64,000 nt of DNA from Spirochaetales bacterium. Its GTDB lineage: Bacteria > Spirochaetota > Spirochaetia > JABEVK01. The first letter of the stretch is position 1. Each line of letters begins with the position of its first letter. The translations under genes were made by a program, and so were the position numbers. Below, in pieces: positions 1 to 64,000 of the stretch. The stretch lies in assembly GCA_947478845.1 (NCBI GenBank), contig CANJXC010000001.1, positions 62,001-126,000 on the forward strand, in the 5' to 3' direction. A model generated the notes under the pieces. It was not told the origin of the DNA and made no database searches. It saw only the letters and a program-made list of their open reading frames with translations.

Positions 1-2
1 TT

Positions 3-1556
3 GGCCGTGGAATTCCGCTGGGTAAAGTTATTGCCGCTGTTTCCATCATCAATACTGGTGCCAAGTACAATGACGACGTATTCCAGTTCTCAGTGGGCCT
101 GAATGGGGTGGGCACAAAGGCTGTAAATGCGCTTTCCAGTCATTTTATGGTGGCATCATTTCGCGAAGGGGAGTTTTTTCGGGCGATCTTCAGCCGGGGA
201 AAACTGCTAAAGGAAGAGCACGGCAAGACTGAGGAACCCAACGGCACGTACGTCGAGTTTGTACCCGACAAGATGATCTTTGGCGAGTACAAGTTCAACA
301 CGGAGTTTATCCAACAGCGGATGTGGAACTATGCATGCCTGAACTCCGGACTCAAAGTGTTCTTCAACAGGGAAAAGTTTGAGGCCAAAAACGGGTTGTT
401 TGAGCTCCTGAGCGCCGAGATCGGAGACAGGACAGCCTATCCCATCTGTTGGTATCGGGGGCAACACATTGAGTTTGCCTTTACTCACACTGAGGCCTAT
501 GGCGAAACCTACTTCAGTTTTGTCAACGGCCAGTATACTTCCGACGGGGGAACTCATTTGTCGGCGTTCCGCGAAGCGCAGCTCAAGGGTATCAATGATT
601 TTTTCAAGGAAACCTATAACGGTCTCGACGTGCGAGAAGGAATCGCAGCGGCAGTATCGGTCAAGGTCAAGAACCCCATCTTCGAGAGTCAGACCAAGAA
701 CAAACTGGGAAACACCGACATCCGGACTTGGATTCTCCAAGAGGTTCGCGAGGCTGTCGTGGATTTTCTTCACAAGAATCCCGAGACTTCCCGCATTCTC
801 AGAGACCGAATCAACTCCAACGAGAAACTTCGCAAGGAACTGAACTCAGTCAAAAAGGAAGCCAAGGAAGCGGCCAAGAAGATCGCGCTCAATATCCCCA
901 AACTGAAGGACTGCAAGTATCATGTGGAAGACGGCGAGAAGGGTGCCGGCTCGGTTATTTTCATCACCGAAGGGCAGTCGGCTGCTGGGTCCATGGTGAC
1001 TTGTAGAGATGTATACACACAAGCCATCTATGCCCTCAGGGGAAAACCGGAAAACCTCCACGGCAAGAAAAGGACAGAGATCTACCGAAATGAAGAACTC
1101 TTCAACCTCATGATGGCTCTCGGTATCGAAACCGATGTGGAAAACCTGCGCTATGGAAAAATCATCATTGCTACGGATGCCGACACCGATGGCTTCCACA
1201 TCCGCAACCTCCTGATGTCATTCTTCCTTAACTTCTTCGAGGAAATTGTCGTTGCGGGCAAGGTCTTCATCTTGGAGACCCCATTATTCCGGGTGAGAAA
1301 TAAAAAAATGACCAAGTATGCGTACAACAGCAGAGAAAGGGACGCGGCCGTATCGGCCATTGCTGGAGCTGAAGTAACACGGTTCAAGGGCCTAGGAGAA
1401 ATAAGTCCCTCAGAGTTTGGTCAGTTTATCGGTAGCGATATCCGCCTCATTGACGTCAACATTCAAACCATCAAAACCATTAGTGAGACCCTCGACTTTT
1501 ACATGGGCAAGAACACCCCGACTCGCCGACAGTTTATCATGGAGAACCTAATTTAA
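3..1556 (+). CDS. parE: Type IIA DNA topoisomerase subunit B, ParE-like (5' end cut by window)
   Basis: ATPase and Toprim subunit of a type IIA topoisomerase, probably topoisomerase IV, which relaxes and decatenates DNA together with the ParC-like product that follows. The frame is open from base 3, so the N-terminal part of the GHKL ATPase lies outside the window. Visible are the ATP-lid glycine motif GLNGVGTKAVNALS near base 100, the Toprim EGQSA motif near 970 and the DADTDG metal-binding motif near 1174. The sequence ends soon after the Toprim region, as in ParE and short GyrB forms. Its stop overlaps the parC start by one base (TAATG), implying translational coupling. ParE rather than GyrB is inferred from the pairing with a subunit A with a short C-terminus. 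Confidence 0.93.
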   Translation, partial: GRGIPLGKVIAAVSIINTGAKYNDDVFQFSVGLNGVGTKAVNALSSHFMVASFREGEFFRAIFSRGKLLKEEHGKTEEPNGTYVEFVPDKMIFGEYKFNTEFIQQRMWNYACLNSGLKVFFNREKFEAKNGLFELLSAEIGDRTAYPICWYRGQHIEFAFTHTEAYGETYFSFVNGQYTSDGGTHLSAFREAQLKGINDFFKETYNGLDVREGIAAAVSVKVKNPIFESQTKNKLGNTDIRTWILQEVREAVVDFLHKNPETSRILRDRINSNEKLRKELNSVKKEAKEAAKKIALNIPKLKDCKYHVEDGEKGAGSVIFITEGQSAAGSMVTCRDVYTQAIYALRGKPENLHGKKRTEIYRNEELFNLMMALGIETDVENLRYGKIIIATDADTDGFHIRNLLMSFFLNFFEEIVVAGKVFILETPLFRVRNKKMTKYAYNSRERDAAVSAIAGAEVTRFKGLGEISPSEFGQFIGSDIRLIDVNIQTIKTISETLDFYMGKNTPTRRQFIMENLI

Positions 1557-3508
1557 TGGCGTACGTCCAAAAACTCTTCAACGACAACTTCCTTGAGTAT
1601 GCGAGTTACGTAATCAAAGAACGGGCGATTCCGCATCTCGACGACGGCCTCAAGCCGGTTCAAAGACGCATTATCCACTCACTGCTGGAAATGGACGACG
1701 GAAAGTTCCACAAGGTGGCCAATGTGGTCGGTCATTCGATGAAATATCACCCCCACGGAGATGCTTCCATCTATGAGGCCTTGGTTAATCTCGGCCAGAA
1801 AAACATGTTTATTGACCGACAGGGTAACTTCGGCAACATCTTCACGGGAGATGCGGCCGCAGCGGGCCGGTATATTGAGTGCCGGCTACTGCCTTTGGCT
1901 AAGGAGATTCTCTATAACCCGGAAATAACCGATTTCGCCGATTCCTACGACGGACGAAACAGGGAGCCCGTGGTTTTTCCCGCCAAGCTCCCGGTTGTTC
2001 TGCTTCAGGGCGTGGACGGAATTGCGGTGGGAATGTCGACGACCATTCTGCCCCACAACTTCCGCGAAGTGGTATTAGCGCTTCAGGCATGCCTCAAGGG
2101 CGAAGACTTTCAGCTCATGCCTGATTTTCCGACCGGGGGTTTCATGGATGCTTCCGGATATCAGGACGGCATGGGAAGCGTTCTCGTGCGAGCCAAACTC
2201 GACACTAGTGATGAGAAGCGAATTGTGGTGCGAGAACTTCCCTTCGGTGCCACCACGGCGAGCTTGATCGATTCCATTGAAAACGCCGCTAAAAAGGGCA
2301 AACTGAAGATTGCCGGCTTGTCAGATTTTACAAGTGACAAGGTAGAGATTGAAATCAAGCTTCCTCGCGGGGTTTACACTTCCGAAGTGGTTGAGGCCTT
2401 GTATGCCTTCACCGATTGCCAGATCCATCACCACGTGAATCTGTTGGTCATCAAAGACGGCCTTCCGGTACTCCTCACCGTGAACGAAGTCGTGCGCTAT
2501 CATGCCTCTCACCTTGTCGAAGTCCTGAGAAAGGAACTGGAACTCGAACAACGCAAGTTGCTCGACAAACTGCATCTGCGTACCCTTGAGCGCATTTTCA
2601 TCGAGGAACGCATCTATAAACGAATGGAAGAAATGGAAACACAGGAATCGGTTTATGAAGCGGTCATGGCCGGTTTTGAACCTTTTTTGAAGCAACTAAT
2701 CAGAACAGTGACTGAGGAAGACATCAAGCATCTTCTTGAAATCCCAATTCGCCGAATCTCCCTTTACGATATCAGCAAAAACCGTCAGGAAGTCGAAGCG
2801 ATCAATAAGCGTCTGAAAGAAATAAAGTTTCATCTGGCACATTTAACTGAGTATGCTTTGGACTTTCTTGACGACCTGTTGAAGAAACCCGCTTCCCAGA
2901 CCCCGCGGCTGACCCAACCCATGACGTTCCGAAAACTCGGTGCTCGGGAAGTTGCCACCCGCGACAAGAAACTTCGCTACGATAAGGCTACGGGCTACTT
3001 AGGCTACGGGCTTACGGGCGGCGACCTGAAATTTGAAGTTTCTGAACTCGACAAAGTACTTCTGATCCATAAGGACTACTCTTACTCGGTAATCCGTGTT
3101 CCTGAAAAGAAGTTTGTCGGAAAGGGCCTCGTCGGTGTTTGGGATGCCGACAAAGACGAACTGGACAAGGTTGTGTTTTCAGTCCTTTACAAGGATCTTG
3201 AAACTGAAAATCTCTACTTGAAGCGCTTCAAAGTTGAGGGCTATATCCTCGATAAGTCGTACGAGTTTATGCCTGAGAAGTCTCAATTGCTGAAGCTCAC
3301 GACCAAGCAAAATGTAAGCATACATGTCGACTACAAACAGAAGCCCTTGCTCCGGATTCTTGAGGAGACCTTTCCTGTTGGAAAATACCTGGTTAAAGGC
3401 GTGAAGGCCTTGGGGGTACGCATCACGGCCAAAGAGTTCAACGGTGTCAAGTTTGTCCGAACGGGAAACCCCTCAGGCGAGGATGAGCCGGAAGGCGAGG
3501 AAGAATAA
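1556..3508 (+). CDS. parC: Type IIA DNA topoisomerase subunit A, ParC-like
   Basis: DNA-cleaving and rejoining subunit partnering the upstream ParE-like ATPase. It has 650 residues. The winged-helix breakage-reunion domain occupies about residues 1-450. The catalytic tyrosine is Y106 in AAAAGRYIECRLL. The conserved YHPHGDASIYEALV segment is at about 64-77. The tail after about residue 480 is only some 170 residues long, shorter than the six-bladed GyrA C-terminal domain, which favours a ParC-type enzyme. The ATG overlaps the parE stop (TAATG at 1554-1558), and its own stop overlaps the next small gene in the same way. Confidence 0.93.
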   Translation: MAYVQKLFNDNFLEYASYVIKERAIPHLDDGLKPVQRRIIHSLLEMDDGKFHKVANVVGHSMKYHPHGDASIYEALVNLGQKNMFIDRQGNFGNIFTGDAAAAGRYIECRLLPLAKEILYNPEITDFADSYDGRNREPVVFPAKLPVVLLQGVDGIAVGMSTTILPHNFREVVLALQACLKGEDFQLMPDFPTGGFMDASGYQDGMGSVLVRAKLDTSDEKRIVVRELPFGATTASLIDSIENAAKKGKLKIAGLSDFTSDKVEIEIKLPRGVYTSEVVEALYAFTDCQIHHHVNLLVIKDGLPVLLTVNEVVRYHASHLVEVLRKELELEQRKLLDKLHLRTLERIFIEERIYKRMEEMETQESVYEAVMAGFEPFLKQLIRTVTEEDIKHLLEIPIRRISLYDISKNRQEVEAINKRLKEIKFHLAHLTEYALDFLDDLLKKPASQTPRLTQPMTFRKLGAREVATRDKKLRYDKATGYLGYGLTGGDLKFEVSELDKVLLIHKDYSYSVIRVPEKKFVGKGLVGVWDADKDELDKVVFSVLYKDLETENLYLKRFKVEGYILDKSYEFMPEKSQLLKLTTKQNVSIHVDYKQKPLLRILEETFPVGKYLVKGVKALGVRITAKEFNGVKFVRTGNPSGEDEPEGEEE

Positions 3509-3765
3509 TGTTTCGCAGGGAACCATGGCCATGTCCATTACACAATTCTTCTGAGGCGGCCCTTTTTTCTGGCCTACTCACTGAGGAGGGCATTCCTCAC
3601 AAAATTGTCCGACATGGAGACTCGCTGTGGGGATTCTCTGAAACAATCACCGACGGCTGGGGGCACGTTGAAACTACCAAAGAGTTCCAGCCTAGGCTTG
3701 AGTCTCTGTACTCTGAGTTTCAAAGCTCGGCAAACCCGTTGCCAGAGGAAGTCTCTGGCGACTAA
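3508..3765 (+). CDS. Small unknown protein, DUF2007-like
   Basis: An 85-residue soluble protein whose ATG overlaps the parC stop (TAATG), so it is probably the last cistron of the parE-parC operon. The pattern LHNSSEAALFSGLLTEEGIPHKI resembles the small DUF2007 (putative signal-transducing) family, which has a ferredoxin-like fold. This is a weak recognition from pattern only. There are no cysteine clusters, signal peptide or membrane segment. The end overlaps by four bases the stop of the RNase D-like gene on the other strand. Confidence 0.65.
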   Translation: MFRREPWPCPLHNSSEAALFSGLLTEEGIPHKIVRHGDSLWGFSETITDGWGHVETTKEFQPRLESLYSEFQSSANPLPEEVSGD

Positions 3766-4514
3766 AGGTTTCGGGCTCGCTCTAGCAACACTTCGTTCGA
3801 TAACACTTTCCACGGGGCCAAATCTGCAGATCTGGCCGAGGTTTCCCGCTCTGACCAAAGCACCTTTAGCACGATTTGCTGACGGGGCAACAGGGCGCCG
3901 GCACCTTTAACTTTCAACCAAGGCTCAGTTTCCTCCCGGTATGTGAAAGCCTCAACGGCACGCATTCTCTGTTCAAACGAGTGCGTCTGCCTTTTCTCAA
4001 GAAGTAACGCTTCCAGAGCATCTGCCAGCGGCAATAAGTAACGAACATCCTCTCGGGCATAGTGTTCCTGCTCCTGAGTGAGCGGTCTGAGATTCCAGTT
4101 GGAGGTTTGCCACTGTTCCTGTTTGACAAACTCGAGGCCCAACAGTCGGTGTGCAAGGAGTGGAAGAGACGGTTTGGGAAAGGAAGTCAATCTTGCGGCA
4201 TCGAACAGGTCAAAAAGACCTTGAAGCGCTATACCGTGGCAGAACTTCAGAGCGCGAACATCATTTTGGGCGGCCCAGATCACCTTTCGAAGGGAAGGGT
4301 CCTCTAGCCAGTTTTTAAACTCCAGCCAGTCCTTCGGGCCGGAGAAGGCCCGCGACAGTGGATCAAGCAACCACGAACGACCGTCTTCCAAGGCAATTTG
4401 GAAAAGGCAGATCCTTCTGCCGTAGCGGTGCAGATTGAAGTCCCCTTCCAAATCGAAGCCAACTCTAGTTTGTCGGAAGGCATCCTCACGGATGGCGGCC
4501 CAGGTTTCCATCAA
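3762..4514 (-). CDS. rnd: RNase D-like 3'-5' exonuclease (DEDDy family)
   Basis: Predicted 3'-5' exoribonuclease for tRNA or other stable RNA processing; 250 residues. The DEDDy catalytic set is visible: D-x-E in GFDLEGDF (about residues 18-25), the Exo II Asp in WAAQNDVRALK (about 82-92) and the Exo III motif YAREDVRYL, where Y and D are four residues apart. The C-terminal 70 residues (LKVKGAGALLPRQ, then L..RE...R) look like one shortened HRDC domain; E. coli RNase D has two HRDC domains and is about 375 residues, so this is a short form. The start overlaps the end of the upstream J-domain gene by four bases (ATGA). Confidence 0.85.
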   Translation of the reverse strand: MMETWAAIREDAFRQTRVGFDLEGDFNLHRYGRRICLFQIALEDGRSWLLDPLSRAFSGPKDWLEFKNWLEDPSLRKVIWAAQNDVRALKFCHGIALQGLFDLFDAARLTSFPKPSLPLLAHRLLGLEFVKQEQWQTSNWNLRPLTQEQEHYAREDVRYLLPLADALEALLLEKRQTHSFEQRMRAVEAFTYREETEPWLKVKGAGALLPRQQIVLKVLWSERETSARSADLAPWKVLSNEVLLERARNL

Positions 4515-4936
4515 TGGCCGAGATGTTTCTTGATCTTTTGAAACGCTTCACCAATCTTTTGCGACTGGGCCGTGGCCTTTCTCATATTCGCTTCATGTCC
4601 GGCATGCCGGTCCGGGTGGTGTTTTTTGAGAAGGCTACGGTGGACAGCCGTGACATCATCCCAAGAAGCCGAAGGAGTCAGCCCAAGGATTGCATATGCG
4701 CTCACTAACTCACCATCGAGCGGAGCGGAAGCGGGGGCTGAATCCTGCTTTGACCGCTGATGAAAACTTTGATTACTTTGACCAGAAGGGCTAAGACGGT
4801 CGGCACCAGTACGCAAAAACTCATCGAGTTCCTCTTCGGCTTGTCGCAGGTCGGGATCGGGGCTCATACGAGAATCTATCCTATCGGTGGCCAACGAGCG
4901 GATCAATCGGCCCAACCGATTCAGAATCGGGTCCAT
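4511..4936 (-). CDS. J-domain protein (short DnaJ-like co-chaperone)
   Basis: A 141-residue protein with a C-terminal J domain at about residues 80-141: AYAILGLTPSASWDDV followed by KKHHPDRH, which contains the HPD tripeptide that stimulates DnaK ATPase. The first 75 residues are acidic and low in complexity. There is no G/F region, zinc finger or substrate-binding domain, so it is a class C J protein with a presumably specific client. Its ATG directly follows the TAA of aspartate kinase with no gap, and its stop overlaps the RNase D-like start, so the three genes form one operon. Confidence 0.85.
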   Translation of the reverse strand: MDPILNRLGRLIRSLATDRIDSRMSPDPDLRQAEEELDEFLRTGADRLSPSGQSNQSFHQRSKQDSAPASAPLDGELVSAYAILGLTPSASWDDVTAVHRSLLKKHHPDRHAGHEANMRKATAQSQKIGEAFQKIKKHLGH

Positions 4937-6286
4937 TTAGTTCTCCTTTGGGTCAAAAAACACGCGATGAATGGCGGAAACTGACCTGTCGAGGTCCGAA
5001 GAACTCACCACAAAGGAAAGGTTGATGTCGGAGGAGCCTAAGGAGATGAGCCTGACAGGTACCTCGGGAATGGCCTGAAACACCCGTGAAATTCTGCTGT
5101 TGTCTTTCCAAACATCCTGCCCGACTAGGCACACGATGGCACAGTCCTCTTCCACTTTGACCGTTCCTAGTTCTTCCAGTTCTCTGACGAGGGGTCGGAG
5201 GTCACGTTTTTCCTCGACTGTGATGGACACTGAAACTTCTGAAGTGGCCACAAGGTCGACTGACAACCTTTGACGGTCAAAAATGTCAAAAATTCGGCGC
5301 AGGAAACCGTAGGCGTTGAGCATCCGACTGGAACTTACCGTTACCACCGTAACGCCAGCCCGCCCTGCGATGGCTCGGAGCCCACTACCCGGAGCTTCCA
5401 TACTGATCTTGGTTCCCGCGTGGCTCGGATTTTTGGTATTTTTCACGAGTACAGGAATACGTCGTTCCACAGCAGGCTGAATTGTTGCCGGATGGACCAC
5501 TTTGGCTCCGAAGAAAGCTAGTTCTGCCGCTTCAGCATAAGTGATGAAAGGAATCGAACGCGCGTCGGAAACCTTGCGAGGGTCAGTGGTCATGATACCG
5601 TCCACGTCTGTCCAAATCTGGATCTCGGATGCCCCCAAAGCTGCCCCGAACAACGCGGCCGAATAATCTGACCCGCCTCGGCCCAAAACTGTGGACACTC
5701 CGGCTAACGTCGACCCAATAAACCCCTGAATAATGGAAACAGATCTCCTGGGGCAAGTCAGTTTCCCTTGTACGGCATGGAAGGTTTCGGGCCAAAGAAC
5801 CGCAGCCTCACCAAAGTTTTCGTCGGTCTTAATGAAAGCCCTGGCATCAAAAAGCTGGGTTTCCCACCCTCTTTCTAATGCTGCGGCCCAAAGGATTGTC
5901 GTTGAGAGGAGTTCCCCCGCGCCAAGAAGCGCGTCTTGAACTCGGGGGGAACAGTCTTTCAAGAGCAGTGAGCCCTTCACCAGGGCTTCCATATCGCTGA
6001 GGTGGAGGTCAAGCTGCTTGCGCCCTGCGTCGAGGTTTGCCCCACGTGCCACTGCCTCCAGCACGATAAAATGCCTTTTCGCTATGGATTGAAGGAGGTC
6101 TCTGGCTAGTGGTTCCTCGCCATTTTGAAGAGCCTTCACCAAGCTTACCAAATTATTAGTGATTCCCGCCATTGCCGAGGCTACGAGCAGCAGTCCGCCT
6201 GAAAGTGAACCTGCGACGATGTCGAGCGCCTGAGCAATCGAGGTTCCATCCTGAACCGAAGTTCCCCCGAACTTGAGCACAACCAT
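4937..6286 (-). CDS. lysC: Aspartate kinase, monofunctional with C-terminal ACT domains
   Basis: Phosphorylates aspartate as the first step to lysine, threonine, methionine and diaminopimelate. The product is 449 residues, the same length as E. coli LysC. The kinase begins MVVLKFGGTSV; GRGGSDYSAALFGAALGA and IWTDVDGIMTTDPR are further active-site motifs. Two ACT-type regions follow after about residue 300 and suggest feedback control. A longer frame reaches 6403, but the KFGGTS motif normally sits at the very N-terminus, which fixes the ATG at 6286. No Shine-Dalgarno precedes it. A -35/-10 promoter at 6294-6322 ends seven bases before the ATG, predicting a leaderless mRNA. Confidence 0.93.
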   Translation of the reverse strand: MVVLKFGGTSVQDGTSIAQALDIVAGSLSGGLLLVASAMAGITNNLVSLVKALQNGEEPLARDLLQSIAKRHFIVLEAVARGANLDAGRKQLDLHLSDMEALVKGSLLLKDCSPRVQDALLGAGELLSTTILWAAALERGWETQLFDARAFIKTDENFGEAAVLWPETFHAVQGKLTCPRRSVSIIQGFIGSTLAGVSTVLGRGGSDYSAALFGAALGASEIQIWTDVDGIMTTDPRKVSDARSIPFITYAEAAELAFFGAKVVHPATIQPAVERRIPVLVKNTKNPSHAGTKISMEAPGSGLRAIAGRAGVTVVTVSSSRMLNAYGFLRRIFDIFDRQRLSVDLVATSEVSVSITVEEKRDLRPLVRELEELGTVKVEEDCAIVCLVGQDVWKDNSRISRVFQAIPEVPVRLISLGSSDINLSFVVSSSDLDRSVSAIHRVFFDPKEN

Positions 6287-6293
6287 AGGGCCA

Positions 6294-6322
6294 AGGTAAG
6301 GGAACCTGGGCAGAGGTGTCAA
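6294..6322 (-). promoter_or_regulatory. Promoter of aspartate kinase operon, predicted leaderless
   Basis: On the minus strand, TTGACA (6317-6322), a 17-base spacer and TTACCT (6294-6299). The -10 hexamer ends seven bases before the ATG at 6286, so transcription should start at or within a base or two of the start codon. Confidence 0.6.
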
Positions 6323-6381
6323 GAAAGCAAAGTCCTTTCCCACCTGTAAAAAAAAGACTACGATAATGGCGAGGAAACCGC

Positions 6382-6492
6382 ATGGATATCGAAAATATTG
6401 CATCTGTTGATAGAGCCTTGGCCATTTTCACCAGTCCGTTAAAGGTTTTCTTGAAGACACACCGTCACTCGCTCATGCAGGAAATCCTCTGA
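6382..6492 (+). other. Short ORF (36 aa) with strong SD before the helicase; leader peptide or frameshifted N-terminus
   Basis: ATG at 6382 is preceded by GAGGA (6371-6375) with a six-base gap, the best ribosome binding site in this intergenic region. The frame encodes 36 residues beginning MDIENIASVDRAL and stops at TGA 6490-6492. The helicase frame is shifted relative to it, is open from 6414 and reads as convincing protein. Either this is a leader ORF whose stop overlaps the helicase CTG start (CTGA), or one base has been lost between about 6413 and 6488 and this is the true N-terminus of the helicase. Confidence 0.5.
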
Positions 6493-8939
6493 TACCGGCG
6501 AGTCCTTCAGAGCGCTTCCTGCCGGCTGTCGCCGAGGTCCTCCGGGAAGAAATTGCACGCGCCGGTGGCAATGAGGTGCTGTTTGTAGGAACTGTAGATT
6601 CCCGGGGTATTTGCGGTGCGGTCAAGGCTGTGGCTCGAGGTGATCAGTCTTCGGTGCCGGCACTTGCACCGCATATGGAGTCGGGTGATCTCGTCATCCA
6701 CAACCATCCATCGGGAGTCCTACAGCCTAGCCAAGCCGACCTCTCGGTCGCTTCGCATTTGGGAACTCTCGGTATAGGCTTCTGGATTGTCGATAATTTA
6801 GTCAACCAATGTTACGCGGTCTGCGAACCCTTGCATCGGCCTGAAGGTGTGGCCCTCCCTCTAACCGAGATTGGTTTTCATCTTTCCGAGGGCGGCACCT
6901 TTCAGCAGCACCTGCGCAATTTTGAAACCAGAGACAGCCAAGTTGAACTGGCCAAGCTGTTTGCCCGCGGATTCAATGAAGGCAGCCTCGTGGCCGCAGA
7001 AGCCGGTACTGGCGTCGGGAAATCTTTCGCCTATTTGGTGCCCGCACTTTTGTGGGCTTCACGAAATAAAGAACGCGTCGTTGTTTCAACGGCAACGATC
7101 AATCTCCAACAACAACTGTTTGAGAAAGATATTCCTCTCGTCCAGAAGGCATTAGGGACGCAAGTCAAAGTCGTATTGGTCAAAGGTAGGCGAAACTACC
7201 TTTGTCCTTCCCGGCTGGCGGACGAGATTCGAGATTTGGCCTCAGATTCTACCGTGTCTGCCACCGAACTGAACGCCTTGGCCGATTGGAACGTTACAAC
7301 CCGAACAGGCGATATCAGCGAACTGGGGTTTGTTCCCGAAGATAGCCTCTGGAGCCGGGTATGCAGTGACTCAGATGTCTGCAGCGGCCTCAGGTGTCTG
7401 CAGGGCGACGGTTGTTTCCATGCGAGGGCGCGAAAAGAAGCTTCGGGAGCAGGGCTCTTGGTTGCCAATCACCACTTGCTGTTCGCAGACTTGGCGTTGC
7501 GGATGAACGGCTTTGGTATCGAAGCCACAGCTGTACTACCCCCGTTCCAACGCATCGTCTTTGATGAGGCCCACCATATAGAGAAAAGTGCAACTAGCTA
7601 TTTTTCCTCTACTTTCAACCGTATGTTTTTAGTGAAACAGCTGGGCCGTCTCTACCGAAAACGCAAGGGTCGCGCAGGCGGCCTGATCCTAACCCTGCAG
7701 GGTCTAGGAACCGAGCAAATTGATTTTGGCCGATTCCCCGCCCTGATCGGTTCAGTTCTCGACCTTCATGCCGCTTGGTCAGTTGAAGCTTTGGCCGTAC
7801 TCGAGGGGCAAGTAAGCCTAAGGATCGCTGGGGAAGCCGGAGACAGGGTGATGGATCTCCTGCTTCCAGGTTTGCAGGTTCTCCAGCATCCACTGAACCA
7901 ACTCTCCGAACTTTGCCTTCAGCTGTCGGAGGCTTGGGATGATGAGCCCGAAATTCCCTCGGAGTCCAGGGAAGTAAGGACCATTGGGAGGAGACTCGAA
8001 GGCCTTTCACAACTGGTGGATCGATGTAAGTCGTTCTCTCGGGATCAGCAAAATGTCTACTGGCTCGAGAGGGTCAGGGACAATTTAGGAAGTGCCCAAG
8101 TTGACCTTACCATTTCGCCGCTTTCCATCAGTCCACTGATGGTCAAAGCGGTGTTTGACCCCTATGAGTCAGTGATGTTCACTTCTGCGACACTTACGGT
8201 CAAAGGAGATTTTCAGTTCTGGTTCTCGCGGGTTGGACTCGATCTGGTCGACCGTGACAGGAAGATTTCGGGTGTGTTCCCGTCCCCGTTTGACTACGCC
8301 AGCCGCGTTTTGCTTGCTTGTCCAAGTGATTTTCCGATGCCCGAGCACCCCGAGTATCAGGCTAGGCTGGAAGCGTACCTACCGCCGCTGCTGATGGCCG
8401 CCAAGGGCAGCGCGCTAGTCCTCTTCACGTCCTATGAAAGCATGCGCAACGCCTGGCACAAAACACAGCCCGCCCTCGCTGCAGCCGGAATTGCGGTGTA
8501 CCGGCAAGGAGAGGCCGAACGGACTGCGCTTCTGGAACGCTTCAAAACAGAGATTTCGAGTGTACTTTTTGCAACCGACAGTTTCTGGGAAGGCGTCGAT
8601 AGTCCCGGAGATACCTTGCGACTAGTGGTGCTGTGCCGACTTCCTTTTCGTGTTCCCTCGGAACCAGTTCTTGCAGCCCGGATGGAACTTCTACAGTCCC
8701 AGGGTTTGGATCCTTTTCTAAACTTCAGCCTTCCTGAAGCCGTCACCAAGTTTAAACAGGGTTTTGGCAGGTTAATGCGCCATACCGAAGATTCCGGTTG
8801 CGTGGTGGTGCTCGACACCCGGCTCCTTAGGAAATCGTATGGGCAGGTTTTCCTGGCTTCCATCCCGGAAACAGCACGGTCTTGGGAAACTTCAGCCGAG
8901 CTTCTCGACTCACTTCCTGTGTTTTTGGCTTCCACCTAA
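6489..8939 (+). CDS. DinG/XPD-like superfamily 2 DNA helicase fused to an N-terminal JAMM/MPN (RadC-like) domain
   Basis: Iron-sulfur DNA helicase of the DinG/XPD type. Numbering from CTG 6489: residues 1-110 form a JAMM/MPN domain with the full metal motif, E29 in GGNEVLFVG and HxHx7Sx2D (H71, H73, S81, D84) in the segment HNHPSGVLQPSQAD. The helicase follows: Walker A GTGVGKS near 172, the cysteine cluster CPSRL...C...C...C near 239-310 that should hold a 4Fe-4S cluster, DEAH near 359, SATL, and motif VI QGFGRLMRHTED. The first conventional start, GTG 6576, falls one codon after E29 and would delete the metal-site glutamate. CTG 6489 has AGGA six bases upstream and overlaps the TGA of the preceding short ORF. 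A frameshift from ATG 6382 is the alternative; the conservative CDS is 6576-8939. Confidence 0.85.
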   Translation: MIPASPSERFLPAVAEVLREEIARAGGNEVLFVGTVDSRGICGAVKAVARGDQSSVPALAPHMESGDLVIHNHPSGVLQPSQADLSVASHLGTLGIGFWIVDNLVNQCYAVCEPLHRPEGVALPLTEIGFHLSEGGTFQQHLRNFETRDSQVELAKLFARGFNEGSLVAAEAGTGVGKSFAYLVPALLWASRNKERVVVSTATINLQQQLFEKDIPLVQKALGTQVKVVLVKGRRNYLCPSRLADEIRDLASDSTVSATELNALADWNVTTRTGDISELGFVPEDSLWSRVCSDSDVCSGLRCLQGDGCFHARARKEASGAGLLVANHHLLFADLALRMNGFGIEATAVLPPFQRIVFDEAHHIEKSATSYFSSTFNRMFLVKQLGRLYRKRKGRAGGLILTLQGLGTEQIDFGRFPALIGSVLDLHAAWSVEALAVLEGQVSLRIAGEAGDRVMDLLLPGLQVLQHPLNQLSELCLQLSEAWDDEPEIPSESREVRTIGRRLEGLSQLVDRCKSFSRDQQNVYWLERVRDNLGSAQVDLTISPLSISPLMVKAVFDPYESVMFTSATLTVKGDFQFWFSRVGLDLVDRDRKISGVFPSPFDYASRVLLACPSDFPMPEHPEYQARLEAYLPPLLMAAKGSALVLFTSYESMRNAWHKTQPALAAAGIAVYRQGEAERTALLERFKTEISSVLFATDSFWEGVDSPGDTLRLVVLCRLPFRVPSEPVLAARMELLQSQGLDPFLNFSLPEAVTKFKQGFGRLMRHTEDSGCVVVLDTRLLRKSYGQVFLASIPETARSWETSAELLDSLPVFLAST

Positions 8940-8964
8940 CTTCCGTTCGACTAACGCAGAATCC

Positions 8965-8993
8965 TTGCCCTAGGGGCCGGAAACCTGTATCCT
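8965..8993 (+). promoter_or_regulatory. Promoter of PUR-domain gene
   Basis: TTGCCC (8965-8970), 17-base spacer, TATCCT (8988-8993). Transcription would start near 9000, leaving a leader of about 28 bases that carries the Shine-Dalgarno AAAGGAAG just before ATG 9028. The same TTGCCC-17-TATCNT arrangement lies before the HD-GYP-like gene at 18338. Confidence 0.55.
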
Positions 8994-9027
8994 CTTCGGG
9001 AAATACCGACCGTTTAAAGGAAGAAAC

Positions 9028-9306
9028 ATGGGCATACGGGGCGAAGTCTTTTCCACCAAAACCTCCACCGGCAAGCGGACGTATTTTTTCAATATCAAAG
9101 AAAATCGACATGGGGATCTGTTCTTGAACGTGGTAGAAAGCAAAAAACAACTCGACAGTTCTTTTGAGCGGCATTCCATGATTGTCTTCGAGGAGGACAT
9201 GGAGGTTTTTCTCGATGGCCTCAATCAGGCTGTTGCTTTTCTCAAGAGCGACCGCAAACCTAAACGAACACTCCCACGTTCCACGGGAACTACCACCGAA
9301 AACTAA
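9028..9306 (+). CDS. PUR-domain nucleic-acid-binding protein, BpuR-like (DUF3276)
   Basis: A 92-residue protein beginning MGIRGEVFSTKTSTGKRTYFF, with NVVESKK and RHSMIVFEEDMEVFLDGL. This is the pattern of bacterial PUR-alpha repeat proteins, whose Borrelia member BpuR is known to bind DNA and RNA and to modulate expression. One PUR repeat is about 70 residues, so the active form should be a dimer. The last 15 residues are basic and unstructured. It has its own promoter and strong ribosome binding site. Its 3' end overlaps the convergent rnhB gene by 17 bases. A role as a global nucleic-acid-binding regulator is inferred from the family. Confidence 0.85.
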   Translation: MGIRGEVFSTKTSTGKRTYFFNIKENRHGDLFLNVVESKKQLDSSFERHSMIVFEEDMEVFLDGLNQAVAFLKSDRKPKRTLPRSTGTTTEN

Positions 9307-9847
9307 GGCGGTGCACAGGAGAAGGCCCTAACTTAGCTAGTGCTGCTTTGTGTTCTCTCGTTGGATATCCTTTGTGTTTATCGAATCCGTAGCCAGGAAA
9401 TACTTCGCTCAGTCGCCTCATCTCCTTGTCGCGGTAGACCTTTGCCAAGATTGACGCCGCAGAAACGCAAGGTTCCAAGCTATCGCCTTTCACCAGAGCT
9501 ACGCACGGAAAGGGAAGATTTGGCACAAACAAGCCGTCGACAATTCCCGAATCAGGATTGTGTCCGGGAAAGCGAACGAGAAGATCTTCCCAAGCCAAGC
9601 GCATGGCAACAAGACTGGCACGGAGAATATTAATGCTATCGATCTCGGTGGAACCACAGACTCCGATTCCCCAGGCGGCCTGTTCCCGGATAACCAGGTC
9701 CCATCGCTCCCTCGCCCGAGCGGAGAGCTTCTTACTGTCGGTCAAACCGTCCTTGGGAAATCCCTCTGCGAGGATGACACAACCAGCTACAACCGGTCCG
9801 GCCAGCGGACCTCTTCCAGCCTCATCAAAACCACAAACCCGCGTCAT
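9290..9847 (-). CDS. rnhB: Ribonuclease HII
   Basis: Cleaves RNA in RNA-DNA hybrids and removes misincorporated ribonucleotides from DNA. The product is 185 residues. Family motifs are CGFDEAGRGPLAGPVVA at the N-terminus (catalytic D-E), SIDGLF-like IVDGLFVPN, VKGDSLEPCVSAASILAKVYRD with the third acidic residue, and YGFDKHKGYPTREH. The ATG at 9847 is chosen over an upstream frame extension because the catalytic motif begins seven residues later; an AGAAGGA lies about ten bases upstream. It is transcribed away from smc across a 77-base gap. Confidence 0.93.
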   Translation of the reverse strand: MTRVCGFDEAGRGPLAGPVVAGCVILAEGFPKDGLTDSKKLSARARERWDLVIREQAAWGIGVCGSTEIDSINILRASLVAMRLAWEDLLVRFPGHNPDSGIVDGLFVPNLPFPCVALVKGDSLEPCVSAASILAKVYRDKEMRRLSEVFPGYGFDKHKGYPTREHKAALAKLGPSPVHRLSFRW

Positions 9848-9924
9848 TGCGTTTTTTCCTTCTCGATGGTACATTTGAGGTCCTACGTGGCTGTTCCATC
9901 AAGTCCTCAGACCGGGAGCCTTCC

Positions 9925-12723
9925 TTGTTTCTAAAAAGTATGGAAATCTTCGGTTTCAAGTCTTTCGCCGATAGGGCTCGGATAGAGTTCACTTCCGGTA
10001 TCACAGCATTACTTGGTCCCAACGGTTGCGGGAAAAGTAATGTTGTGGACGCCATCAAGTGGGTTTTGGGAGAGCAGGCCAGCAAGTCTTTGCGTGCTGA
10101 GAAAATGGAAGATGTCATCTTTAATGGCACGGACAGTAGAAAGGCTCTCAATGTCGCCGAAGTAACCCTGACCATCTCCAACGAGGGTGAGGTTTTGTCT
10201 CTCGATTTGCCGGAAATCAGCATCAAGCGACGACTTTACCGTTCAGGTGAGAGTGAATACTTCATTAACAATGTTGTGGTCAGGCTCAAGGAAGTACGTG
10301 AACTGTTTTATGATACGGGGGTAGGGAAGTCTGCCTACTCGGTGATGGAACAGGGCCGTATAGACCAGATACTTTCTCATAAACCGGAAGAAAGACGCTA
10401 TCTTTTTGAAGAAGCTGCAGGAATAACGAAGTACAAGGCCAGAGGTCAAGAAGCTGAACGACGTCTGGAACGAACAGAAGAGAATCTGCGTCAACTTGAG
10501 GGTATTCTTGGTGAAATCCGCCATTCTTGGGAATCCCTTCGAAAGCAGAGTGACAAAACACTGGTGTATCGAGACCTGAAAAAAGAGCTTTTTGAGCTGG
10601 AAAAAGAACAGCAGCTGGGTCGCTGGAAGGGTTTGATAGACCAACAGTCTCACCAACAGCGTCGTCTCGAAGCCACCGAACTCAGTCGCGATCAGGCCCG
10701 TAGAGATTTAGGCGACTTAAACCAGGTTCTTGCCATTACAACCAAAGAGGTCAATGAGCTTGAGGCTGAACTCTTTGAGATTCAGAAGAAATTGCTGACT
10801 CTCGATCTAGAACGCAAGGGCCTGCTACAGCAACGGTCTCTACAGAACGAACGGCTGGCCCAATATGCTGAAGATGCAGCGAGACAAGATGTCCAGCTAA
10901 ACTCTGTCCTAATGCGCAAGAAGGACTTAGAGCAAGAGGCCGCTTCCTGGGGAGCAGAACTCGACAGACTGAAGACCGAACTCGAGGTTTGCCAGAAGAA
11001 CCTGGTAAACTATACGAAAGCCTTGGAAACTTGCAGGGTTGCTGTTACTGATCATGAAATCGGTATCGAGCGCGCCGAAATATGTTCTTTCGATCTGGAG
11101 CAACAGGATTTAACTTTTCAAGAGCAGTGGCGCCAATTGACTGACAATTTGGTGCAGGAGCTTGATCAAAGACTAAGAGACGAAGGATTTGCCTGGCACC
11201 GTCTCCCTGGTTTAACTAACAGTATGGAAATAACGTTGGCAGCGTTGAAAACCTTGCTGGCGGGTAGGATTGATTTGCTTAACACGCTTCTTGCCTCTCC
11301 CGGGTCTAGCGTAGAATCTCTTGTGCCCGTAGTCAGGCAAGTGGTCACTACACTAGGTGAAGGGCAACGATTACTGCAGGAGTTTGAGGAGAATTGGGAC
11401 ACTTATCGAGGGGCAATTCCTCAGTTTCTCGGTGAGTTTCTGGCTCCCGAAGGGATAATCACCCAAAAACGTGATTTGGAACATAAAATGGCCAAAGGAC
11501 GAGCCGATTTGAAGGTGCAGAGGGAGGAAATCCGTCACCGGCAGCAACTGAAAGACGAGGCAAACCAACTGATTGAGGTCCACCGGGCGACTCTGGAGGA
11601 TCTTCGAGTCAATGAGGTACGCATGCTGACACGTCAAGCTGCAGCCTTGGAAGGTGCCCAAAGGGTATCCCAGGAGCTTGCGTCCCAAGAAGTATTGCGG
11701 TCGCATACAGAAGCCGAACGCTCGGCAACAGTGGGAAAGCGGGAATCCTGTCTCCTGGATCTCGAAAAGCTGGTCATCAATCAGATAGGTTTCGAGGAGC
11801 AGGAGCATGCGGCACAAGCGTTGGGCAAACACCTTGAATCCGAGCTCTCCATGAAAACCAAGGCGCTCGCGGCACGAAAAAATGAACTGCAAGCTTATGT
11901 CGACCGAGTCAATCATCTTCAGTCCGAGGTTGAGGGGTTCCGAGTCACGCTTGTCAGGATTGATACAGAAATCGATGCGCTACTCGATCACTTCCGAGAT
12001 AAGCACTCTGTCGAACTTCAGGAGTTCGCTCCGGCGCTCGAGAGAACTTCCGAGTTGAGGCAAGACTTGAGAGAACTCGTGGCCCAAAAGAAGGAAGAAC
12101 TTCGACTGCTTGGACAAATCAATCTCATGGCGGTTGAGGAGTTTGCCGAGGTTGATGACAGACATAAGTTTCTCGGGGGACAGATCAATGACCTCAGGAA
12201 AGCACGCGAAGACCTTCACCGTGTCACGGCAGAAATACGGAAGGAATCTACCCAACTTTTTTCTGTGGCCTTCGAGCAGATACAGATCAACTTCAACACG
12301 ACCTTCCAGCGTTTATTTGGAGGTGGACGGGCTGAACTGAGGCTAACCGAGCCTGAGACTGTACTAGAATCGGGGATAGAGATGCTGTGTCAGCCACCAG
12401 GCAAAAGACTGGAAAACATCAATCTCCTGTCGGGAGGGGAGAAGTCAATGACTGCAGTGGCGCTACTTTTTGCCACATTCATGGTAAGACCGTCGCCCTT
12501 CTGCATTCTCGATGAGATTGATGCCGCTCTTGATGAAGCCAACGTGAGCCGGTTTGTAGACATGTTGACCGAGTTCTCCGATCGTTCGCAGTTTGTCGTC
12601 ATCACTCACAATAAAAAAACCGTTACTGGTTCTTCGACCATGATTGGTGTCACAATGGAGCAACCAGGCATTTCGAAAGTCTTGGCTGTTCGCCTTTCAA
12701 CTGGTCAAGAGGCAATTGCGTGA
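9925..12723 (+). CDS. smc: SMC chromosome-segregation ATPase, short form with no recognisable hinge
   Basis: Condensin ATPase for chromosome organisation, expected to work with ScpA and ScpB, which are encoded at 49227-50484. The TTG at 9925 is chosen because it gives the canonical N-terminus (M)FLKSMEIFGFKSF and has GGGAG six bases upstream; the nearest ATG would remove it. Walker A GPNGCGKS is at 31-38, the ABC signature LSGGEK at about 835 and Walker B CILDEIDAALDEAN at about 857-870. It is 932 residues, against about 1150-1200 for typical bacterial SMC. Between the coiled coils (about 400-530) I do not find the glycine-rich hinge motifs. The stop overlaps the next start (GTGA). Confidence 0.9.
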   Translation: MFLKSMEIFGFKSFADRARIEFTSGITALLGPNGCGKSNVVDAIKWVLGEQASKSLRAEKMEDVIFNGTDSRKALNVAEVTLTISNEGEVLSLDLPEISIKRRLYRSGESEYFINNVVVRLKEVRELFYDTGVGKSAYSVMEQGRIDQILSHKPEERRYLFEEAAGITKYKARGQEAERRLERTEENLRQLEGILGEIRHSWESLRKQSDKTLVYRDLKKELFELEKEQQLGRWKGLIDQQSHQQRRLEATELSRDQARRDLGDLNQVLAITTKEVNELEAELFEIQKKLLTLDLERKGLLQQRSLQNERLAQYAEDAARQDVQLNSVLMRKKDLEQEAASWGAELDRLKTELEVCQKNLVNYTKALETCRVAVTDHEIGIERAEICSFDLEQQDLTFQEQWRQLTDNLVQELDQRLRDEGFAWHRLPGLTNSMEITLAALKTLLAGRIDLLNTLLASPGSSVESLVPVVRQVVTTLGEGQRLLQEFEENWDTYRGAIPQFLGEFLAPEGIITQKRDLEHKMAKGRADLKVQREEIRHRQQLKDEANQLIEVHRATLEDLRVNEVRMLTRQAAALEGAQRVSQELASQEVLRSHTEAERSATVGKRESCLLDLEKLVINQIGFEEQEHAAQALGKHLESELSMKTKALAARKNELQAYVDRVNHLQSEVEGFRVTLVRIDTEIDALLDHFRDKHSVELQEFAPALERTSELRQDLRELVAQKKEELRLLGQINLMAVEEFAEVDDRHKFLGGQINDLRKAREDLHRVTAEIRKESTQLFSVAFEQIQINFNTTFQRLFGGGRAELRLTEPETVLESGIEMLCQPPGKRLENINLLSGGEKSMTAVALLFATFMVRPSPFCILDEIDAALDEANVSRFVDMLTEFSDRSQFVVITHNKKTVTGSSTMIGVTMEQPGISKVLAVRLSTGQEAIA

Positions 12724-13112
12724 GGGGTCGTAAACGACTGATCAGCCGCAAAGAGTGGAGACTTTTCTGGCTTCTTTCGGCAGGCTTGTCTGTTTTGGGC
12801 GGTGGAGGGACAGCACTTTTTCTCACCCTGAACAAACCTGAGGAGCCCAAGAACTTGTTGCCAACGCAATCACCCTTTAAATCAACCGTTGACGATACGA
12901 TTCCGGATACGCTCAACCTGAATGATTTTCTCCTTCCTGCCCCGGGTGGTCAATGGTTGACCCGAAGTTGGCTCTATAGTCGCCAAACCAGTCAAAAATG
13001 GAGTCCGTCTGAGATAGCGCCCTATTGGACACCAGCCGAACAGTTGCCGTTACTCAAATTACCGAAAGAAAATGATGACTCGTTCGCCCGATATTTTGAG
13101 GGAGTTCATTAA
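12720..13112 (+). CDS. Unknown single-pass membrane protein
   Basis: A 130-residue protein translated from a GTG that overlaps the smc stop (GTGA at 12720-12723). A basic N-terminus (RGRKRLISRKEWR) precedes one membrane helix at about residues 14-36 (WLLSAGLSVLGGGGTALFLTL), followed by a proline-rich extracytoplasmic tail of about 90 residues. This is a type II (N-in) topology. No family is recognised. Its stop overlaps the ATG of the next lipoprotein gene (TAATG), so smc, this gene and the lipoprotein look like one operon. Confidence 0.75.
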   Translation: MRGRKRLISRKEWRLFWLLSAGLSVLGGGGTALFLTLNKPEEPKNLLPTQSPFKSTVDDTIPDTLNLNDFLLPAPGGQWLTRSWLYSRQTSQKWSPSEIAPYWTPAEQLPLLKLPKENDDSFARYFEGVH

Positions 13113-14560
13113 TGGGACGCTCACTTCTTTTGATGGTTGCCTGTTTAGCAAGTTGTACAACAACTGTTGCAAGAATCAGCCCCCCGACAGCAGAGAATCC
13201 TCCTCCCTCCACTCAGACGACATGGCTTGCCCCCGATCAGTCTTGGCCCCTTCGTGCCTCCAACTCGGCACAAAGCTTCTCGGAGGCTCCTGCACCGACA
13301 ACTTGGCTGCGGCCAATGGTCCAACTACCTTTGGTCTCGGTAGCTGTTGCTCTACCAGTACCCGAACTTCCCAAGGCGATGCCCTTACCCCTGCAGTTGG
13401 CCCCGGCTTCCCCTCGGTTGCGCCTTAATCCCCTTCCTCCTGTCGCTCTGAAGCCGGTTGCCGTAGCGGCAACGGCAATTGCAGTAACTCCAGTAGCAGT
13501 AGCTCCAAATGTCGTGGCACCGGCTAAGACTCCCTCAGCGATCAATAATTCTCAATCGGGAGCCAACCTAGCGCCAATTTCGAAACCTACATCCGCCCTG
13601 CCTGCACCGGTCGAGGCATCCCAAGTCCCTTCTCTGTTGCCGGGAGCCGCACCCCAGGCCCAGGACTTCAATTGGACTGATATGAATATTACTGCCGGCG
13701 AAGTGTTGTCCTTGCAGTTTCCCAAAACCAACTGGCTTTATTTGGACTCGCCAGCCCAGCAAAAAATCCTAGGGTATCAGTCAGCCACGAGAGAGAAAGA
13801 AACGGCAACCTTCGCTTTTAAACCCAACCTAACCGGCCAGTATATTCTTGAGTTTCAGCGTCAAGACTTGGCCACAGGCTCTACAGAAACCCGACATGTC
13901 AGGTTAAAAGTTGCTTTGCCGGGAACAAAAACAGCCACCGCTCAGAATCCACAGACTACCTCAACCGGTTCTGAGGTCTTGGAGTCCAGCAAGGCTTTGG
14001 CGGCCTCCGGAAAAACCGCCGAGGCCCTCCAGAAACTCCTTCAAAACTACAAGGAACAAGATACCCGGACTAACCTTGAGATTGCCCGGCTATTAAATGC
14101 TACGAGCCAAGCAGACGAGGCACTAGGCTTCCTAGACAAAAATCTGACCCTAGAAACTCCTGATTTACGTGACAGTCTGCTTTTGGGAACACAGCTTGCA
14201 TTGGGCAAGAACCCAAGTCAGAAACTGCCGACCTATGTCAAACAGTGGCTTCTCAGCGCTAATCCACCTCCGGAGGACCTGTATCTGGCCGTTCTCACGG
14301 GCCTCAGAGACCAGAAACTTACCTCCCAAGCTCGAGAATGGCTCAAGGTTTATAGCCTGTGGTATAAGGCACCGCAGGCAAGGGATCAGTATCTTTACCT
14401 TACCGGTACCCTGTTGGAGTCTCCAGGCGAGTTGTTGAATATCAAGGATGCCTACAAGGCGTATTCTGAAGTGGTCGAAAAGTACCCGCTCAGCACCTGG
14501 TGGAAGGCTTCAGGAGACAGGGCCTCGTACCTTAACCGCCATTTTCTTCAGGTGCGATAG
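13112..14560 (+). CDS. Unknown lipoprotein with Pro/Ala-rich linker and TPR-like C-terminus
   Basis: A 482-residue predicted lipoprotein. The signal peptide ends in the lipobox LASC (acylated Cys about residue 15). Residues 30-185 are rich in proline, alanine and valine, like a surface or periplasmic spacer. About 190-270 (FNWTDMNITAGEVLSLQF to HVRLKV) reads as a beta-sandwich. From about 290 onward helical pairs such as SKALAASGKTAEALQKLLQNY and NLEIARLLNATSQADEAL suggest degenerate TPR repeats. It follows the membrane protein with a TAATG overlap. No named family is recognised; an envelope role is inferred from the architecture. Confidence 0.75.
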   Translation: MGRSLLLMVACLASCTTTVARISPPTAENPPPSTQTTWLAPDQSWPLRASNSAQSFSEAPAPTTWLRPMVQLPLVSVAVALPVPELPKAMPLPLQLAPASPRLRLNPLPPVALKPVAVAATAIAVTPVAVAPNVVAPAKTPSAINNSQSGANLAPISKPTSALPAPVEASQVPSLLPGAAPQAQDFNWTDMNITAGEVLSLQFPKTNWLYLDSPAQQKILGYQSATREKETATFAFKPNLTGQYILEFQRQDLATGSTETRHVRLKVALPGTKTATAQNPQTTSTGSEVLESSKALAASGKTAEALQKLLQNYKEQDTRTNLEIARLLNATSQADEALGFLDKNLTLETPDLRDSLLLGTQLALGKNPSQKLPTYVKQWLLSANPPPEDLYLAVLTGLRDQKLTSQAREWLKVYSLWYKAPQARDQYLYLTGTLLESPGELLNIKDAYKAYSEVVEKYPLSTWWKASGDRASYLNRHFLQVR

Positions 14561-14566
14561 TTTGGG

Positions 14567-14596
14567 TTGACCTGAACCTCAGGTTTGTACTATAAG
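14567..14596 (+). promoter_or_regulatory. Promoter of ffh operon, predicted near-leaderless
   Basis: TTGACC (14567-14572), 18-base spacer, TATAAG (14591-14596). The -10 ends nine bases before the ATG at 14606, so at most two or three untranslated bases are expected. No Shine-Dalgarno is present. Confidence 0.6.
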
Positions 14597-14605
14597 ATTC
14601 GAGCT

Positions 14606-15940
14606 ATGTTCGATGGGCTGACGACTAAGTTTTCCGATATTGTTCGATCTCTGTCCGGCAAAGCCTCGATTTCAGAGAAGAACGTCCAAGACATCGTTGA
14701 GGAAATCAAGGTTGCTCTGATCGAAGCTGACGTTAGTCTGCGGGTGGTCCGAAGGTTCGTCAATCAGACCATAGATGAGGCCAAGGGCGCGCTCGTTGTC
14801 CGGTCGGTAAACCCAGGCCAGCAGTTTGTCAAAATTCTTCATGAAAAGATGGTCAAACTTCTCGGTGACCAGAAACAGGATTTAGCCCTCCGGGGTCCCG
14901 ACACCATCAGCACCATTCTTATGCTTGGTCTGCAAGGAGCAGGGAAGACCACAACGGTAGCCAAACTAGGCCTTCGGCTTAAGAAGCAGGGCCGTAAAGT
15001 CTTGTTGGTGGCCGCCGATCTTCAGCGCCCAGCGGCCATGGATCAACTTTCCTTTCTCGGGAACTCGATCGAAATGGAAGTGTATCGGGAGTCGTCGCGC
15101 AATCCCGTCGATGTCGTGCGCAACGCCCTCAAACATGCCAAGAAGAATCTTTTCGATACCGTGATTGTTGACACTGCAGGCCGGTTGCAAATCGATACCG
15201 TTCTTATGGACGAATTGGCGCAAATCAAGAAAGTAGCTGAACCCGTAGAGAGCCTTCTGGTAACTGACGCCATGACTGGCCAAAATGCCGTTGAGATCGC
15301 CCAAGCCTTTGAAGAGAAAATAGGAATCACAGGAATCATCCTTACTAAGTTTGACTCCGACACCAGAGGCGGGGCGGCTCTCTCCCTAAAGTCAATCACC
15401 GGTAAGCCTATCCTCTTTGTCGGGATGGGGGAGAAGATTGAAAACTTGGAGGTCTTCTACCCGGAACGCTTTGCCAGTCGCATCTTGGGTATGGGAGATG
15501 TGGTTTCCTTGGTTGAAAAAGCTCAGGAGACCTTTAATGCCGATGAGGCCCTCGGGCTCCAGCAAAAAATGGCTGGTGGAACTTTTACGCTTGAAGATTA
15601 CCTCGAGCAGTTCCGCAAGGTTCGTAAAATGGGTTCCATGCAACAGTTGATGGCTATGATGCCTGGACTGGCCGGTCAAGTGGATGCAGGGTCCATCGAT
15701 GAGGGTGCTCTCAAGAGAGAGGAGGCCATCATTCTTTCGATGACAAAAAAAGAGCGAAAGAACCCATTGATCCTCGGCCCTGGACGCCGAAAGCGGATAG
15801 CCAAGGGCTCAGGGACATCGAACTTCGACGTGAACCAACTCTTGAAGAAGTTTGAAAAAACAAAATTGATGATGAAAAAAGTCGCACGAAACAAAGGCAT
15901 GCAGAATCAGATGATGCAGCAGTTCGGCGGCATGAAGTGA
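14606..15940 (+). CDS. ffh: Signal recognition particle protein Ffh
   Basis: GTPase of the signal recognition particle; with the SRP RNA it targets nascent membrane proteins to FtsY. The product is 444 residues. The N domain (about 1-90) is followed by the G domain with G1 GLQGAGKTTTVAKLG, AADLQRPAA, DTAGRL and TKFDSDTRGGAAL, then the methionine-rich M domain (about 300-444) with MGSMQQLMAMMPGL and a tail ending QNQMMQQFGGMK. A frame extension begins at 14585, but MFDGLTTKFSDIVRSL is the canonical N-terminus, so ATG 14606 is chosen. It heads the cluster rpsP, KH protein, rimM, trmD and rplS. Confidence 0.96.
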   Translation: MFDGLTTKFSDIVRSLSGKASISEKNVQDIVEEIKVALIEADVSLRVVRRFVNQTIDEAKGALVVRSVNPGQQFVKILHEKMVKLLGDQKQDLALRGPDTISTILMLGLQGAGKTTTVAKLGLRLKKQGRKVLLVAADLQRPAAMDQLSFLGNSIEMEVYRESSRNPVDVVRNALKHAKKNLFDTVIVDTAGRLQIDTVLMDELAQIKKVAEPVESLLVTDAMTGQNAVEIAQAFEEKIGITGIILTKFDSDTRGGAALSLKSITGKPILFVGMGEKIENLEVFYPERFASRILGMGDVVSLVEKAQETFNADEALGLQQKMAGGTFTLEDYLEQFRKVRKMGSMQQLMAMMPGLAGQVDAGSIDEGALKREEAIILSMTKKERKNPLILGPGRRKRIAKGSGTSNFDVNQLLKKFEKTKLMMKKVARNKGMQNQMMQQFGGMK

Positions 15941-15953
15941 ACAAGGAGGAACG

Positions 15954-16202
15954 ATGAGCGTTTCCATTCGCCTGAAGAGATTTGGCGCCAAAAAGCGCCC
16001 GTACTATCGGATCGTGGTGACTAACTCCACAGCTCCGAGAGACGGCAAAACGATCGAGGAAGTGGGGTATTACCACCCGGTCGAAAAAGAAGGTCAGGTC
16101 AGTTTCAAGGCTGAACGGATCCGGGAATGGTTATCGAAGGGAGCCCAACTGTCGCCGACAGTGAAGAGCCTGCTCAATAAGAGCCAGTTTTTTCTATCCT
16201 GA
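15954..16202 (+). CDS. rpsP: 30S ribosomal protein S16
   Basis: Small-subunit ribosomal protein needed for 30S assembly. It has 82 residues and the family start MSVSIRLKRFGAKKRPYYRIVVTNST, then EEVGYYHPV and ERIREWLSKGAQ. An AAGGAGGAA Shine-Dalgarno lies just before the ATG. It sits thirteen bases after ffh, in the common bacterial order ffh-rpsP-KH-rimM-trmD-rplS. Confidence 0.96.
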   Translation: MSVSIRLKRFGAKKRPYYRIVVTNSTAPRDGKTIEEVGYYHPVEKEGQVSFKAERIREWLSKGAQLSPTVKSLLNKSQFFLS

Positions 16203-16229
16203 AGATAAGCTGGCAAAAGGGAGACCGAA

Positions 16230-16463
16230 GTGGAAAAAGATCTGGTGGAATACATTGCCAAGACCTTGGTCGACGAACCTTCCGAGGTGATTGTCAATCA
16301 GATTGAGGGCGAAAAGTCCACAATACTCGAGCTTCGCGTGGCCCCTGACGATTTGGGAAAGGTGATTGGCAAACATGGGCGTATCGCAAAAGCGATTAGA
16401 ACCGTGTTGAGCGCGTCTTCGACCCGAACCGGCAAGCGCTATGTTCTGGAGATACTGGACTAA
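16230..16463 (+). CDS. khpA: KH-domain RNA-binding protein, KhpA type
   Basis: A 77-residue single KH-domain protein starting at GTG 16230. The RNA-binding loop is [18 protein letters not shown], with the GxxG as GKHG. Small KH proteins between rpsP and rimM are the KhpA/YlqC family, which bind RNA broadly and affect cell division or envelope growth in Firmicutes. Here the link to that role is inference; identification rests on motif and position. Confidence 0.92.
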
Positions 16464-16465
16464 AG

Positions 16466-16990
16466 ATGAGTGTGTCCTTTCAGGATGGTCTGGCGAGAAT
16501 CGCGATAGGCAAAGTCAGAACAAGCCACGGACTACAAGGGGAGGTCAAAGTGCTCAGTTACTCCGGAGAGTTTGACCATTTTGAACACTTGGGTTCGGTT
16601 TCGCTCGTCAAGGCAGAGTCTGTCAGGGTTCTGGAGGTTGAGGCTACCCGATGGGCGGGTGTAAACCTTTTGGTCAAGTTTCGGGGAATCAACCAGCCTG
16701 AGGACGCCAAACTCCTGGCCGACTTTGAAATTTGGGTTACACCTGAGCATGCGGCGCCTCTGGCACCTGGCGAGGTTTACCTGAGGGACCTCATTGGTTG
16801 TAGCGTCGTCTTTGAGGGTAGGCTTTTGGGTACCATCATAAGTTACTTGGAGGGTGGGAAGACCGAATTGCTCGAAGTGGAAAAGACCGGTGGGGGGCAC
16901 GCCGTTTTGCCGTTTGCCGAAAGGTATGTAGGAGCTCTGGACTTGTCGGAAAGAACTGTTGAGCTTAAGGTGGACTGGATTCTCGATTAG
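16466..16990 (+). CDS. rimM: 16S rRNA processing protein RimM
   Basis: Assembly factor for the 30S head that interacts with S19. It has 174 residues and begins, after a short lead, with ARIAIGKVRTSHGLQGEVKV, the N-terminal RimM beta-barrel. LRDLIGCSVVFEG opens the C-terminal PRC-barrel domain at about residue 105, with LPFAERYVGALDLSERTVEL near the end. The ATG is two bases after the KH gene stop, consistent with translational coupling. Confidence 0.93.
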   Translation: MSVSFQDGLARIAIGKVRTSHGLQGEVKVLSYSGEFDHFEHLGSVSLVKAESVRVLEVEATRWAGVNLLVKFRGINQPEDAKLLADFEIWVTPEHAAPLAPGEVYLRDLIGCSVVFEGRLLGTIISYLEGGKTELLEVEKTGGGHAVLPFAERYVGALDLSERTVELKVDWILD

Positions 16991-17003
16991 GAATACAGAA
17001 GCC

Positions 17004-17672
17004 ATGAAGTTCACTGTCCTTAGTTTGTTTCCTGAGATTCTAGAAGGTTTTTTTCAGTCGTCGCTGATGAAAAAAGCCGTGGACAAGGGATTGATAGTCG
17101 TCGAGTTTGTGAATATCCGTGACTTTGCAACGGACCGTCACAAGACTTGCGATGATATTCCTTATGGTGGTGGCGCTGGTATGGTTCTGAAACCGGAACC
17201 TCTGGCAAGGGCCCTGGATTCTGTGGGGGCTGGTCAGAAGAGAACCCTCTATCCGACACCATCCGGTCGATTGTTTACTCAAGCGACTGCCAAGGATTTA
17301 GCTGCAGAGGAAGAGCTCGTGTTCATCTGTGGCCGTTATGAAGGCATTGATCAGAGGGTTATCGATGAATATGTCGATGATGAGATTTCACTGGGGGACT
17401 ATGTCATTTCCTCCGGGGAAATAGCCTCGTTGGTCATTATTGATGCTGTGTATCGATTGCGCGAAGGGGTTATCAAGGCACACTCGTTGGAAGAGGAAAG
17501 CTTCTCCGACGGGTTCATGCTCGAGTATCCACAGTACACGCGACCGGAGGTTTTTCGCGAGAATCGTGTTCCTGAGGTGCTTCTTTCGGGCCATCACAAG
17601 AACATCGCCCAATGGCGAAAAATACAGAGCGTCGAAAAAACAAAACGTTTGCGGCCCGATTTGTTGGGTTGA
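17004..17672 (+). CDS. trmD: tRNA (guanine-N1)-methyltransferase TrmD
   Basis: Methylates G37 in tRNAs to prevent frameshifting, using S-adenosylmethionine bound in a trefoil knot (SPOUT fold). The product is 222 residues. Motifs are MKFTVLSLFPEIL, IRDFATDRHKTCDDIPYGGGAGMVLKPEP, CGRYEGIDQRVIDEYVDDEISLGDYVISSGE, and the C-terminal SFSDGFMLEYPQYTRP. ATG 17004 is preferred over the extension from 16959, which overlaps rimM; a TTAGGA lies upstream. Confidence 0.96.
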   Translation: MKFTVLSLFPEILEGFFQSSLMKKAVDKGLIVVEFVNIRDFATDRHKTCDDIPYGGGAGMVLKPEPLARALDSVGAGQKRTLYPTPSGRLFTQATAKDLAAEEELVFICGRYEGIDQRVIDEYVDDEISLGDYVISSGEIASLVIIDAVYRLREGVIKAHSLEEESFSDGFMLEYPQYTRPEVFRENRVPEVLLSGHHKNIAQWRKIQSVEKTKRLRPDLLG

Positions 17673-17703
17673 TGTGTGACACAGAAATTATGAGGAGGAC
17701 ATT

Positions 17704-18063
17704 ATGGACATTATGAAGGCTGTGGAAGCTTCGCAGCTGAGGGAATTGGCTCCCTTTTCTATAGGGGACCTCATCAAGGTTAACTTTAAGATTGTGGAAG
17801 GCAAGACAGAGCGTATTCAAGTTTACGAGGGAACCGTTATTTCGATGAACCATGGCGGGGTTCGCAAAACCTTCACCGTGAGAAAAATCTCCTTTGGTGT
17901 GGGTGTCGAGAGAGTCTTTCCCTTCCATTCCCCTCGAATCGAATCGGTGGAACTCGTGCGCCCCGGTCGCGTGAGGCGCTCAAAGCTTTATTATCTGCGA
18001 GACCGCGTTGGCAAGTCCGCAAAGGTTAAGGAGCTCATCCGAAAGAAGGCTGTCGCCGGGTAA
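17704..18063 (+). CDS. rplS: 50S ribosomal protein L19
   Basis: Large-subunit protein at the 30S-50S interface. It has 119 residues, with [57 protein letters not shown] and a basic C-terminus [28 protein letters not shown] lies eight bases before the ATG, a strong ribosome binding site. It is the last gene of the ffh-rpsP-rimM-trmD cluster. No clear intrinsic terminator follows; a structured RNA candidate begins about 30 bases downstream. Confidence 0.96.
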
Positions 18064-18089
18064 AGAACACGGAGAATTGCAATAACATG

Positions 18090-18260
18090 GGCCGGTTCCG
18101 ACGGGGATGTTTACCGAAGGGGCAACGGTACATTCTCTGAGGTTCGCAAAGAAGAACGACTCGGGTGACTTGGCGTAAGTCAGAAGTAGGGGTCAAGTTA
18201 CTACCCTAAGAACCAAGCCCCGGTTGTTCTTTCGCTCAAAAGGGCGCAGGCTCAAAAAGA
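18090..18260 (+). ncRNA. Candidate structured RNA: one hairpin plus a three-way junction
   Basis: The 274-base gap between rplS and the HD-GYP-like gene contains no ORF but has strong pairing potential. Hairpin 1: 18112-18116 (TACCG) pairs with 18126-18130 (CGGTA), extended by 18105-18109 with 18131-18135 after a two-base bulge; its loop is AAGGGGCAA. Junction: 18152-18165 pairs with 18218-18231 (13 of 14 positions, three of them G-U), enclosing two hairpins, GACTT/AAGTC (18167-18171 with 18177-18181) and TAGGG/CCCTA (18187-18191 with 18204-18208). I could not match it to tmRNA, SRP RNA, 6S RNA or a riboswitch class I know. It lies upstream of the promoter for the HD-GYP gene, so a separate small RNA or an rplS 3' UTR element is more likely than a riboswitch for that gene. 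Ends are approximate. Confidence 0.4.
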
Positions 18261-18292
18261 CCCTTAGATTATCGAAAATCACTTTCAGGTGC

Positions 18293-18321
18293 TTGCCCGA
18301 TTCCTAGTAAGGTCCTATCTT
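18293..18321 (+). promoter_or_regulatory. Promoter of HD-GYP-like gene
   Basis: TTGCCC (18293-18298), 17-base spacer, TATCTT (18316-18321). The predicted start near 18328 would leave about ten untranslated bases before ATG 18338 and no Shine-Dalgarno. Confidence 0.5.
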
Positions 18322-18337
18322 CTCCAGCAGAAAAACT

Positions 18338-19312
18338 ATGAATCCGAAGAGTACGGTCGCTGGAAAGTCGCTGTTGACCCCTTGGGAGTTTCCTGACGAC
18401 CTGAATGGATCACTACGTTATGCTGAATTGCACGAAAAGCTGGGAAAGCTCTTCAACGATATACAGACCAAGGCGTTTAGTCTTTTGGAGTTCGACCGCT
18501 ACTCCAGGGAGACTTGCAAGGCGTTCGAGTCTGATCCTTGGGGGTTATTTCGGGTTGCTCTTGATCAAAAAGTCTACCCTTCGATTGCCAGTTTAAGCCT
18601 CAATGTGGCACTTCTGGTTTACCTTTATGCGCGTTCGCAACGTTGGAGTTTTCCCCAGACAGACTTACTGGTGCGAGCGGCCCTGCTTCACGACGTGGGA
18701 ATGCTTTTTCTTCCAAAACCGGGGTTGAGCATGGCTGATAGGCTCACGGAAAAAGAAAAAGCGAGCTTTGAAGCTCACCCCTCGGTTTCCATGGAAACAG
18801 TCAAAGGATTGGGTGAGAGTTTTGAGTCAACTCAGGTGGCGCTACAGCATCACGAACAGTGGAGCGGGGGTGGCTACCCAGGCAGGCTCACTGGTAGTCA
18901 GATCCATCCTTGGGCAGCAATAGTTTCAGTTTGTCTTGGTTTTGTCGGCTATGTGGCCAAGAGCGGCGACACAAATAGCCTGCCTGCCTACGAGGCTGTG
19001 AAAAAATTGATCCAGGACCAGAACGACCGTTTCCACACCTCGGTGGTAAAGGACTTTGTAAAAGCCGTGGGTGTCTACCCACCGGGAAGTATTCTTCTTC
19101 TCAGTGACGGTAGCATTACCCGAGTTGTTGCAGTCAATGAAACTAGTGTTGTTCGTCCGAGCGTGCGAATCCTGATCGATCACTTTGGTATCCTTTTCCC
19201 GAAAGATACCGGAAGGCTTCTTGATCTCAATGACACTCCTGAGCTTTTCATTGCCCGAGCTGTCGATTTGGAGGAATTGATTCCTGATGGGATCGTCAAA
19301 AGCAAAAGGTGA
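18338..19312 (+). CDS. HD-GYP-like domain protein with degenerate catalytic site
   Basis: A 324-residue cytoplasmic protein with an HD-GYP fold at about residues 85-240. Recognisable motifs are AALLHDVGMLFLP, AHPSVSMETVKG and QHHEQWSGGGYPGRL, which includes the GYP. In active cyclic-di-GMP phosphodiesterases the first His precedes the helix, the HD motif reads HDxGK, and an ADxFDA segment follows. Here the first position is serine (SLSLNVALL), the HDxGK lysine is methionine and the ADxFDA region is VSVCLGFVGYV without acidic residues. Catalysis is therefore doubtful and a sensory or regulatory role is possible. Residues 255-324 form a small unrecognised C-terminal domain. The stop lies inside yraN (26-base overlap). 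Confidence 0.8.
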   Translation: MNPKSTVAGKSLLTPWEFPDDLNGSLRYAELHEKLGKLFNDIQTKAFSLLEFDRYSRETCKAFESDPWGLFRVALDQKVYPSIASLSLNVALLVYLYARSQRWSFPQTDLLVRAALLHDVGMLFLPKPGLSMADRLTEKEKASFEAHPSVSMETVKGLGESFESTQVALQHHEQWSGGGYPGRLTGSQIHPWAAIVSVCLGFVGYVAKSGDTNSLPAYEAVKKLIQDQNDRFHTSVVKDFVKAVGVYPPGSILLLSDGSITRVVAVNETSVVRPSVRILIDHFGILFPKDTGRLLDLNDTPELFIARAVDLEELIPDGIVKSKR

Positions 19313-19652
19313 CACAGGTGAGGACCTAGCTTCCCATTGGTTCTCTGAGCACCACTATCATATCATCAAAAGAAACCTCAGGAGTCCGACCGGAGAGGTC
19401 GATATAATAGTGTACAGGGATGCATGCGTTGCCTTTGTTGAGGTGAAGTCATGGCAAGGCCTGAATAAATTGTCCTTAGCGGACTCCATTCATTCGAGGA
19501 AGAGGAGGAATATCATTACCACAGCGCGCTTTTTCCTTCAGAAATACCCCGAGTGGAAACAGTTTCGTTCTCGGTTTGACGTGGTCTTCGTGGGCTCAGA
19601 GGGCCAATTGGACCACTTCCCTGGAGCGTTTTCAGAGAGTGGTTTCCAATGA
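19287..19652 (+). CDS. yraN: UPF0102/YraN family endonuclease-like protein
   Basis: A 121-residue protein with the restriction-endonuclease-like core of YraN: AKGDTGEDLASHWF at the N-terminus, then GEVDIIVYRDACVAFVEVKSW, which supplies the E-D-ExK acidic set. YraN homologues often lie near rplS and rnhB. Their exact function is unresolved, although involvement in recombination or DNA uptake has been suggested. The start overlaps the HD-GYP gene by 26 bases, and its TGA overlaps the ATG of the next small ORF (ATGA). Confidence 0.88.
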   Translation: MGSSKAKGDTGEDLASHWFSEHHYHIIKRNLRSPTGEVDIIVYRDACVAFVEVKSWQGLNKLSLADSIHSRKRRNIITTARFFLQKYPEWKQFRSRFDVVFVGSEGQLDHFPGAFSESGFQ

Positions 19653-19804
19653 GCATTGATCCAAAGCCCGACAGCGAGCGCATAGTAGAGCTGCGGCGCA
19701 AAATAAGAGAGGAAGAATACCTCTCACGCGCCATTCAGGAGATTGCCCTGTTATTGACAGAGAGCATCAATCGGAGTCATTTTCTTCTTCATGAAAGAAA
19801 ATAG
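19649..19804 (+). CDS. Small unknown ORF (51 aa)
   Basis: A short frame whose ATG overlaps the yraN stop (ATGA at 19649-19652) and whose end overlaps the next gene by 14 bases. The predicted peptide is helical and charged, with RIVELRRKIREEEYLSRAIQ as its core. No family is recognised. It is supported only by the tight coupling typical of this genome and by filling the otherwise empty stretch between yraN and the following gene. Confidence 0.55.
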   Translation: MSIDPKPDSERIVELRRKIREEEYLSRAIQEIALLLTESINRSHFLLHERK

Positions 19805-20162
19805 CGGTGAGCGTCGTGGCTCCCGAGGAAGACGTCGTTTCCGCCATGATCATGAAGCTTCTCGAGTGGTCGTTCCCCCAAAGGACTGTTCGGTTTGCGG
19901 GGTTTTAATCTCCGAAATGGTTAGTGCGGTGGCTTGGGGAGCCGACAGGCTTCCAGCGCATTTTGATTGCGTATTGCAGGAACTCTCCAAGCGAGAAACA
20001 TTGCTTGCCGAAGAGAAAATAGCGTACTTGGGCTCTGGACTATTCGGGGTGATTGTTGAAAAAGAAAACAGCCGCTTTGAAATCCATAGAAAAATCATGG
20101 TAGACGACCCCCAGACCGCTCCTGAATGGCGAAAAGAGATCAGGACGCTCTTCAAGCGGTAG
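19791..20162 (+). CDS. Unknown small protein with a possible zinc site
   Basis: A 123-residue soluble protein. The N-terminus is highly basic (ERRGSRGRRRFRHDHEASR). CSVC at about residues 33-36 and HFDC at about 57-60 could form a single zinc-binding site. The C-terminal half (LGSGLFGVIVEKENSRFEIHRKIMV) looks like beta strands. The basic tail and Cys/His set suggest nucleic-acid binding, but this is inference. It is the last gene of the run that began at smc; the convergent HEAT gene follows after 48 bases. Confidence 0.7.
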   Translation: MKENSGERRGSRGRRRFRHDHEASRVVVPPKDCSVCGVLISEMVSAVAWGADRLPAHFDCVLQELSKRETLLAEEKIAYLGSGLFGVIVEKENSRFEIHRKIMVDDPQTAPEWRKEIRTLFKR

Positions 20163-20210
20163 ATTATTGGTCCATGGCCCGTGGGTCTTCCTTTTCAGGA
20201 GCTCCCTCTC

Positions 20211-20912
20211 CTAGTATTTCGCAAAACCAGAAAGTACGGCTTCCGCCTTCTTGCGCACCGGTGTGATGTAGTTTCCGTTTTGTATTCTGATTAGTGCTGC
20301 GAAAACTTCCGGACTAACTTTGCCACTATTCTTCCTGCCCAGCATCTCAAGGCAGGACACCGCCGCAAAGGCAAAATTGCTGTCTGGCCGGATGGCATCC
20401 TGAGCCTTAATCAGGCTTGTGATGACGCTCTCGATGCGTGCACCTTGATCACCGCTTTCAACAAGGCCTAGTGAGTAGACTGCCTCTGAAACCACCATGG
20501 GCTCCGGATCGTTGAGAGCCATTTCCAAGAGTATCTCTCTTGCCTTGTCTCCACCGATTTGACCCAGCAATTCAGCCGAAAGCCTTCGGACATCCGGATA
20601 GTCATTAACAAGACGACCTCTTGTACGGACTTCGATGGTGGTCCCCTCACCACCGAGCTGTTCGAGCAGCGCAACGACATCGATGCTCTTGTCTGTCGCC
20701 TTACCGGTTTCCACCATTTTGGCAATGTAGTCGAGTGCTTTGACTTTCTCCGTTCGTCCGGGTTCGTTGGCTAAACTTCGAACAACTTGAACTTCAACGG
20801 TACTTTGCAGATACACGTCCTCGACGGTTTTCTGAGTGGTTTTCGGCGATAGCGTTTGCGAGCACAACAACGTTGGAACAACAAGCAAAAACAAGGTCAG
20901 TTTTTTTCTCAT
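20211..20912 (-). CDS. Exported HEAT-repeat protein
   Basis: A 233-residue protein with a cleavable signal peptide (MRKKLTLFLLVVPTLLCSQ) and HEAT/PBS-lyase-like helical repeats, for example DVRRLSAELLGQIGGDKAREILLEMALNDPEPMVVSEAVYSLG. The frame extends to 20951, but ATG 20912 gives the signal peptide and has AAGGAGA five bases upstream. It is probably periplasmic and a scaffold for protein interactions. It lies 17 bases downstream of a lipoprotein gene in the same direction. A second exported HEAT protein of similar style lies at 59826-61154. Confidence 0.8.
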   Translation of the reverse strand: MRKKLTLFLLVVPTLLCSQTLSPKTTQKTVEDVYLQSTVEVQVVRSLANEPGRTEKVKALDYIAKMVETGKATDKSIDVVALLEQLGGEGTTIEVRTRGRLVNDYPDVRRLSAELLGQIGGDKAREILLEMALNDPEPMVVSEAVYSLGLVESGDQGARIESVITSLIKAQDAIRPDSNFAFAAVSCLEMLGRKNSGKVSPEVFAALIRIQNGNYITPVRKKAEAVLSGFAKY

Positions 20913-20929
20913 CGGTTCTCCTTGAACTT

Positions 20930-21508
20930 TCACCAATCCGATACCTTCCACTGTTCGCCAGATAACTTCAACTGATAAAGGAGAAGTTTTTGACCCTTGA
21001 GCAAGGCAAAGGCTTCAACTCTATTCTCATCGACAAAAGCTATGCTATCGACTAATACATGAGAGCGACTTGGATTGACAACAAACTTAAAGTAATCAGC
21101 AAGATTCTTGAGCTTAACTCCATTCTCCCTGAGCTTGGTGCTGCCGTTGAGAACTTCCTGCAAAACAACCGGATCATCAAACTTCCGGGTATATTCCGGA
21201 TCAAGCTGCTCTTTCCAGTCTTCGAACCTGCCTTGGCTAATGATGGTATTTAGCCTTTCAACAAGGTCACGGATTTCGGCTAGAGTCGTGGAAGACCGTT
21301 CGGGGGAGACCTGCAAACTCTCAGAGGTGGAGTTCACGTCAGTTGGACCAATCTCAGGAAGTTCAGAAAGAGCCGTTTCGGTGACGGGAGAAAAAGTCTC
21401 AACCATATATGGATTTGCCTCAGCAGATCGACTTGCGCTAGGCATAGTGGCACAGGAAACCAGAATCAACGTCAACCCGACCGAAGTTGTGACGTACCAC
21501 GGTTTCAT
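20930..21508 (-). CDS. Unknown lipoprotein
   Basis: A 192-residue predicted lipoprotein with lipobox LVSC (Cys about residue 19) after a hydrophobic signal. Residues 25-75 are a low-complexity Ser/Thr/Glu linker. The remainder (LVERLNTIISQGRFEDWKEQLDPEYTRKF to GEQWKVSDW) looks like an NTF2-type or cystatin-type alpha-plus-beta fold, in which the closing strand often reads like WKVSDW. No specific family is recognised. It is transcribed divergently from coaD, and its own promoter predicts a leaderless mRNA. Confidence 0.75.
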   Translation of the reverse strand: MKPWYVTTSVGLTLILVSCATMPSASRSAEANPYMVETFSPVTETALSELPEIGPTDVNSTSESLQVSPERSSTTLAEIRDLVERLNTIISQGRFEDWKEQLDPEYTRKFDDPVVLQEVLNGSTKLRENGVKLKNLADYFKFVVNPSRSHVLVDSIAFVDENRVEAFALLKGQKLLLYQLKLSGEQWKVSDW

Positions 21509-21514
21509 AGCGCT

Positions 21515-21543
21515 ATCCTATTGAGTCCAATGGTCTTTGTCAA
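21515..21543 (-). promoter_or_regulatory. Promoter of lipoprotein gene, predicted leaderless
   Basis: On the minus strand, TTGACA (21538-21543), 17-base spacer, TAGGAT (21515-21520). Only six bases separate the -10 from the ATG at 21508, and no Shine-Dalgarno fits. Confidence 0.6.
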
Positions 21544-21551
21544 AATGTTTC

Positions 21552-21580
21552 TTGACGTGAGCGACACCGAAAGCTATGGT
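21552..21580 (+). promoter_or_regulatory. Promoter of coaD, predicted leaderless
   Basis: TTGACG (21552-21557), 17-base spacer, TATGGT (21575-21580). The -10 ends seven bases before ATG 21588. An earlier ATG at 21576 lies inside the -10 box and could not be transcribed from this promoter. It is back to back with the lipoprotein promoter at 21515-21543. Confidence 0.55.
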
Positions 21581-21587
21581 GGTAGCC

Positions 21588-22076
21588 ATGCAAGCGGTCT
21601 TCCCGGGAACTTTCGATCCACCTACCAATGGCCATTTGAATCTGATTGAGCGCGCTAGCAAACTTCTCGACCGAGTCATGGTGGTTGTGTCGGACAACTC
21701 ACAAAAAAACTGCCTGTTCAATCCAAGCGAAAGAAAAATTTTTATGGTCGAGATGACCAAACACCTTGCAAATGTGGAAGTCCATGTTTGGAGCAAATTA
21801 ATTGTAGACTTTGCTAGGCAGCATGACATCCGGATGATCATCCGCGGTGTAAGGGCCTTTACTGATTTCGGTTATGAGTTTGAGTTGAGTATGATTAACA
21901 AGGGTATCAATCCACATATCGAGACCTTTCTCATGCCGACAGATCCAAGATATTTTGTTCTTCGATCTTCAGCCATCAAAGACCTGGTGCGCCTTGATTG
22001 CGACGTTTCGAGTATGGTACCTCCGGTAGTCGAGAAGGCCCTGAAGCTCAAGCATTCGCGGGGCGAACTCGGCTAA
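21588..22076 (+). CDS. coaD: Phosphopantetheine adenylyltransferase
   Basis: Transfers AMP from ATP to 4'-phosphopantetheine, the fourth step of coenzyme A synthesis. It has 162 residues. Motifs are AVFPGTFDPPTNGHLNLIERA (nucleotide-binding T/HxGH), RGVRAFTDFGYEFELSMIN and the ISSTxIK-like LRSSAIKDLVRL. The start at 21588 gives MQAVFPGTFDP, the usual N-terminus; an in-frame ATG at 21576 is possible. It precedes rpmF and acpP, so coenzyme A supply and its main consumer, acyl carrier protein, lie together. Confidence 0.94.
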   Translation: MQAVFPGTFDPPTNGHLNLIERASKLLDRVMVVVSDNSQKNCLFNPSERKIFMVEMTKHLANVEVHVWSKLIVDFARQHDIRMIIRGVRAFTDFGYEFELSMINKGINPHIETFLMPTDPRYFVLRSSAIKDLVRLDCDVSSMVPPVVEKALKLKHSRGELG

Positions 22077-22085
22077 AGGCTCAAC

Positions 22086-22114
22086 TTGACACCACTGGGT
22101 AATTGGGCTAAGGT
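22086..22114 (+). promoter_or_regulatory. Promoter of rpmF-acpP-rnc
   Basis: TTGACA (22086-22091), 17-base spacer, TAAGGT (22109-22114). The leader to ATG 22145 would be about 24 bases and carries the Shine-Dalgarno GAGGGAAGGA. Confidence 0.55.
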
Positions 22115-22144
22115 GATCAACCAAATTTTACAGAGGGAAGGATT

Positions 22145-22333
22145 ATGGCAGTACCCAAGTTTAACACTTCCAAGGCACGCAGCCGAAGGCGTCGAGCGGC
22201 CAACATGAAGATGACCGTTCCCAACCTTGTCGCCTGTGGAAACTGCGGTAACAAGGTCCTGTTGCACCGCGTTTGTCCGAAGTGTGGCTTCTACAGAGGG
22301 AAGCAAGTTTTTGAACCGGAATCGATGGCTTAA
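22145..22333 (+). CDS. rpmF: 50S ribosomal protein L32
   Basis: Large-subunit protein of 62 residues: MAVPKFNTSKARSRRRRAAN at the start, then a four-cysteine zinc ribbon, CGNCGNK and CPKCGFYRG. Having all four zinc ligands makes it the zinc-dependent (C+) form. A strong GAGGGAAGGA ribosome binding site precedes it. The order rpmF-acp-rnc matches the fatty-acid cluster of other bacteria with the fab genes absent. Confidence 0.96.
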   Translation: MAVPKFNTSKARSRRRRAANMKMTVPNLVACGNCGNKVLLHRVCPKCGFYRGKQVFEPESMA

Positions 22334-22347
22334 GAAAGGAGTGAACG

Positions 22348-22584
22348 ATGGACGAGCTGTTCGAGAAGCTAAAGAAGATCATTGTAGAGAAACTTGAAGT
22401 AGCCGACACCAAAGTGACCCTTGAAAGTAAGATAAGGGAAGATTTGGGGGCTGACAGCCTGGATACCTACGAACTCCTGTACGCCATCGAAGAAGACCTT
22501 GGGATTACCATTCCCGAGGACAAGGCCACTGAGTTCGAGAAAGTGGGTGATGTTCTGAACTACCTGCGTACCCAGCAGAAGTAG
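22348..22584 (+). CDS. acpP: Acyl carrier protein
   Basis: Carrier of growing acyl chains in fatty-acid synthesis; 78 acidic residues. The phosphopantetheine attachment serine is in GADSLDTYELLYAIEEDLGI at about residue 37. AAAGGAGTG precedes the ATG. It lies between rpmF and rnc, and coaD immediately upstream makes the precursor of its prosthetic group. Confidence 0.96.
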   Translation: MDELFEKLKKIIVEKLEVADTKVTLESKIREDLGADSLDTYELLYAIEEDLGITIPEDKATEFEKVGDVLNYLRTQQK

Positions 22585-22595
22585 ATTTATTTTCC

Positions 22596-23327
22596 ATGAC
22601 ACCGGAACGCTTGCACTTTTTGAAGTCGTTCGAGCAACGCTCTGGTGCCCGTTTCCGAGATGTCTCCCTCCTAAATCTTGCCCTGACGCACCGTTCTTTT
22701 GCCAATGAGGCGCAAAGTTCTAGAGCCAACAATGAGCGTCTGGAGTTTTTGGGCGATTCTATTCTGGGCATGGTTGTCAGTGCTTATCTATACACCAATT
22801 TTTCTGAGCGTCCGGAAGGGGACTTGGCCAAGATCAAATCATTTGTGGTCTCTGAGGAGATCCTATCGGTGATTGCAAGGGATTTGGGAATTGATGAGGT
22901 CCTTCAGATTGGGAAAGGTGAAGAACATTCCGGGGGTCGATCGAAAAAAGCAATTCTTGCAGATGCCCTCGAGGCTGTTTTTGGTGCGTATTATCTTGAC
23001 GCTGGTTACGCTGAGGTCGAAAGATTGGTCCTAAGCCTTTTGGTGGCTCAGGTCTCTCTTGTCGTGGAAGATAAACACCGAAAAGACTATAAAACTCTTC
23101 TTCAGGAGCTTGTTCAGAAGGAGTTTAAGGTATACCCACGCTATTTGGTGGCCGATCGTACCGGTCCGGATCACGACAGGACATTCACTGTGGAAGTCTG
23201 GATTGAAGGTCAATGCCAGGGAAGTGGCACCGGAAAAAACAAAAAAGAAGCGGAGCAGGTTGCGGCCGGCAAAGCGTTTCTGGCACTTAGTGATAAATCA
23301 ATTTCAAAAGCGACGCTTTCTCATTAA
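22596..23327 (+). CDS. rnc: Ribonuclease III
   Basis: Double-strand-specific endoribonuclease for rRNA and mRNA processing; 243 residues. The signature ERLEFLGDSILGMVVSAYLY, with catalytic acidic residues, lies at about 47-66, and the second acidic cluster is in ADALEAVFGAYYLDAGY. A double-stranded RNA-binding domain fills about 160-235 (DYKTLLQELVQKEF to KKEAEQVAAGKAFLAL). No good Shine-Dalgarno precedes the ATG, which lies eleven bases after the acpP stop. The 3' end overlaps the convergent CCA polymerase gene by 41 bases, so the mRNAs are complementary there and could be mutual substrates for this enzyme. Confidence 0.95.
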   Translation: MTPERLHFLKSFEQRSGARFRDVSLLNLALTHRSFANEAQSSRANNERLEFLGDSILGMVVSAYLYTNFSERPEGDLAKIKSFVVSEEILSVIARDLGIDEVLQIGKGEEHSGGRSKKAILADALEAVFGAYYLDAGYAEVERLVLSLLVAQVSLVVEDKHRKDYKTLLQELVQKEFKVYPRYLVADRTGPDHDRTFTVEVWIEGQCQGSGTGKNKKEAEQVAAGKAFLALSDKSISKATLSH

Positions 23328-24504
23328 GGAGAGGTTCTTCCCAGACGAGTTCCAGCAATCGACGTAGCAAGGTTCCCAGCAGCGGCCCTGCAAGAACGCC
23401 AGCAGCCCTGAGTTCCTCGCCTGTCACTGCCAGTTCCGATAAGAATACTGGCTCGGCTGACGTAGCTGCCCGACGTAATTCTGTCAGTGAGATAGCTTGC
23501 TTTTTTAGCAATCCGTCTTCCCGCAATGCCTCTAGTACTTTCAGAGCTTCTGAAAAATACTGACGATTCTCCCATGCGAACAAGATGAGCTTTGCTTTTC
23601 GGCGGTCATTGGAGTCGGCTTGGAGGTGCGGCAACGCCCGCAGCGGCATCAGCACTCGTTTCAGTTGATTATTCGATAGTTTGAGCAACTTAAGGGGAAC
23701 TGAAAACTTCTGATAGCTATCCACCCCTCCATGCGCAAGCCAGAAGCTCACTCGTTGATGTGGGTCAAGCCTTTCCCATGAAGTGAAAGCAGAGGCAGAC
23801 AAATCTGGCACAATTTCACTGGTGAGGATCAATTTAAGAATGCCACAGCGCTGAAGGTCAGACCAAACTTCTTTTGAGGCTCGGGCGCCAATTGTTTTGA
23901 GAAACTCGTCCCGAATACGCTCCCTTGAAACAGAAGCTAAGTTTGGGCTTAATTGTTCTGCCGCCTTTCGAGTTTTCTCCTCCACCAAGAAACCGTATTG
24001 TGCTGCGAAGCGGAATAGACGCAGAATGCGCAGAGCATCTTCAGAGAATCTCTGAAAAGGATCTCCAATGGCTCGTATAAGCCCGGCTTTCAGGTCCTTT
24101 TTGCCACCATACAAGTCGACGACCACACCAGAGCTCAGGTCTAGGGCCATTCCGTTGATGGTGAAATCCCTTCGACCCAAATCCGCAGCGAGATCACGGG
24201 TGTAGTTGACTTCACCCGGGTGCCTGTGATCCTTGTAGGCTCCGTCAATCCGGAAGGTAGTGACTTCATACGATTCCTGTTCGAATAGTACAGTTACGGT
24301 CCCGTGCTTGATTCCGGTGGGTACGACCCGACGGAAAAGCTTCGAAACCTCTTCGGGAGTAGCATCGGTGGCGAAATCAAAATCTTTGGCTGGCAACCCT
24401 AAAAGTAGGTTCCTTACGGCACCTCCAACGAGATAGACAACGTACCCCTGAAGATGAAAGACCTGAGAAAAGCCATTGAGCCGTTTAAGCACACCCTCGA
24501 ACAT
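23287..24504 (-). CDS. CCA-adding enzyme / poly(A) polymerase family nucleotidyltransferase
   Basis: A class II tRNA nucleotidyltransferase-family protein of 405 residues. The catalytic head is LVGGAVRNLLLGLPAKDFDFATDA with the D-x-D pair; RRDFTINGMALDL and RFSEDALRILRLFRFAAQYGF are the conserved neck motifs. The C-terminal half is helical and less conserved. Both tRNA genes in this window lack an encoded CCA, so the cell needs a CCA-adding enzyme, and this is the only candidate here. Sequence alone does not exclude a poly(A) polymerase. ATG 24504 is preferred to the upstream extension because a promoter ends six bases before it and the N-terminus MFEGVLKRLNGF suits the family. Confidence 0.88.
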   Translation of the reverse strand: MFEGVLKRLNGFSQVFHLQGYVVYLVGGAVRNLLLGLPAKDFDFATDATPEEVSKLFRRVVPTGIKHGTVTVLFEQESYEVTTFRIDGAYKDHRHPGEVNYTRDLAADLGRRDFTINGMALDLSSGVVVDLYGGKKDLKAGLIRAIGDPFQRFSEDALRILRLFRFAAQYGFLVEEKTRKAAEQLSPNLASVSRERIRDEFLKTIGARASKEVWSDLQRCGILKLILTSEIVPDLSASAFTSWERLDPHQRVSFWLAHGGVDSYQKFSVPLKLLKLSNNQLKRVLMPLRALPHLQADSNDRRKAKLILFAWENRQYFSEALKVLEALREDGLLKKQAISLTELRRAATSAEPVFLSELAVTGEELRAAGVLAGPLLGTLLRRLLELVWEEPLLNEKASLLKLIYH

Positions 24505-24510
24505 GACGGA

Positions 24511-24540
24511 AGGGTAGGATTGGACAAACAGAAAAGTCAA
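24511..24540 (-). promoter_or_regulatory. Promoter of CCA polymerase gene, predicted leaderless
   Basis: On the minus strand, TTGACT (24535-24540), 18-base spacer, TACCCT (24511-24516), six bases before the ATG at 24504. Its -35 lies between the -35 and -10 of the opposite-strand promoter at 24520-24549. Confidence 0.55.
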
Positions 24541-24549
24541 GTTTATGTT
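24520..24549 (+). promoter_or_regulatory. Promoter of thiamine pyrophosphokinase gene, predicted leaderless
   Basis: TTGGAC (24520-24525), 18-base spacer, TATGTT (24544-24549), six bases before ATG 24556. It interleaves with the divergent CCA polymerase promoter, so RNA polymerase could not occupy both at once. Confidence 0.5.
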
Positions 24550-24555
24550 GTAACG

Positions 24556-25182
24556 ATGGTTATTGCGGTACTGTCGTCGGGGGATTCTGTGGCCAAAGAC
24601 TTGCTCTTGAGCCTCTTGCCGAAGTGCAAATTTATCATCGCTGCCGATCGTGGCCTTCTGCTTCTTCAGGGCACCGGTTTTACAGCAGACCTTTTGGTAG
24701 GGGATCTTGATTCGTTGACTGATACCAACTGGCAGCCCCTCACGCGAGAGGTTCTTACACTACAATCCGACAAAGACGTATCTGATACCGACGAGGCTGT
24801 GGCTCAGGCCCAAGTCCGCAATCCAAGCGAGATCTGGCTGATCGGTGGAAGTGGCGGACGTATGGATCACTGGCTTTCCAACCTCCGCCTTGTGGAGAAG
24901 ACTCCTCTGGTACGACGTTGGTTCACTGCGGAAGAGCGAATCATTCGTCTGCGGGCTGGAGATTACCTTCGGTTAGAGCCTGGCCGTGCCTCGCTTTTCC
25001 CTATTGGCAGGGCCCCTTGGCGTGTGCGTTCTTTAGGCTTGGTCTGGCCCTTGGATTCAGTAAACTTTGAAAGTTGGCATAGTCTGAGCAATCAGGCTTG
25101 CGAAACCGGCGGTGAACTCTGGGTCGACTCCGGAGAGTTTTTCAGTTTTCAAGCTTCTAACGCAAGAGAATTACAGGCATGA
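24556..25182 (+). CDS. thiN: Thiamine pyrophosphokinase
   Basis: Converts thiamine to thiamine diphosphate using ATP; 208 residues. Family motifs are IIAADRGLLLL, LLVGDLDSL (the DxxDS metal motif), SDKDVSDTDEAVAQA and GGSGGRMDHWLSNL. The C-terminal half is the beta-sandwich that binds thiamine. The frame is open upstream to 24454, but that part overlaps the CCA gene and its promoter, and MVIAVLSSGDS suits the family N-terminus. No thiamine riboswitch is seen upstream. Confidence 0.88.
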   Translation: MVIAVLSSGDSVAKDLLLSLLPKCKFIIAADRGLLLLQGTGFTADLLVGDLDSLTDTNWQPLTREVLTLQSDKDVSDTDEAVAQAQVRNPSEIWLIGGSGGRMDHWLSNLRLVEKTPLVRRWFTAEERIIRLRAGDYLRLEPGRASLFPIGRAPWRVRSLGLVWPLDSVNFESWHSLSNQACETGGELWVDSGEFFSFQASNARELQA

Positions 25183-25196
25183 CAAACATTTCTTTT

Positions 25197-25216
25197 AAAC
25201 TCTCGGGAGTTTTTTT
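25197..25216 (+). terminator. Intrinsic terminator after thiN
   Basis: AAACTC (25197-25202), TCGG loop, GAGTTT (25207-25212), then a T run to 25216. It ends the thiN transcript 14 bases after its stop codon. The remaining 155 bases to 25373 hold no ORF, RNA or clear promoter that I can support. Confidence 0.75.
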
Positions 25217-25372
25217 CGAAGTCGTGAGGTTATCCCCAGGCATTCATTGGTCGTGTCAGCGGACGTGTGATGAATCTGAGCAACAAGAATCTGTTTTAGC
25301 AGTTGCCAGCCCTACCGAAGTCATGGTGAACTTTTGAAACCTCAAGTTGCATTTTGAAGGAAGCGATTGCTG

Positions 25373-25693
25373 ATGAAAGTTGACTTTCTTTTTGTCTACT
25401 TCCGCCTGATCGTGTTCGTCTTTGTGATGACTTTGGTCCTATTTACATTTTACCTCATTGGAACTTCGCAGAGTTTTCTTGAGACCACTCTGAGTTTGCT
25501 GTTCGTTTGGTTCAGATCCTCCTCTTGGGTTGGTGTTGTCTTGGCGGGTTTCTTTCAGGTTTTCCTGCTGTTTCAGACCCAAAAAGCCCTTGGCAAAACT
25601 CTAGCTAACTTACTGATGTTAATGCTGTTTTTAGTTCTTTATGTGGGTGTCGAGTTTCTTAAGGCTTGGCTTTACCCAGGCATTGCGCCGTGA
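25373..25693 (+). CDS. Unknown membrane protein with about three transmembrane helices
   Basis: A 106-residue, almost wholly hydrophobic protein. Helices are predicted at about residues 8-30 (LIVFVFVMTLVLFTFYLIG), 48-70 (WVGVVLAGFFQVFLLFQT) and 80-100 (LLMLMLFLVLYVGVEFL). GAAGGAAG lies upstream of ATG 25373; a TTG two codons earlier is also possible. The stop overlaps the glgA start (GTGA), so it is probably co-expressed with glycogen synthase, although no functional link is evident. Confidence 0.7.
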   Translation: MKVDFLFVYFRLIVFVFVMTLVLFTFYLIGTSQSFLETTLSLLFVWFRSSSWVGVVLAGFFQVFLLFQTQKALGKTLANLLMLMLFLVLYVGVEFLKAWLYPGIAP

Positions 25694-27240
25694 ATGAGAT
25701 CTGGCTCTTGGCCCGTGAACTGGAGGGGTGGGTGGAAGCAGGCGGGGTAAAGGATGTTGTTGGGGACCAAGCCGAGTCTTTTACAAAACTTGGATGGGAA
25801 ACCCACGTTGTCCTTCCCCTCTATGGACAGCTTCTTGAAGTTGCGGCGGCAGAGTTTGCGCTGGAATGGTCTGGAACCAATAAACAGCCCTCTTATGAGG
25901 GCCGTTCGATCAGCGTCGTAACCAAGGCGACGAAGGGCTTTATCCTTCATCTTGTGGGGCTAACTTCTTTCTCTGAAAAGCGTGGCATCTACACTTATAC
26001 CGCTGAGGAGGAAGACCTTTCTCAGGGTAAACATAAGGGGAGCGGTCATCTCGATGCCTTCTTCATGAACCTTGAGTATCAGTGGGCCATTACGCAATAT
26101 TGGTTTGAAACCAATCAGCGGCCGCAGCATGTGCTGGCCCATGATGGCCACCTAGGCTATCTGCCGGCGCTGGCCCGGCATCACCCGGGGTATGGAATCC
26201 ATTTTCATGCGACCCGGTTTGCAGTGCTCATACACAATGCTGGACCCGGCTACCGCCAAGAGGTACCAGATACACCCTACCATCGAAACCTGTTGGGCTT
26301 GCCTGAACGCCTCGTTCAGGAGTCGATTCTTAAAGGTTATTTGGACCCCTTGGTTTCAGCTGCTCACCAGGCCAACTTAGCCACCGTTAGCCACAACTAT
26401 GCCGAGGAACTGCTGACAGGGAAAAACGACCATTGGTCTGGTGGCTATGGCCAATATCTTCGAGAACACCGAGTGAAGCTCAAGGGAATCACCAACGGTA
26501 TCAGCTTAATCGACAAGGACCCGCGTGACCCCGAGCGATCGGGTTTAACTGTCGGTTTCGACCCACTTCTGGGACAATTCGAAGGCAAATTACAATGTCG
26601 GAGGGAGCTACGTGAACGCTTGTTGTTCAAACCTTCATCGGTCCATGGCCGTCTCTCCGACTGGAATAAGGCTCTTTATATGAATCAAGGCCGTCTTACG
26701 GCACAAAAAGGGGTCGAGGCTCTGGCCGGGTTGATCGAGAGAGCGTTGGAGGAGGCTCCTGCGGCAAACTTTGTTGTGATGGCGCAGGGGGAAAGTCGCT
26801 ATGAAGAACCGATGCAGAGGTTGGCTCAAAATCATATCGAATCCGGTCAGTTCATCTTCATCAATAAGTACGAGGATTCCTTGGCAAGACTCTTGTTTGC
26901 TGCTGCCGATTTTCTGTTGATGCCGTCGGAGTACGAACCCTGCGGCTTGACAGACCTGAAGGCTCAACTGATGGGCACGCTACCAATTGTCCACCGGGTT
27001 GGTGGACTGGTGAAAGTTCGTGACGGTGTCACTGGCTTCTCTTATGCCGAGAAATCAGGATTCTGGGGGGCTTTTCAAAAAAGCCTCGAGTTGTACAGTG
27101 AGAAGCCGCAGACTCTCAAGATGATGCAGACAGAGGCTTTCAGCGAGGTTTTATTGCGCTCAGACTGGCCTTCGATACTAGTAACTCAGTACATCCCGTG
27201 GTTGACAGAAGTTCCTGTCAACCCTATCGTATCCCCGTGA
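25690..27240 (+). CDS. glgA: Glycogen synthase-like glycosyltransferase (GT5)
   Basis: Adds glucose from a nucleotide sugar to a growing alpha-1,4-glucan; 516 residues, starting at GTG 25690 which overlaps the preceding stop. The N-terminal domain has ELEGWVEAGGVKDVVGDQAESF where classical enzymes have the KTGGL motif, so the substrate-binding Lys is replaced. The C-terminal Rossmann domain has MNQGRLTAQKGVEAL, MPSEYEPCGLTDLKAQLMGTLPIVHRVGGL and the acid residue E of EPCGL. Overall it resembles the divergent spirochaete glycogen synthases. The final bases contain the tRNA promoter. Confidence 0.87.
   Translation: MNEIWLLARELEGWVEAGGVKDVVGDQAESFTKLGWETHVVLPLYGQLLEVAAAEFALEWSGTNKQPSYEGRSISVVTKATKGFILHLVGLTSFSEKRGIYTYTAEEEDLSQGKHKGSGHLDAFFMNLEYQWAITQYWFETNQRPQHVLAHDGHLGYLPALARHHPGYGIHFHATRFAVLIHNAGPGYRQEVPDTPYHRNLLGLPERLVQESILKGYLDPLVSAAHQANLATVSHNYAEELLTGKNDHWSGGYGQYLREHRVKLKGITNGISLIDKDPRDPERSGLTVGFDPLLGQFEGKLQCRRELRERLLFKPSSVHGRLSDWNKALYMNQGRLTAQKGVEALAGLIERALEEAPAANFVVMAQGESRYEEPMQRLAQNHIESGQFIFINKYEDSLARLLFAAADFLLMPSEYEPCGLTDLKAQLMGTLPIVHRVGGLVKVRDGVTGFSYAEKSGFWGAFQKSLELYSEKPQTLKMMQTEAFSEVLLRSDWPSILVTQYIPWLTEVPVNPIVSP
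27202..27230 (+). promoter_or_regulatory. Promoter of tRNA-Thr, inside the 3' end of glgA
   Basis: TTGACA (27202-27207), 17-base spacer, TATCGT (27225-27230), within the last 40 bases of glgA. Transcription would start near 27237, just before the tRNA at 27242. Confidence 0.65.
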
Positions 27241-27241
27241 T

Positions 27242-27313
27242 GCCAACTTAGCTCAGGGGTAGAGCAACGCACTTGTAATGCGTAGGTCGTCGGTTCAATT
27301 CCGACAGTTGGCT
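27242..27313 (+). tRNA. tRNA-Thr (anticodon TGT)
   Basis: A 72-base cloverleaf. Acceptor GCCAACT pairs with AGTTGGC, the anticodon stem ACGCA/TGCGT flanks loop CTTGTAA (anticodon TGT), and the T loop is GGTTCAATTCC. The discriminator is T and CCA is not encoded, so a CCA-adding enzyme is needed. Confidence 0.93.
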
Positions 27314-27341
27314 TGACAAAGTACCCCCGGTCAAGTAGTTT
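27313..27341 (+). promoter_or_regulatory. Promoter of tRNA-Tyr overlapping the tRNA-Thr 3' base
   Basis: TTGACA (27313-27318), 17-base spacer, TAGTTT (27336-27341). The first T of the -35 is the discriminator base of tRNA-Thr. The tRNA-Tyr begins 12 bases after the -10. The two tRNAs may therefore be expressed independently as well as together. Confidence 0.5.
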
Positions 27342-27353
27342 AGTGGCGATTTG

Positions 27354-27435
27354 GGGGAGATTCCAGAGTGGCCAAATGGGGCAGACTGTAAATCTGTTGC
27401 GAATCGCTTCGTAGGTTCGAATCCTACTCTCCCCA
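27354..27435 (+). tRNA. tRNA-Tyr (anticodon GTA)
   Basis: An 82-base class II tRNA. Acceptor GGGGAGA pairs with TCTCCCC (27428-27434), discriminator A. Anticodon loop CTGTAAA between CAGA and TCTG gives anticodon GTA. A long variable arm of about 13 bases (TTGCGAATCGCTT region) is as expected for bacterial tRNA-Tyr. CCA is not encoded. Confidence 0.94.
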
Positions 27436-27436
27436 G

Positions 27437-27464
27437 AAAGCCTTCCTCGCAGAAGGCTTTTTTT
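27437..27464 (+). terminator. Intrinsic terminator after tRNA-Tyr
   Basis: AAAGCCTTC (27437-27445), loop CTCGCA, GAAGGCTTT (27452-27460), then T run to 27464. It begins one base after the tRNA discriminator base. Confidence 0.88.
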
Positions 27465-27471
27465 ATTGATA

Positions 27472-27912
27472 ATGGACGTCATCTACAAAGAGGGCCTGAA
27501 CTTCGAATGTACTCAGTGCCATGCTTGTTGCAGGCATGATCCGGGTTATGTGTTCCTTTCGGCACAAGACCTGGAACATCTATGCGCACATTTCCACGTA
27601 GAAGCTAAGGATTTTGTACAGCAATGGTGTCGGTGGGTGGATTTGGGTGATGGGGAAGTTCTAAGCCTTCGCGAAAAAAAGAACTTTGACTGCGTTTTTT
27701 GGGATGGTGGCTGCACCGTATATGGGAGCCGCCCTGTCCAATGCCGTACCTATCCTTTCTGGGAAAATCCGCTGAAGTCCCAAGAAAACTGGCATTGGGA
27801 AGCTCGCTATTGTCCTGGAATCGGGCGTGGAAAACTGCATAGCCGCGAACAGATAGAACTGGCCTTAAGCCAAAGACGTTCCGCGCCTGTTCTGAGGAGG
27901 AACGAGCTGTGA
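27472..27912 (+). CDS. YkgJ/UPF0153 family cysteine-cluster protein
   Basis: A 146-residue cytoplasmic protein of the YkgJ family, small proteins thought to bind zinc or an iron-sulfur cluster. Cysteines occur in FECTQCHACCRHDPG at the N-terminus and in FDCVFWDGGCTVYGSRPVQCRTYPFW near residue 80, with another Cys in ARYCPGIG. The motif RPVQCRTYPFW is characteristic of the family. The biochemical function is unknown. ATG 27472 follows the tRNA terminator by seven bases and has no obvious Shine-Dalgarno; a TTG two codons earlier is also in frame. Confidence 0.85.
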   Translation: MDVIYKEGLNFECTQCHACCRHDPGYVFLSAQDLEHLCAHFHVEAKDFVQQWCRWVDLGDGEVLSLREKKNFDCVFWDGGCTVYGSRPVQCRTYPFWENPLKSQENWHWEARYCPGIGRGKLHSREQIELALSQRRSAPVLRRNEL

Positions 27913-28009
27913 GATTCCCGTTCCGGGGTAACATCGGCTCTGTGCCTACACCCTTAACACCGGCAGCCTTAAGAGCGAAAGTTTCAGCTTTCGTGGAAGT
28001 GAGTTTCAG

Positions 28010-28183
28010 GTGACAACTATACCTGTTACGCTGGATGATACTGAAGCTCGTTATTTGTACCGACTACTCCACCAACTTGAAGATCAATCAGAACTTTCAA
28101 GCCTTTACCTGCAGTTGCAGAAGCATTTTTTTCAGACTTTAACGGTGGCCGAGTTGCATGAGCTTCTTGAGGAGGTCCTTTGA
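28010..28183 (+). CDS. Small unknown ORF (57 aa) coupled to mltG
   Basis: A GTG-started frame whose TGA overlaps the TTG start of mltG (TTGA at 28180-28183). The peptide is helical and acidic (LDDTEARYLYRLLHQLEDQS, then VAELHELLEEVL). No family is recognised. Stop-start coupling with mltG and lack of another gene in this gap support it. Upstream, 27976-27993 forms a CGAAAG/CTTTCG hairpin of unknown role. Confidence 0.55.
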   Translation: MTTIPVTLDDTEARYLYRLLHQLEDQSELSSLYLQLQKHFFQTLTVAELHELLEEVL

Positions 28184-29169
28184 ACCTCGCCAAAAAAGCC
28201 TTGCTCGTCGTTGCAGGTTTCATTCTCCTTGCCGGATGCGTGCTTGGGGGTTGGATATGGTCTGAAAACCGTGCCGTTGAGGGGAAAGGCACAGTCCGTG
28301 TAGTGATTTCCGCCGGCGAGGCCCTCGGTCAAACCGCCCGAAACTTAGAAAGCGGTGGCCTGCTCCGTTCTGCCGCACTCTTCAAACTCATCGAGTACCT
28401 CGATGGTGGTTCTCTGCACTTTCCGCAGGGTACCTTCGAGGTTCCGCTAGGACTAACGGTTTTGGAACTGACACACTGGTTCAAAGAGGCAAACCCGGTT
28501 CAAGTTAAGGTAACCCTTCCTGAAGGCTGGACGTCCAGACAAATTGCCCGTCTCCTCGAGGAGGCCGAGATAGTACCCACGGCCGACTTCCTGCAAGAGG
28601 TTAGTGAGAAATCAGCCGAAGGCACACTTTTTCCCGATACTTACCTTTTTCCGCTCCATGTAACAGCCAGAGATGTGGTTCACAGGATGCAAGAGAACTA
28701 CTTTCAGAAAACTCGCGCCCTTGCGCAGGGAATGGAACCAGGAGCGGTGAAAAGAAACTTGGTGATGGCATCGATCATTGAAAAGGAGTATCGGTTGCCC
28801 CAGGAAGCCGCAATTATTAGTTCTGTCTTCTGGAACCGCCTCGAGCGGGGCATCCCCTTGGGCTCCTGCGCGACAATTGAATACATCCTTACTGAGATTC
28901 AAGGTAGACCACATCCTAAGCGAATCTTTTTTGTGCACACAACGATTCCAAGTCCCTTCAATACCTACCTCAACAAAGGACTGCCACCGCAACCAATCTG
29001 CAACCCAGGACTGACGGCGCTACAGGCAGCCTTCCACCCGGCCACCACGAAGTTCCTCTATTTTGTCGTAGCCGACCCCGTAAGGGGCTCTCATACTTTT
29101 TCCAGTTCCTATGTCGATCATGAGAAGGCACGAGAACTCTATTTCGACACCTTCGTCTCGAAGGGTTGA
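28180..29169 (+). CDS. mltG: Endolytic murein transglycosylase MltG (YceG-like)
   Basis: Inner-membrane lytic transglycosylase that cleaves nascent glycan strands and may terminate chain elongation. It has 329 residues from TTG 28180. A membrane helix occupies about residues 5-25. Typical motifs are GLTVLELTHWF, LPEGWTSRQIARLLEEA (LysM-like part), EGTLFPDTYLFP, and the catalytic segment ASIIEKEYRLPQEAAIISSVFWNRL, whose Glu is the proposed acid. It lies just upstream of dnaG, and the peptidoglycan elongation genes follow after rnpB. Confidence 0.92.
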   Translation: MNLAKKALLVVAGFILLAGCVLGGWIWSENRAVEGKGTVRVVISAGEALGQTARNLESGGLLRSAALFKLIEYLDGGSLHFPQGTFEVPLGLTVLELTHWFKEANPVQVKVTLPEGWTSRQIARLLEEAEIVPTADFLQEVSEKSAEGTLFPDTYLFPLHVTARDVVHRMQENYFQKTRALAQGMEPGAVKRNLVMASIIEKEYRLPQEAAIISSVFWNRLERGIPLGSCATIEYILTEIQGRPHPKRIFFVHTTIPSPFNTYLNKGLPPQPICNPGLTALQAAFHPATTKFLYFVVADPVRGSHTFSSSYVDHEKARELYFDTFVSKG

Positions 29170-29170
29170 C

Positions 29171-30940
29171 ATGGCTTTTGACGAATCGGTGCTCAAGCAG
29201 ATTCTAGACAAGACCGACTTGGTTGAACTGATAGGAAGGCAGGTTACACTTAAACCAAATGGTAAACGATGGTGGGGCTTGTGTCCTTTTCATGAAGAAA
29301 AATCGCCTAGTTTCACTGTAAACCCTTCCAGTCAGTTCTTTTACTGTTTCGGTTGCCAGGAAAAAGGCAATGCCTTCGGTTTTGTTATGAAGCACGACCA
29401 CCTGAGCTTTCCCGAAGCAGTGAAACAACTCGCCACCTCTGCTGGGATCACGTTGGAGGAAGCAGCGGACTTGTCGCCTTCAGACCGCGAAAGGGCTGCC
29501 CTTCACGAGTTATTGGGGCGGCTCGCCGGAACCTTTCATCACTTGCTGAAGAATCACCCGGAGGCTCAAGAGGCCAGAGAACTCCTTGTCCGCAGGGGAG
29601 TAACTGCTCAAATGATCGACCAGTTTCAGCTCGGTTATGCGCTGAAAGAGTGGGGTTGGATGCGCCGTTTTTTATTGGATAGAAAATACAGTGAAGATTT
29701 CCTACCAAAAACCGGACTGTTTAGTCAGCAAAACCGTGAGGCCTTCCTCTTTGGTGGACGCCTGATTTTTCCGATTCGGGCTCATTCTACCGAAACGGTT
29801 GGGTTCGGCGGGCGATTACTTTCCGGCTCGGGCCCTAAGTATATAAACTCGCCCGAAACTTCCGTGTTTCTAAAGCGGCGCACCCTCTTTGGATGGGATC
29901 GTGCTCTCCCCTCGATCAGGGAACGACAGCAAGTGATCGTGTGCGAAGGCTACATGGACGCCATCGCGCTTCACCAGGCAGGGCTGACTTGGGCAGTTGC
30001 CCCCTTGGGAACTTCGTTTACAGAAGACCACGCTGCACTGCTCAAGCGCTACTGCCGATCAGTCATTTGTCTTATGGATTCCGACGAAGCGGGACAGAAA
30101 GCCACCGCCCGAGTCATCGAGATCTGTGAGCCACAAGACCTGAACACCTACGTAGCGGAACTCACTGGGATGAAAGACCCTTCCGAACTCCTCGAGATCG
30201 AGGGACCGGAAGCTCTCCGTGAACTGCTGATGGCACCTAAGAAAGGCTTTGATTTTCTGCTTAGCTTTCGCTATACTGCGTATTCGGGTCACTCTAGCGT
30301 GGATCTTCGAGGCTTCCTCGGAGAAATGTTCAAGTTCCTGTCCAAGATTTCCAACGGGACCCTAAGGGAGACCTTTCTAAACACTTTGGCAGACTTCTTG
30401 GGAGTAAACCACCAAACGCTTGCCGAAGACTTCCAGAAGGGAGATTTTCGAAAGACGGCTAGCTTCCTTGTGGCTCCGGCACCCTCGAGATCCGTCTCAC
30501 AAGGCGTTAGAAGCATCGAGTGGAGCCTGATGATGGCCATACTGACAAGACCCGATCTCTATGGTCGGTTGCGCAGGGATGTTAGCCCCGAGTTCTTCTC
30601 GGAAGCAAGGTCCCGGGAGCTTTTCAGCATCTTGGACGAACTACTTGGGGATGGGGCAGTAACGAGTCTTCCGCTGGAACTGGTGCTGGAAAGGGCGGGG
30701 GAAGTCGTTTGGAAGGACGAGATGGTCAAGGCGGTCATGTCTGGAGAGTTCGACCAAAATGCAGAACAAGTATTGGATGATGGAATGAAGATGCTGGGTA
30801 AAAGGAAATTGATTTCCCAACGAAAGCGTGTGGGAGAAATGTTACGCCAGGTAGCGGGAGATCCTGAGGAAACTCAGCGGTTGATGCAGGAGATCCTGTT
30901 TTTGGACCGGGAAATCACCCGGATGAAGGGGAAAGTTTAA
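29171..30940 (+). CDS. dnaG: DNA primase
   Basis: Synthesises RNA primers for replication; 589 residues. The N-terminal zinc finger is [11 protein letters not shown]...YCFGCQEKG (CHC2 type, about residues 39-64). The catalytic Toprim region includes [19 protein letters not shown], with its essential Glu, and [11 protein letters not shown]. The C-terminal helicase-binding region is weakly conserved. The frame begins at 29111, but ATG 29171 gives the family N-terminus [21 protein letters not shown]. The stop overlaps the rpoD start (TAATG), forming the dnaG-rpoD core of the macromolecular-synthesis operon. Confidence 0.95.
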
Positions 30941-32739
30941 TGTCAGACCTTGTGAATGACCCTGCCATGGCAAAACTGGTCGAGTTTGCCAAAAAGAAAG
31001 GAAGCGTGACGTTTGACGAAGTCAAGGAGATGCTGCCAGAAGAGCTTGTCAACACGGAAAAACTCGATGGAGTCTATGAGTTTCTCGCCAAACAGGGAAT
31101 ACACATTGAGGAAGAAGACCCACTAGAGGCAGCTTTAGCGGAAGAAGAAGAACAGTTTGAATCCGAAGAGGAACTTTTTGGTGCCGAGTCCTCTCAGTCT
31201 GAGGAAGATATTGATCCTGAGGCAGACTTCAAGAAGAAGCTCAACTATAACGACAAAGATGCGACAATTGACGATCCCATAAGATTGTACCTACGAGAGA
31301 TAGGAAAAGAAAACCTCCTGTCTGCTGAGATGGAGGTTACTCTTTCCAAACAGATGGAAGACGGTGAAAACATCATTAAGCGGATCGTGAAGAACTCAGG
31401 AATGATCATTCCTGAGTTTGCTTTCCTTTCGCAGGAGACTCTTTCAAGGGGAGAGCCCCGCGATGATATCAACCGTTCTAAGAAAGAACTTTCCGACTTT
31501 CTTGCCGAAAAGAGGCGACTGACTCAATTCTACAAGGAGCCTCTCAAGGCTATCAGCGCACCCCTGCGCCAATACATGGATCTTAAGGATCGCCTGACAA
31601 CGGTTGGTACGGAACTCTTGGAGGATGAGGAACTAGCAAACCTGCGGATGTCGCTCCTGCTCGAAATCGAGCAGATCGATATTCACCCTGACGAAATAAG
31701 CAAGTTCTCGGATAAGTTCATCAACGCGTCGAGGCGCATCAAGAAGTACCAGAAAGAACAAGCCAAAATCGAGCGCCGATTGCGCGTTAACAATATGCGC
31801 GACCTCAGAAACCTAGGCCGCAGTCTTGCAAGTGCGCTAGAAAAAGACGAATTGGAGGCTAAACTCGGCCTCACCAGTGACGCAATCAAGGAAAAAATCC
31901 GCCAGATACAGATAGCGGATAAAAAGCTCAAGCAACTCGAAAGCGAGTTTGAGACAACAATTGACGACATCGTGGTCAAAGCGGAAGAGATCTCCTCCGG
32001 AAAGACTATGATGAAGACGGCCAAAGATCGCTTGATCAAGGCCAACCTAAGACTAGTTGTTTCTATTGCCAAGAAATATACCAATCGTGGGCTCCATTTC
32101 TTCGACCTCGTCCAGGAAGGTAACATCGGTTTGATTAAGGCCGTAGAGAAGTTTGAGTACCGAAAAGGCTATAAGTTCTCTACTTATGCTACCTGGTGGA
32201 TTCGACAGGCGATTACACGATCGATCTCCGATCAGGCGCGCACCATCCGGGTCCCAGTTCATATGATCGAACAGATCAACAAAGTCGTGCGTGAATCCCG
32301 ACAATTGATGCAATTTCTCGGACGAGAACCTTCGGATGAAGAAATAGCCGAGAGACTAGGCTGGCAGGTATCGCGAGTAAAGTCGGTGAAAAGCGTTGCA
32401 CGCGAACCGATTTCACTCGAAACACCCATCGGCGAGGAGGAGGACAGTCTTCTTGGTGATTTTATTGAAGACAAGGACGTTGAGAATCCCTCTACCCAAA
32501 CTGCCTTTAAGATCCTGCAAGAACAACTTCAAAAAGTCCTCGCAACGATCCCCCCGCGGGAGCAAGAAGTGCTCAAGATGCGCTTCGGCCTAGAAGATGG
32601 TTATTCCTTGACATTGGAAGAGGTTGGACTGTATTTTAACGTGACCCGCGAACGCATTCGCCAAATTGAAGCCAAAGCACTTCGTCGCCTGCGCATGCCA
32701 AATCGCAGCAGGGCGTTGCGGGATTACCTGGATAACTGA
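30940..32739 (+). CDS. rpoD: RNA polymerase primary sigma factor (sigma-70)
   Basis: Housekeeping sigma factor, 599 residues. Region 1.1 is at about 1-90 ([13 protein letters not shown]), followed by an acidic stretch. Region 1.2 is [23 protein letters not shown]. Region 2 has [44 protein letters not shown] and the -10-reading [19 protein letters not shown]. Region 3 is [13 protein letters not shown], and region 4.2 is [29 protein letters not shown]. Intact canonical regions 2.4 and 4.2 agree with the TTGACA/TATAAT-like promoters seen throughout the window. Its start is coupled to dnaG. Confidence 0.97.
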
Positions 32740-32752
32740 TCAAGGACGGAAC

Positions 32753-33544
32753 ATGGAAGCCACTTTCGAGAAACTGCGGAGCCTGCAGGAAATTCTCTTT
32801 GCAAAATTCAAATTGGAAAAAGAGATCAATGAGATTCCGAAGGCTCTTGTCACCAAAACAGAAGTTCTCAACCGAGCCAAAAAATCCTTCATCGAAAGGA
32901 ACGAGCAAGCTGAGTCTATGAAGACTAAAGTAAGGCATCTTAACATCGAATTGTCCGATGCCACCAAAAGGCGTGAAGACTTTGAGAAGCAGATGGACCT
33001 GATTAAGACCCAGAAGGAATATGAGGCACTTGACAAGGAAATCCGAGACGCGACCGAAAAAGAACAGACCCTCCGAAAAGATATTGTCAACGAAGAAGGT
33101 GACCTTGAGGAATTGCTGATTGGTTTGGAGAAGCTCGAAAAACAGATTCACCTTGATGAACAGGAACTCAAGGAAGAAAGTGACAAAATTCAGGCCGAGG
33201 GATCAAGCAAGAAACTGAAGCTGACCACTCTGACTTCTGAGGAGCATTCGATTACACCGGGCATGGACCAGGATATCCTCTTTAAGTTCGAAAGAATCAT
33301 CAAGAGCAAGGAAGGCCTTGGAATCGTGCCAATCGTCAACGGCGTCTGTTCTGGCTGCCACATCATCCTTCCCATGCAGTTTGTGAACGAAGTTCGGATG
33401 GAAGAAGCAGTGAAGTTCTGCCCATACTGCAGTCGGATTTTGTACTTCCAGAGTGGCATGGACCCTGCAAAGAGAGATCAGATCGAGGCTGGTTCCCTTG
33501 CGGAACTCGTTGAGGACGAAGAGCCTAACGACGACGAAGAATAA
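32753..33544 (+). CDS. Coiled-coil protein with C-terminal zinc ribbon (CT398/C4-type family)
   Basis: A 263-residue protein with a long antiparallel coiled coil at about residues 1-180 and a C4 zinc ribbon at about 205-240: CSGCHIILPMQF...VKFCPYCSRILYF. This architecture is the CT398-type family (zf-RING_7), found in many bacteria and linked to flagellar export or sigma-54 in Chlamydia; the function here is unknown. The tail is acidic (EDEEPNDDEE). ATG 32753, with AAGGACGGA upstream, is chosen over the extension inside rpoD. RNase P RNA begins seven bases after the stop. Confidence 0.85.
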   Translation: MEATFEKLRSLQEILFAKFKLEKEINEIPKALVTKTEVLNRAKKSFIERNEQAESMKTKVRHLNIELSDATKRREDFEKQMDLIKTQKEYEALDKEIRDATEKEQTLRKDIVNEEGDLEELLIGLEKLEKQIHLDEQELKEESDKIQAEGSSKKLKLTTLTSEEHSITPGMDQDILFKFERIIKSKEGLGIVPIVNGVCSGCHIILPMQFVNEVRMEEAVKFCPYCSRILYFQSGMDPAKRDQIEAGSLAELVEDEEPNDDEE

Positions 33545-33550
33545 GGAGTC

Positions 33551-33930
33551 AAACAGGCAGACTGGGCCATCGCTTGCGAGTTTTTGCCGATTTCGCAAGA
33601 GGAAAGTCCGGGCTCCGGAGAACATGACGCCGGCTAATTACCGGGCGCTGAAAAGCGACAGAGAGTGCCACAGAAAATAGACCACCCCGAGTCTTACGGG
33701 CAAAGGGAAAGGGTGAAAAGGTGGTGTAAGAGACCACCGCACCGCCAGCGATGGTGGTGGCTCGGTAAACCTCGTCAGGAGCAAAATCAAGCAGCAGCGG
33801 AATGGTTCGTTCAACGTTGCGGGTCGGTTGCCATCGAACAGTTTCGTAAGTTACTGCCGAGACAGATGATGGTCCTAGGAAGAGGGTGACTTCTTCTCGA
33901 CAGAACCCGGCTTACAGGTCTGCCTGTTTT
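33551..33930 (+). ncRNA. rnpB: RNase P RNA, bacterial type A
   Basis: Catalytic RNA that matures tRNA 5' ends. The conserved 5' core GAGGAAAGTCCGGGCTCC begins near 33599, and the 3' core ACAGAACCCGGCTTA is at about 33901-33914; these pair to form P4 with the rest of the core. Helix P1 pairs 33551-33562 with 33918-33929. The central GGTAAACCTC-like element near 33765 also fits. The end of P1 runs into a T tract (33927-33933) that can act as a terminator. This fills the whole 389-base gap between the zinc-ribbon and TPR genes. Confidence 0.95.
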
Positions 33931-33933
33931 TTT
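33918..33933 (+). terminator. T-tract terminator at end of rnpB
   Basis: The 3' strand of RNase P helix P1 (33918-33929) ends in a run of seven T (33927-33933), so the P1 helix itself may serve as the terminator hairpin. Confidence 0.5.
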
Positions 33934-34863
33934 ATGAGACATTTTTCCAACAGACGTAGAACTAAGCCTCTGTCTATCATGACCAAAACCCTGCTCATTT
34001 TCTCATTAGTAACGATCTGTTCTGCGGGGGGATTTTGGCTAGTTAGCTCGATGAAGACTCAAGTCACAGCTGGACCAACGCAAGTGAACGTGCTGGAATT
34101 GTGGAAGAACGGAAGCTACGATGAGATCATCGCTAACGGTAAAGAACAGCTAAAGGCGGTTCCTATGGACGTAGGAACCCTGGTATTTTCAGGGTTTGCA
34201 TACTTTCACAAGGGTGTTTCTGAAGTGACCGTTGAGAAAAAACTTCCACTGATCAACCAGTCGATTATTTCTTTGCGAAAAGCTCTACTCCTTCCCGACG
34301 TACCCTTGATCCCTCAAATCCACTACATTTTGGGGAAGGCTTATTTCCATAAAGGTAAGTTTTATTCGGAACTGGCCATACTTCATCTTCAGGAGGCCGA
34401 ACGACTTGGATACTCTGCAACTGACATCAATGAGTATCTCGGTTTGTCTTATTCACTGGTGGCCCGTTACTCCGAAGCTTCGCAAGAGTTTCTCAAGGCT
34501 GTCGAAAAGTCGCCTTCGGATCTGTTATTATGGACACTCGGAGAAACTTACTTTCAGATGCAACAGATGGACGATGCCATTTCGTACCTTCATAAAGCGA
34601 TCAACAAGACCAAGGATCGGGGCTTGGAACAGCGCTGCAGGTTCCTACTTGGTGACATCTACACGAAGCAAAAAGAGTTTGATGGGGCCCAAAGCGAATA
34701 CAACACTATCCTTTCTAAAAATGAAAACTCAGCGGATGCACATTATTACCTTGGTGAAATCGAGAACCTCAAAGGGAACAAGGATGCGGCGAGGGCAGAG
34801 TGGAGAAAAGCCTTCAAGATCGACCCTCTCCACTTTAATGCCAACCAGCGACTGTTCAACTAG
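33934..34863 (+). CDS. Membrane-anchored TPR protein upstream of mreB
   Basis: A 309-residue protein with a basic N-terminus, one membrane helix at about 17-38 ([19 protein letters not shown]) and at least five TPR-like repeats, for example [59 protein letters not shown]. The start is uncertain: ATG 33934 directly follows the rnpB T tract, and ATG 33979 removes 15 basic residues; neither has a clear Shine-Dalgarno. It lies 40 bases before mreB, so a scaffolding role in the elongation complex is plausible but unproven. Confidence 0.78.
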
Positions 34864-34903
34864 GCTTTTTCATGCTATTGTTCCACTGATTTCTGGGGGG
34901 GAC

Positions 34904-35947
34904 ATGGGTATTTTCAGTAACTTTTTTTCTTCATTCTCATCTGACATCGGTATTGACTTGGGCACATGCAACACTCTCATTTACCTGCGTGGAAAAGGTA
35001 TTGTGATCAATGAACCTTCGGTTGTTGCGGTAGAACGCGGCACCAAGAGGGTCGTGGCTGTTGGTACTGAAGCTAAGCATATGCTCTGGAAGACTCCCGG
35101 GGAGATTATTGCAATCCGCCCATTGCGCGATGGTGTGATTGCGGACTTGGAAACGACTGAGAAAATGATCCGCTATTTCATCCAAAAAGTTCTCCCTAAA
35201 CGCTGGTTTGTCCGACCGCGAATGGTCATTGGAGTGCCATCCTGCATCACCGAAGTTGAACGACGGGCTGTGGAAGAATCTGCCTATAAGGCAGGAGCCC
35301 GCGAGGTCAAAATCATCGAGGAATCATTGGCAGCTGCTATTGGTGCAGACATTCCAATTTTTGAACCTGCCGGTCATATGGTGTGCGATATCGGGGGCGG
35401 AACTACAGAGATTTCGGTCATTTCACTCGGTGGAATGGTTGTCACGAACGCCATTCGCCTTGGTGGCGACGAGTTCGATGAAGCGATAATTAAACATGTT
35501 CGAAACGTACACAACCTCATCATCGGTGAACAGACCGCCGAGAAACTAAAAATAAGCATTGGCAACGCAGCGCCCGATAAGACCATTGAAAAAATGGAAA
35601 TTAAGGGCACAGACGCTATTACGGGATTGCCCCGGAGACTTGAAATCGATTCGATTGAGGTCAGGGAGGCTCTTCAGGAACCTATCAATGTGGTCATTGA
35701 AGAGGTCAAAAAGACTTTGGGGCAGACTCCTCCTGAACTTGCGGCAGACATCGTCGAACGTGGCATTGTTATGACTGGAGGTGGGTCCCTTCTCAAGGGC
35801 CTCCCAAAACTCTTGGCAAAAGAAACTGGAGTTCCTGTCTTTCTGGCCGAGAACGCCCTGTACTGCGTGGCGTTAGGCGCTGGAAAGTACTTTGATCAGG
35901 CGAAGCTTAACAATAACCGCAGTCTTTATAACAATCTGAATACATGA
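34904..35947 (+). CDS. mreB: Rod shape-determining actin homologue MreB
   Basis: Bacterial actin that guides lateral cell-wall synthesis; 347 residues. ATP-binding motifs are [19 protein letters not shown] (phosphate 1), [18 protein letters not shown] (phosphate 2) and [18 protein letters not shown] (adenosine). A run of six G precedes ATG 34904 by three bases; the frame is open further upstream only as a shadow inside the TPR gene. It is the first of five overlapping genes, mreB-mreC-mreD-mrdA-rodA, with ATGA junctions. Confidence 0.97.
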
Positions 35948-36798
35948 GCAAGTCGTCCCCATTCCGGCAGTTGCTCTTCCGGTTTCACAGGGGAGCTATC
36001 CTAGTTGGACTTTTAGTTTCGTCTTCACTGTTGGTGCTATTCAACGGCACTCCAGGGGTTTCCAAGCCTCAGGAGATAGGGCTTGCAGTCCTGTCATTCT
36101 TCCAAGGAGCCGTTTCACAAACTTTCCATTGGTTTGGCCAGTCTGCAGAATCAATGGCAAGTTTTGCGGACCTCAAATCGAACTTCGATGCAGTCAATTT
36201 AAGGCTGAAGAAATACGAGGGGAATGAACGTGAGCTGGTATTGCTACGTACTGAAAACACCAGACTCAAAAAACAATTAGATTTCCATAGCAGCTTGTCG
36301 TATTTCAATGTTGCGGCTGAGATTATCGGCAAAGACCCAACTCGAGTGTACTCCTCTATGGTCATTAACAAGGGATATCTCGATGGCATTCGACTCGACC
36401 AAGCCGTCGTGGCAAATCAGAATGGCGTTCCCGGCCTGGTGGGGAAAATCACAAAGGTGAGTCTAAACTCCGCTGTTGTTCAACCCGTTCTCGATGCTAA
36501 CCTTTTCGTATCAGCGCGCATGGAGAATAGCCGTAATGAGGGCTTGGTTTCAGGGAAGGGAAGCAACGAAGATGTACTGTTGATGAGTTTTGTCAAGAAA
36601 CGCGCCGCTACTGAGATTGCTCAAGGCGACCTCGTTGTTACCTCTGGTTTGGAATCTCTCTATCCAGCCGAAATCCTTATTGGGCGGGTGAGAGGTGTCT
36701 CCAGTAAGGAGTATGAAACAAGCCTGAATATTGAGGTGGAACCGATTGTTGACTTCTCCAAGCTGGAGTACCTCTACGTTCTGAGGCTTCCATCATGA
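35944..36798 (+). CDS. mreC: Rod shape-determining protein MreC
   Basis: Bitopic scaffold of the elongasome that activates PBP2; 284 residues. One membrane helix at about 18-36 ([16 protein letters not shown]) is followed by a coiled coil ([15 protein letters not shown], about 95-120) and a beta-barrel domain containing [26 protein letters not shown] and [19 protein letters not shown]. The start overlaps the mreB stop (ATGA), and its stop overlaps mreD. Confidence 0.94.
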
Positions 36799-37307
36799 TA
36801 CGGACGGGTCTTTGGGCCTCTGTAGTGCTGGGAATACTCCTTTTGTTGCAGACAACGGTCTTGAGCTATTTTTCAATAGCAGGGGTGAAACCCGGTGTGT
36901 TGCTGATCGTTTTTGTCATTCTGGCTTCCCAAAACGGAGGTTTAGTCAGCCAGATTGTTGGTTTTATTCTCGGTCTAGCTCTCGATATGGTTACCACGGC
37001 CCCATTGGGATACAACGCCTTTCAATATGCCCTAGCTGGATACTTGTTCGGCCTGGGGAAAGGTAAGGTGTATTACGATCCTTTTGTTGTTCCTGCGCTC
37101 GTTGGCCTGCTGGCCACAATTTACTCCGCAGTTGCAGGTTTCGCCCTGTCGGAAGTTTTTCAACTCGGGTTTAAAGTTGATTCTTTCTTTCAGGTCGGAC
37201 TAGTCGTGCAGTTGGTCGTTAATCTCGTGGCGTCACCTCTTGTCTATCTTGTATTTAACTTCCTGAAACAGCGGTTTCAAGATCCACGGCGAGGTTTTGA
37301 TGGGTGA
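36795..37307 (+). CDS. mreD: Rod shape-determining protein MreD
   Basis: Integral membrane partner of MreC; 170 residues with about five transmembrane helices, including SVVLGILLLLQTTVLSYFSI, QIVGFILGLALDMVTTAPLG and the characteristic GYNAFQYALAGYLFGLGKGK loop. Divergent in sequence, as usual for MreD; identity rests on hydropathy and its position between mreC and mrdA. The start overlaps mreC by four bases, and the end overlaps mrdA by eight. Confidence 0.9.
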   Translation: MIRTGLWASVVLGILLLLQTTVLSYFSIAGVKPGVLLIVFVILASQNGGLVSQIVGFILGLALDMVTTAPLGYNAFQYALAGYLFGLGKGKVYYDPFVVPALVGLLATIYSAVAGFALSEVFQLGFKVDSFFQVGLVVQLVVNLVASPLVYLVFNFLKQRFQDPRRGFDG

Positions 37308-39153
37308 TCGGAACCTCATTTCACCTGAAAACAAAACCCCGCGTCTTATTGGCATCGGAGTTGTGTTGTCTGCGATTATTCTGTTGTACCTGATGCAACT
37401 TTTTTCAATGCAGATTATCAATAATGTCCGCTTCACTCAGGATGCGACGCAGATTTCCCAGAAGTCGGTGTCGATAACCGCCAAACGGGGTGAGATTTTT
37501 GATCGTTTTCATGAAGTTCCTTTAGTTCAGAACGTTGATTCCTTCCAGGTCAACTTCAATCCTGCAGAGGCTTCGGCCTCGGAGATTCCGAGGATTCTCT
37601 CGAGACTTAGCGTATTGCTAAGGATACCGTTCTCTCTGCTCGATCAAAAGGTGCCTGAGAGGCTCTATACTTCATTCCAGTCAATCGAACTCAGGCATGG
37701 AATCGATTACGCCACCGTTTCGCAAATAGCCGAACATCGGGACGATTTCCAGGGGGTAACGTGGGAAAGCAATCCCATACGAAATTACGTCAACATCGGT
37801 ACTTTGGCTCATGTAATTGGCTACGTTGGAAGCATCAATCAGGAAGAACTCCAGGTTTTGTATAATCAAGGCTACGGAATGCGAAGTCTCATCGGAAAAA
37901 GCGGAATAGAAAAAAACTTCGATCTGGTTCTGCGAGGAAAAGATGGAACTCGATTTCGGACGGTTGACGTGAATGGCCGCAACGTCAGCAGCAATTCGAC
38001 TGACAAAATCATTCCTGAATCGGGAAAAGATTTAGTCCTTACCATTGATAGGCGTATACAGATTCTTGCTGAGAAAGCCTTAGGACCCCGCAATGGCTCT
38101 GTTGTTGTCCTGCGGCCGGCCACCGGAGAGGTTCTGGCCATGGTGTCATATCCCTACTTTGACCCTAACAAGTTCTACACCGAGGAAGCTTCGCAAGAGT
38201 TTACGAGATTGCAGACTGACCCGACCTTTCCTTTGATCAATCGAAGCATTCAGTCGGCGTACCCTCCTGGCTCTACATTTAAAATTATAATGACGACCGC
38301 TATTCTTGGCGACAAGGTAATTGATCCGGCTAGGACTGTTGTCTGTACCGGCTCTATAGAAGTGGGAGACCGAGTGTTTAAGTGCAATAAATTAACAGGT
38401 CACGGAGTTGTAAACCTCGCCAAAGGCCTCGCACAATCCTGCAATATCTATTTCTACAAAGCTGGCTTGGAGAATCTTGGAATCGAACGTATCGACGACT
38501 ACTCCAAGAAGTTTGGATTGGGACAACTCAGCGGTATCGATGTCCCCGGGGAAATTTCCGGACTTGTACCTACCCCAAAATGGAAAGAAAAGAACTTGAA
38601 TTACCCATGGCTTGGTGGTGATACCGTAAATATTTCCATAGGGCAGGGATACTTGCAAGTCACACCGATGCAAATGGCCAATACAGTCGCAATGATCAGC
38701 AACATGGGTCGGGTGTACCGTCCTCACCTAGTCAAGTCTGTCTTCGATCCACTTACCAAGAAAGTCGAAGAAACTCAACCAGAAATCATCTACGAGAATC
38801 CACTGACTCCGGAGGTTTGGACTGCCGTCCAGAATAACATGCGGGGTGTCATTACTGAGGGTACTGCTGCTGTGGTGATCACGACAAAAGCTGTTAAAGT
38901 CGCGGGAAAAACAGGTACTGCAGAGGACGGAGGCAAAGGTTCATCCAACCATTCCTGGTTTGTCGCCTATGCCCCGTGGGATGATCCGAACCCGGAGAAT
39001 AGAATTGTCTTGGCGGTGCAGGTTGAGAAGACCAATGAATGGGAATGGTGGGCTCCCAAGGCTGCCGATATGATCTTCCAGGGCATTTTTGGCAATCAGA
39101 CCTATGAGGAAGCCGTTCAAACCCTTAAACCTTGGTACATTAACTGGCAATGA
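37300..39153 (+). CDS. mrdA: Penicillin-binding protein 2 (elongation transpeptidase)
   Basis: Class B transpeptidase that cross-links peptidoglycan during elongation with RodA; 617 residues. A membrane helix lies at about 18-38. The pedestal domain has AKRGEIFDR and IGKSGIEKNFDLVLRG. The transpeptidase has SXXK as STFK (in YPPGSTFKIIM), SXN as SCN (QSCNIYFYKAG) and KTGT (VAGKTGTAEDGG). ATG 37300 with GAGG upstream is chosen; a TTG one codon earlier is in frame. The stop overlaps rodA (ATGA). Confidence 0.96.
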   Translation: MGDRNLISPENKTPRLIGIGVVLSAIILLYLMQLFSMQIINNVRFTQDATQISQKSVSITAKRGEIFDRFHEVPLVQNVDSFQVNFNPAEASASEIPRILSRLSVLLRIPFSLLDQKVPERLYTSFQSIELRHGIDYATVSQIAEHRDDFQGVTWESNPIRNYVNIGTLAHVIGYVGSINQEELQVLYNQGYGMRSLIGKSGIEKNFDLVLRGKDGTRFRTVDVNGRNVSSNSTDKIIPESGKDLVLTIDRRIQILAEKALGPRNGSVVVLRPATGEVLAMVSYPYFDPNKFYTEEASQEFTRLQTDPTFPLINRSIQSAYPPGSTFKIIMTTAILGDKVIDPARTVVCTGSIEVGDRVFKCNKLTGHGVVNLAKGLAQSCNIYFYKAGLENLGIERIDDYSKKFGLGQLSGIDVPGEISGLVPTPKWKEKNLNYPWLGGDTVNISIGQGYLQVTPMQMANTVAMISNMGRVYRPHLVKSVFDPLTKKVEETQPEIIYENPLTPEVWTAVQNNMRGVITEGTAAVVITTKAVKVAGKTGTAEDGGKGSSNHSWFVAYAPWDDPNPENRIVLAVQVEKTNEWEWWAPKAADMIFQGIFGNQTYEEAVQTLKPWYINWQ

Positions 39154-40469
39154 GCAACCTAACCACGCGATCGACTATTCCAATTGACTCTACTCTTATT
39201 CTCGCCGTTCTGGCTTTGATAGGCATCGGGATCTTGTTTATCTATTCCAGTGGGGTGAACTCTACTGGGGTTCTTATCTCGAACGAGTATCTAAGGCAGT
39301 TGCTTTGGGCCTTCCTCGCTCTGGGAGTTCTTCTGGTCTTCTCCTACTTCAACTACAATCTGTTGCGGGATTTTAGTCTCTGGATCTATTTAGCCTGTCT
39401 CCTTCTGTTGGCATTGACCCTCGTGTTTGGAAAAGTCGTCAATGGTGCCCGTGCTTGGTTAGGTATCTTTGGTCTCGGGGGGCAACCATCGGAGTTCGCC
39501 AAGATTGCCACAATCCTTTACCTTGCCCGATTTCTGGAATCCAGACGTAACAAAATTGGAGACTGGAAGGTCTTCCTTCAGGCTTTTTTGCTTGTTGCGG
39601 TACCAATGGCTCTGATTATCAGGCAGCCTGATACCGGAACAACCCTCGTCTTCATCCCCGTCTTCCTGCTAATGCTTTTCATGGCTGGAGGGAAAGTAAG
39701 GCATTTGTTCTTTGTGGCGCTTACCGGAGTCTTTTCCATTGTGATGGCGTTGATCCCCTATGTAGAGACCATCATTTACCATGAAACCGATGGAATCGGA
39801 AGTTTACTGACCAACTGGACGACCATGGGCATAGTTTCTTCTTTCATGGTGGTAATTCTTTGCATTGCTTGGTACGGGTGGATCCGCTTCAAGAAATCCG
39901 TTTTCTATTGGATAGTATTCTTCGTGTCCATTCTGATACTCGCTCTAGCACTTTCTAGCGGGCTACGCTTAGTCCTGAAAGAATACCAGATTATGCGGTT
40001 TATCGTCTTTCTTGATCCTAGTATTGACCCTAGGGACTCAGGATGGAACTTGATTCAATCTATAACGGCGATCGGTTCCGGGGGCTTCAGCGGCAAAGGA
40101 TGGCTTGCTGGGACACAGTCACATCTGCGATTTCTTCCCATGCAGAGCACTGACTTCATCTTTTCTGTCGTCGGAGAGGAATGGGGATTCTTAGGTGGAA
40201 CGGTCATATTTGGTCTCTTCCTGACCATTCTTTTGCGGATGTTGTTCATCATGCAAAAAATCCGCGACCGATACGGGGTGATAGTCCTTGCAGGTTTCCT
40301 CGGAGTCCTGTTCACCCATGTTTTTGTAAACATTGGGATGACCGTCGGAATCATGCCTGTGACGGGGATACCTCTCTACTTTCTTTCCTACGGTGGAAGC
40401 TCACTGTTGGCTGGTTGCATCATGATGGGTATTTCCATGAATGTACACCACAGACGGTTCATGTTCTAG
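39150..40469 (+). CDS. rodA: Peptidoglycan glycosyltransferase RodA
   Basis: SEDS-family membrane glycosyltransferase that polymerises lipid II together with PBP2; 439 residues with about ten helices. Conserved segments are GARAWLGIFGLGGQPSEFAKIATILYLARF, RQPDTGTTLVFIPVF, the catalytic-loop Asp region in STDFIFSVVGEEWGF, and VNIGMTVGIMPVTGIPLYFLSYGGSSLL. It is longer than many RodA proteins (about 370), with extra helices in the middle (SSFMVVILCIAWYGW to WIVFFVSILILALAL), as in some other spirochaetes and Bacteroidetes. It ends the elongasome operon. Confidence 0.94.
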   Translation: MSNLTTRSTIPIDSTLILAVLALIGIGILFIYSSGVNSTGVLISNEYLRQLLWAFLALGVLLVFSYFNYNLLRDFSLWIYLACLLLLALTLVFGKVVNGARAWLGIFGLGGQPSEFAKIATILYLARFLESRRNKIGDWKVFLQAFLLVAVPMALIIRQPDTGTTLVFIPVFLLMLFMAGGKVRHLFFVALTGVFSIVMALIPYVETIIYHETDGIGSLLTNWTTMGIVSSFMVVILCIAWYGWIRFKKSVFYWIVFFVSILILALALSSGLRLVLKEYQIMRFIVFLDPSIDPRDSGWNLIQSITAIGSGGFSGKGWLAGTQSHLRFLPMQSTDFIFSVVGEEWGFLGGTVIFGLFLTILLRMLFIMQKIRDRYGVIVLAGFLGVLFTHVFVNIGMTVGIMPVTGIPLYFLSYGGSSLLAGCIMMGISMNVHHRRFMF

Positions 40470-40480
40470 TTCGATCGAAC
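40469..40480. repeat. 12-base perfect palindrome between rodA and the convergent gene
   Basis: GTTCGATCGAAC is self-complementary and begins on the last base of the rodA stop codon. No T tract follows, so it is not a standard terminator. The other 50 bases of this convergent gap show no terminator for either strand. Confidence 0.4.
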
Positions 40481-40530
40481 CGATTAGAAAATCCAGTTTG
40501 CAGTAGACCAAATATTCATTATACGAACTG

Positions 40531-40803
40531 TTATTCTTGGCTTTGATTCAGCCCACGGTACACGAGCACGCAAACTACTGAACTCACGAATGGCACGGCA
40601 TATTGGATAACCAATTGCAAAAAAAACGGAAAAACAGTTAAGGTCCGAAGCCAAACTTCCACGAGAGTGCCGAGGAATGCTCCGAGAATACTGAGAGCCA
40701 GGTCAATATAAATTATTCTCGAGTTCTTCGGCGAGAAAAAACGCTGGAAAACCACAGAAACCAAAAAACCAGTGACGAGCAACTGTATGGTCAGTGTGAA
40801 CAT
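40531..40803 (-). CDS. Unknown small membrane protein (about three helices)
   Basis: A 90-residue hydrophobic protein with segments FTLTIQLLVTGFLVSVVF, IIYIDLALSILGAFLGTLVEVWL and LVIQYAVPFVSSVVCVLVY. The pattern LSILGAFLGTLV faintly recalls the GlsB/YeaQ (transglycosylase-associated) small membrane proteins, but it is not convincing. ATG 40803 is chosen over the longer frame to 40848, which would overlap the lipoprotein gene. It is the last gene of the minus-strand signalling block. Confidence 0.7.
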   Translation of the reverse strand: MFTLTIQLLVTGFLVSVVFQRFFSPKNSRIIYIDLALSILGAFLGTLVEVWLRTLTVFPFFLQLVIQYAVPFVSSVVCVLVYRGLNQSQE

Positions 40804-40811
40804 ATTGTAAA

Positions 40812-41531
40812 TCAAGGCTGAATTACCACGGGGCGAATGATGCCCCACGCCACGGGCGCACTAAAGGAGCCGGCCAAAGTGGATGGGGAGAAATAGTAGC
40901 TTACAATGAATATGTCAATTTCCACGCTGGTCGTTGTTTTTGTGATCGTATTTGCCATGTCGCCAGGTAGCTCTCCACTTGCAATTGTTGTCGTAAGCGA
41001 AGAAAAACTACTGAAGGTCGATGCCTCTGATGCCTTGGACGTAGTTCTGAAAATTGCGAGCGTATCACTTTGGGTGGTACTGACAACTTCGATTACCGGC
41101 TCCACAACCGCCCCCTGAAGTCTCTGGCTCTGAAGGAAGTTGCTAAAATTGAGATTGACTGTGGTCTGATTTGATCCAACTGCGTCAATGAGAATCAGCG
41201 GTTCCTGCGACAAAACCGAGCTCCTTCCATTGAGCTTCTGGTAGCCTATCGACAACAGGTAGTCCTTGGTCGGGTTTTCTTTTGAAAGCCCCGAGTCACG
41301 TGTCAGATTGGAGAGATCAGAGCTTAAGTCAGGGTATATTTTGTAAAAAACCTCATATCCTAGGAAGTTCGTACCGACGAACCGATCTGGATCGTGCACA
41401 AGTTGAAGGAAAGTAAAATCCTGCTGCGAAAGATAGGACGTCACAACAGGAAGTTCCTGACGGTCGTAGGATTCCAGGCCGCAGGAACTAATCACGAGTC
41501 CTAAACCGAGACAACCAACGAGGCGGATCAC
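40812..41531 (-). CDS. Unknown lipoprotein
   Basis: A 239-residue lipoprotein with lipobox ISSC (Cys about residue 17). The mature part has no recognised domain; it alternates short polar strands (QTTVNLNFSNFLQSQ, VEPVIEVVSTTQSD) and appears mostly beta. Its start overlaps the adenylate cyclase stop by four bases (ATGA). The cyclase has a large periplasmic CHASE2 sensor, so an envelope partner or stimulus protein for that sensor is a reasonable but untested idea. Confidence 0.72.
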   Translation of the reverse strand: MIRLVGCLGLGLVISSCGLESYDRQELPVVTSYLSQQDFTFLQLVHDPDRFVGTNFLGYEVFYKIYPDLSSDLSNLTRDSGLSKENPTKDYLLSIGYQKLNGRSSVLSQEPLILIDAVGSNQTTVNLNFSNFLQSQRLQGAVVEPVIEVVSTTQSDTLAIFRTTSKASEASTFSSFSSLTTTIASGELPGDMANTITKTTTSVEIDIFIVSYYFSPSTLAGSFSAPVAWGIIRPVVIQP

Positions 41532-43888
41532 TTCTTGTGAGTGATCTCGGGCGCGTGAAAGCCCTCAACGAAATCGACCAACTCATAGATCAGCACCGGC
41601 TTGTTCTTCCCTTTTACGCGAATATTGTCCAGCTCCCTGACAATCGAAGTTTCCTTTATGTAGGCGTAAGTATTCTCGCTGATGATCACATTCGTGCCAT
41701 ATTCCTTGTTGGTCCCTTCCAAGCGAGCTCCAAGATTCACGTTGTCGCCCATCAGTGTGTAATTCATCCGCCCCTGGGAACCCATGTTTCCCACAGTCAT
41801 TACTCCGGAGTTCAATCCGATTCCAATGTTGATCTTCCGATTTTCCGGCCACTGTGAGTTCATTTCGGCGAGTTTCTCCATCATTCGCAGAGCGCACTTC
41901 GATGCCAGTATAGCGTGGTCTTCCTCCTCCAGAGGTGCACCCCAGAAACACATGATTTCGTCACCCACGTACTTGTCGAGGGTTCCCTTGTATTCGTGAA
42001 TCGTATCGGTCATCGCAGTCAGGTAAAGGTTGAGATGATTGACGAGCTCCTGAGGCGACATTCCTTCAGAAAGCGAGGTAAACCCACGGATATCTGAGAA
42101 AAGAACTGTAAGCTCTTTGTCGACGCCACCGAGTTCAGGCGGATGCTCCATTAACTGGCTGACCACGTCAGGGCTCACGTACTTACCAAATATACCTCGA
42201 ATCCGCTGCTTGTCTCGCTCTTCAGTCAGGGCTCGGTAGACTATGATCAGAAGGAACGTGAGGACGATACCAGTCGCTAAGGGTGTAAACGGGAAAACAT
42301 AGCTCTTTAGATCAAAAAGAAGCGCTGCTGCAACGAAGGACGAACAAAAGAGCACTAACGTGATGGCAAGAGAAAGAATTGTTGAGGTACGGGAAGCAAG
42401 CAGTGCCACCGTCATGATGATCACAAACATAGCAAGTATCACCCACTCTCGGGGTAAATCCGTGAGAAAGTTTTGAGTCAATATCGTGTTGAGCGCGTTT
42501 GCGTGGATCTCCACCCCAAACATCAGGCCATACGGAGTCGTTTTTTCGTCGTCGGCGACACCGCTGGAAAATGGACCAACCAAGAGGACTTTGTTGTCTA
42601 AAGCCCGGGTCTCGGGCCAGGATGACACATCGGCAGACGGAGCTCTTGTCGCATAGCTCGAATAGCTCCGTACCGGAAAAGTCTGGTATTCGTCGCTCTT
42701 TTCGGAAGACCGAGGACCGATAAAATTGACAATCATGTTGCCTGAACCGTCGATGGGAACTCTCACCTCGGGGTAAGGCGCCTTTAGCCAGCGGTGCGTC
42801 TCCGGGTCAAAGATCTCTGGTGATGGGATCACGACGTCGGTTCCCAGATTCACCTCAACATCCTTCAAGGTCTTGTGCCAGTATTGCAGAGCCATTGATA
42901 ACGTCACCGAAGGTAAAAACTCGTCCTGCACCTTCTGGATAAAAATTGCGTCTCGAACTTTGTCGGAGTTTTCGTCCGCAATCTGTCGTTTCAGTGCCAG
43001 TGGTTCGAGCATTGCGGGTAGCGAAGCCAATTCTGTTTCGGTCAGAGGTGGCAGGTTAACCTTGGACCCGGTTTTGTCCAGATATACATAACGAATAAAT
43101 TGCGATTCGTAATCGCCCGTATCAGCTTTGAGGTCTGCCAGTTCTACGCTCTCGAGAACTTTCGTGACTTTCGCAACAATAGTTTGTCGTCGGAAGATTT
43201 TGTCGAGGTCCGCCACGAAGGATGCGTGCCCGTAGCTGGCTGCACCCCGACCCATAGGTATCAGAGGAGCATAGACGGTCTCGTAGCTTGGCATTTTCTG
43301 CCAGTTTCCGTGAACCTTCGTGATCGATCCACCGGCGCTGCGCAGGGTGTCAAGGCGATCGAACTGTACTTGGGCCTGGTCGGGGTCCATGGACGACGGA
43401 TCATAGATGGTTTCCATAATGACACGTTTGTGGTTGCGAATCGCTTCAGAGAAAGCCACATCATTTTCAGCAGGAGTTTCCCTGTCGAGAAAGAAGAAGT
43501 CGAGGAACACGCTATTTTCCCTCTGTTGCTGATCGCTGATTCGACTCAGGCTATTGAGAAGATCTGCATGAATGGAACGCGAGAAAGGCCAGCGTCCAAG
43601 AGTCTCAATACTCTTGTTGTCGACACCAAGGATCAAGATATCCTGAGAAATTTTGTCATTCTTTGGCTTCAATACTGCACCCTCTTGCTCAAACTGAGGG
43701 GTGACAACGTCTCTGAGCCGAAAAAAACCGTCAGTGGTAGACCTGTCAAAAGGCTCAAATAACTTAAGGCCGGAGAAGAAAGCTATCCAAGTCAGAAGTA
43801 AAAACACAAACAAGCCAAGGACAAGGCCAAAGTTCTTTGTCTCGAGTGCCTTGCGGAGCCAAGCCGCAGATGTCCTTTCTTCTTTCAT
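41528..43888 (-). CDS. CHASE2-domain membrane adenylate cyclase (class III)
   Basis: A 786-residue sensor cyclase. One membrane helix at about 20-41 is followed by a periplasmic CHASE2 domain (about 45-470; ILGVDNKSIETLGRWPFSRSIHADLL and KVLLVGPFSSGVADDEKTTPYGLMFGVEIHANAL). Three more helices (about 475-560) lead to the catalytic domain (592-760). Metal aspartates are D599 (FSDIRGFTSL) and D643 (KYVGDEIMCF). Transition-state residues are N718 and R722 (VNLGARLE). Lys639 and Asp715 are the pair that selects adenine, so the product should be cyclic AMP. GAGGTG precedes the ATG. Confidence 0.92.
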   Translation of the reverse strand: MKEERTSAAWLRKALETKNFGLVLGLFVFLLLTWIAFFSGLKLFEPFDRSTTDGFFRLRDVVTPQFEQEGAVLKPKNDKISQDILILGVDNKSIETLGRWPFSRSIHADLLNSLSRISDQQQRENSVFLDFFFLDRETPAENDVAFSEAIRNHKRVIMETIYDPSSMDPDQAQVQFDRLDTLRSAGGSITKVHGNWQKMPSYETVYAPLIPMGRGAASYGHASFVADLDKIFRRQTIVAKVTKVLESVELADLKADTGDYESQFIRYVYLDKTGSKVNLPPLTETELASLPAMLEPLALKRQIADENSDKVRDAIFIQKVQDEFLPSVTLSMALQYWHKTLKDVEVNLGTDVVIPSPEIFDPETHRWLKAPYPEVRVPIDGSGNMIVNFIGPRSSEKSDEYQTFPVRSYSSYATRAPSADVSSWPETRALDNKVLLVGPFSSGVADDEKTTPYGLMFGVEIHANALNTILTQNFLTDLPREWVILAMFVIIMTVALLASRTSTILSLAITLVLFCSSFVAAALLFDLKSYVFPFTPLATGIVLTFLLIIVYRALTEERDKQRIRGIFGKYVSPDVVSQLMEHPPELGGVDKELTVLFSDIRGFTSLSEGMSPQELVNHLNLYLTAMTDTIHEYKGTLDKYVGDEIMCFWGAPLEEEDHAILASKCALRMMEKLAEMNSQWPENRKINIGIGLNSGVMTVGNMGSQGRMNYTLMGDNVNLGARLEGTNKEYGTNVIISENTYAYIKETSIVRELDNIRVKGKNKPVLIYELVDFVEGFHAPEITHKK

Positions 43889-43914
43889 GGGTCACCTCTT
43901 ACGGGATTTTTAAC

Positions 43915-44607
43915 CTAGTCCGAACCAAGCAGAATTATACGGTCATGGGCAAGTTTTGTCCAATTCGATTCCGCATACTTCTCCTGAAGTGCTTTGTAGC
44001 TGACTAGCGCATCGGCTGGCTTTAACTGTAATTCTTGAAGGTGGCCTTTTGTGAAGTAAACCTGAGGCGCGAGAACTACGTTGGAGGAGAAATCCTTGAG
44101 AAAGGTTTCGAGCAAAACAAGTGCGGCGGCAACGTCTCCCGCTTCTTCCTGCGAGACGGCGGCATTCACCAGTGAGATTGGTGCAAGATAACTATGCGGA
44201 TCTTTGTCAAAGACAGTTTTATAGGCCTTGGCAGCATCGACCCATTTCTTCTGTTCAGCAAAAAAATCACCATGAAGGAACCACGCCTTCAGAAGTCCGT
44301 AGGACACAGGAGCATTTTTCTCGATGACCAGAAGTTCCTCTTCCAGCGCTTTGGCGAGAGCTTCCTTCTTCGTGGTGTCGGTCTCCTGCTTCCATGCCGT
44401 AAACTCTTCCTGACTCTTTTCAATGCGCGCCGCAAAGTCCTTTTTGGTAGAGCCTTCTAGCTGTGACCAAACGGCTAGCCCCACCAATATCACCAGCACA
44501 ACTAGTACGATCCCAATCAGCACCGCACGGTACTTCTGTATGAAGTTTGAAAGTCCGTTTTTGACCTGAACTCGTAGTGGGTTTGCTTCGTTGCTTTTAT
44601 CCGACAT
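43915..44607 (-). CDS. Membrane-anchored TPR protein (YfgM-like topology)
   Basis: A 230-residue protein. A short cytoplasmic N-terminus is followed by one helix at about 29-49 (VLIGIVLVVLVILVGLAVW) and a periplasmic helical region with TPR-like units (WVDAAKAYKTVFDKDPHSYLAPISLVNAAVSQEEAGDVAAALVLLETFLKDF). This arrangement matches YfgM/tol-pal-associated TPR proteins, but sequence similarity is too low to name it. Its start overlaps the end of the upstream sigma-54 activator by 11 bases. Confidence 0.75.
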   Translation of the reverse strand: MSDKSNEANPLRVQVKNGLSNFIQKYRAVLIGIVLVVLVILVGLAVWSQLEGSTKKDFAARIEKSQEEFTAWKQETDTTKKEALAKALEEELLVIEKNAPVSYGLLKAWFLHGDFFAEQKKWVDAAKAYKTVFDKDPHSYLAPISLVNAAVSQEEAGDVAAALVLLETFLKDFSSNVVLAPQVYFTKGHLQELQLKPADALVSYKALQEKYAESNWTKLAHDRIILLGSD

Positions 44608-46123
44608 TTTGTTCTCCTTTGTCGCGCGTTTCGAGATTTAATTCTTTCATCAGTTTAGACAAGTATGTTCTCTGTATGCCGAGTTTCTCGGCTGCACGAG
44701 TTTGGTTTCCACCACAACTCCGAAGTGCCTTCAAAATCAACTTCGCCTTGAACAAGAAAACGGAAGATTTGAGATCTTCACCCTCCACTTCCTCCTCATT
44801 GGAAATAGCAAGACCTAAATCGCCTGCCCGGATTTGTGTTCCCTGACAAACCAGCACGGCTCGTTCAATGACATTTTTCAGTTCCCTAACGTTACCGGGC
44901 CATTGGTACTTCAACAAAACTTCAGAGGCCTTTGAATCGAAGGAAAAAACTTGGCGACCATGTCGAAGAGTCGTTTCTCTCAGAAAACTGGCTGCTAGCA
45001 CAGGTATATCTTTCTGTCGGTCCCTTAAGGCTGGAAGGCGAACCGGGAGGACGTGCAAGCGGTAATAGAGATCTTGACGGAAGCTTCCGTCTTGCATTGC
45101 CTTCTCCAGGTTTTGGTTAGAGGCAGCTAGAACCCGCACATCGGCATTGACTGAGACAGAACCTCCGACGGGCTCAAAGGTTCTTGACTGAAGAACCCTC
45201 AGCAGTTTCGCCTGTAACAGGGGGCTAAGGGTCGCAATCTCGTCGAGAAACAGTGTGCCCCCTTGAGCCATTTCAAATCTTCCTTTCCTGTCAGAAGTTG
45301 CATCAGTAAATGCGCCTTTGACGTGTCCGAATAACTCGCTTTCAAGCAAGTGCTCAGGCAGGGCGGCACAATTTACCTTAACTAACGGCCCGCTAGACCG
45401 CTGACTTTCCTGATGGATCGACTCAGCGATTCGTTCCTTACCGGTTCCGTTCTCCCCTAGAATAAGGACTGTTGAATCGGTTGTGGAATACTTTCTCGCT
45501 AGTCCGACAACCTCCACCATCTTTGGGTCCACAGCCAAGAAAGACTCAGGTTCACGACGAGCTTCAAGGTCCCTGTTCAAGCGAGACAATTCATCTTTCA
45601 TTGATTGGATTGATTGGGCATTACGAATAGCCATTCCCGCTTGATTTGAAAACAGCTCAAGCCAGGTCATATCCTCAGAAGAGAAGTCAGTTCCGTTTTT
45701 TTTGTTAATGAGTTCCAAAACACCGACACATTGGCCTGACACCCTTAAAGGGGCTGCCAAAATATTTTCCGTGTGATAACCAATAGCGTGCGAGATCTGG
45801 GCAGCGAAGCGATTGTCTTTCTCAACATCCGCAACATGCAGAGGAACGTTGTGGAGCGCTACCCAACCCGCAATACCCTCACCCAATTTTAGAACGAAGG
45901 ACTTCACTTGCTCCCCTTTCGGTCCCAATGCGACGACAAACTCCAGACAGTCCTTGTTGGGGCTAATAAGCAATAGGCTCGCCGCCTCACCATCTGTGAG
46001 TTGCATGGCTGATTTTAAAATCACATGAAACAACCCATTGAGGTCAAACGTTCTCGAGTTCAGTAAGTTGTTAATTTCCAGAAAAACATCCAGTTTCTGG
46101 GGGTCGACAGGAGAGTGAAACAT
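44597..46123 (-). CDS. GAF-domain sigma-54-dependent transcriptional activator
   Basis: A 508-residue bacterial enhancer-binding protein. Residues 1-180 form a GAF sensor domain (LTDGEAASLLLI to QCVGVLELINKKNG). The AAA+ domain (about 195-425) has Walker A GENGTGKE, the sigma-54 contact loop as GAFTDA, Walker B GGTLFLDEIATL and the R finger region FRQDLYYRLHVLPVRLP. A Fis-type helix-turn-helix closes the protein (GGNQTRAAEKLGIQRTYLSKLMKEL). The GAF domain suggests control by a small molecule. It lies directly upstream of the TPR and cyclase genes. No rpoN is encoded in this window. Confidence 0.93.
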   Translation of the reverse strand: MFHSPVDPQKLDVFLEINNLLNSRTFDLNGLFHVILKSAMQLTDGEAASLLLISPNKDCLEFVVALGPKGEQVKSFVLKLGEGIAGWVALHNVPLHVADVEKDNRFAAQISHAIGYHTENILAAPLRVSGQCVGVLELINKKNGTDFSSEDMTWLELFSNQAGMAIRNAQSIQSMKDELSRLNRDLEARREPESFLAVDPKMVEVVGLARKYSTTDSTVLILGENGTGKERIAESIHQESQRSSGPLVKVNCAALPEHLLESELFGHVKGAFTDATSDRKGRFEMAQGGTLFLDEIATLSPLLQAKLLRVLQSRTFEPVGGSVSVNADVRVLAASNQNLEKAMQDGSFRQDLYYRLHVLPVRLPALRDRQKDIPVLAASFLRETTLRHGRQVFSFDSKASEVLLKYQWPGNVRELKNVIERAVLVCQGTQIRAGDLGLAISNEEEVEGEDLKSSVFLFKAKLILKALRSCGGNQTRAAEKLGIQRTYLSKLMKELNLETRDKGEQNVG

Positions 46124-46140
46124 CGGACCTCACCCCGGAA

Positions 46141-46164
46141 GATCTGTTATTTCTTCAACAGATC
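46141..46164 (-). repeat. Perfect 8-bp inverted repeat across the cmk-rpsA stop codon
   Basis: GATCTGTT (46141-46148) and AACAGATC (46157-46164) with an eight-base loop, spanning the TAA at 46147-46149. The RNA hairpin is not followed by a T run, so it is not a standard terminator. Confidence 0.45.
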
Positions 46165-48489
46165 GCCCAGGCGGTAACTGGTATGATCGTCATCCTTCTG
46201 GATGTACTTAGAAATCTCTTCTTTCTGTTGCTGTTTTACAAAATCCTTGAGTGATAGCGAAAGCTTTTGGCGATCCACAGCCACTTCCATAACCGCAACT
46301 TTGAGCTTGTCGCCAATATTCAAGGCCTTCATAAAGTCTTCAGGGCTCTGATCACGGGAATCAACTAAACTCGACTTTGGAATCAGACCCTCTATGTTTC
46401 CTGCCACCCGCAAGAAAACCCCAAACTCCGTCTTGCTGACGACGACCCCTTCTATAGCAGTTCCTCGCGGATAACCCTTTCTCAGACTCTCCCAAGGATC
46501 TTCAGTGGCTTGTTTTATTCCAAGCCTCACCCGTCTTGCCTCGATCTCAACACTGAGGACTTTCACTGCCACAGATTGGCCCTCTTTTAGCTCAGAAGTA
46601 GCGTTCCTTACCTTCTTGGTCCAAGAGAAATCATCCACATGCAGGAATCCATCGATCCCTTCTTCAAGTGTTAAAAACGCTCCTGCGGGAGTAACCTTCT
46701 TAACTGGCAGAGTCAATACTTTGCCTACCGGATATTTTTGAGCCACTTCGTCCCAGGGATTCGCGGAAACCTGCCTTAGCCCAAGGGATACGCGTGATTG
46801 CTGCAAATCATAAGCTAAAATCTTCGTTTGGACGAAATCTCCAGGTTTCAAAAGCTCTTTAGGATGCCCAATACGTTTAACCCAAGACATCTCTGATATA
46901 TGGACAAGTCCTTCGACGCCGTCATCAATCTCTATGAATGCTCCAAAATCGGCCAGCTTGGTAACCTTGCCACTGATGATGTCGCCAACTTTGTATTTCT
47001 TCTCAAACAAGGTCCAAGGGTTTTCTCCAAGCGCCTTCAGACTTAGATTTATCTTTTTATCTGCTGCATCAAGCTTCACGACTTTAAGCTTGATTTTGTC
47101 ACCCTTCTGAACAAAATCCTTAGGTCGGGTAACATGGCCCCAACTCATATCGTTGACGTGTAACAAACCATCAAATCCACCCAAGTCGACAAAAGCACCG
47201 AAAGAAGTAAAGGATTTTACCTCTCCCTCCACCAAGTCTCCTTCTTTCACTTTTTGGAAAAACGCCTCTCGCTTGAGATCGGTCTCCTTCAGCAACAGGT
47301 CGCGCCGATTCAAGACAATGTTGGCAGTCTTTTCCCAAACAAGCTTTTCAACTAAGAAAGATCCGGACTTTCCGAGAAGTTCTTCGGGAACTTCCACCCT
47401 TACTGAATCAGCTTTGGAAAGCGGTACAAAGGCACGGTAACCGTGCCCTAGTTCAACCTCGTATCCACCCTTAACCACTTTAGAAAACTTCCCTGCCAAA
47501 GCTGTTTTTTTCTCGTACGCCTCAGTGAGCTCGTCTCGAAATGCGATAGCATCAGCCTTTTCTTTACTGATTTCGATGTTTCCCTTGCTTGACTCCTTTC
47601 GGACCAAGACAACTCTGACGAGGTCACCAACCTTGGGTGTTGTCGAAAACTCGGCTAAGGGAAGGATCCCATCTGACTTGTAGCCAATACCAATACTGAC
47701 CGAATCGCTAGATATGGAGATCACTGTGCCCTCTACGAGGCTACCCTCCTGAAGGTTTTCGAGGCTTTTGAGGTATTCTTCTTGAAGAATTGTCTGATTA
47801 TTGTCGGTTTCTGCCATGGCTTGCAAAAAACTCCTGGAGGGGGGACTGGATGCGAGTACGAAGTTTTCAACTCTTGCACAAACTGCCTGAATGGTCAAGT
47901 CGGAACAATCGAGCAAGACACAGCCTGGTGCAACAATTAGCGGTCCAAATGCTTTGTTCCGGTCGATCTCGTCACGTCGTACGATGGAAGCCAATACCTG
48001 TTCGTAGGGCATGTCTTTCGGGCGTTCTTCGAAGCGCCGACGAGCCCGAATTTCAGGACTAGCATCAAGAAAAATCCGAACCTGAGCCTTGGGAAACACA
48101 ACGCTGGTGATGTCGCGACCCTCACAGACCAACCGATGTCTAGTCTCTAAACTCCGGAAAAAGTTATTCAGCCTCTCTCGGATCAAGGGAAGCTCAGACA
48201 CCCTTGCAACCCAGAAATCAACGTCGGCGCTGTGGAGTTCAGAGCTGAGGGACCTGCCGTTTACCTCAACAATCTCATTCTGAAAGGACCATTCCACGGA
48301 AGCTGCCAGCGGCTCTAACGCGTCAGTCAGCTCGCCAACAGGCGGCAGGAGTCCCTCCTCGAGGGCCAGATATGTTAAGGCTCGGTAGTAGCGTCCCGTA
48401 TTGAGAAGCCTACACCCAAAGCGTTGGGCCAAATACCTTGCCACTGTACTTTTTCCAACACCCGCAGGGCCATCAATGGCGATGACCAT
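46147..48489 (-). CDS. cmk-rpsA: Fusion of cytidylate kinase and ribosomal protein S1
   Basis: A 780-residue fusion. Residues 1-220 are cytidylate kinase (CMP to CDP): P-loop GPAGVGKST, VCEGRDITSVVFP and the RxRRxxE region IRARRRFEERPKD. From about 238 there are six S1 RNA-binding domains; the third to sixth are most typical, for example SFTSFGAFVDLGGFDGLLHVNDMSW and KLADFGAFIEIDDGVEGLVHISEMSW. Cmk and rpsA are neighbours in many bacteria, and a fusion occurs in treponemes. Met225 (ATG at 47817), with AGGAG 13 bases upstream, could permit separate translation of S1. The start overlaps the rluB-like gene by 17 bases. Confidence 0.94.
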   Translation of the reverse strand: MVIAIDGPAGVGKSTVARYLAQRFGCRLLNTGRYYRALTYLALEEGLLPPVGELTDALEPLAASVEWSFQNEIVEVNGRSLSSELHSADVDFWVARVSELPLIRERLNNFFRSLETRHRLVCEGRDITSVVFPKAQVRIFLDASPEIRARRRFEERPKDMPYEQVLASIVRRDEIDRNKAFGPLIVAPGCVLLDCSDLTIQAVCARVENFVLASSPPSRSFLQAMAETDNNQTILQEEYLKSLENLQEGSLVEGTVISISSDSVSIGIGYKSDGILPLAEFSTTPKVGDLVRVVLVRKESSKGNIEISKEKADAIAFRDELTEAYEKKTALAGKFSKVVKGGYEVELGHGYRAFVPLSKADSVRVEVPEELLGKSGSFLVEKLVWEKTANIVLNRRDLLLKETDLKREAFFQKVKEGDLVEGEVKSFTSFGAFVDLGGFDGLLHVNDMSWGHVTRPKDFVQKGDKIKLKVVKLDAADKKINLSLKALGENPWTLFEKKYKVGDIISGKVTKLADFGAFIEIDDGVEGLVHISEMSWVKRIGHPKELLKPGDFVQTKILAYDLQQSRVSLGLRQVSANPWDEVAQKYPVGKVLTLPVKKVTPAGAFLTLEEGIDGFLHVDDFSWTKKVRNATSELKEGQSVAVKVLSVEIEARRVRLGIKQATEDPWESLRKGYPRGTAIEGVVVSKTEFGVFLRVAGNIEGLIPKSSLVDSRDQSPEDFMKALNIGDKLKVAVMEVAVDRQKLSLSLKDFVKQQQKEEISKYIQKDDDHTSYRLGDLLKK

Positions 48490-49243
48490 GGATTTCTCCC
48501 GTGATTCGAACGAGGGCTTTTATTTCTGTTTCTGTAAGTTTTCGGAATCTTCCTGCTTCGAGGCCCCGAAGGACAACCAAACCAATCCGAGTCCGATGGA
48601 CTCGCTTCACGGTAATATTCCGGCTTTGGAATACCTTCCGAATTTCGCGGTTTCTTCCCTCGGCCAACACCAAGCGAACAGAATGAGGCCCGGTAAGGTT
48701 CCAAGATTGACATTGAAAGTGCTCACCTTGAAACCATAGCCCTCGCTGAAACTCCTCGAGCAGCTCAACTGGAATCTCCTTTTTGGCTTGGACGAGGTAC
48801 TCTTTTTCGACAGAACTAGAAGGATGTGACAGGTGCCGAGCCCACTCTCCGTCATTGGTAAGGAGCAAAAGACCGCTTGTCATGTAATCTAGTCGGCCTA
48901 CTGAAAACAAACGTTCCTTCACAAAGGGTTGGATGAGATCGAGGGCGAGCGGCCTTTTGGCGTCATCCTGCGTGCTGCACATGTACTTCGATGGTTTGTG
49001 CAGGGCGTAGTAAACCAAACGTCCTGCCCCGGCCAACGGCCGGCCATCAAGAGTTATTTTGTCACTGTCTAACACCCTGGCCCCCGGCTCACAAACCGTT
49101 TTGCCGTTGACCTGAACTCGTCCGTTTTGCAGCAGTTCAACTGCCGAGCGACGCGATGCGACTCCGGCCCTAGCGAGCCAAACTTGGACTCTTACACCTG
49201 AGGACAATGAATCATCCTCATTTTTTCTATCGTTCGATTTCAA
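48473..49243 (-). CDS. rluB: rRNA large-subunit pseudouridine synthase, RluB/RsuA family
   Basis: Isomerises uridine in rRNA. The product is 256 residues from TTG 49243, which has AGGGA five bases upstream; the longer frame to 49354 would run through scpB. An S4 RNA-binding domain (VQVWLARAGVASRRSAVELLQNGRVQVNG) precedes the catalytic domain with ALHKPSKYMCS and the active-site Asp in SVGRLDYMTSGLLLLTNDGEWA, then EGRNREIRKVF. RluB-like enzymes commonly sit next to scpB and cmk, as here. RluB and RsuA cannot be separated with certainty by eye. Confidence 0.9.
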   Translation of the reverse strand: MKSNDRKNEDDSLSSGVRVQVWLARAGVASRRSAVELLQNGRVQVNGKTVCEPGARVLDSDKITLDGRPLAGAGRLVYYALHKPSKYMCSTQDDAKRPLALDLIQPFVKERLFSVGRLDYMTSGLLLLTNDGEWARHLSHPSSSVEKEYLVQAKKEIPVELLEEFQRGLWFQGEHFQCQSWNLTGPHSVRLVLAEGRNREIRKVFQSRNITVKRVHRTRIGLVVLRGLEAGRFRKLTETEIKALVRITGEIHGHRH

Positions 49244-49793
49244 ATCGTTCCCTTTCGGCTTCGTCCAATTTGGGCAGGTCACCGATACTAGCAAGGCCGA
49301 AAAACTGAAGAAACTCCTTCGTGGTTCCATACTGTGCTGGCCTTCCTGGGGCATCCTTACGCCCGAACTCCCGCACCAGTCCTCGTTCGGTAAGAACTTT
49401 CAGAGTGGAAGAACTGTTGACGCCACGGATTCCATCAATTTCTGCACGGGTTACAGGCTGGGAATAGGCAACAATGGAAAGCGTCTCGAGGGCTGCTCTC
49501 GACATCTTTTCATCGAGTTTTCTCCCATAATGATGCCTCAACCTCAGCACAAGATCCCGCCGGGGAATCAATGAGAATCCTCCACCCAGTTCCGAGAGCT
49601 CTACACCGCTGTCAGGCAATAAACATTTGTCATGAAGAATCTCTAACGCTTCTGCCACTTCCTGTTCAGATATTTTGGCGATCTTGGCCAGCCCCACCAG
49701 GTCAATGGGGTCGTTCTCAAGGAAGAGTATAGCCTCTAGCAAAGCGACTTCAGGCTGCAAGGACTTTTCCGCGTTCAATGCGTATGTCTCCAA
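49227..49793 (-). CDS. scpB: Segregation and condensation protein ScpB
   Basis: Kleisin-associated winged-helix protein of the SMC condensin; 188 residues. Typical segments are LLEAILFLENDPIDLVGLAKI, RAALETLSIVAYSQPVTRAEIDGIRGVNSS and RGLVREFGRKDAPGRPAQYGTT. It overlaps scpA by 44 bases and rluB by 17, so the three are one translational unit. The SMC it serves is encoded at 9925-12723. Confidence 0.94.
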   Translation of the reverse strand: METYALNAEKSLQPEVALLEAILFLENDPIDLVGLAKIAKISEQEVAEALEILHDKCLLPDSGVELSELGGGFSLIPRRDLVLRLRHHYGRKLDEKMSRAALETLSIVAYSQPVTRAEIDGIRGVNSSSTLKVLTERGLVREFGRKDAPGRPAQYGTTKEFLQFFGLASIGDLPKLDEAERERFEIER

Positions 49794-50484
49794 AAAGGCG
49801 GCTTTGCGAAAGCGAAATCTGCCGGTTCTTCACAAGCTCCAGAATGGCCAGAAAGGAACATATAACGTCCATGAGGGAGCCGGGGCGAACTATCAAGTCG
49901 GTAAATAAAAATTGTGATTTGGTTTCCAGAAGCTCGAGAACTAAGACAACCTTTTCGTTGACAGAAACTTCTTCTTGGAGGCTGACAAGGTGCTGAGCAG
50001 GCAGCCTGCTCATAATTTTGGAAAAAGTCTTCAAGAGGTCCCAAACCTCCACCTGCTCCCAAAACTCGTCCTTTTCGTCAAAAGGCAATACCGGCTGTTT
50101 TCGCTTGCGTTCCCAAATCCAATCAGACTCAGCCTCCTGATTTGCCATGAGCTCAGCAAGTCGCTTGAACTTCTGGTAATCAATTAATTGATTCACCAAG
50201 TCCTGACGCGGATCCTCCAACTCTTCATCGTCGCTGCCTTGGGGCAGGAGAGTTCGGGATTTGATGTAAAGTAACGTGGCAGCCAACTGATAAAACTCGG
50301 TCAACTCTTCGAGGTCTAGCTTGGTGGCTAATCCCAACACTTGTAGGTACTGTTCTGTGATAACTGAAATGGGTATGTCGTAGATATTCACTTCATTCTT
50401 GCGGACTAAAAAAAGTAGAAGGTCAAGGGGCCCTTCAAAGTCATCCAGTCGAAAAGACTGTTTTTCCGCAACCGATTCAATCAT
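49750..50484 (-). CDS. scpA: Segregation and condensation protein ScpA (kleisin)
   Basis: Kleisin subunit that bridges the two SMC heads; 244 residues. The N-terminus FRLDDFEGPLDLLLFLVRKNEVNIYDIPISVITEQYL is diagnostic, followed by YQLAATLLYIKSRTLLP. The C-terminal winged helix (VICSFLAILELVKNRQISLSQSRLFGDI) binds the SMC head. It follows folK by 12 bases and overlaps scpB. Its presence shows that a full SMC-ScpA-ScpB complex is encoded, despite the short SMC. Confidence 0.94.
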   Translation of the reverse strand: MIESVAEKQSFRLDDFEGPLDLLLFLVRKNEVNIYDIPISVITEQYLQVLGLATKLDLEELTEFYQLAATLLYIKSRTLLPQGSDDEELEDPRQDLVNQLIDYQKFKRLAELMANQEAESDWIWERKRKQPVLPFDEKDEFWEQVEVWDLLKTFSKIMSRLPAQHLVSLQEEVSVNEKVVLVLELLETKSQFLFTDLIVRPGSLMDVICSFLAILELVKNRQISLSQSRLFGDIRIERGKVLAA

Positions 50485-50496
50485 ACCGTCACAACA

Positions 50497-50982
50497 TTAC
50501 CATGATTCGAAAGAACGCTCAACGGTTTGTTCCAAAAGGTGGGCACCGGCCTCTGTCCAAAGGACCCCCGTAGTTGGGTCACGCCCCGAGGGTTCTAGTT
50601 CCGCCAAGGGATCGAGAACGAAACGCCTTTCCAGCCGCCTAGGGTGGGGAACGATCAAGCGACTTGATTGCAACACATGTTCGCTGGCCAAAATAAGATC
50701 AAGGTCGATGATCCTTGGCCCCTTGGGGCGAGCAAGGTCTCGGCGTCTTCCGAGGAGGCTCTCGAACATCAACAGGCGTTCCAATAAAGAATAGGGAGAA
50801 CCCGCCCAGCGCCCCTTTAAGACGGCGTTCCAGAACATGGACTGATCTCTGTCTAGCTGTGGGGCTGTCAGGTACAGAGAAGACACTTCTAGACCCACGA
50901 GGAGCGACGATAACCATTGGCGTGCCAGGCGGAGGGACTCCAGAGTGCCGGGTTCGTTTCCCCCTAGGCCAATATGAACGAT
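50497..50982 (-). CDS. folK: 2-amino-4-hydroxy-6-hydroxymethyldihydropteridine pyrophosphokinase, probable ATC start
   Basis: Pyrophosphorylates the pterin precursor of folate; 161 residues in the proposed form. Motifs are VHIGLGGNEPGTLESL at the N-terminus, SMFWNAVLKG, and the metal-binding GPRIIDLDLILAS followed by LIVPHPRRLERRFVLDPLAEL. No ATG, GTG or TTG lies in frame before GTG 50898, which would delete the conserved first strand and GxGSN-like motif. The codon ATC at 50980-50982 overlaps the recA stop as TGATC, exactly where TGATG would give M-VHIGLGGN. A rare ATC start, or a G-to-C change, is therefore proposed. The conservative CDS is 50497-50898. Confidence 0.85.
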   Translation of the reverse strand: MVHIGLGGNEPGTLESLRLARQWLSSLLVGLEVSSLYLTAPQLDRDQSMFWNAVLKGRWAGSPYSLLERLLMFESLLGRRRDLARPKGPRIIDLDLILASEHVLQSSRLIVPHPRRLERRFVLDPLAELEPSGRDPTTGVLWTEAGAHLLEQTVERSFESW

Positions 50983-52196
50983 CAGAACAATCCAGACGGC
51001 TCTTCAACCGCTCCGGAGGCCACAACAGGCCGTTGTACTTTGGGTTTCGTAGCTTCTGCAGCGGCAGTGGATGCCAGTACAGCGGCTGCATTCGCGTCAG
51101 CAGCGACACGAAGATTAACCGTTCCCAAGGGCTGGGAACCGGGTATATCCCGGTCAGGGAAGATCTGCTTTCGGAGTTTTTCCTCTAGTGTCTTGCTCAG
51201 CGCAACATTTTTTTGGAGAAAGTCCCGTGCGTTCTCGCGACCTTGGCCTATCCTTTCCTCGCCAAAAGAAAACCAAGAACCGCTTTTTTGAACCAGTTCA
51301 AACTTGAGGGCCGCATCAAGGAGGCTTCCATAATACGAGATTCCCTGCCCAAACAGAATTTCAACCTCCGCTTTTCTAAAAGGAGGCGCTACTTTGTTCT
51401 TGACTACCTTGACCCGAACTAAGTTGCCAATAGCCTCGTCTTGCCCTTTGTTGATCGTTTCAACTTTGCGCACATCCAAACGAACCGATGCATAAAACTT
51501 CAGAGCGTTACCGCCTGTTGTGGTTTCGGGGTTCCCAAACATGACCCCGATCTTCATTCGGATCTGGTTGATAAAAATAAGTACAGCACCCGATTTCGAG
51601 ATTGTTCCCGTCAGTTTACGAAGCGCTTGGCTCATGAGACGGGCCTGAAGTCCGACGTGGGAATCCCCCATTTCTCCATCAATTTCGGCTTGGGGCGTCA
51701 GTGCTGCAACGGAATCCACTACGATGATATCGACCCCTCCCGATCGAACCAGAGACTCGGTAATTTCCAAAGCTTGTTCTCCCGTATCCGGTTGGCTGAC
51801 CCAAAGCTCTTCAATGTTGACCCCAAGGTTCTTCGCATAGCCAGGATCAAGGGCGTGTTCAGCATCGATGAAGGCGGCAACACCACCGTTTTTCTGAGCC
51901 TGTGCGATGGCATGCAAGGCAAGTGTCGTTTTTCCTGAAGATTCAGGGCCAAAGATTTCAACAATTCGCCCCTTTGGATACCCGCCAATTCCAAGAGCTT
52001 CGTCAATCAAAATGGATCCTGAGGGGATAATTTCAAGACCCTGACCGATAGGTCCATCACCCATGCGGATCAAAGAGCCTTTACCGAATTGTTTCTCAAT
52101 CTGGAGTCGGGCGGCATCGAGAGCCTTTGCTTTTTCTTCTTGGTTTCCAGAACGGGGGGCGGTGAAGGTCGGTGGCGGATCTTTTTTACTAGACAT
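50982..52196 (-). CDS. recA: Recombinase RecA
   Basis: Strand-exchange ATPase for recombinational repair; 404 residues. Walker A is [13 protein letters not shown] and Walker [35 protein letters not shown] is the conserved L2 region. The C-terminal 60 residues are alanine-rich rather than the usual acidic tail ([18 protein letters not shown]), making the protein somewhat longer than E. coli RecA (353). CAAGGAGA precedes the ATG. No LexA-type box could be identified in the 101-base upstream gap. It is followed by folK, scpA, scpB, rluB and cmk-rpsA without gaps. Confidence 0.97.
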
Positions 52197-52259
52197 GACT
52201 GATTCTCCTTGCCCTCCCAGACAGGAAGGACCATGCCCCTGCTTGAGGCACTCAGAAAG

Positions 52260-52288
52260 AATCTATCCGCAATTGGCTGGCGTGACAA
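52260..52288 (-). promoter_or_regulatory. Candidate recA promoter
   Basis: On the minus strand, TTGTCA (52283-52288), 17-base spacer, TAGATT (52260-52265). It would give a leader of about 57 bases ending in the Shine-Dalgarno before ATG 52196. Confidence 0.5.
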
Positions 52289-52297
52289 GAAAAATCC

Positions 52298-53401
52298 CTA
52301 AGGTGTTCGATAACCGAGAATGTGTAAGCCTACGCCTTCAACGTTCCATTTTCCATTGTCTAAGCTAACCTGCCCGAGGACCTCGACAACCTGAGAGTTT
52401 TTGAGTAGAGAGGCAAACTTTAGTCGAACCGGAATGACACCCTCAACTACCTGGCCATCCTGATATCCGAGCAAAAGTTCAAAAGTGATTTCTTTGGCAC
52501 CGCTAGCTAGGTTCGAGATGACACCCTTCCACTGAACGGCGCATCCTTCGTAAAGCTCAGGGAACGAGCGTACGTCCTGGTAGTCAGCACTGGCCTCGGG
52601 GCGTGCAAAATCTGGTGGGTGTAGAAAACTCACAAGAGTCCGTACTCTTTCTTTGGTAGAAGTTGAGGCATTGGAAAGCAGTACCCTGTTGATCTCCAAT
52701 CGGCAGGCCGAATCCTGATAGTCCTGAAATAGGCTCTGAATCTTTTCGAGAGCCTGCCGTAGTTGATCTGCTGAAAGTTCAAGGCGACTAGGAGTAACGG
52801 CCGGAACAGCTTTTGCCACATCTGTGAGGTCAGCCAAAGTCCCAGGCCTCACTTGCAGGAGAGGGAGTGAGGGAACAAGCCCCCTTCCCCACCATATTCC
52901 AGCAACCACAACAGGAAGTACAAGGAGGGCACCGAGTAACCAAGGCAGCCACTGGGGCAGTTTTATTCCGTTCGAAGTGTTTCGTATGCGAGGTAGCAAC
53001 GATTGCCAGTCCAAAGCAGTTCGGCCCACAGTTCCTTCCGGCGACGACAAGACAGTTTTGAGCTCTTCAAGCGCCTTCTTGGCGACCCGGCTCAGAGGGT
53101 CCTCGTCGAGGACTTCGAGAAGCAGTTTCACGGCTCCTGAATAATCGCGCTTGCGCACGGCCACGGCTGCCAGCGCCTGAAGTACAGGAAGACGATCTTC
53201 GGGGTCGAGTTGAAGACACCGCAAAAGGTAGGTCTCACCGCCCTGCAAATCGCCAGAGCGAACACAACTCAACCCAAGAATGCGGTAGAAGTCAGGAACT
53301 GATCTGTATCTGAGAATAGCTGGCTCGAGCAAGGAAACACATTCCGAAAATAATCCATGCCGATGGAGTTTCCAGGCTTTCTGAAGCAGAGGATCGTCCA
53401 T
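52298..53401 (-). CDS. Unknown TPR membrane protein upstream of recA
   Basis: A 367-residue protein with cytoplasmic TPR repeats at about 1-115 (LFSECVSLLEPAILRYRSVPDFYRILGLSCVRSGDLQGGETYLLRCLQLDPEDR), one membrane helix at about 150-170 (WLPWLLGALLVLPVVVAGIWW), a helical region (about 205-265) and a C-terminal beta domain (about 270-367; GCAVQWKGVISNLASGAKEITFELLLGYQDG) that resembles an OB-like or tRNA_anti-like fold. No named family is recognised. It lies four bases after the next exported gene and forms a run with the two genes upstream. Confidence 0.75.
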   Translation of the reverse strand: MDDPLLQKAWKLHRHGLFSECVSLLEPAILRYRSVPDFYRILGLSCVRSGDLQGGETYLLRCLQLDPEDRLPVLQALAAVAVRKRDYSGAVKLLLEVLDEDPLSRVAKKALEELKTVLSSPEGTVGRTALDWQSLLPRIRNTSNGIKLPQWLPWLLGALLVLPVVVAGIWWGRGLVPSLPLLQVRPGTLADLTDVAKAVPAVTPSRLELSADQLRQALEKIQSLFQDYQDSACRLEINRVLLSNASTSTKERVRTLVSFLHPPDFARPEASADYQDVRSFPELYEGCAVQWKGVISNLASGAKEITFELLLGYQDGQVVEGVIPVRLKFASLLKNSQVVEVLGQVSLDNGKWNVEGVGLHILGYRTP

Positions 53402-53405
53402 GCTC

Positions 53406-54467
53406 TCAGGGCTTGGTTGACGTTGTATTGGTCAAAGCTGCTTTTCGGGTGTCCATTTGGTCCAGAATTGCCTTGAAGAGCTTAAGATCCTCTTCCGTGG
53501 CTTTGGTCGGCTCTCCGATCTTGGCGTTTATCTGCCCAATGATGTTTTCGAGGGCCTGAAGATCCTGAGCAACCGCGGCACTTCCCGCCCCTTCTTTGTT
53601 GCGGCTTTCTTGAAGTAGATCGCTCAGCACATTCGCCGTTCCAACTTTGGCGCCCGCAAATGTGATGGCAGAACGGTTGCCAAAAATCACCACGATGTCT
53701 CGGTTGGCGCCAGGGGCGAGGTCCTGAGCATCGTAGAACTGGGCAACAGCCGAATCATTGAAGCTGTAGGGTAAGAGATTAAAGTCCCGACCCTGTCGGA
53801 AAGCAAAATCCCACGATGCGTCATCGAGGCGCTTCCAGTTGGCAAAAACAACTCTTGACGGCACCGTGGCGCCTTTTCCGGTCATTACGAGAAGGCCAAT
53901 CTTCTCATCGAGTGAAGATGGACTTAACCACCAATCAGGAAAGGAACTTTCCCATTTGGTCTCCGAGGAAATCACGTCTCCCGTCTGCGATTTAAAATGC
54001 TCTTTCTTCTCGCCTAGGTTTGAATCAAAAACGATTCGAACGGCGGGTCGTATCGTTGCGCCTTCTGAAATGTTGGTGAGTGACAGAGTTTCCTTGACGC
54101 CATCAACGACCGAAGAAGCCGCCGAGGTGAGGAACTCAAAGCTCTGGGTTATTTTCAGCGTCTTGCCAGTCCAGACTATGCGTCCACCTGCGGGCAATGC
54201 CTCGAAAACAGGAACGAAAGTCCCATCGTCTCCAAGGGTCGAGACCTTGTCGGCAAGCTGTAATTTGATTTTCGAGGTTGTGGGGTCATCAGCGGAGAAA
54301 AGGGAAATTGGTACCGGGCTAGCGATATCTTCGGAATAGTAAACTACAAAACGTCCCGTTTTTTCGTTGAGGACAATTTTGATTTTACCCCGCTGCAGCT
54401 CTACCGCTCCAGCCACTGAGGAAGCTAGCAAAAAAACAAGAAGCGCCAGAATGAGTTTATTTAGCAT
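53406..54467 (-). CDS. Unknown exported protein
   Basis: A 353-residue protein with a signal peptide (MLNKLILALLVFLLASSVAGAVE) and a predominantly beta mature part (about 25-270) that includes LQRGKIKIVLNEKTGRFVVYYS and PDWWLSPSSLDEKIGLLVMTGKG. A helical coiled-coil tail occupies about 275-350 (AAVAQDLQALENIIGQINAKI). It is probably periplasmic. No family is recognised. It overlaps by 11 bases the end of the exported TPR gene upstream, so the two are likely co-translated. Confidence 0.75.
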   Translation of the reverse strand: MLNKLILALLVFLLASSVAGAVELQRGKIKIVLNEKTGRFVVYYSEDIASPVPISLFSADDPTTSKIKLQLADKVSTLGDDGTFVPVFEALPAGGRIVWTGKTLKITQSFEFLTSAASSVVDGVKETLSLTNISEGATIRPAVRIVFDSNLGEKKEHFKSQTGDVISSETKWESSFPDWWLSPSSLDEKIGLLVMTGKGATVPSRVVFANWKRLDDASWDFAFRQGRDFNLLPYSFNDSAVAQFYDAQDLAPGANRDIVVIFGNRSAITFAGAKVGTANVLSDLLQESRNKEGAGSAAVAQDLQALENIIGQINAKIGEPTKATEEDLKLFKAILDQMDTRKAALTNTTSTKP

Positions 54468-55362
54468 TTTGGTCTTTCCAAGTAAGGTAGAAGGATTTCA
54501 AGTCGAGCGCTCGAGACTTGAGCTGAAGCAATTGAATTAAGTTTGTTTGATCAGCGGTTTCTGCAACTACCCTTTCCGATCCACCGGCTAATTGCAGCTT
54601 AAGGGCAGCAATCTGAGCATCTTTTTGTTTAATCGTGTCTTCGAGTGTTGTTTGTTTAGATCCGGTATCCGTCACCTGAAGCTCAAGAAGTTTCTTTTGG
54701 TAGCTCGCCAAGCTCTGTTGGTAGGCCTTTTCGCGTCTCTGGTATTCCTCAGATGAGTTTAGTGATTCTGCGTGAGACCACTGGAGGAGCTTCATGAGTT
54801 CTTCCTCCCGCTGTTTAAGCTCGATAACCGAAAGTCTGTAGCGACTCGCTTCAAGTTTAAAACTGGCGGGGTAGCCTTGAACCACTCGGTTGTAGAAGGC
54901 AGATGCATCATCCAAGCGACCTAGGGCCCAAGCGGACTCACCTGTCCAGAATAAGGCATTGGCGACAAGTTCGCCGTTTGGTGAAATTTCCAAAAACTGA
55001 CCGAATGCCTGAATGGCCTTTTCAAACTGGTTTTGGGCGAAATAGACCCGCCCTTTCAGGTAAGCAGCCTCGGTCTGACCGCCGTCCCGGGGAAAACTTT
55101 GTATATAATAATCAAGATTTAGCGTGGCGTTAGAAGTATCAAGCAGTGCCAGATAGGTCTTGGCCAGCCAGAGGTAGGGGTCAGGCTTTTGGCGTGAGGC
55201 TGGGTCTGCCACGACCTGCTGGAACAAGCTCAGCGAGGAAAGGTACTCGCCCTTGGAATAATAATCTTTTCCTTGCTCGAGAATTTTTTCAACGGTGGTG
55301 TCAGATTGGGCCTGAGCCACCACAGAACACGCCAGCAGAAAGAATAATACTGCGATGCGCAT
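54457..55362 (-). CDS. Exported TPR/coiled-coil protein
   Basis: A 301-residue protein with a signal peptide (MRIAVLFFLLACSVVAQAQ), TPR repeats at about 25-185 (YYSKGEYLSSLSLFQQVV, KGRVYFAQNQFEKAIQAFGQFLEISP, FWTGESAWALGRLDDASAFYNRVVQGYP) and a coiled coil at about 210-270. The repeat style resembles YbgF/CpoB and BamD-like proteins, but the order (TPR first, coiled coil second) is opposite to CpoB. Periplasmic scaffolding is inferred. It lies four bases downstream of rpe. Confidence 0.78.
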   Translation of the reverse strand: MRIAVLFFLLACSVVAQAQSDTTVEKILEQGKDYYSKGEYLSSLSLFQQVVADPASRQKPDPYLWLAKTYLALLDTSNATLNLDYYIQSFPRDGGQTEAAYLKGRVYFAQNQFEKAIQAFGQFLEISPNGELVANALFWTGESAWALGRLDDASAFYNRVVQGYPASFKLEASRYRLSVIELKQREEELMKLLQWSHAESLNSSEEYQRREKAYQQSLASYQKKLLELQVTDTGSKQTTLEDTIKQKDAQIAALKLQLAGGSERVVAETADQTNLIQLLQLKSRALDLKSFYLTWKDQNAK

Positions 55363-55366
55363 ACAA

Positions 55367-56035
55367 CTACCGCCTCAAGGACTTCAATTGCCGGAGATAC
55401 CCGGCCTGATCCGGTGCGTCGAAAAAAGCAGACCCCGTAACGAGAATATCGGCACCGGAGGCAACAATCTCAACCGCTGTGATAGTGTTCACTCCGCCAT
55501 CAATCGAAATTCGGAAGTTCCACCCACCTTCCTGCCTCACGCGAGCCAGTTCTGCCAGACGCCCACTAGTTTCTGTAAGGTATTTCTGCCCACCGAATCC
55601 CGGGTTGATACCCATTACAAGTACAAGATCAACATAGGGTAACAAGGCACTCAAGGAACTGACAGGAGTCGAAGGAACCAAGGTGATACCGGCTAGTTTT
55701 CCGGCTTCATGGATTCTCTGAATCAATCTGTGATGGTGAACGGTCGCTTCCCAATGAAATGTTATCGCATCTGCACCTGCGGCTAAGTAGCTGTCGAGTA
55801 GCTCTTCGGGACGTTCAACCATCAGATGGACGTCGAAGAAGAGGTCGCTGTGCTTTCGCAGAGCCTGAATGATGGGAGGGCCAAAGGTGAGGTTAGGGAC
55901 GAAATGGCCGTCCATCACGTCAAGATGAATCCAGGAGGCGCCTGAGAGCTTGACCTTAGCCAATTCGTCGGCCAGATAGGCAAAGTTCGCAGAAAGCAGT
56001 GAGGGTGCCACTATGATGACATTCTTTTGTTCCAT
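55367..56035 (-). CDS. rpe: Ribulose-phosphate 3-epimerase
   Basis: Interconverts ribulose 5-phosphate and xylulose 5-phosphate in the pentose phosphate pathway; 222 residues, TIM barrel. Family motifs are VAPSLLSANFAYLADEL, WIHLDVMDGHFVPNLTFGPPII, DVHLMVERPEELL, MGINPGFGGQKYL and SIDGGVNTITA. ATG 56035 is chosen over the extension to 56092. No Shine-Dalgarno fits; a weak -10 (TAGAAA) ends seven bases before the ATG without a good -35, so a leaderless start is possible here too. Confidence 0.95.
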   Translation of the reverse strand: MEQKNVIIVAPSLLSANFAYLADELAKVKLSGASWIHLDVMDGHFVPNLTFGPPIIQALRKHSDLFFDVHLMVERPEELLDSYLAAGADAITFHWEATVHHHRLIQRIHEAGKLAGITLVPSTPVSSLSALLPYVDLVLVMGINPGFGGQKYLTETSGRLAELARVRQEGGWNFRISIDGGVNTITAVEIVASGADILVTGSAFFDAPDQAGYLRQLKSLRR

Positions 56036-56097
56036 AACTCTATTTCTAACAAAAACATGGCTGCCCCGTCCAGAAAAATCGGAGAAAAACACTCGAA

Positions 56098-56125
56098 TTG
56101 ACTTAAATCCCTACTTGGGTATAAT
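56098..56125 (+). promoter_or_regulatory. Promoter of the TPR-greA operon
   Basis: TTGACT (56098-56103), 16-base spacer, perfect TATAAT (56120-56125). Transcription should start near 56132, leaving about nine untranslated bases before ATG 56141 and no Shine-Dalgarno. This is the closest match to consensus in the window. Confidence 0.75.
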
Positions 56126-56140
56126 GAAATTTAACTTCTG

Positions 56141-57121
56141 ATGAAATCTGTTGCCGAAAACACCATTACCAGTCCTGGTCGTACTGCCGCTGCCCAGCTG
56201 GAAGAAAGCCTTCGCAACGCTTGGCTTTTTTTTCGTTCGGGTGATTTTGTCAGAGCGGAGTTCGAGGCCGAAAAGGCTCTCATGGTAGATTTTGAAGACC
56301 CTCGTGTTGTGGCCACATTAAAGTGTGCTGTGTTCTGGAAAGACCGAATTGTGAGAATTGCGGAAATAAAAGTGCCTGAAAAAAAAGGAGATTTTCTCCT
56401 TCGAGAACTTTCAGGTTTTGAGTCGAGGTTTCTACTTCATCTAGACTGTCCATTAGATGAGGGGGTGGATGCCCTTCGCCAATATGTGTATCAAAGTGCA
56501 GCAAAGGCCTTTTTGGACCAGATTCCGTTCGACGACGAAGAAGCAAAGCCCCAATTACTATTGAAGTGTGCACGTGCTCATAAGGGCAACGGTGATTTTG
56601 ATCAAGCTCTCTCGCGTTTGGAAGAAGCCTTAGTTCTCCAGAAGGATTCGTCCGCCGCGCTTGCTGAGATGGCTGACTGTTTCGAGATGACCAATGAAAC
56701 ACAAAAAGCCAAACTGTTTTTTCGGGAGGCGTTCTATTTGGGGGCTCAGTCGATCGATCTAAGCTCGCTGAGATCGGTTATGGTGGGTGAGGTGGTCGCC
56801 TCTTTGTCTGTGTGGGGCTACAAAGAAGAGGAACTCGTCGAATGGGTTCCGGTCCATGCGGTCATTCAAGGTGCTTTCAATGTCAAACGCGAGTTAAAGC
56901 CTCTTGAGCTGGGGCACCTTAAACAATCCATCAATACACTCAAAACTGAGATTCAAGCGAAGTCACCGCAAAAGTCCCTTCTCATCCCCAGACTTATCAA
57001 TCGGTATTTCTGGCTGATCGACCATTTTCTCAGCGTCAAGGAAGAGCGTAGTAAAATCGAGGATGTGTTGCTGAACATCAAGCTCCTTGACCCAAGAGTC
57101 CATGAACTTTACACCCAGTAA
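56141..57121 (+). CDS. Unknown TPR-like protein upstream of greA
   Basis: A 326-residue cytoplasmic protein made of helical repeats. TPR-like units occur at about 20-50 (AWLFFRSGDFVRAEFEAEKAL), 145-175 (LLKCARAHKGNGDFDQALSRLEEALVLQKD) and 178-205. No signal peptide or membrane helix. No family is recognised. It has a near-consensus promoter and lies 15 bases before the long greA, whose N-terminal half is also TPR-like, so a shared role around RNA polymerase is possible but speculative. Confidence 0.75.
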   Translation: MKSVAENTITSPGRTAAAQLEESLRNAWLFFRSGDFVRAEFEAEKALMVDFEDPRVVATLKCAVFWKDRIVRIAEIKVPEKKGDFLLRELSGFESRFLLHLDCPLDEGVDALRQYVYQSAAKAFLDQIPFDDEEAKPQLLLKCARAHKGNGDFDQALSRLEEALVLQKDSSAALAEMADCFEMTNETQKAKLFFREAFYLGAQSIDLSSLRSVMVGEVVASLSVWGYKEEELVEWVPVHAVIQGAFNVKRELKPLELGHLKQSINTLKTEIQAKSPQKSLLIPRLINRYFWLIDHFLSVKEERSKIEDVLLNIKLLDPRVHELYTQ

Positions 57122-57136
57122 CCCAGGAGAAGATGA

Positions 57137-59821
57137 ATGTCGGAAGAACTAATCACAAAAATAGAACAGATGTTGCATGAAGAAAAATGGACCAGAACCG
57201 CCATTGGCGCCTATACGGTAACTTTGATCAAGGAACTAGACACGATTCTTGCCCAGATTGTCGAGGCTGGCATCCGAGAGCCCATACAAGAGCTTTGTGA
57301 CACCCATCTGGTCGAATCCAAGAATAGTATTGTAGCGCTGTATTTGTCGGGAATGCTCACGCTGGAACGACAGATGCTGGACGATACACACCTGGTTAAG
57401 TTGGTAAACCTGTTCGCTCAGAACCTCAAGTGGCCCTTGGTGGAGCACATTTGTGAGCAGATTCTGGGCTATGGAGAAAACAAGTTTGCCCTTCGGAGCT
57501 TGATCGACAGTTACAAGAACGAAAGCAACGAAGAAAAACTCCATGAGACCGAAGAGCGTTTGATCAAAGTTGACATCGAAGAAGCGGACATTGTTTTTAG
57601 CCTTGCTCAGCGTTTTGAAAAAGAAAAGAACCTTGCCAAGGCAGTTGAATACTACAAAAAGGGTATTCATCGGTTTATTTTTAAGAAAAACTTTTCGCGG
57701 ATCCGCGAAATTTGGCTCAAGCTCATTGAGTTCTGCCCTGAGGAAACCGAGTATTTTGCTCAAGTTGAACAAAAAGTAGCCAAGCTCCTTGGGGCCGAGA
57801 AAGCTTGCCAGTTGCTAGAAGATCTGTATCCCCTTTTCTTACAGAACATGAAGTTCGACGACGCCATACAAGCTCAGCTTCGCATCGCCCTGTACGAACC
57901 CAAGTCACCGCAAGTTCGCAGGGAAATCATTTCCTGTCTCAAGCTCAAGTTCGCGACCAACCCGAAAACTGAGGAATATCTGAAACTCTCAAACATTGGA
58001 GACAGCTGGAAGAGTGTTTCTGATGCTCTGGAAGATTTCAAGAAGCAGATTGCTTACGAGAAAGGCAACTTCGTCTATCACAAAGCTTGGGGTGTGGGTC
58101 GGATCAAGGAAGTTCGCGATCAAGACTATGTTATTGACTTCGAAACCCATCGCAACCAAAGCATGGGCCAGAAAATGGCCGTGGAAGCGTTAACAAGCTT
58201 GGAGCGGGACGATATTCGCGTTCTCGCCGCGACCACTAAGCGTGAGGACCTGGCCAAGAAGATCAAGACAAACCTTGACTGGGCCCTCAAAACTCTTATT
58301 CGGAGCTTTGGAAATAAGACTGATATGAAGGTCATCAAGTCTGTTCTCGTTCCCAAAGTCCTCGAGGAGAGGGAATGGACAACCTGGAGCAGCAACGCAA
58401 GAAACCTGATCAAGGAAAGCACCGACTATGCCCTGAGTCCTGACAAACAGGATGAGTTCATGGTGAGAACACAGCCCATCACAAAAGAAGAGAAAATCTA
58501 CAACAAGTTCAAAGCAGAAAAGGATTTCTTCAAGCGGGTTGAGGTTCTCGAGGAGTTTCTAGAGCACGGCAACAAGGAGTCAGACTACTTTGGCGAACTG
58601 TTCTCGAGTTTTAGTAGTTACCTCAAGTCGAACAAGGTCAACGAGGAAACCATTGCGAGTTTCTTGATCATTCAAAAACACTCAAAGGATTTTCCGTTTA
58701 TCAGCCCGGGAAGCTCCCGGAGTTTTCTCGAATACTTCCAACAGATTGATGAGCTGGAACACCTGTTTAGAAACCTAAATAATGTCCGATTACGAGTGTC
58801 TTTCCTGCACCAAGTCAAGCTCAACGTGGCCCATTGGGATCAAGTGTTTGTTCGACTCTTCCCCCTCACCCATACGCACCAAATAATCGACGACCTGCTT
58901 GCCGCGGGCAAAGAAGAGGCTGTTCACAAGCTTTTTGAAGACCTGATGGAAAAGCATAAAGACCTCAAGGAACCGTTCTTCCATGCCGCCAAAATGGCAC
59001 TGGAAGGCAAGATTTCTCTCGGAGGGCGACTGACTCAGGAAAAATTGATGATTACTCTCGTGCACGACCTTGACCTCACCTTCCGAGACATCCAGAACAA
59101 AAAAGACCTTACCGAGAACAAACGGATTAACAAATTGATCCTGGGCTTTCTCTTCAAGGATCAGGTTCTCGAAAAGTACCTTGAGCTTGCTCCGGAAGAG
59201 TCAGTCCGCCGGCTTTTTTCGCTGATTCAGGATGTGCGTGATTTGAACGCTAACCTCAAGCAAGACGTCAGGAACCTTATTGCGGGACGTTTCCCTCACC
59301 TCGTGGCAGCAAGTGATCCGCAACCAATGGCAGTTTCATCCAGAAAAGGTATTTTGACGACCTTGAAACTGTTCAATGCAAAGAAAAAAGAGGTTCAGAA
59401 TCTTGTCGAAGTGGAAGTGCCGAAAAACTCGAAGGAAATCGGTGCCGCCATGGCGCTAGGAGACCTCAAGGAGAACGCTGAATACCACGCCGCCCGCGAG
59501 CGTCAAACGCTTCTAAGCGCCGCCGTGACAACCTTGAACAAAGAGTTGGAATCGGCGACGGTCATCCAAAAAACTGAAGTGGACAAAGCCAAGGTTTCAT
59601 TCGGAACTATCGTGACTTTAGTCAACAATGCTGATGGAAAGCTCGAAACATACACGATTCTGGGGCCGTGGGAGTCTGACCCGGTTAACAACGTCATCTC
59701 TTACCTTTCACCTTTTGGAGATAAGCTGATGGGCAGCAAGACCGGAGAAAAGCTCAAGTTCACTATCAATGAGCGCAAGTGCGACTATTTGGTTAAGGGA
59801 ATCAAGCTGGCTGACTTCTAG
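57137..59821 (+). CDS. greA: Transcription elongation factor GreA with very long N-terminal extension
   Basis: An 894-residue protein. The last about 160 residues are GreA/GreB: MALGDLKENAEYHAARERQ carries the acidic tip (D, E) that stimulates RNA cleavage by backtracked polymerase, followed by the FKBP-like domain (VSFGTIVTLVNNADGK to GEKLKFTINERK). Before it are about 730 residues: helical repeats at 1-280, a KOW/CarD-like segment at about 305-345 (NFVYHKAWGVGRIKEVRDQDYVIDF) that may contact polymerase, then a further helical region. Ordinary GreA has about 158 residues. Long GreA proteins of this kind occur in spirochaetes. AGGAGAAG precedes the ATG. An intrinsic terminator lies 19 bases after the stop. 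Confidence 0.93.
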   Translation: MSEELITKIEQMLHEEKWTRTAIGAYTVTLIKELDTILAQIVEAGIREPIQELCDTHLVESKNSIVALYLSGMLTLERQMLDDTHLVKLVNLFAQNLKWPLVEHICEQILGYGENKFALRSLIDSYKNESNEEKLHETEERLIKVDIEEADIVFSLAQRFEKEKNLAKAVEYYKKGIHRFIFKKNFSRIREIWLKLIEFCPEETEYFAQVEQKVAKLLGAEKACQLLEDLYPLFLQNMKFDDAIQAQLRIALYEPKSPQVRREIISCLKLKFATNPKTEEYLKLSNIGDSWKSVSDALEDFKKQIAYEKGNFVYHKAWGVGRIKEVRDQDYVIDFETHRNQSMGQKMAVEALTSLERDDIRVLAATTKREDLAKKIKTNLDWALKTLIRSFGNKTDMKVIKSVLVPKVLEEREWTTWSSNARNLIKESTDYALSPDKQDEFMVRTQPITKEEKIYNKFKAEKDFFKRVEVLEEFLEHGNKESDYFGELFSSFSSYLKSNKVNEETIASFLIIQKHSKDFPFISPGSSRSFLEYFQQIDELEHLFRNLNNVRLRVSFLHQVKLNVAHWDQVFVRLFPLTHTHQIIDDLLAAGKEEAVHKLFEDLMEKHKDLKEPFFHAAKMALEGKISLGGRLTQEKLMITLVHDLDLTFRDIQNKKDLTENKRINKLILGFLFKDQVLEKYLELAPEESVRRLFSLIQDVRDLNANLKQDVRNLIAGRFPHLVAASDPQPMAVSSRKGILTTLKLFNAKKKEVQNLVEVEVPKNSKEIGAAMALGDLKENAEYHAARERQTLLSAAVTTLNKELESATVIQKTEVDKAKVSFGTIVTLVNNADGKLETYTILGPWESDPVNNVISYLSPFGDKLMGSKTGEKLKFTINERKCDYLVKGIKLADF

Positions 59822-59825
59822 ACGA

Positions 59826-61154
59826 CTACTGAGAAACGCCCCAAGCCTTCAGGAGGCCTAAGGCTTGGGTTTTGACACCTGAATCGGAATCCTTTAGAGA
59901 GATGGAGCGTACCAGAGGTTCATACTCCCGGAAGTTCCCTATGGAAATAGCCCTCAGCGCTGTCCCCCTTGAGGAGGGTGCGTCGTTTTGTAGCAGCAGA
60001 CCGAACAGGACCCGGTAGATTTCTTTTTGAGCAATCAAAGAAGCCGCAATAATGGGTGCCAAAACGGAACTTTTTGCTTTGTTTTCGTCTTCCAGTACTT
60101 TTTTGAGCGAGGCCAAAGTACCAGACCATTTTTTTGCCAGCGCCTGGTTGAGCGATTCTTTCCAAACAGAAAAATCTGTCTTGCGGTCGGCAAGTAGAAC
60201 CAAAACAGGTGAGTCGCCTTCTGGGAACTGGGAGATTGCGCGTACGGATGCCACTCTAATCTTAGGTTCAGGATCTTTTTTGACCCGGAACATCAGCAGT
60301 TCTGTTAGTTCGGATGCCTTGAGGGCTCCAGCCGCCTCAGCGCCTGCCAACCGGACGTTGACTTGGCCGTCTCGTAGCGCCTTGGTCAACGCACTGTTAA
60401 GTTCTTTGTGTCCCGGAAACGACGCAAGTGTTGCCACGGCAGCAGCTCTCAAATCGCTGTTGTCGGAACTCAGGGCGTTGAAAACTAGGTCCCAAGCACG
60501 GTTGTCACCTATCTTCCCGAGGGCCGATAGGATGCTTCCACGAAGTAAGGGGGCGTTTTCGCTGTCGTTGTATTCCTTTAACAAGGTTTCAACCGCTTCA
60601 CGAGCCTTCAATTCACCCAAGGCCCAAATTATGTCAGGCTTAAAGTTGGGTTCGGTTTCTGCGTCGTTATACACAGCAAGAATGGCAGCAACCTTTCCTT
60701 TTGCCTCGATTTTCGCCAGTGCACGAATACTGGCCAAAGCGAGTGTCTTATTTTTGTTGTTCATAAGTCCAACAAAAACTTCTTCGGATGAAGCGGCCTT
60801 TATCCCTGTTAGGTACGAAACCGTCGTGAGCAGTAAGCTATTGGCCTTTTTTTCTGGGTGTCTCAGTTCTTCAACGGCGTCGGATTCGAGGGATTTATCC
60901 TTTAAATCCAAAAAGTAACCAAGAATCAGTTCTTTGAGTTCTGTGTTCCGAGTTGCCCGGCAAGTCGCTGCTAGCTCAGGGATAAAATCCTTGTTTTGTT
61001 CTTGCTGTAGAGTTCTGACAAGATCTAAGAGATCTGTTTCAATTCCAAATTTGAGAATCTGCTGGCGGTCTTCTTTACTGGTCGGTACTTGCGCGCCGGC
61101 AATAGTTGCAGCGACCATCAAGAGGGCAAGTGTGCTTTTCCAGTTATTGTGCAT
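59826..61154 (-). CDS. Exported HEAT-repeat protein
   Basis: A 442-residue protein with a signal peptide (NNWKSTLALLMVAATIAGAQ) and HEAT repeats through most of its length (LLRGSILSALGKIGDNRAWDLVFNALSSDNSDLRAAAVATLASFPGHKEL). ATG 61154 is chosen because the longer frame runs through murJ; the retained start overlaps the murJ stop by 11 bases. Probably periplasmic and a binding scaffold. Its final 16 codons encode, on the other strand, the terminator of greA. It resembles in style the exported HEAT protein at 20211-20912. Confidence 0.8.
   Translation of the reverse strand: MHNNWKSTLALLMVAATIAGAQVPTSKEDRQQILKFGIETDLLDLVRTLQQEQNKDFIPELAATCRATRNTELKELILGYFLDLKDKSLESDAVEELRHPEKKANSLLLTTVSYLTGIKAASSEEVFVGLMNNKNKTLALASIRALAKIEAKGKVAAILAVYNDAETEPNFKPDIIWALGELKAREAVETLLKEYNDSENAPLLRGSILSALGKIGDNRAWDLVFNALSSDNSDLRAAAVATLASFPGHKELNSALTKALRDGQVNVRLAGAEAAGALKASELTELLMFRVKKDPEPKIRVASVRAISQFPEGDSPVLVLLADRKTDFSVWKESLNQALAKKWSGTLASLKKVLEDENKAKSSVLAPIIAASLIAQKEIYRVLFGLLLQNDAPSSRGTALRAISIGNFREYEPLVRSISLKDSDSGVKTQALGLLKAWGVSQ
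59840..59873 (+). terminator. Intrinsic terminator of greA inside the convergent HEAT gene
   Basis: CCCAAGCCTT (59840-59849), ten-base loop, AAGGCTTGGG (59860-59869), then TTTT. It is a perfect ten-pair stem within the coding sequence of the opposite-strand HEAT protein, whose stop lies only four bases beyond the greA stop. Confidence 0.75.
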
Positions 61155-62694
61155 CTTCTTCACCCTCCTTGCGAGTGCGGACAGCAAAAAGTTCGCGGGC
61201 ACGAATTCCGAGAAGATAGGTACCTCCAAGATACATCACTATGGCCAGTGACCCTTCCAGCACAAACCAACCAGCTGAGGACAGCGTCAACCCGCTTGAC
61301 CACCACGACCCAGTAAGGGTCAGGGACCATTGAAAAACCAGAACGACTGGGAGGATCGCCAGAGCGACTCGTAACAGGAACCACAGGTGAGACCAGCCCC
61401 CCGAAAACCCTTTGCGTCGATACGCCATGATAGCGGTCAAGCTGGCTCCCACGAGAAATCCGACAACGCCGCCGATGGCCAACCCTTGAACACCCAGTGA
61501 AGTCCACATAAGCGTTAGGGACACAGCTAAGTCCGAAACTGCCCAAGCCAAGCTTACCCGTAAAGGAGTCTTAAAGTCTCCTGAGGCGTAGAAATAGCGT
61601 TGAAACAAGCTAAACCCTCCGGACAGAAACAGGCCCCACGACATCCAGGTGAGAACCTTTCCAGCCAAGAGGCTATCGGCCGGGGTGAACTGCCCTCGCT
61701 GAAACGCAAGCGCTACAAGCGGTTGGGCAAAGAGTCCTAAAAATACTCCAGCGGGCACTAACAAAAATAGCAGTAGCCTGAGCGCCTGTCCTAGTGAGAT
61801 TGATGCATCGGCAGGCTTGCCCTGAGCAAACTGACGGCACATTCGAGGATAAAACACGGTAATGATAGAAGCTGAAAGGACACCAGCAGGCAATTGCCAG
61901 AATACTATGGCGTTTCCCAGCGCTGCCACACTTCCCTCGGGAAGTAAAGCGGCCAATGACATAGAAACTTGCTGATTGACGAGGGCTATTCCACTGGTCG
62001 ACAGAGCAGGACCCCACTTGGCAAGGATCTGTTTGAGTTCAACTGTCCAAAAGTGACGCGTCGGCAGGAGGGTATAACCGAGCCGACGAAAGAAAAACCA
62101 CTGGAATACAATTTGTGCGAGACCACCGACAAGGACGCCGGGAATCTGTGAGTAAATATCCATTAACGGAAAAAGCAATAAAAGCGACAGGATCACAAAA
62201 AGCGAGTACAAAACAGGACTGATGGCAGGCACAGCAAACCGTTGGTGCGTATTGAGGACGCCCATCATGATGGCGCTCATGCTGACAAGAAACAGATAAG
62301 GGATGAACCAACGGAATAGTTCTGCCGCAAGGGCTTGTCTCTCGGGCTCAGGAAAAGGCGCCAACACTGAAACCAGCGGCTGCGCGAACACAATCGCCAG
62401 GGCCGTCAAGGGTAAAAGAACCAAACACTGCAGAGTGACCATCGATCTTACTAGGGCCCGGGAGCTTGTCCGAGTTGGGTCAGTCTCTAAAGTATGCGAG
62501 AGAACGGGAATAAAAGCGGTAGATAAGGCGCCTTCAGCGACAAGTTTTCTAAGGTTGAAAGGAATATTGAACACGGCAGTCAGGACATCGGCCTTCCATG
62601 TCTGCCCAAACAGGGCGCCAACAACGGCATTGCGGAGGAAACCCAAGACGCGCGAAACTAGAGTCGCGGCGCCGACCACGGCGGTGTCAGACAT
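61144..62694 (-). CDS. murJ: Lipid II flippase MurJ
   Basis: Flips the peptidoglycan precursor lipid II across the inner membrane; 516 residues with about 14 helices (MOP superfamily). The N-terminus AAVVGAATLVSRVLGFLRNAVVGALFG-type segment (AVVGAATLVSRVLGFLRN) is diagnostic, with RKLVAEGALSTAFIPV and LNTHQRFAVPAISPVLYSL. The start overlaps the tgt stop by eight bases, and the stop overlaps the HEAT gene. It completes the peptidoglycan elongation genes found elsewhere in the window (MreBCD, PBP2, RodA, MltG). Confidence 0.95.
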   Translation of the reverse strand: MSDTAVVGAATLVSRVLGFLRNAVVGALFGQTWKADVLTAVFNIPFNLRKLVAEGALSTAFIPVLSHTLETDPTRTSSRALVRSMVTLQCLVLLPLTALAIVFAQPLVSVLAPFPEPERQALAAELFRWFIPYLFLVSMSAIMMGVLNTHQRFAVPAISPVLYSLFVILSLLLLFPLMDIYSQIPGVLVGGLAQIVFQWFFFRRLGYTLLPTRHFWTVELKQILAKWGPALSTSGIALVNQQVSMSLAALLPEGSVAALGNAIVFWQLPAGVLSASIITVFYPRMCRQFAQGKPADASISLGQALRLLLFLLVPAGVFLGLFAQPLVALAFQRGQFTPADSLLAGKVLTWMSWGLFLSGGFSLFQRYFYASGDFKTPLRVSLAWAVSDLAVSLTLMWTSLGVQGLAIGGVVGFLVGASLTAIMAYRRKGFSGGWSHLWFLLRVALAILPVVLVFQWSLTLTGSWWSSGLTLSSAGWFVLEGSLAIVMYLGGTYLLGIRARELFAVRTRKEGEEDAQ

Positions 62695-63814
62695 GACTTG
62701 CCTTTGATCCGAACCGAGCTAAAAAGTTGGTCTTGAAAGGAAGAAAATTGTCCGCCTCAATGGCGGCTCGGATATCGGTCAGAAAATCATGGAGAAACCG
62801 CAGGTTGTGCTCCGTAGCCAGCATTGGGCCATACATTTCATTCGTCTTGAACATTTGCCTCAAGTAAGCTCGCGAGTAGCGAACGCACGCCGTACAGGCG
62901 CACCCTTGCATGATCGGCGCGAAATCTTTCTCGAAACGAGCTTTCTTGAGGTCAATTAGGCCGTCTGCTGTAAAAACCGATCCATTGCGAGCAATTCGGG
63001 TGGGGTAAACGCAGTCGAATACATCGATACCATGCTGTACAGCACTAAGAATGTAGTCCGGCGTACCGATACCCATGACGTATCGGGGCTTATCGTCGGG
63101 CAGAAGGGGTGACAAAACCTCGAGCATCTGTTCATAGACTTCGAACGATTCCCCAACAGACAGTCCACCAATAGCAATTCCCGGAGTATCCAATTCCAAA
63201 ATTTCGTATGCGCTCTGAAGCCTCAGGTCAGTAAAAAATTGTCCTTGAATGATACCGAAGAGTCGGCCCTCGTAACCTTCTTTTCGTGCGTTCCACCTCT
63301 CGAGACTCTTCCTAGCCCACCTTGTTGTAGTCTGCAGAGCCTCCTCGGCCTGTTTTCGGCCCGATTCCGGCCCAGTACAAACGTCTAGCGGCATGAGGAT
63401 GTCACTGCCAAAACCTTCCTGAAGCTCAATAACAAGCTCTGGTGTCAGAACGTGGTAACTTCCATCAATGTGGGAGCGAAACTTGACACCATCTTCAAGG
63501 ATTTTCCGAAAGGGTGCGAGCGAGAAGACTTGATATCCGCCGGAATCTGTCAGGATATTGTGATTCCAGCCGCTGAAGCGGTGCAAACCCCCGCCGGCAC
63601 GAATGACTTCAATTCCAGGACGTAGATACAAATGATAGGTGTTGGCAAGGATGAGTCGGGTCCCCATGTTTTCTACCGTGGAATGCGAAATTGCCTTGAC
63701 CGCCCCATTAGTTCCGACCGGCATAAAACTCGGGAGTGAAACTTTGCCGTGAGGGAGATCCATTGTGCCTGTGCGGGCGCTGCTTTTCGAATCCCGGTGG
63801 TGAACTTTGATCAT
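62687..63814 (-). CDS. tgt: tRNA-guanine transglycosylase
   Basis: Exchanges G34 for preQ1 in tRNAs with GUN anticodons, such as the tRNA-Tyr (GTA) encoded in this window; 375 residues. Motifs are LANTYHLYLRPG, ILTDSGGYQVFSL (catalytic-site Asp), GGLSVGES, GIGTPDYILSAVQHGIDVFDCVYPTRIARNG with the nucleophile Asp, and the zinc site CACTACVRYSRAYL...EHN. ATG 63814 has GGAG five bases upstream and begins MIKVHHRDSKSSARTG; the longer frame overlaps the permease gene. Confidence 0.96.
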   Translation of the reverse strand: MIKVHHRDSKSSARTGTMDLPHGKVSLPSFMPVGTNGAVKAISHSTVENMGTRLILANTYHLYLRPGIEVIRAGGGLHRFSGWNHNILTDSGGYQVFSLAPFRKILEDGVKFRSHIDGSYHVLTPELVIELQEGFGSDILMPLDVCTGPESGRKQAEEALQTTTRWARKSLERWNARKEGYEGRLFGIIQGQFFTDLRLQSAYEILELDTPGIAIGGLSVGESFEVYEQMLEVLSPLLPDDKPRYVMGIGTPDYILSAVQHGIDVFDCVYPTRIARNGSVFTADGLIDLKKARFEKDFAPIMQGCACTACVRYSRAYLRQMFKTNEMYGPMLATEHNLRFLHDFLTDIRAAIEADNFLPFKTNFLARFGSKASHV

Positions 63815-63822
63815 TTCGACTC

Positions 63823-64000
63823 CTAAGTCCGAGCACGGAGAAACAGAAAAGCACCGAGCATGGCACCTGCAAGCACTCCCGCAGAGGCTCCAGTCCACGG
63901 GGGTATGAAACCCGTTTTGGCCAGAAGTCCAGCTACCATCTGCAGTATGATAAAGCCCGCCGAAACGAGTAAACTGGTAAGCAGGCTCATCAAAAGGATA
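63823..64000 (-). CDS. C-terminus of a probable LptF/LptG (YjgP/YjgQ) permease, cut by window
   Basis: The last 59 codons of a gene entering from beyond the right edge. The translation has two hydrophobic segments separated by a short loop (ILLMSLLTSLLVSAGFIILQ, then LAKTGFIPPWTGASAGVLAG, ending FLFLRART). A final helix pair with a TGFIPPW-type loop is the usual C-terminus of LptF/LptG lipopolysaccharide-transport permeases. The identification rests on this short segment and on position beside tgt, so it is tentative. It lies eight bases upstream of the tgt start. Confidence 0.6.
   Translation of the reverse strand, partial: ILLMSLLTSLLVSAGFIILQMVAGLLAKTGFIPPWTGASAGVLAGAMLGAFLFLRART

Follow-up and report, generated by a model that had tools for sequence, protein, structure and literature searches.

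In the 64,000-nucleotide stretch of Spirochaetales bacterium DNA that we analysed (hereafter the window; contig CANJXC010000001.1, positions 62,001 to 126,000), a gene of the RadC-like DinG kind lies on the forward strand at positions 6489–8939 and specifies 816 aa plus a stop codon. Its product joins a JAMM/MPN domain of the RadC type (residues 1–115, positions 6489–6833, + strand), recognized by Pfam PF04002, an AlphaFold2 model and fold matches, to a YoaA/DinG-type Fe–S helicase (residues 139–816, positions 6903–8936, + strand), and the fused gene is present as a single copy in the window's genome, which measures 2.99 Mb and is 99.75 % complete. The reading frame is free of stops from 6414 to the terminator at 8937–8939, and residues 1–816 are counted from 6489. 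No ATG, GTG or TTG was found in this frame upstream of E29, between the upstream stop (before 6414) and position 6576. AGGA (6479–6482, + strand), a possible ribosome-binding site, stands before CTG 6489 and ATA 6492, and in most homologues the ATG start lies two or three codons downstream of that position. The simplest reading is that translation likely begins at a non-canonical start, either CTG 6489 or ATA 6492. A mechanically called GTG start at 6576 removes E29, which would make the JAMM domain look broken and hide its site. An assembly or frame artefact was rejected on the basis of the stop-free frame, the full-length homologues in many genomes and the single genomic copy.

Directly downstream (9028–9306, + strand) is a small DUF3276 gene (PF11680, E 3.6e-18), a family that includes PUR-type nucleic-acid-binding proteins of spirochaetes. 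Positions 9290–12723 carry genes for RNase HII (− strand) and an SMC protein (+ strand), whose frames, as called, overlap head to head at 9847–9874. On the other side, divergent from the helicase gene, positions 3762–6403 (− strand) encode an RNase D-like 3'–5' exonuclease that matches HRDC weakly, together with a DnaJ-domain protein and one resembling aspartokinase. Elsewhere, the flanks differ between lineages; the recurring neighbours resemble, as read by eye, sigma-factor, purine-nucleoside-phosphorylase and PPDK genes, and in the flanks compared we found neither a conserved operon partner that would explain function nor a recurrent neighbour pointing to proteolysis or crosslink repair.

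The JAMM/MPN+ motif has been defined as E-xn-H-[S/T]-H-x7-S-xx-D, with Asn accepted between the two histidines in distant relatives (PMC300881). An earlier note on this DNA had claimed the complete pattern for the N-terminal domain, and the residues indeed stand where it placed them: the motif reads E...HNHPSG-x4-PSQAD, with E29 (6573–6575), the predicted general acid-base Glu, H71-N72-H73 (6699–6707), whose histidines are predicted zinc ligands, and the stretch from S81, the predicted oxyanion Ser, to D84, a further predicted zinc ligand (6729–6740), all on the + strand and kept in every fused homologue examined. The domain search that the note had proposed gave 29.3 bits for Pfam RadC-JAB PF04002 with the N-terminal domain as query and 23.2 bits with the whole protein (cut-off 22.1), and the same model matched 57 of 57 homologous N-terminal domains.

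Loss of the E/HxH/D residues across orthologues had been named as grounds for abandoning the assignment; instead, E29, H71, N72, H73, P74, S81 and D84 were invariant in 28/28 fused homologues, which had been retrieved with the whole protein as query and with no requirement for the motif. A wider survey of fused helicases gave the same picture, with E, H, H, S and D present in 103/103 fused sequences of a larger alignment, in which a few species occur in duplicate and 80 named-genome loci had been retrieved by an HNHP-containing pattern, such that for the two histidines these 80 are not independent. All five residues were again found in 18/18 divergent fused proteins (25–44 % identical), chosen for low scores or odd matches and retrieved with a profile of the JAMM domain. 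A chance motif was thus rejected on all three sets. Overall, the JAMM residues are invariant in >120 fused proteins, down to 25 % identity, whilst the remainder of the domain drifts, and none of the fused homologues examined had a broken motif (an MPN− version).

The possibility of a different fold, likewise raised beforehand as a refutation, was addressed by structure prediction. In an AlphaFold2 model of residues 1–140 (mean pLDDT 89.9) the MPN fold of the N-terminal domain was confirmed: Foldseek placed RadC (2qlc, E 1e-4) first, followed by CSN5 and Rpn11 homologues, and the match to PfJAMM1 was recovered as well. Alignment with VIA-align gave Z of 10.2 for BubCD, 9.9 for PfJAMM1, 9.7 for Rpn11 and 8.3 for AfJAMM, and comparison with Rpn11, PfJAMM1, CSN5 and AfJAMM gave Z of 8.1–10.2 over 91–111 residues; rows at the top within 1 Z unit are to be regarded as tied, and their order carries no information on kinship.

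By its motifs, predicted Fe–S cysteines and fold, the remainder of the protein is a DinG/XPD-type Fe–S SF2 helicase, in keeping with the four-cysteine enzyme described in the earlier note. Pfam places DEAD and Helicase_C_2 domains behind the RadC-type JAMM domain, and amongst NCBIfam models, which begin at residues 137–142, YoaA scored best (556.6 bits, E 8.4e-167), with DinG next (1.7e-132). The full-length model (pLDDT 89.8, pTM 0.86) matches the fold of ssDNA-bound DinG (Foldseek, 6fwr, E 3.3e-40). Walker A (EAGTGVGKS, residues 171–179, 6999–7025), the DEAH box (residues 359–362, 7563–7574) and motif VI (QGFGRLMR, residues 757–764, 8757–8780) all lie on the + strand, as do the putative Fe–S cysteines C239, C298, C303 and C309 (7203–7415). 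Within the alignment, K178 was kept in 105/105 sequences, as were D359 and E360; each cysteine was kept in 104 or 105 of 105, and Q757, G760, R761 and R764 in 103/103 of those with residues at these positions. Both active sites, JAMM and helicase, therefore appear intact, as had been proposed. By analogy with DinG and XPD, helicase polarity is probably 5'–3'.

In order to follow the history of the pairing we turned to a helicase tree, rooted on Escherichia coli YoaA and DinG, both of which are long branches that leave the root uncertain. Unfused spirochaete homologues were nested within fused ones in three places, and a second tree with a few extra rows gave four changes. As the unfused proteins nest inside the fused ones, the simplest reading is that the fusion arose once and that the domain was later lost in full several times, and since several lineages would have lost it whole, the helicase can apparently manage without it. 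Wherever the JAMM domain is retained its site is intact; otherwise it is absent in full, and it was never seen point-inactivated. When inactive versions were sought by lineage none was found; the one candidate, an 888-aa frame in another genome (G019, locus L152), has an unrelated-looking N-terminus that the JAMM profile fails to recognize, and its domain was counted as lost or replaced. This N-terminal stretch may have taken the place of the JAMM domain or be what is left of it after decay.

Named relatives carrying the gene are mostly spirochaetes, and the fusion occurs in Spirochaetota, relatives of Geobacter and Desulfuromonas, Nitrospirae, KSB1, Poribacteria, Calditrichaeota and others. 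Plasmids and viruses were rejected as carriers, as no match to the fused gene was found in the plasmids or viral contigs searched, and it seems to be a chromosomal gene passed on by vertical descent. A role in anti-phage defence was also set aside, given that the PADLOC matches (type IV Csf4/DinG models) cover the DinG helicase part alone.

As to function, the reading that we favour, with a probability of roughly 0.4, is that the JAMM domain cleaves a peptide or isopeptide bond in a protein that the helicase encounters along DNA. A YoaA-type Fe–S helicase would move along single-stranded DNA; from the chemistry of AfJAMM and CSN5, H71, H73 and D84 would bind zinc, with E29 activating water and S81 stabilizing the transition state; and the zinc hydrolase would then cut protein on the DNA that the helicase has opened, allowing a single chain to clear blocked or crosslinked DNA. 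It is above all the substrate that we infer here, along with zinc, catalysis and direction of movement. The underlying precedent is that in AfJAMM and CSN5 the JAMM motif forms the active site of a zinc protease, in which the Glu serves as acid-base and the Ser acts at the tetrahedral intermediate (PMC300881). A second precedent comes from eukaryotes, where the work is divided between two proteins: the XPD-family helicase FANCJ enters the crosslinked protein and unfolds it for cleavage by SPRTN (PMC12279946). The JAMM protease fold, the intact helicase motifs, the DinG fold match and the long-kept pairing of the two domains, with its single origin, all favour cleavage of protein. So do the JAMM residues, intact in every fused homologue examined. 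Furthermore, the JAMM domain was only ever seen lost whole and never point-inactivated, the pattern to be expected if catalysis is what it is kept for. Counting against this reading are that the usual targets of JAMM enzymes are ubiquitin-like tails, whereas the one ubiquitin-fold gene sought in the window's genome was a single one of ThiS/MoaD type, that no conserved neighbour hints at proteolysis or crosslink repair, and that for RadC, the nearest JAMM relative, we know of no substrate. SprT also counts against it: SprT-type proteases are missing from most relatives yet present in the window's genome, and no simple replacement is therefore seen. Replacement of SprT by the fusion was tried as an explanation and rejected, with no clear pattern across genomes.

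A doubtful, but the best surviving, alternative is that the JAMM domain does the job of RadC rather than cleaving protein on DNA, for example by hydrolysing a modified nucleotide, a DNA end or a single dedicated partner protein, with the helicase bringing it to its target. RadC is nearest by sequence (PF04002; 2qlc, E 1.2e-6), and the HNHPSG signature is shared. However, the fused domain forms a clade of its own, a branch with support 100/99 parting 58 fused JAMM domains from 38 RadC JAMM domains, and it carries Arg50-Gly51 (Arg in 44/60) and Asp67 (50/60), RadC having hydrophobic residues in place of the Arg and the Asp. In addition, most relatives keep an ordinary, separate RadC, which argues that the two are not interchangeable. 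In the window's genome we observed only a 78-aa RadC C-terminal frame (G000:C1:270029-270250, L156) with AHSHPSG and without the catalytic-Glu region, which by sequence looks like a truncated radC remnant, whilst in same-genus relatives the RadC matches cover the model wholly or for the most part. Two relatives, G178 and G037, hold at least eight RadC-type JAMM matches each, over several contigs, as if RadC had multiplied there, perhaps on mobile elements.

To return to protein cleavage, a more ambitious form of it, which we consider unlikely, is a single-chain DNA–protein crosslink machine in which the helicase would unfold the adduct and pass it on to the JAMM protease of the same chain, a self-contained counterpart of the FANCJ–SPRTN pair, retained in many phyla.

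Processing of a ubiquitin-like modifier or Ubl-tagged protein at DNA, as by Rpn11, PfJAMM1 or the bacterial Bub enzymes, seems improbable: BubCD, PfJAMM1 and Rpn11 are the best structural neighbours (Z 9.4–10.2), but so many JAMM folds fall within 1 Z unit that this ranking is without weight, no recurrent E1, E2 or Ubl neighbour was recognized in the flanks compared, and a single ThiS/MoaD-type gene was found in the window's genome, on another contig. Least probable of all is a purely structural or protein-docking part with catalysis unused, for although MPN− domains without activity are known, Rpn8 and EMC8/9 among them, and the helicase persists where the domain has gone completely, the zinc and catalytic residues never vary in the set of >120, in which an MPN− version was not encountered.

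The pairing is old and widespread, and its active site is intact everywhere, which suggests that JAMM chemistry matters. Were the domain to cut protein on DNA, these bacteria would possess a compact system for dealing with DNA–protein crosslinks. Moreover, as the helicase ties the JAMM domain to DNA, the fusion could give a first handle on the role of RadC-type JAMM domains, a puzzle for decades.

The architecture itself is not new, having already been defined as 'RadC-like DinG' in section 3.8 of Cheng 2025 (PMC11981726), which lists E, H, H and D as conserved, sets the RadC-like domain beside PfJAMM1 and CsRpn11, gives the hosts as being without HolC and describes the type as without any research so far. 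We found no later paper using the name in the literature searched, which covers few subscription journals. The protein in the window is a spirochaete member of this kind, with an N-terminal JAMM domain on a DinG helicase, the conserved E/H/H/D and a host without HolC; judged by section 3.8 and the main text, which share with it the same N-terminal domain, the YoaA-like Fe–S helicase and the lack of HolC, nothing basic differs. The model protein there is from Desulfuromonas soudanensis, and the main text names no spirochaete; by comparison, the present protein is spirochaetal and likely has a non-canonical start. What is added here is that the JAMM site is conserved even in distant members and that the fused JAMM domains form a clade of their own, along with the pattern of loss, the range across Spirochaetota and beyond, the lack of a HolC partner and the lack of copies in the plasmids and viral contigs searched, although part of this range may already be contained in the tables of PMC11981726.

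Amongst better-known proteins, the helicase part matches best to the family of E. coli YoaA, which is 33 % identical to it over residues 136–802, but YoaA has no JAMM domain, and the fused protein stays below the curated cut-off of 680 bits for the YoaA equivalog NF053712. HolC (PF04364), moreover, was found in 0/41 genomes, including the window's own, in a search that recovers it in E. coli and Caulobacter. With RadC the protein has in common the JAMM fold and the motif HNHPSG-x4-PS-xx-D; it differs in its separate clade, in its Arg50/Asp67 in place of hydrophobic residues and in being without the RadC N-terminal region, and against the full RadC models it scores far below threshold (TIGR00608, 17.0 versus 133.85 bits; NF000642, 21.9 versus 180), with residues 68–93 alone matching. 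FANCJ and SPRTN also bring together an XPD-family Fe–S helicase and a zinc protease on a crosslinked protein (PMC12279946), as two proteins rather than one chain and with an unrelated protease fold, a likeness that is one of mechanism by analogy only. ExoDinG, the DinG of Staphylococcus aureus (8zef, 9ii8), is likewise a DinG helicase that carries a further catalytic domain at its N-terminus; there the domain is an exonuclease, and the JAMM domain of the fused protein sits, as the earlier note had remarked, at the N-terminal place that the exonuclease holds in other DinG proteins.
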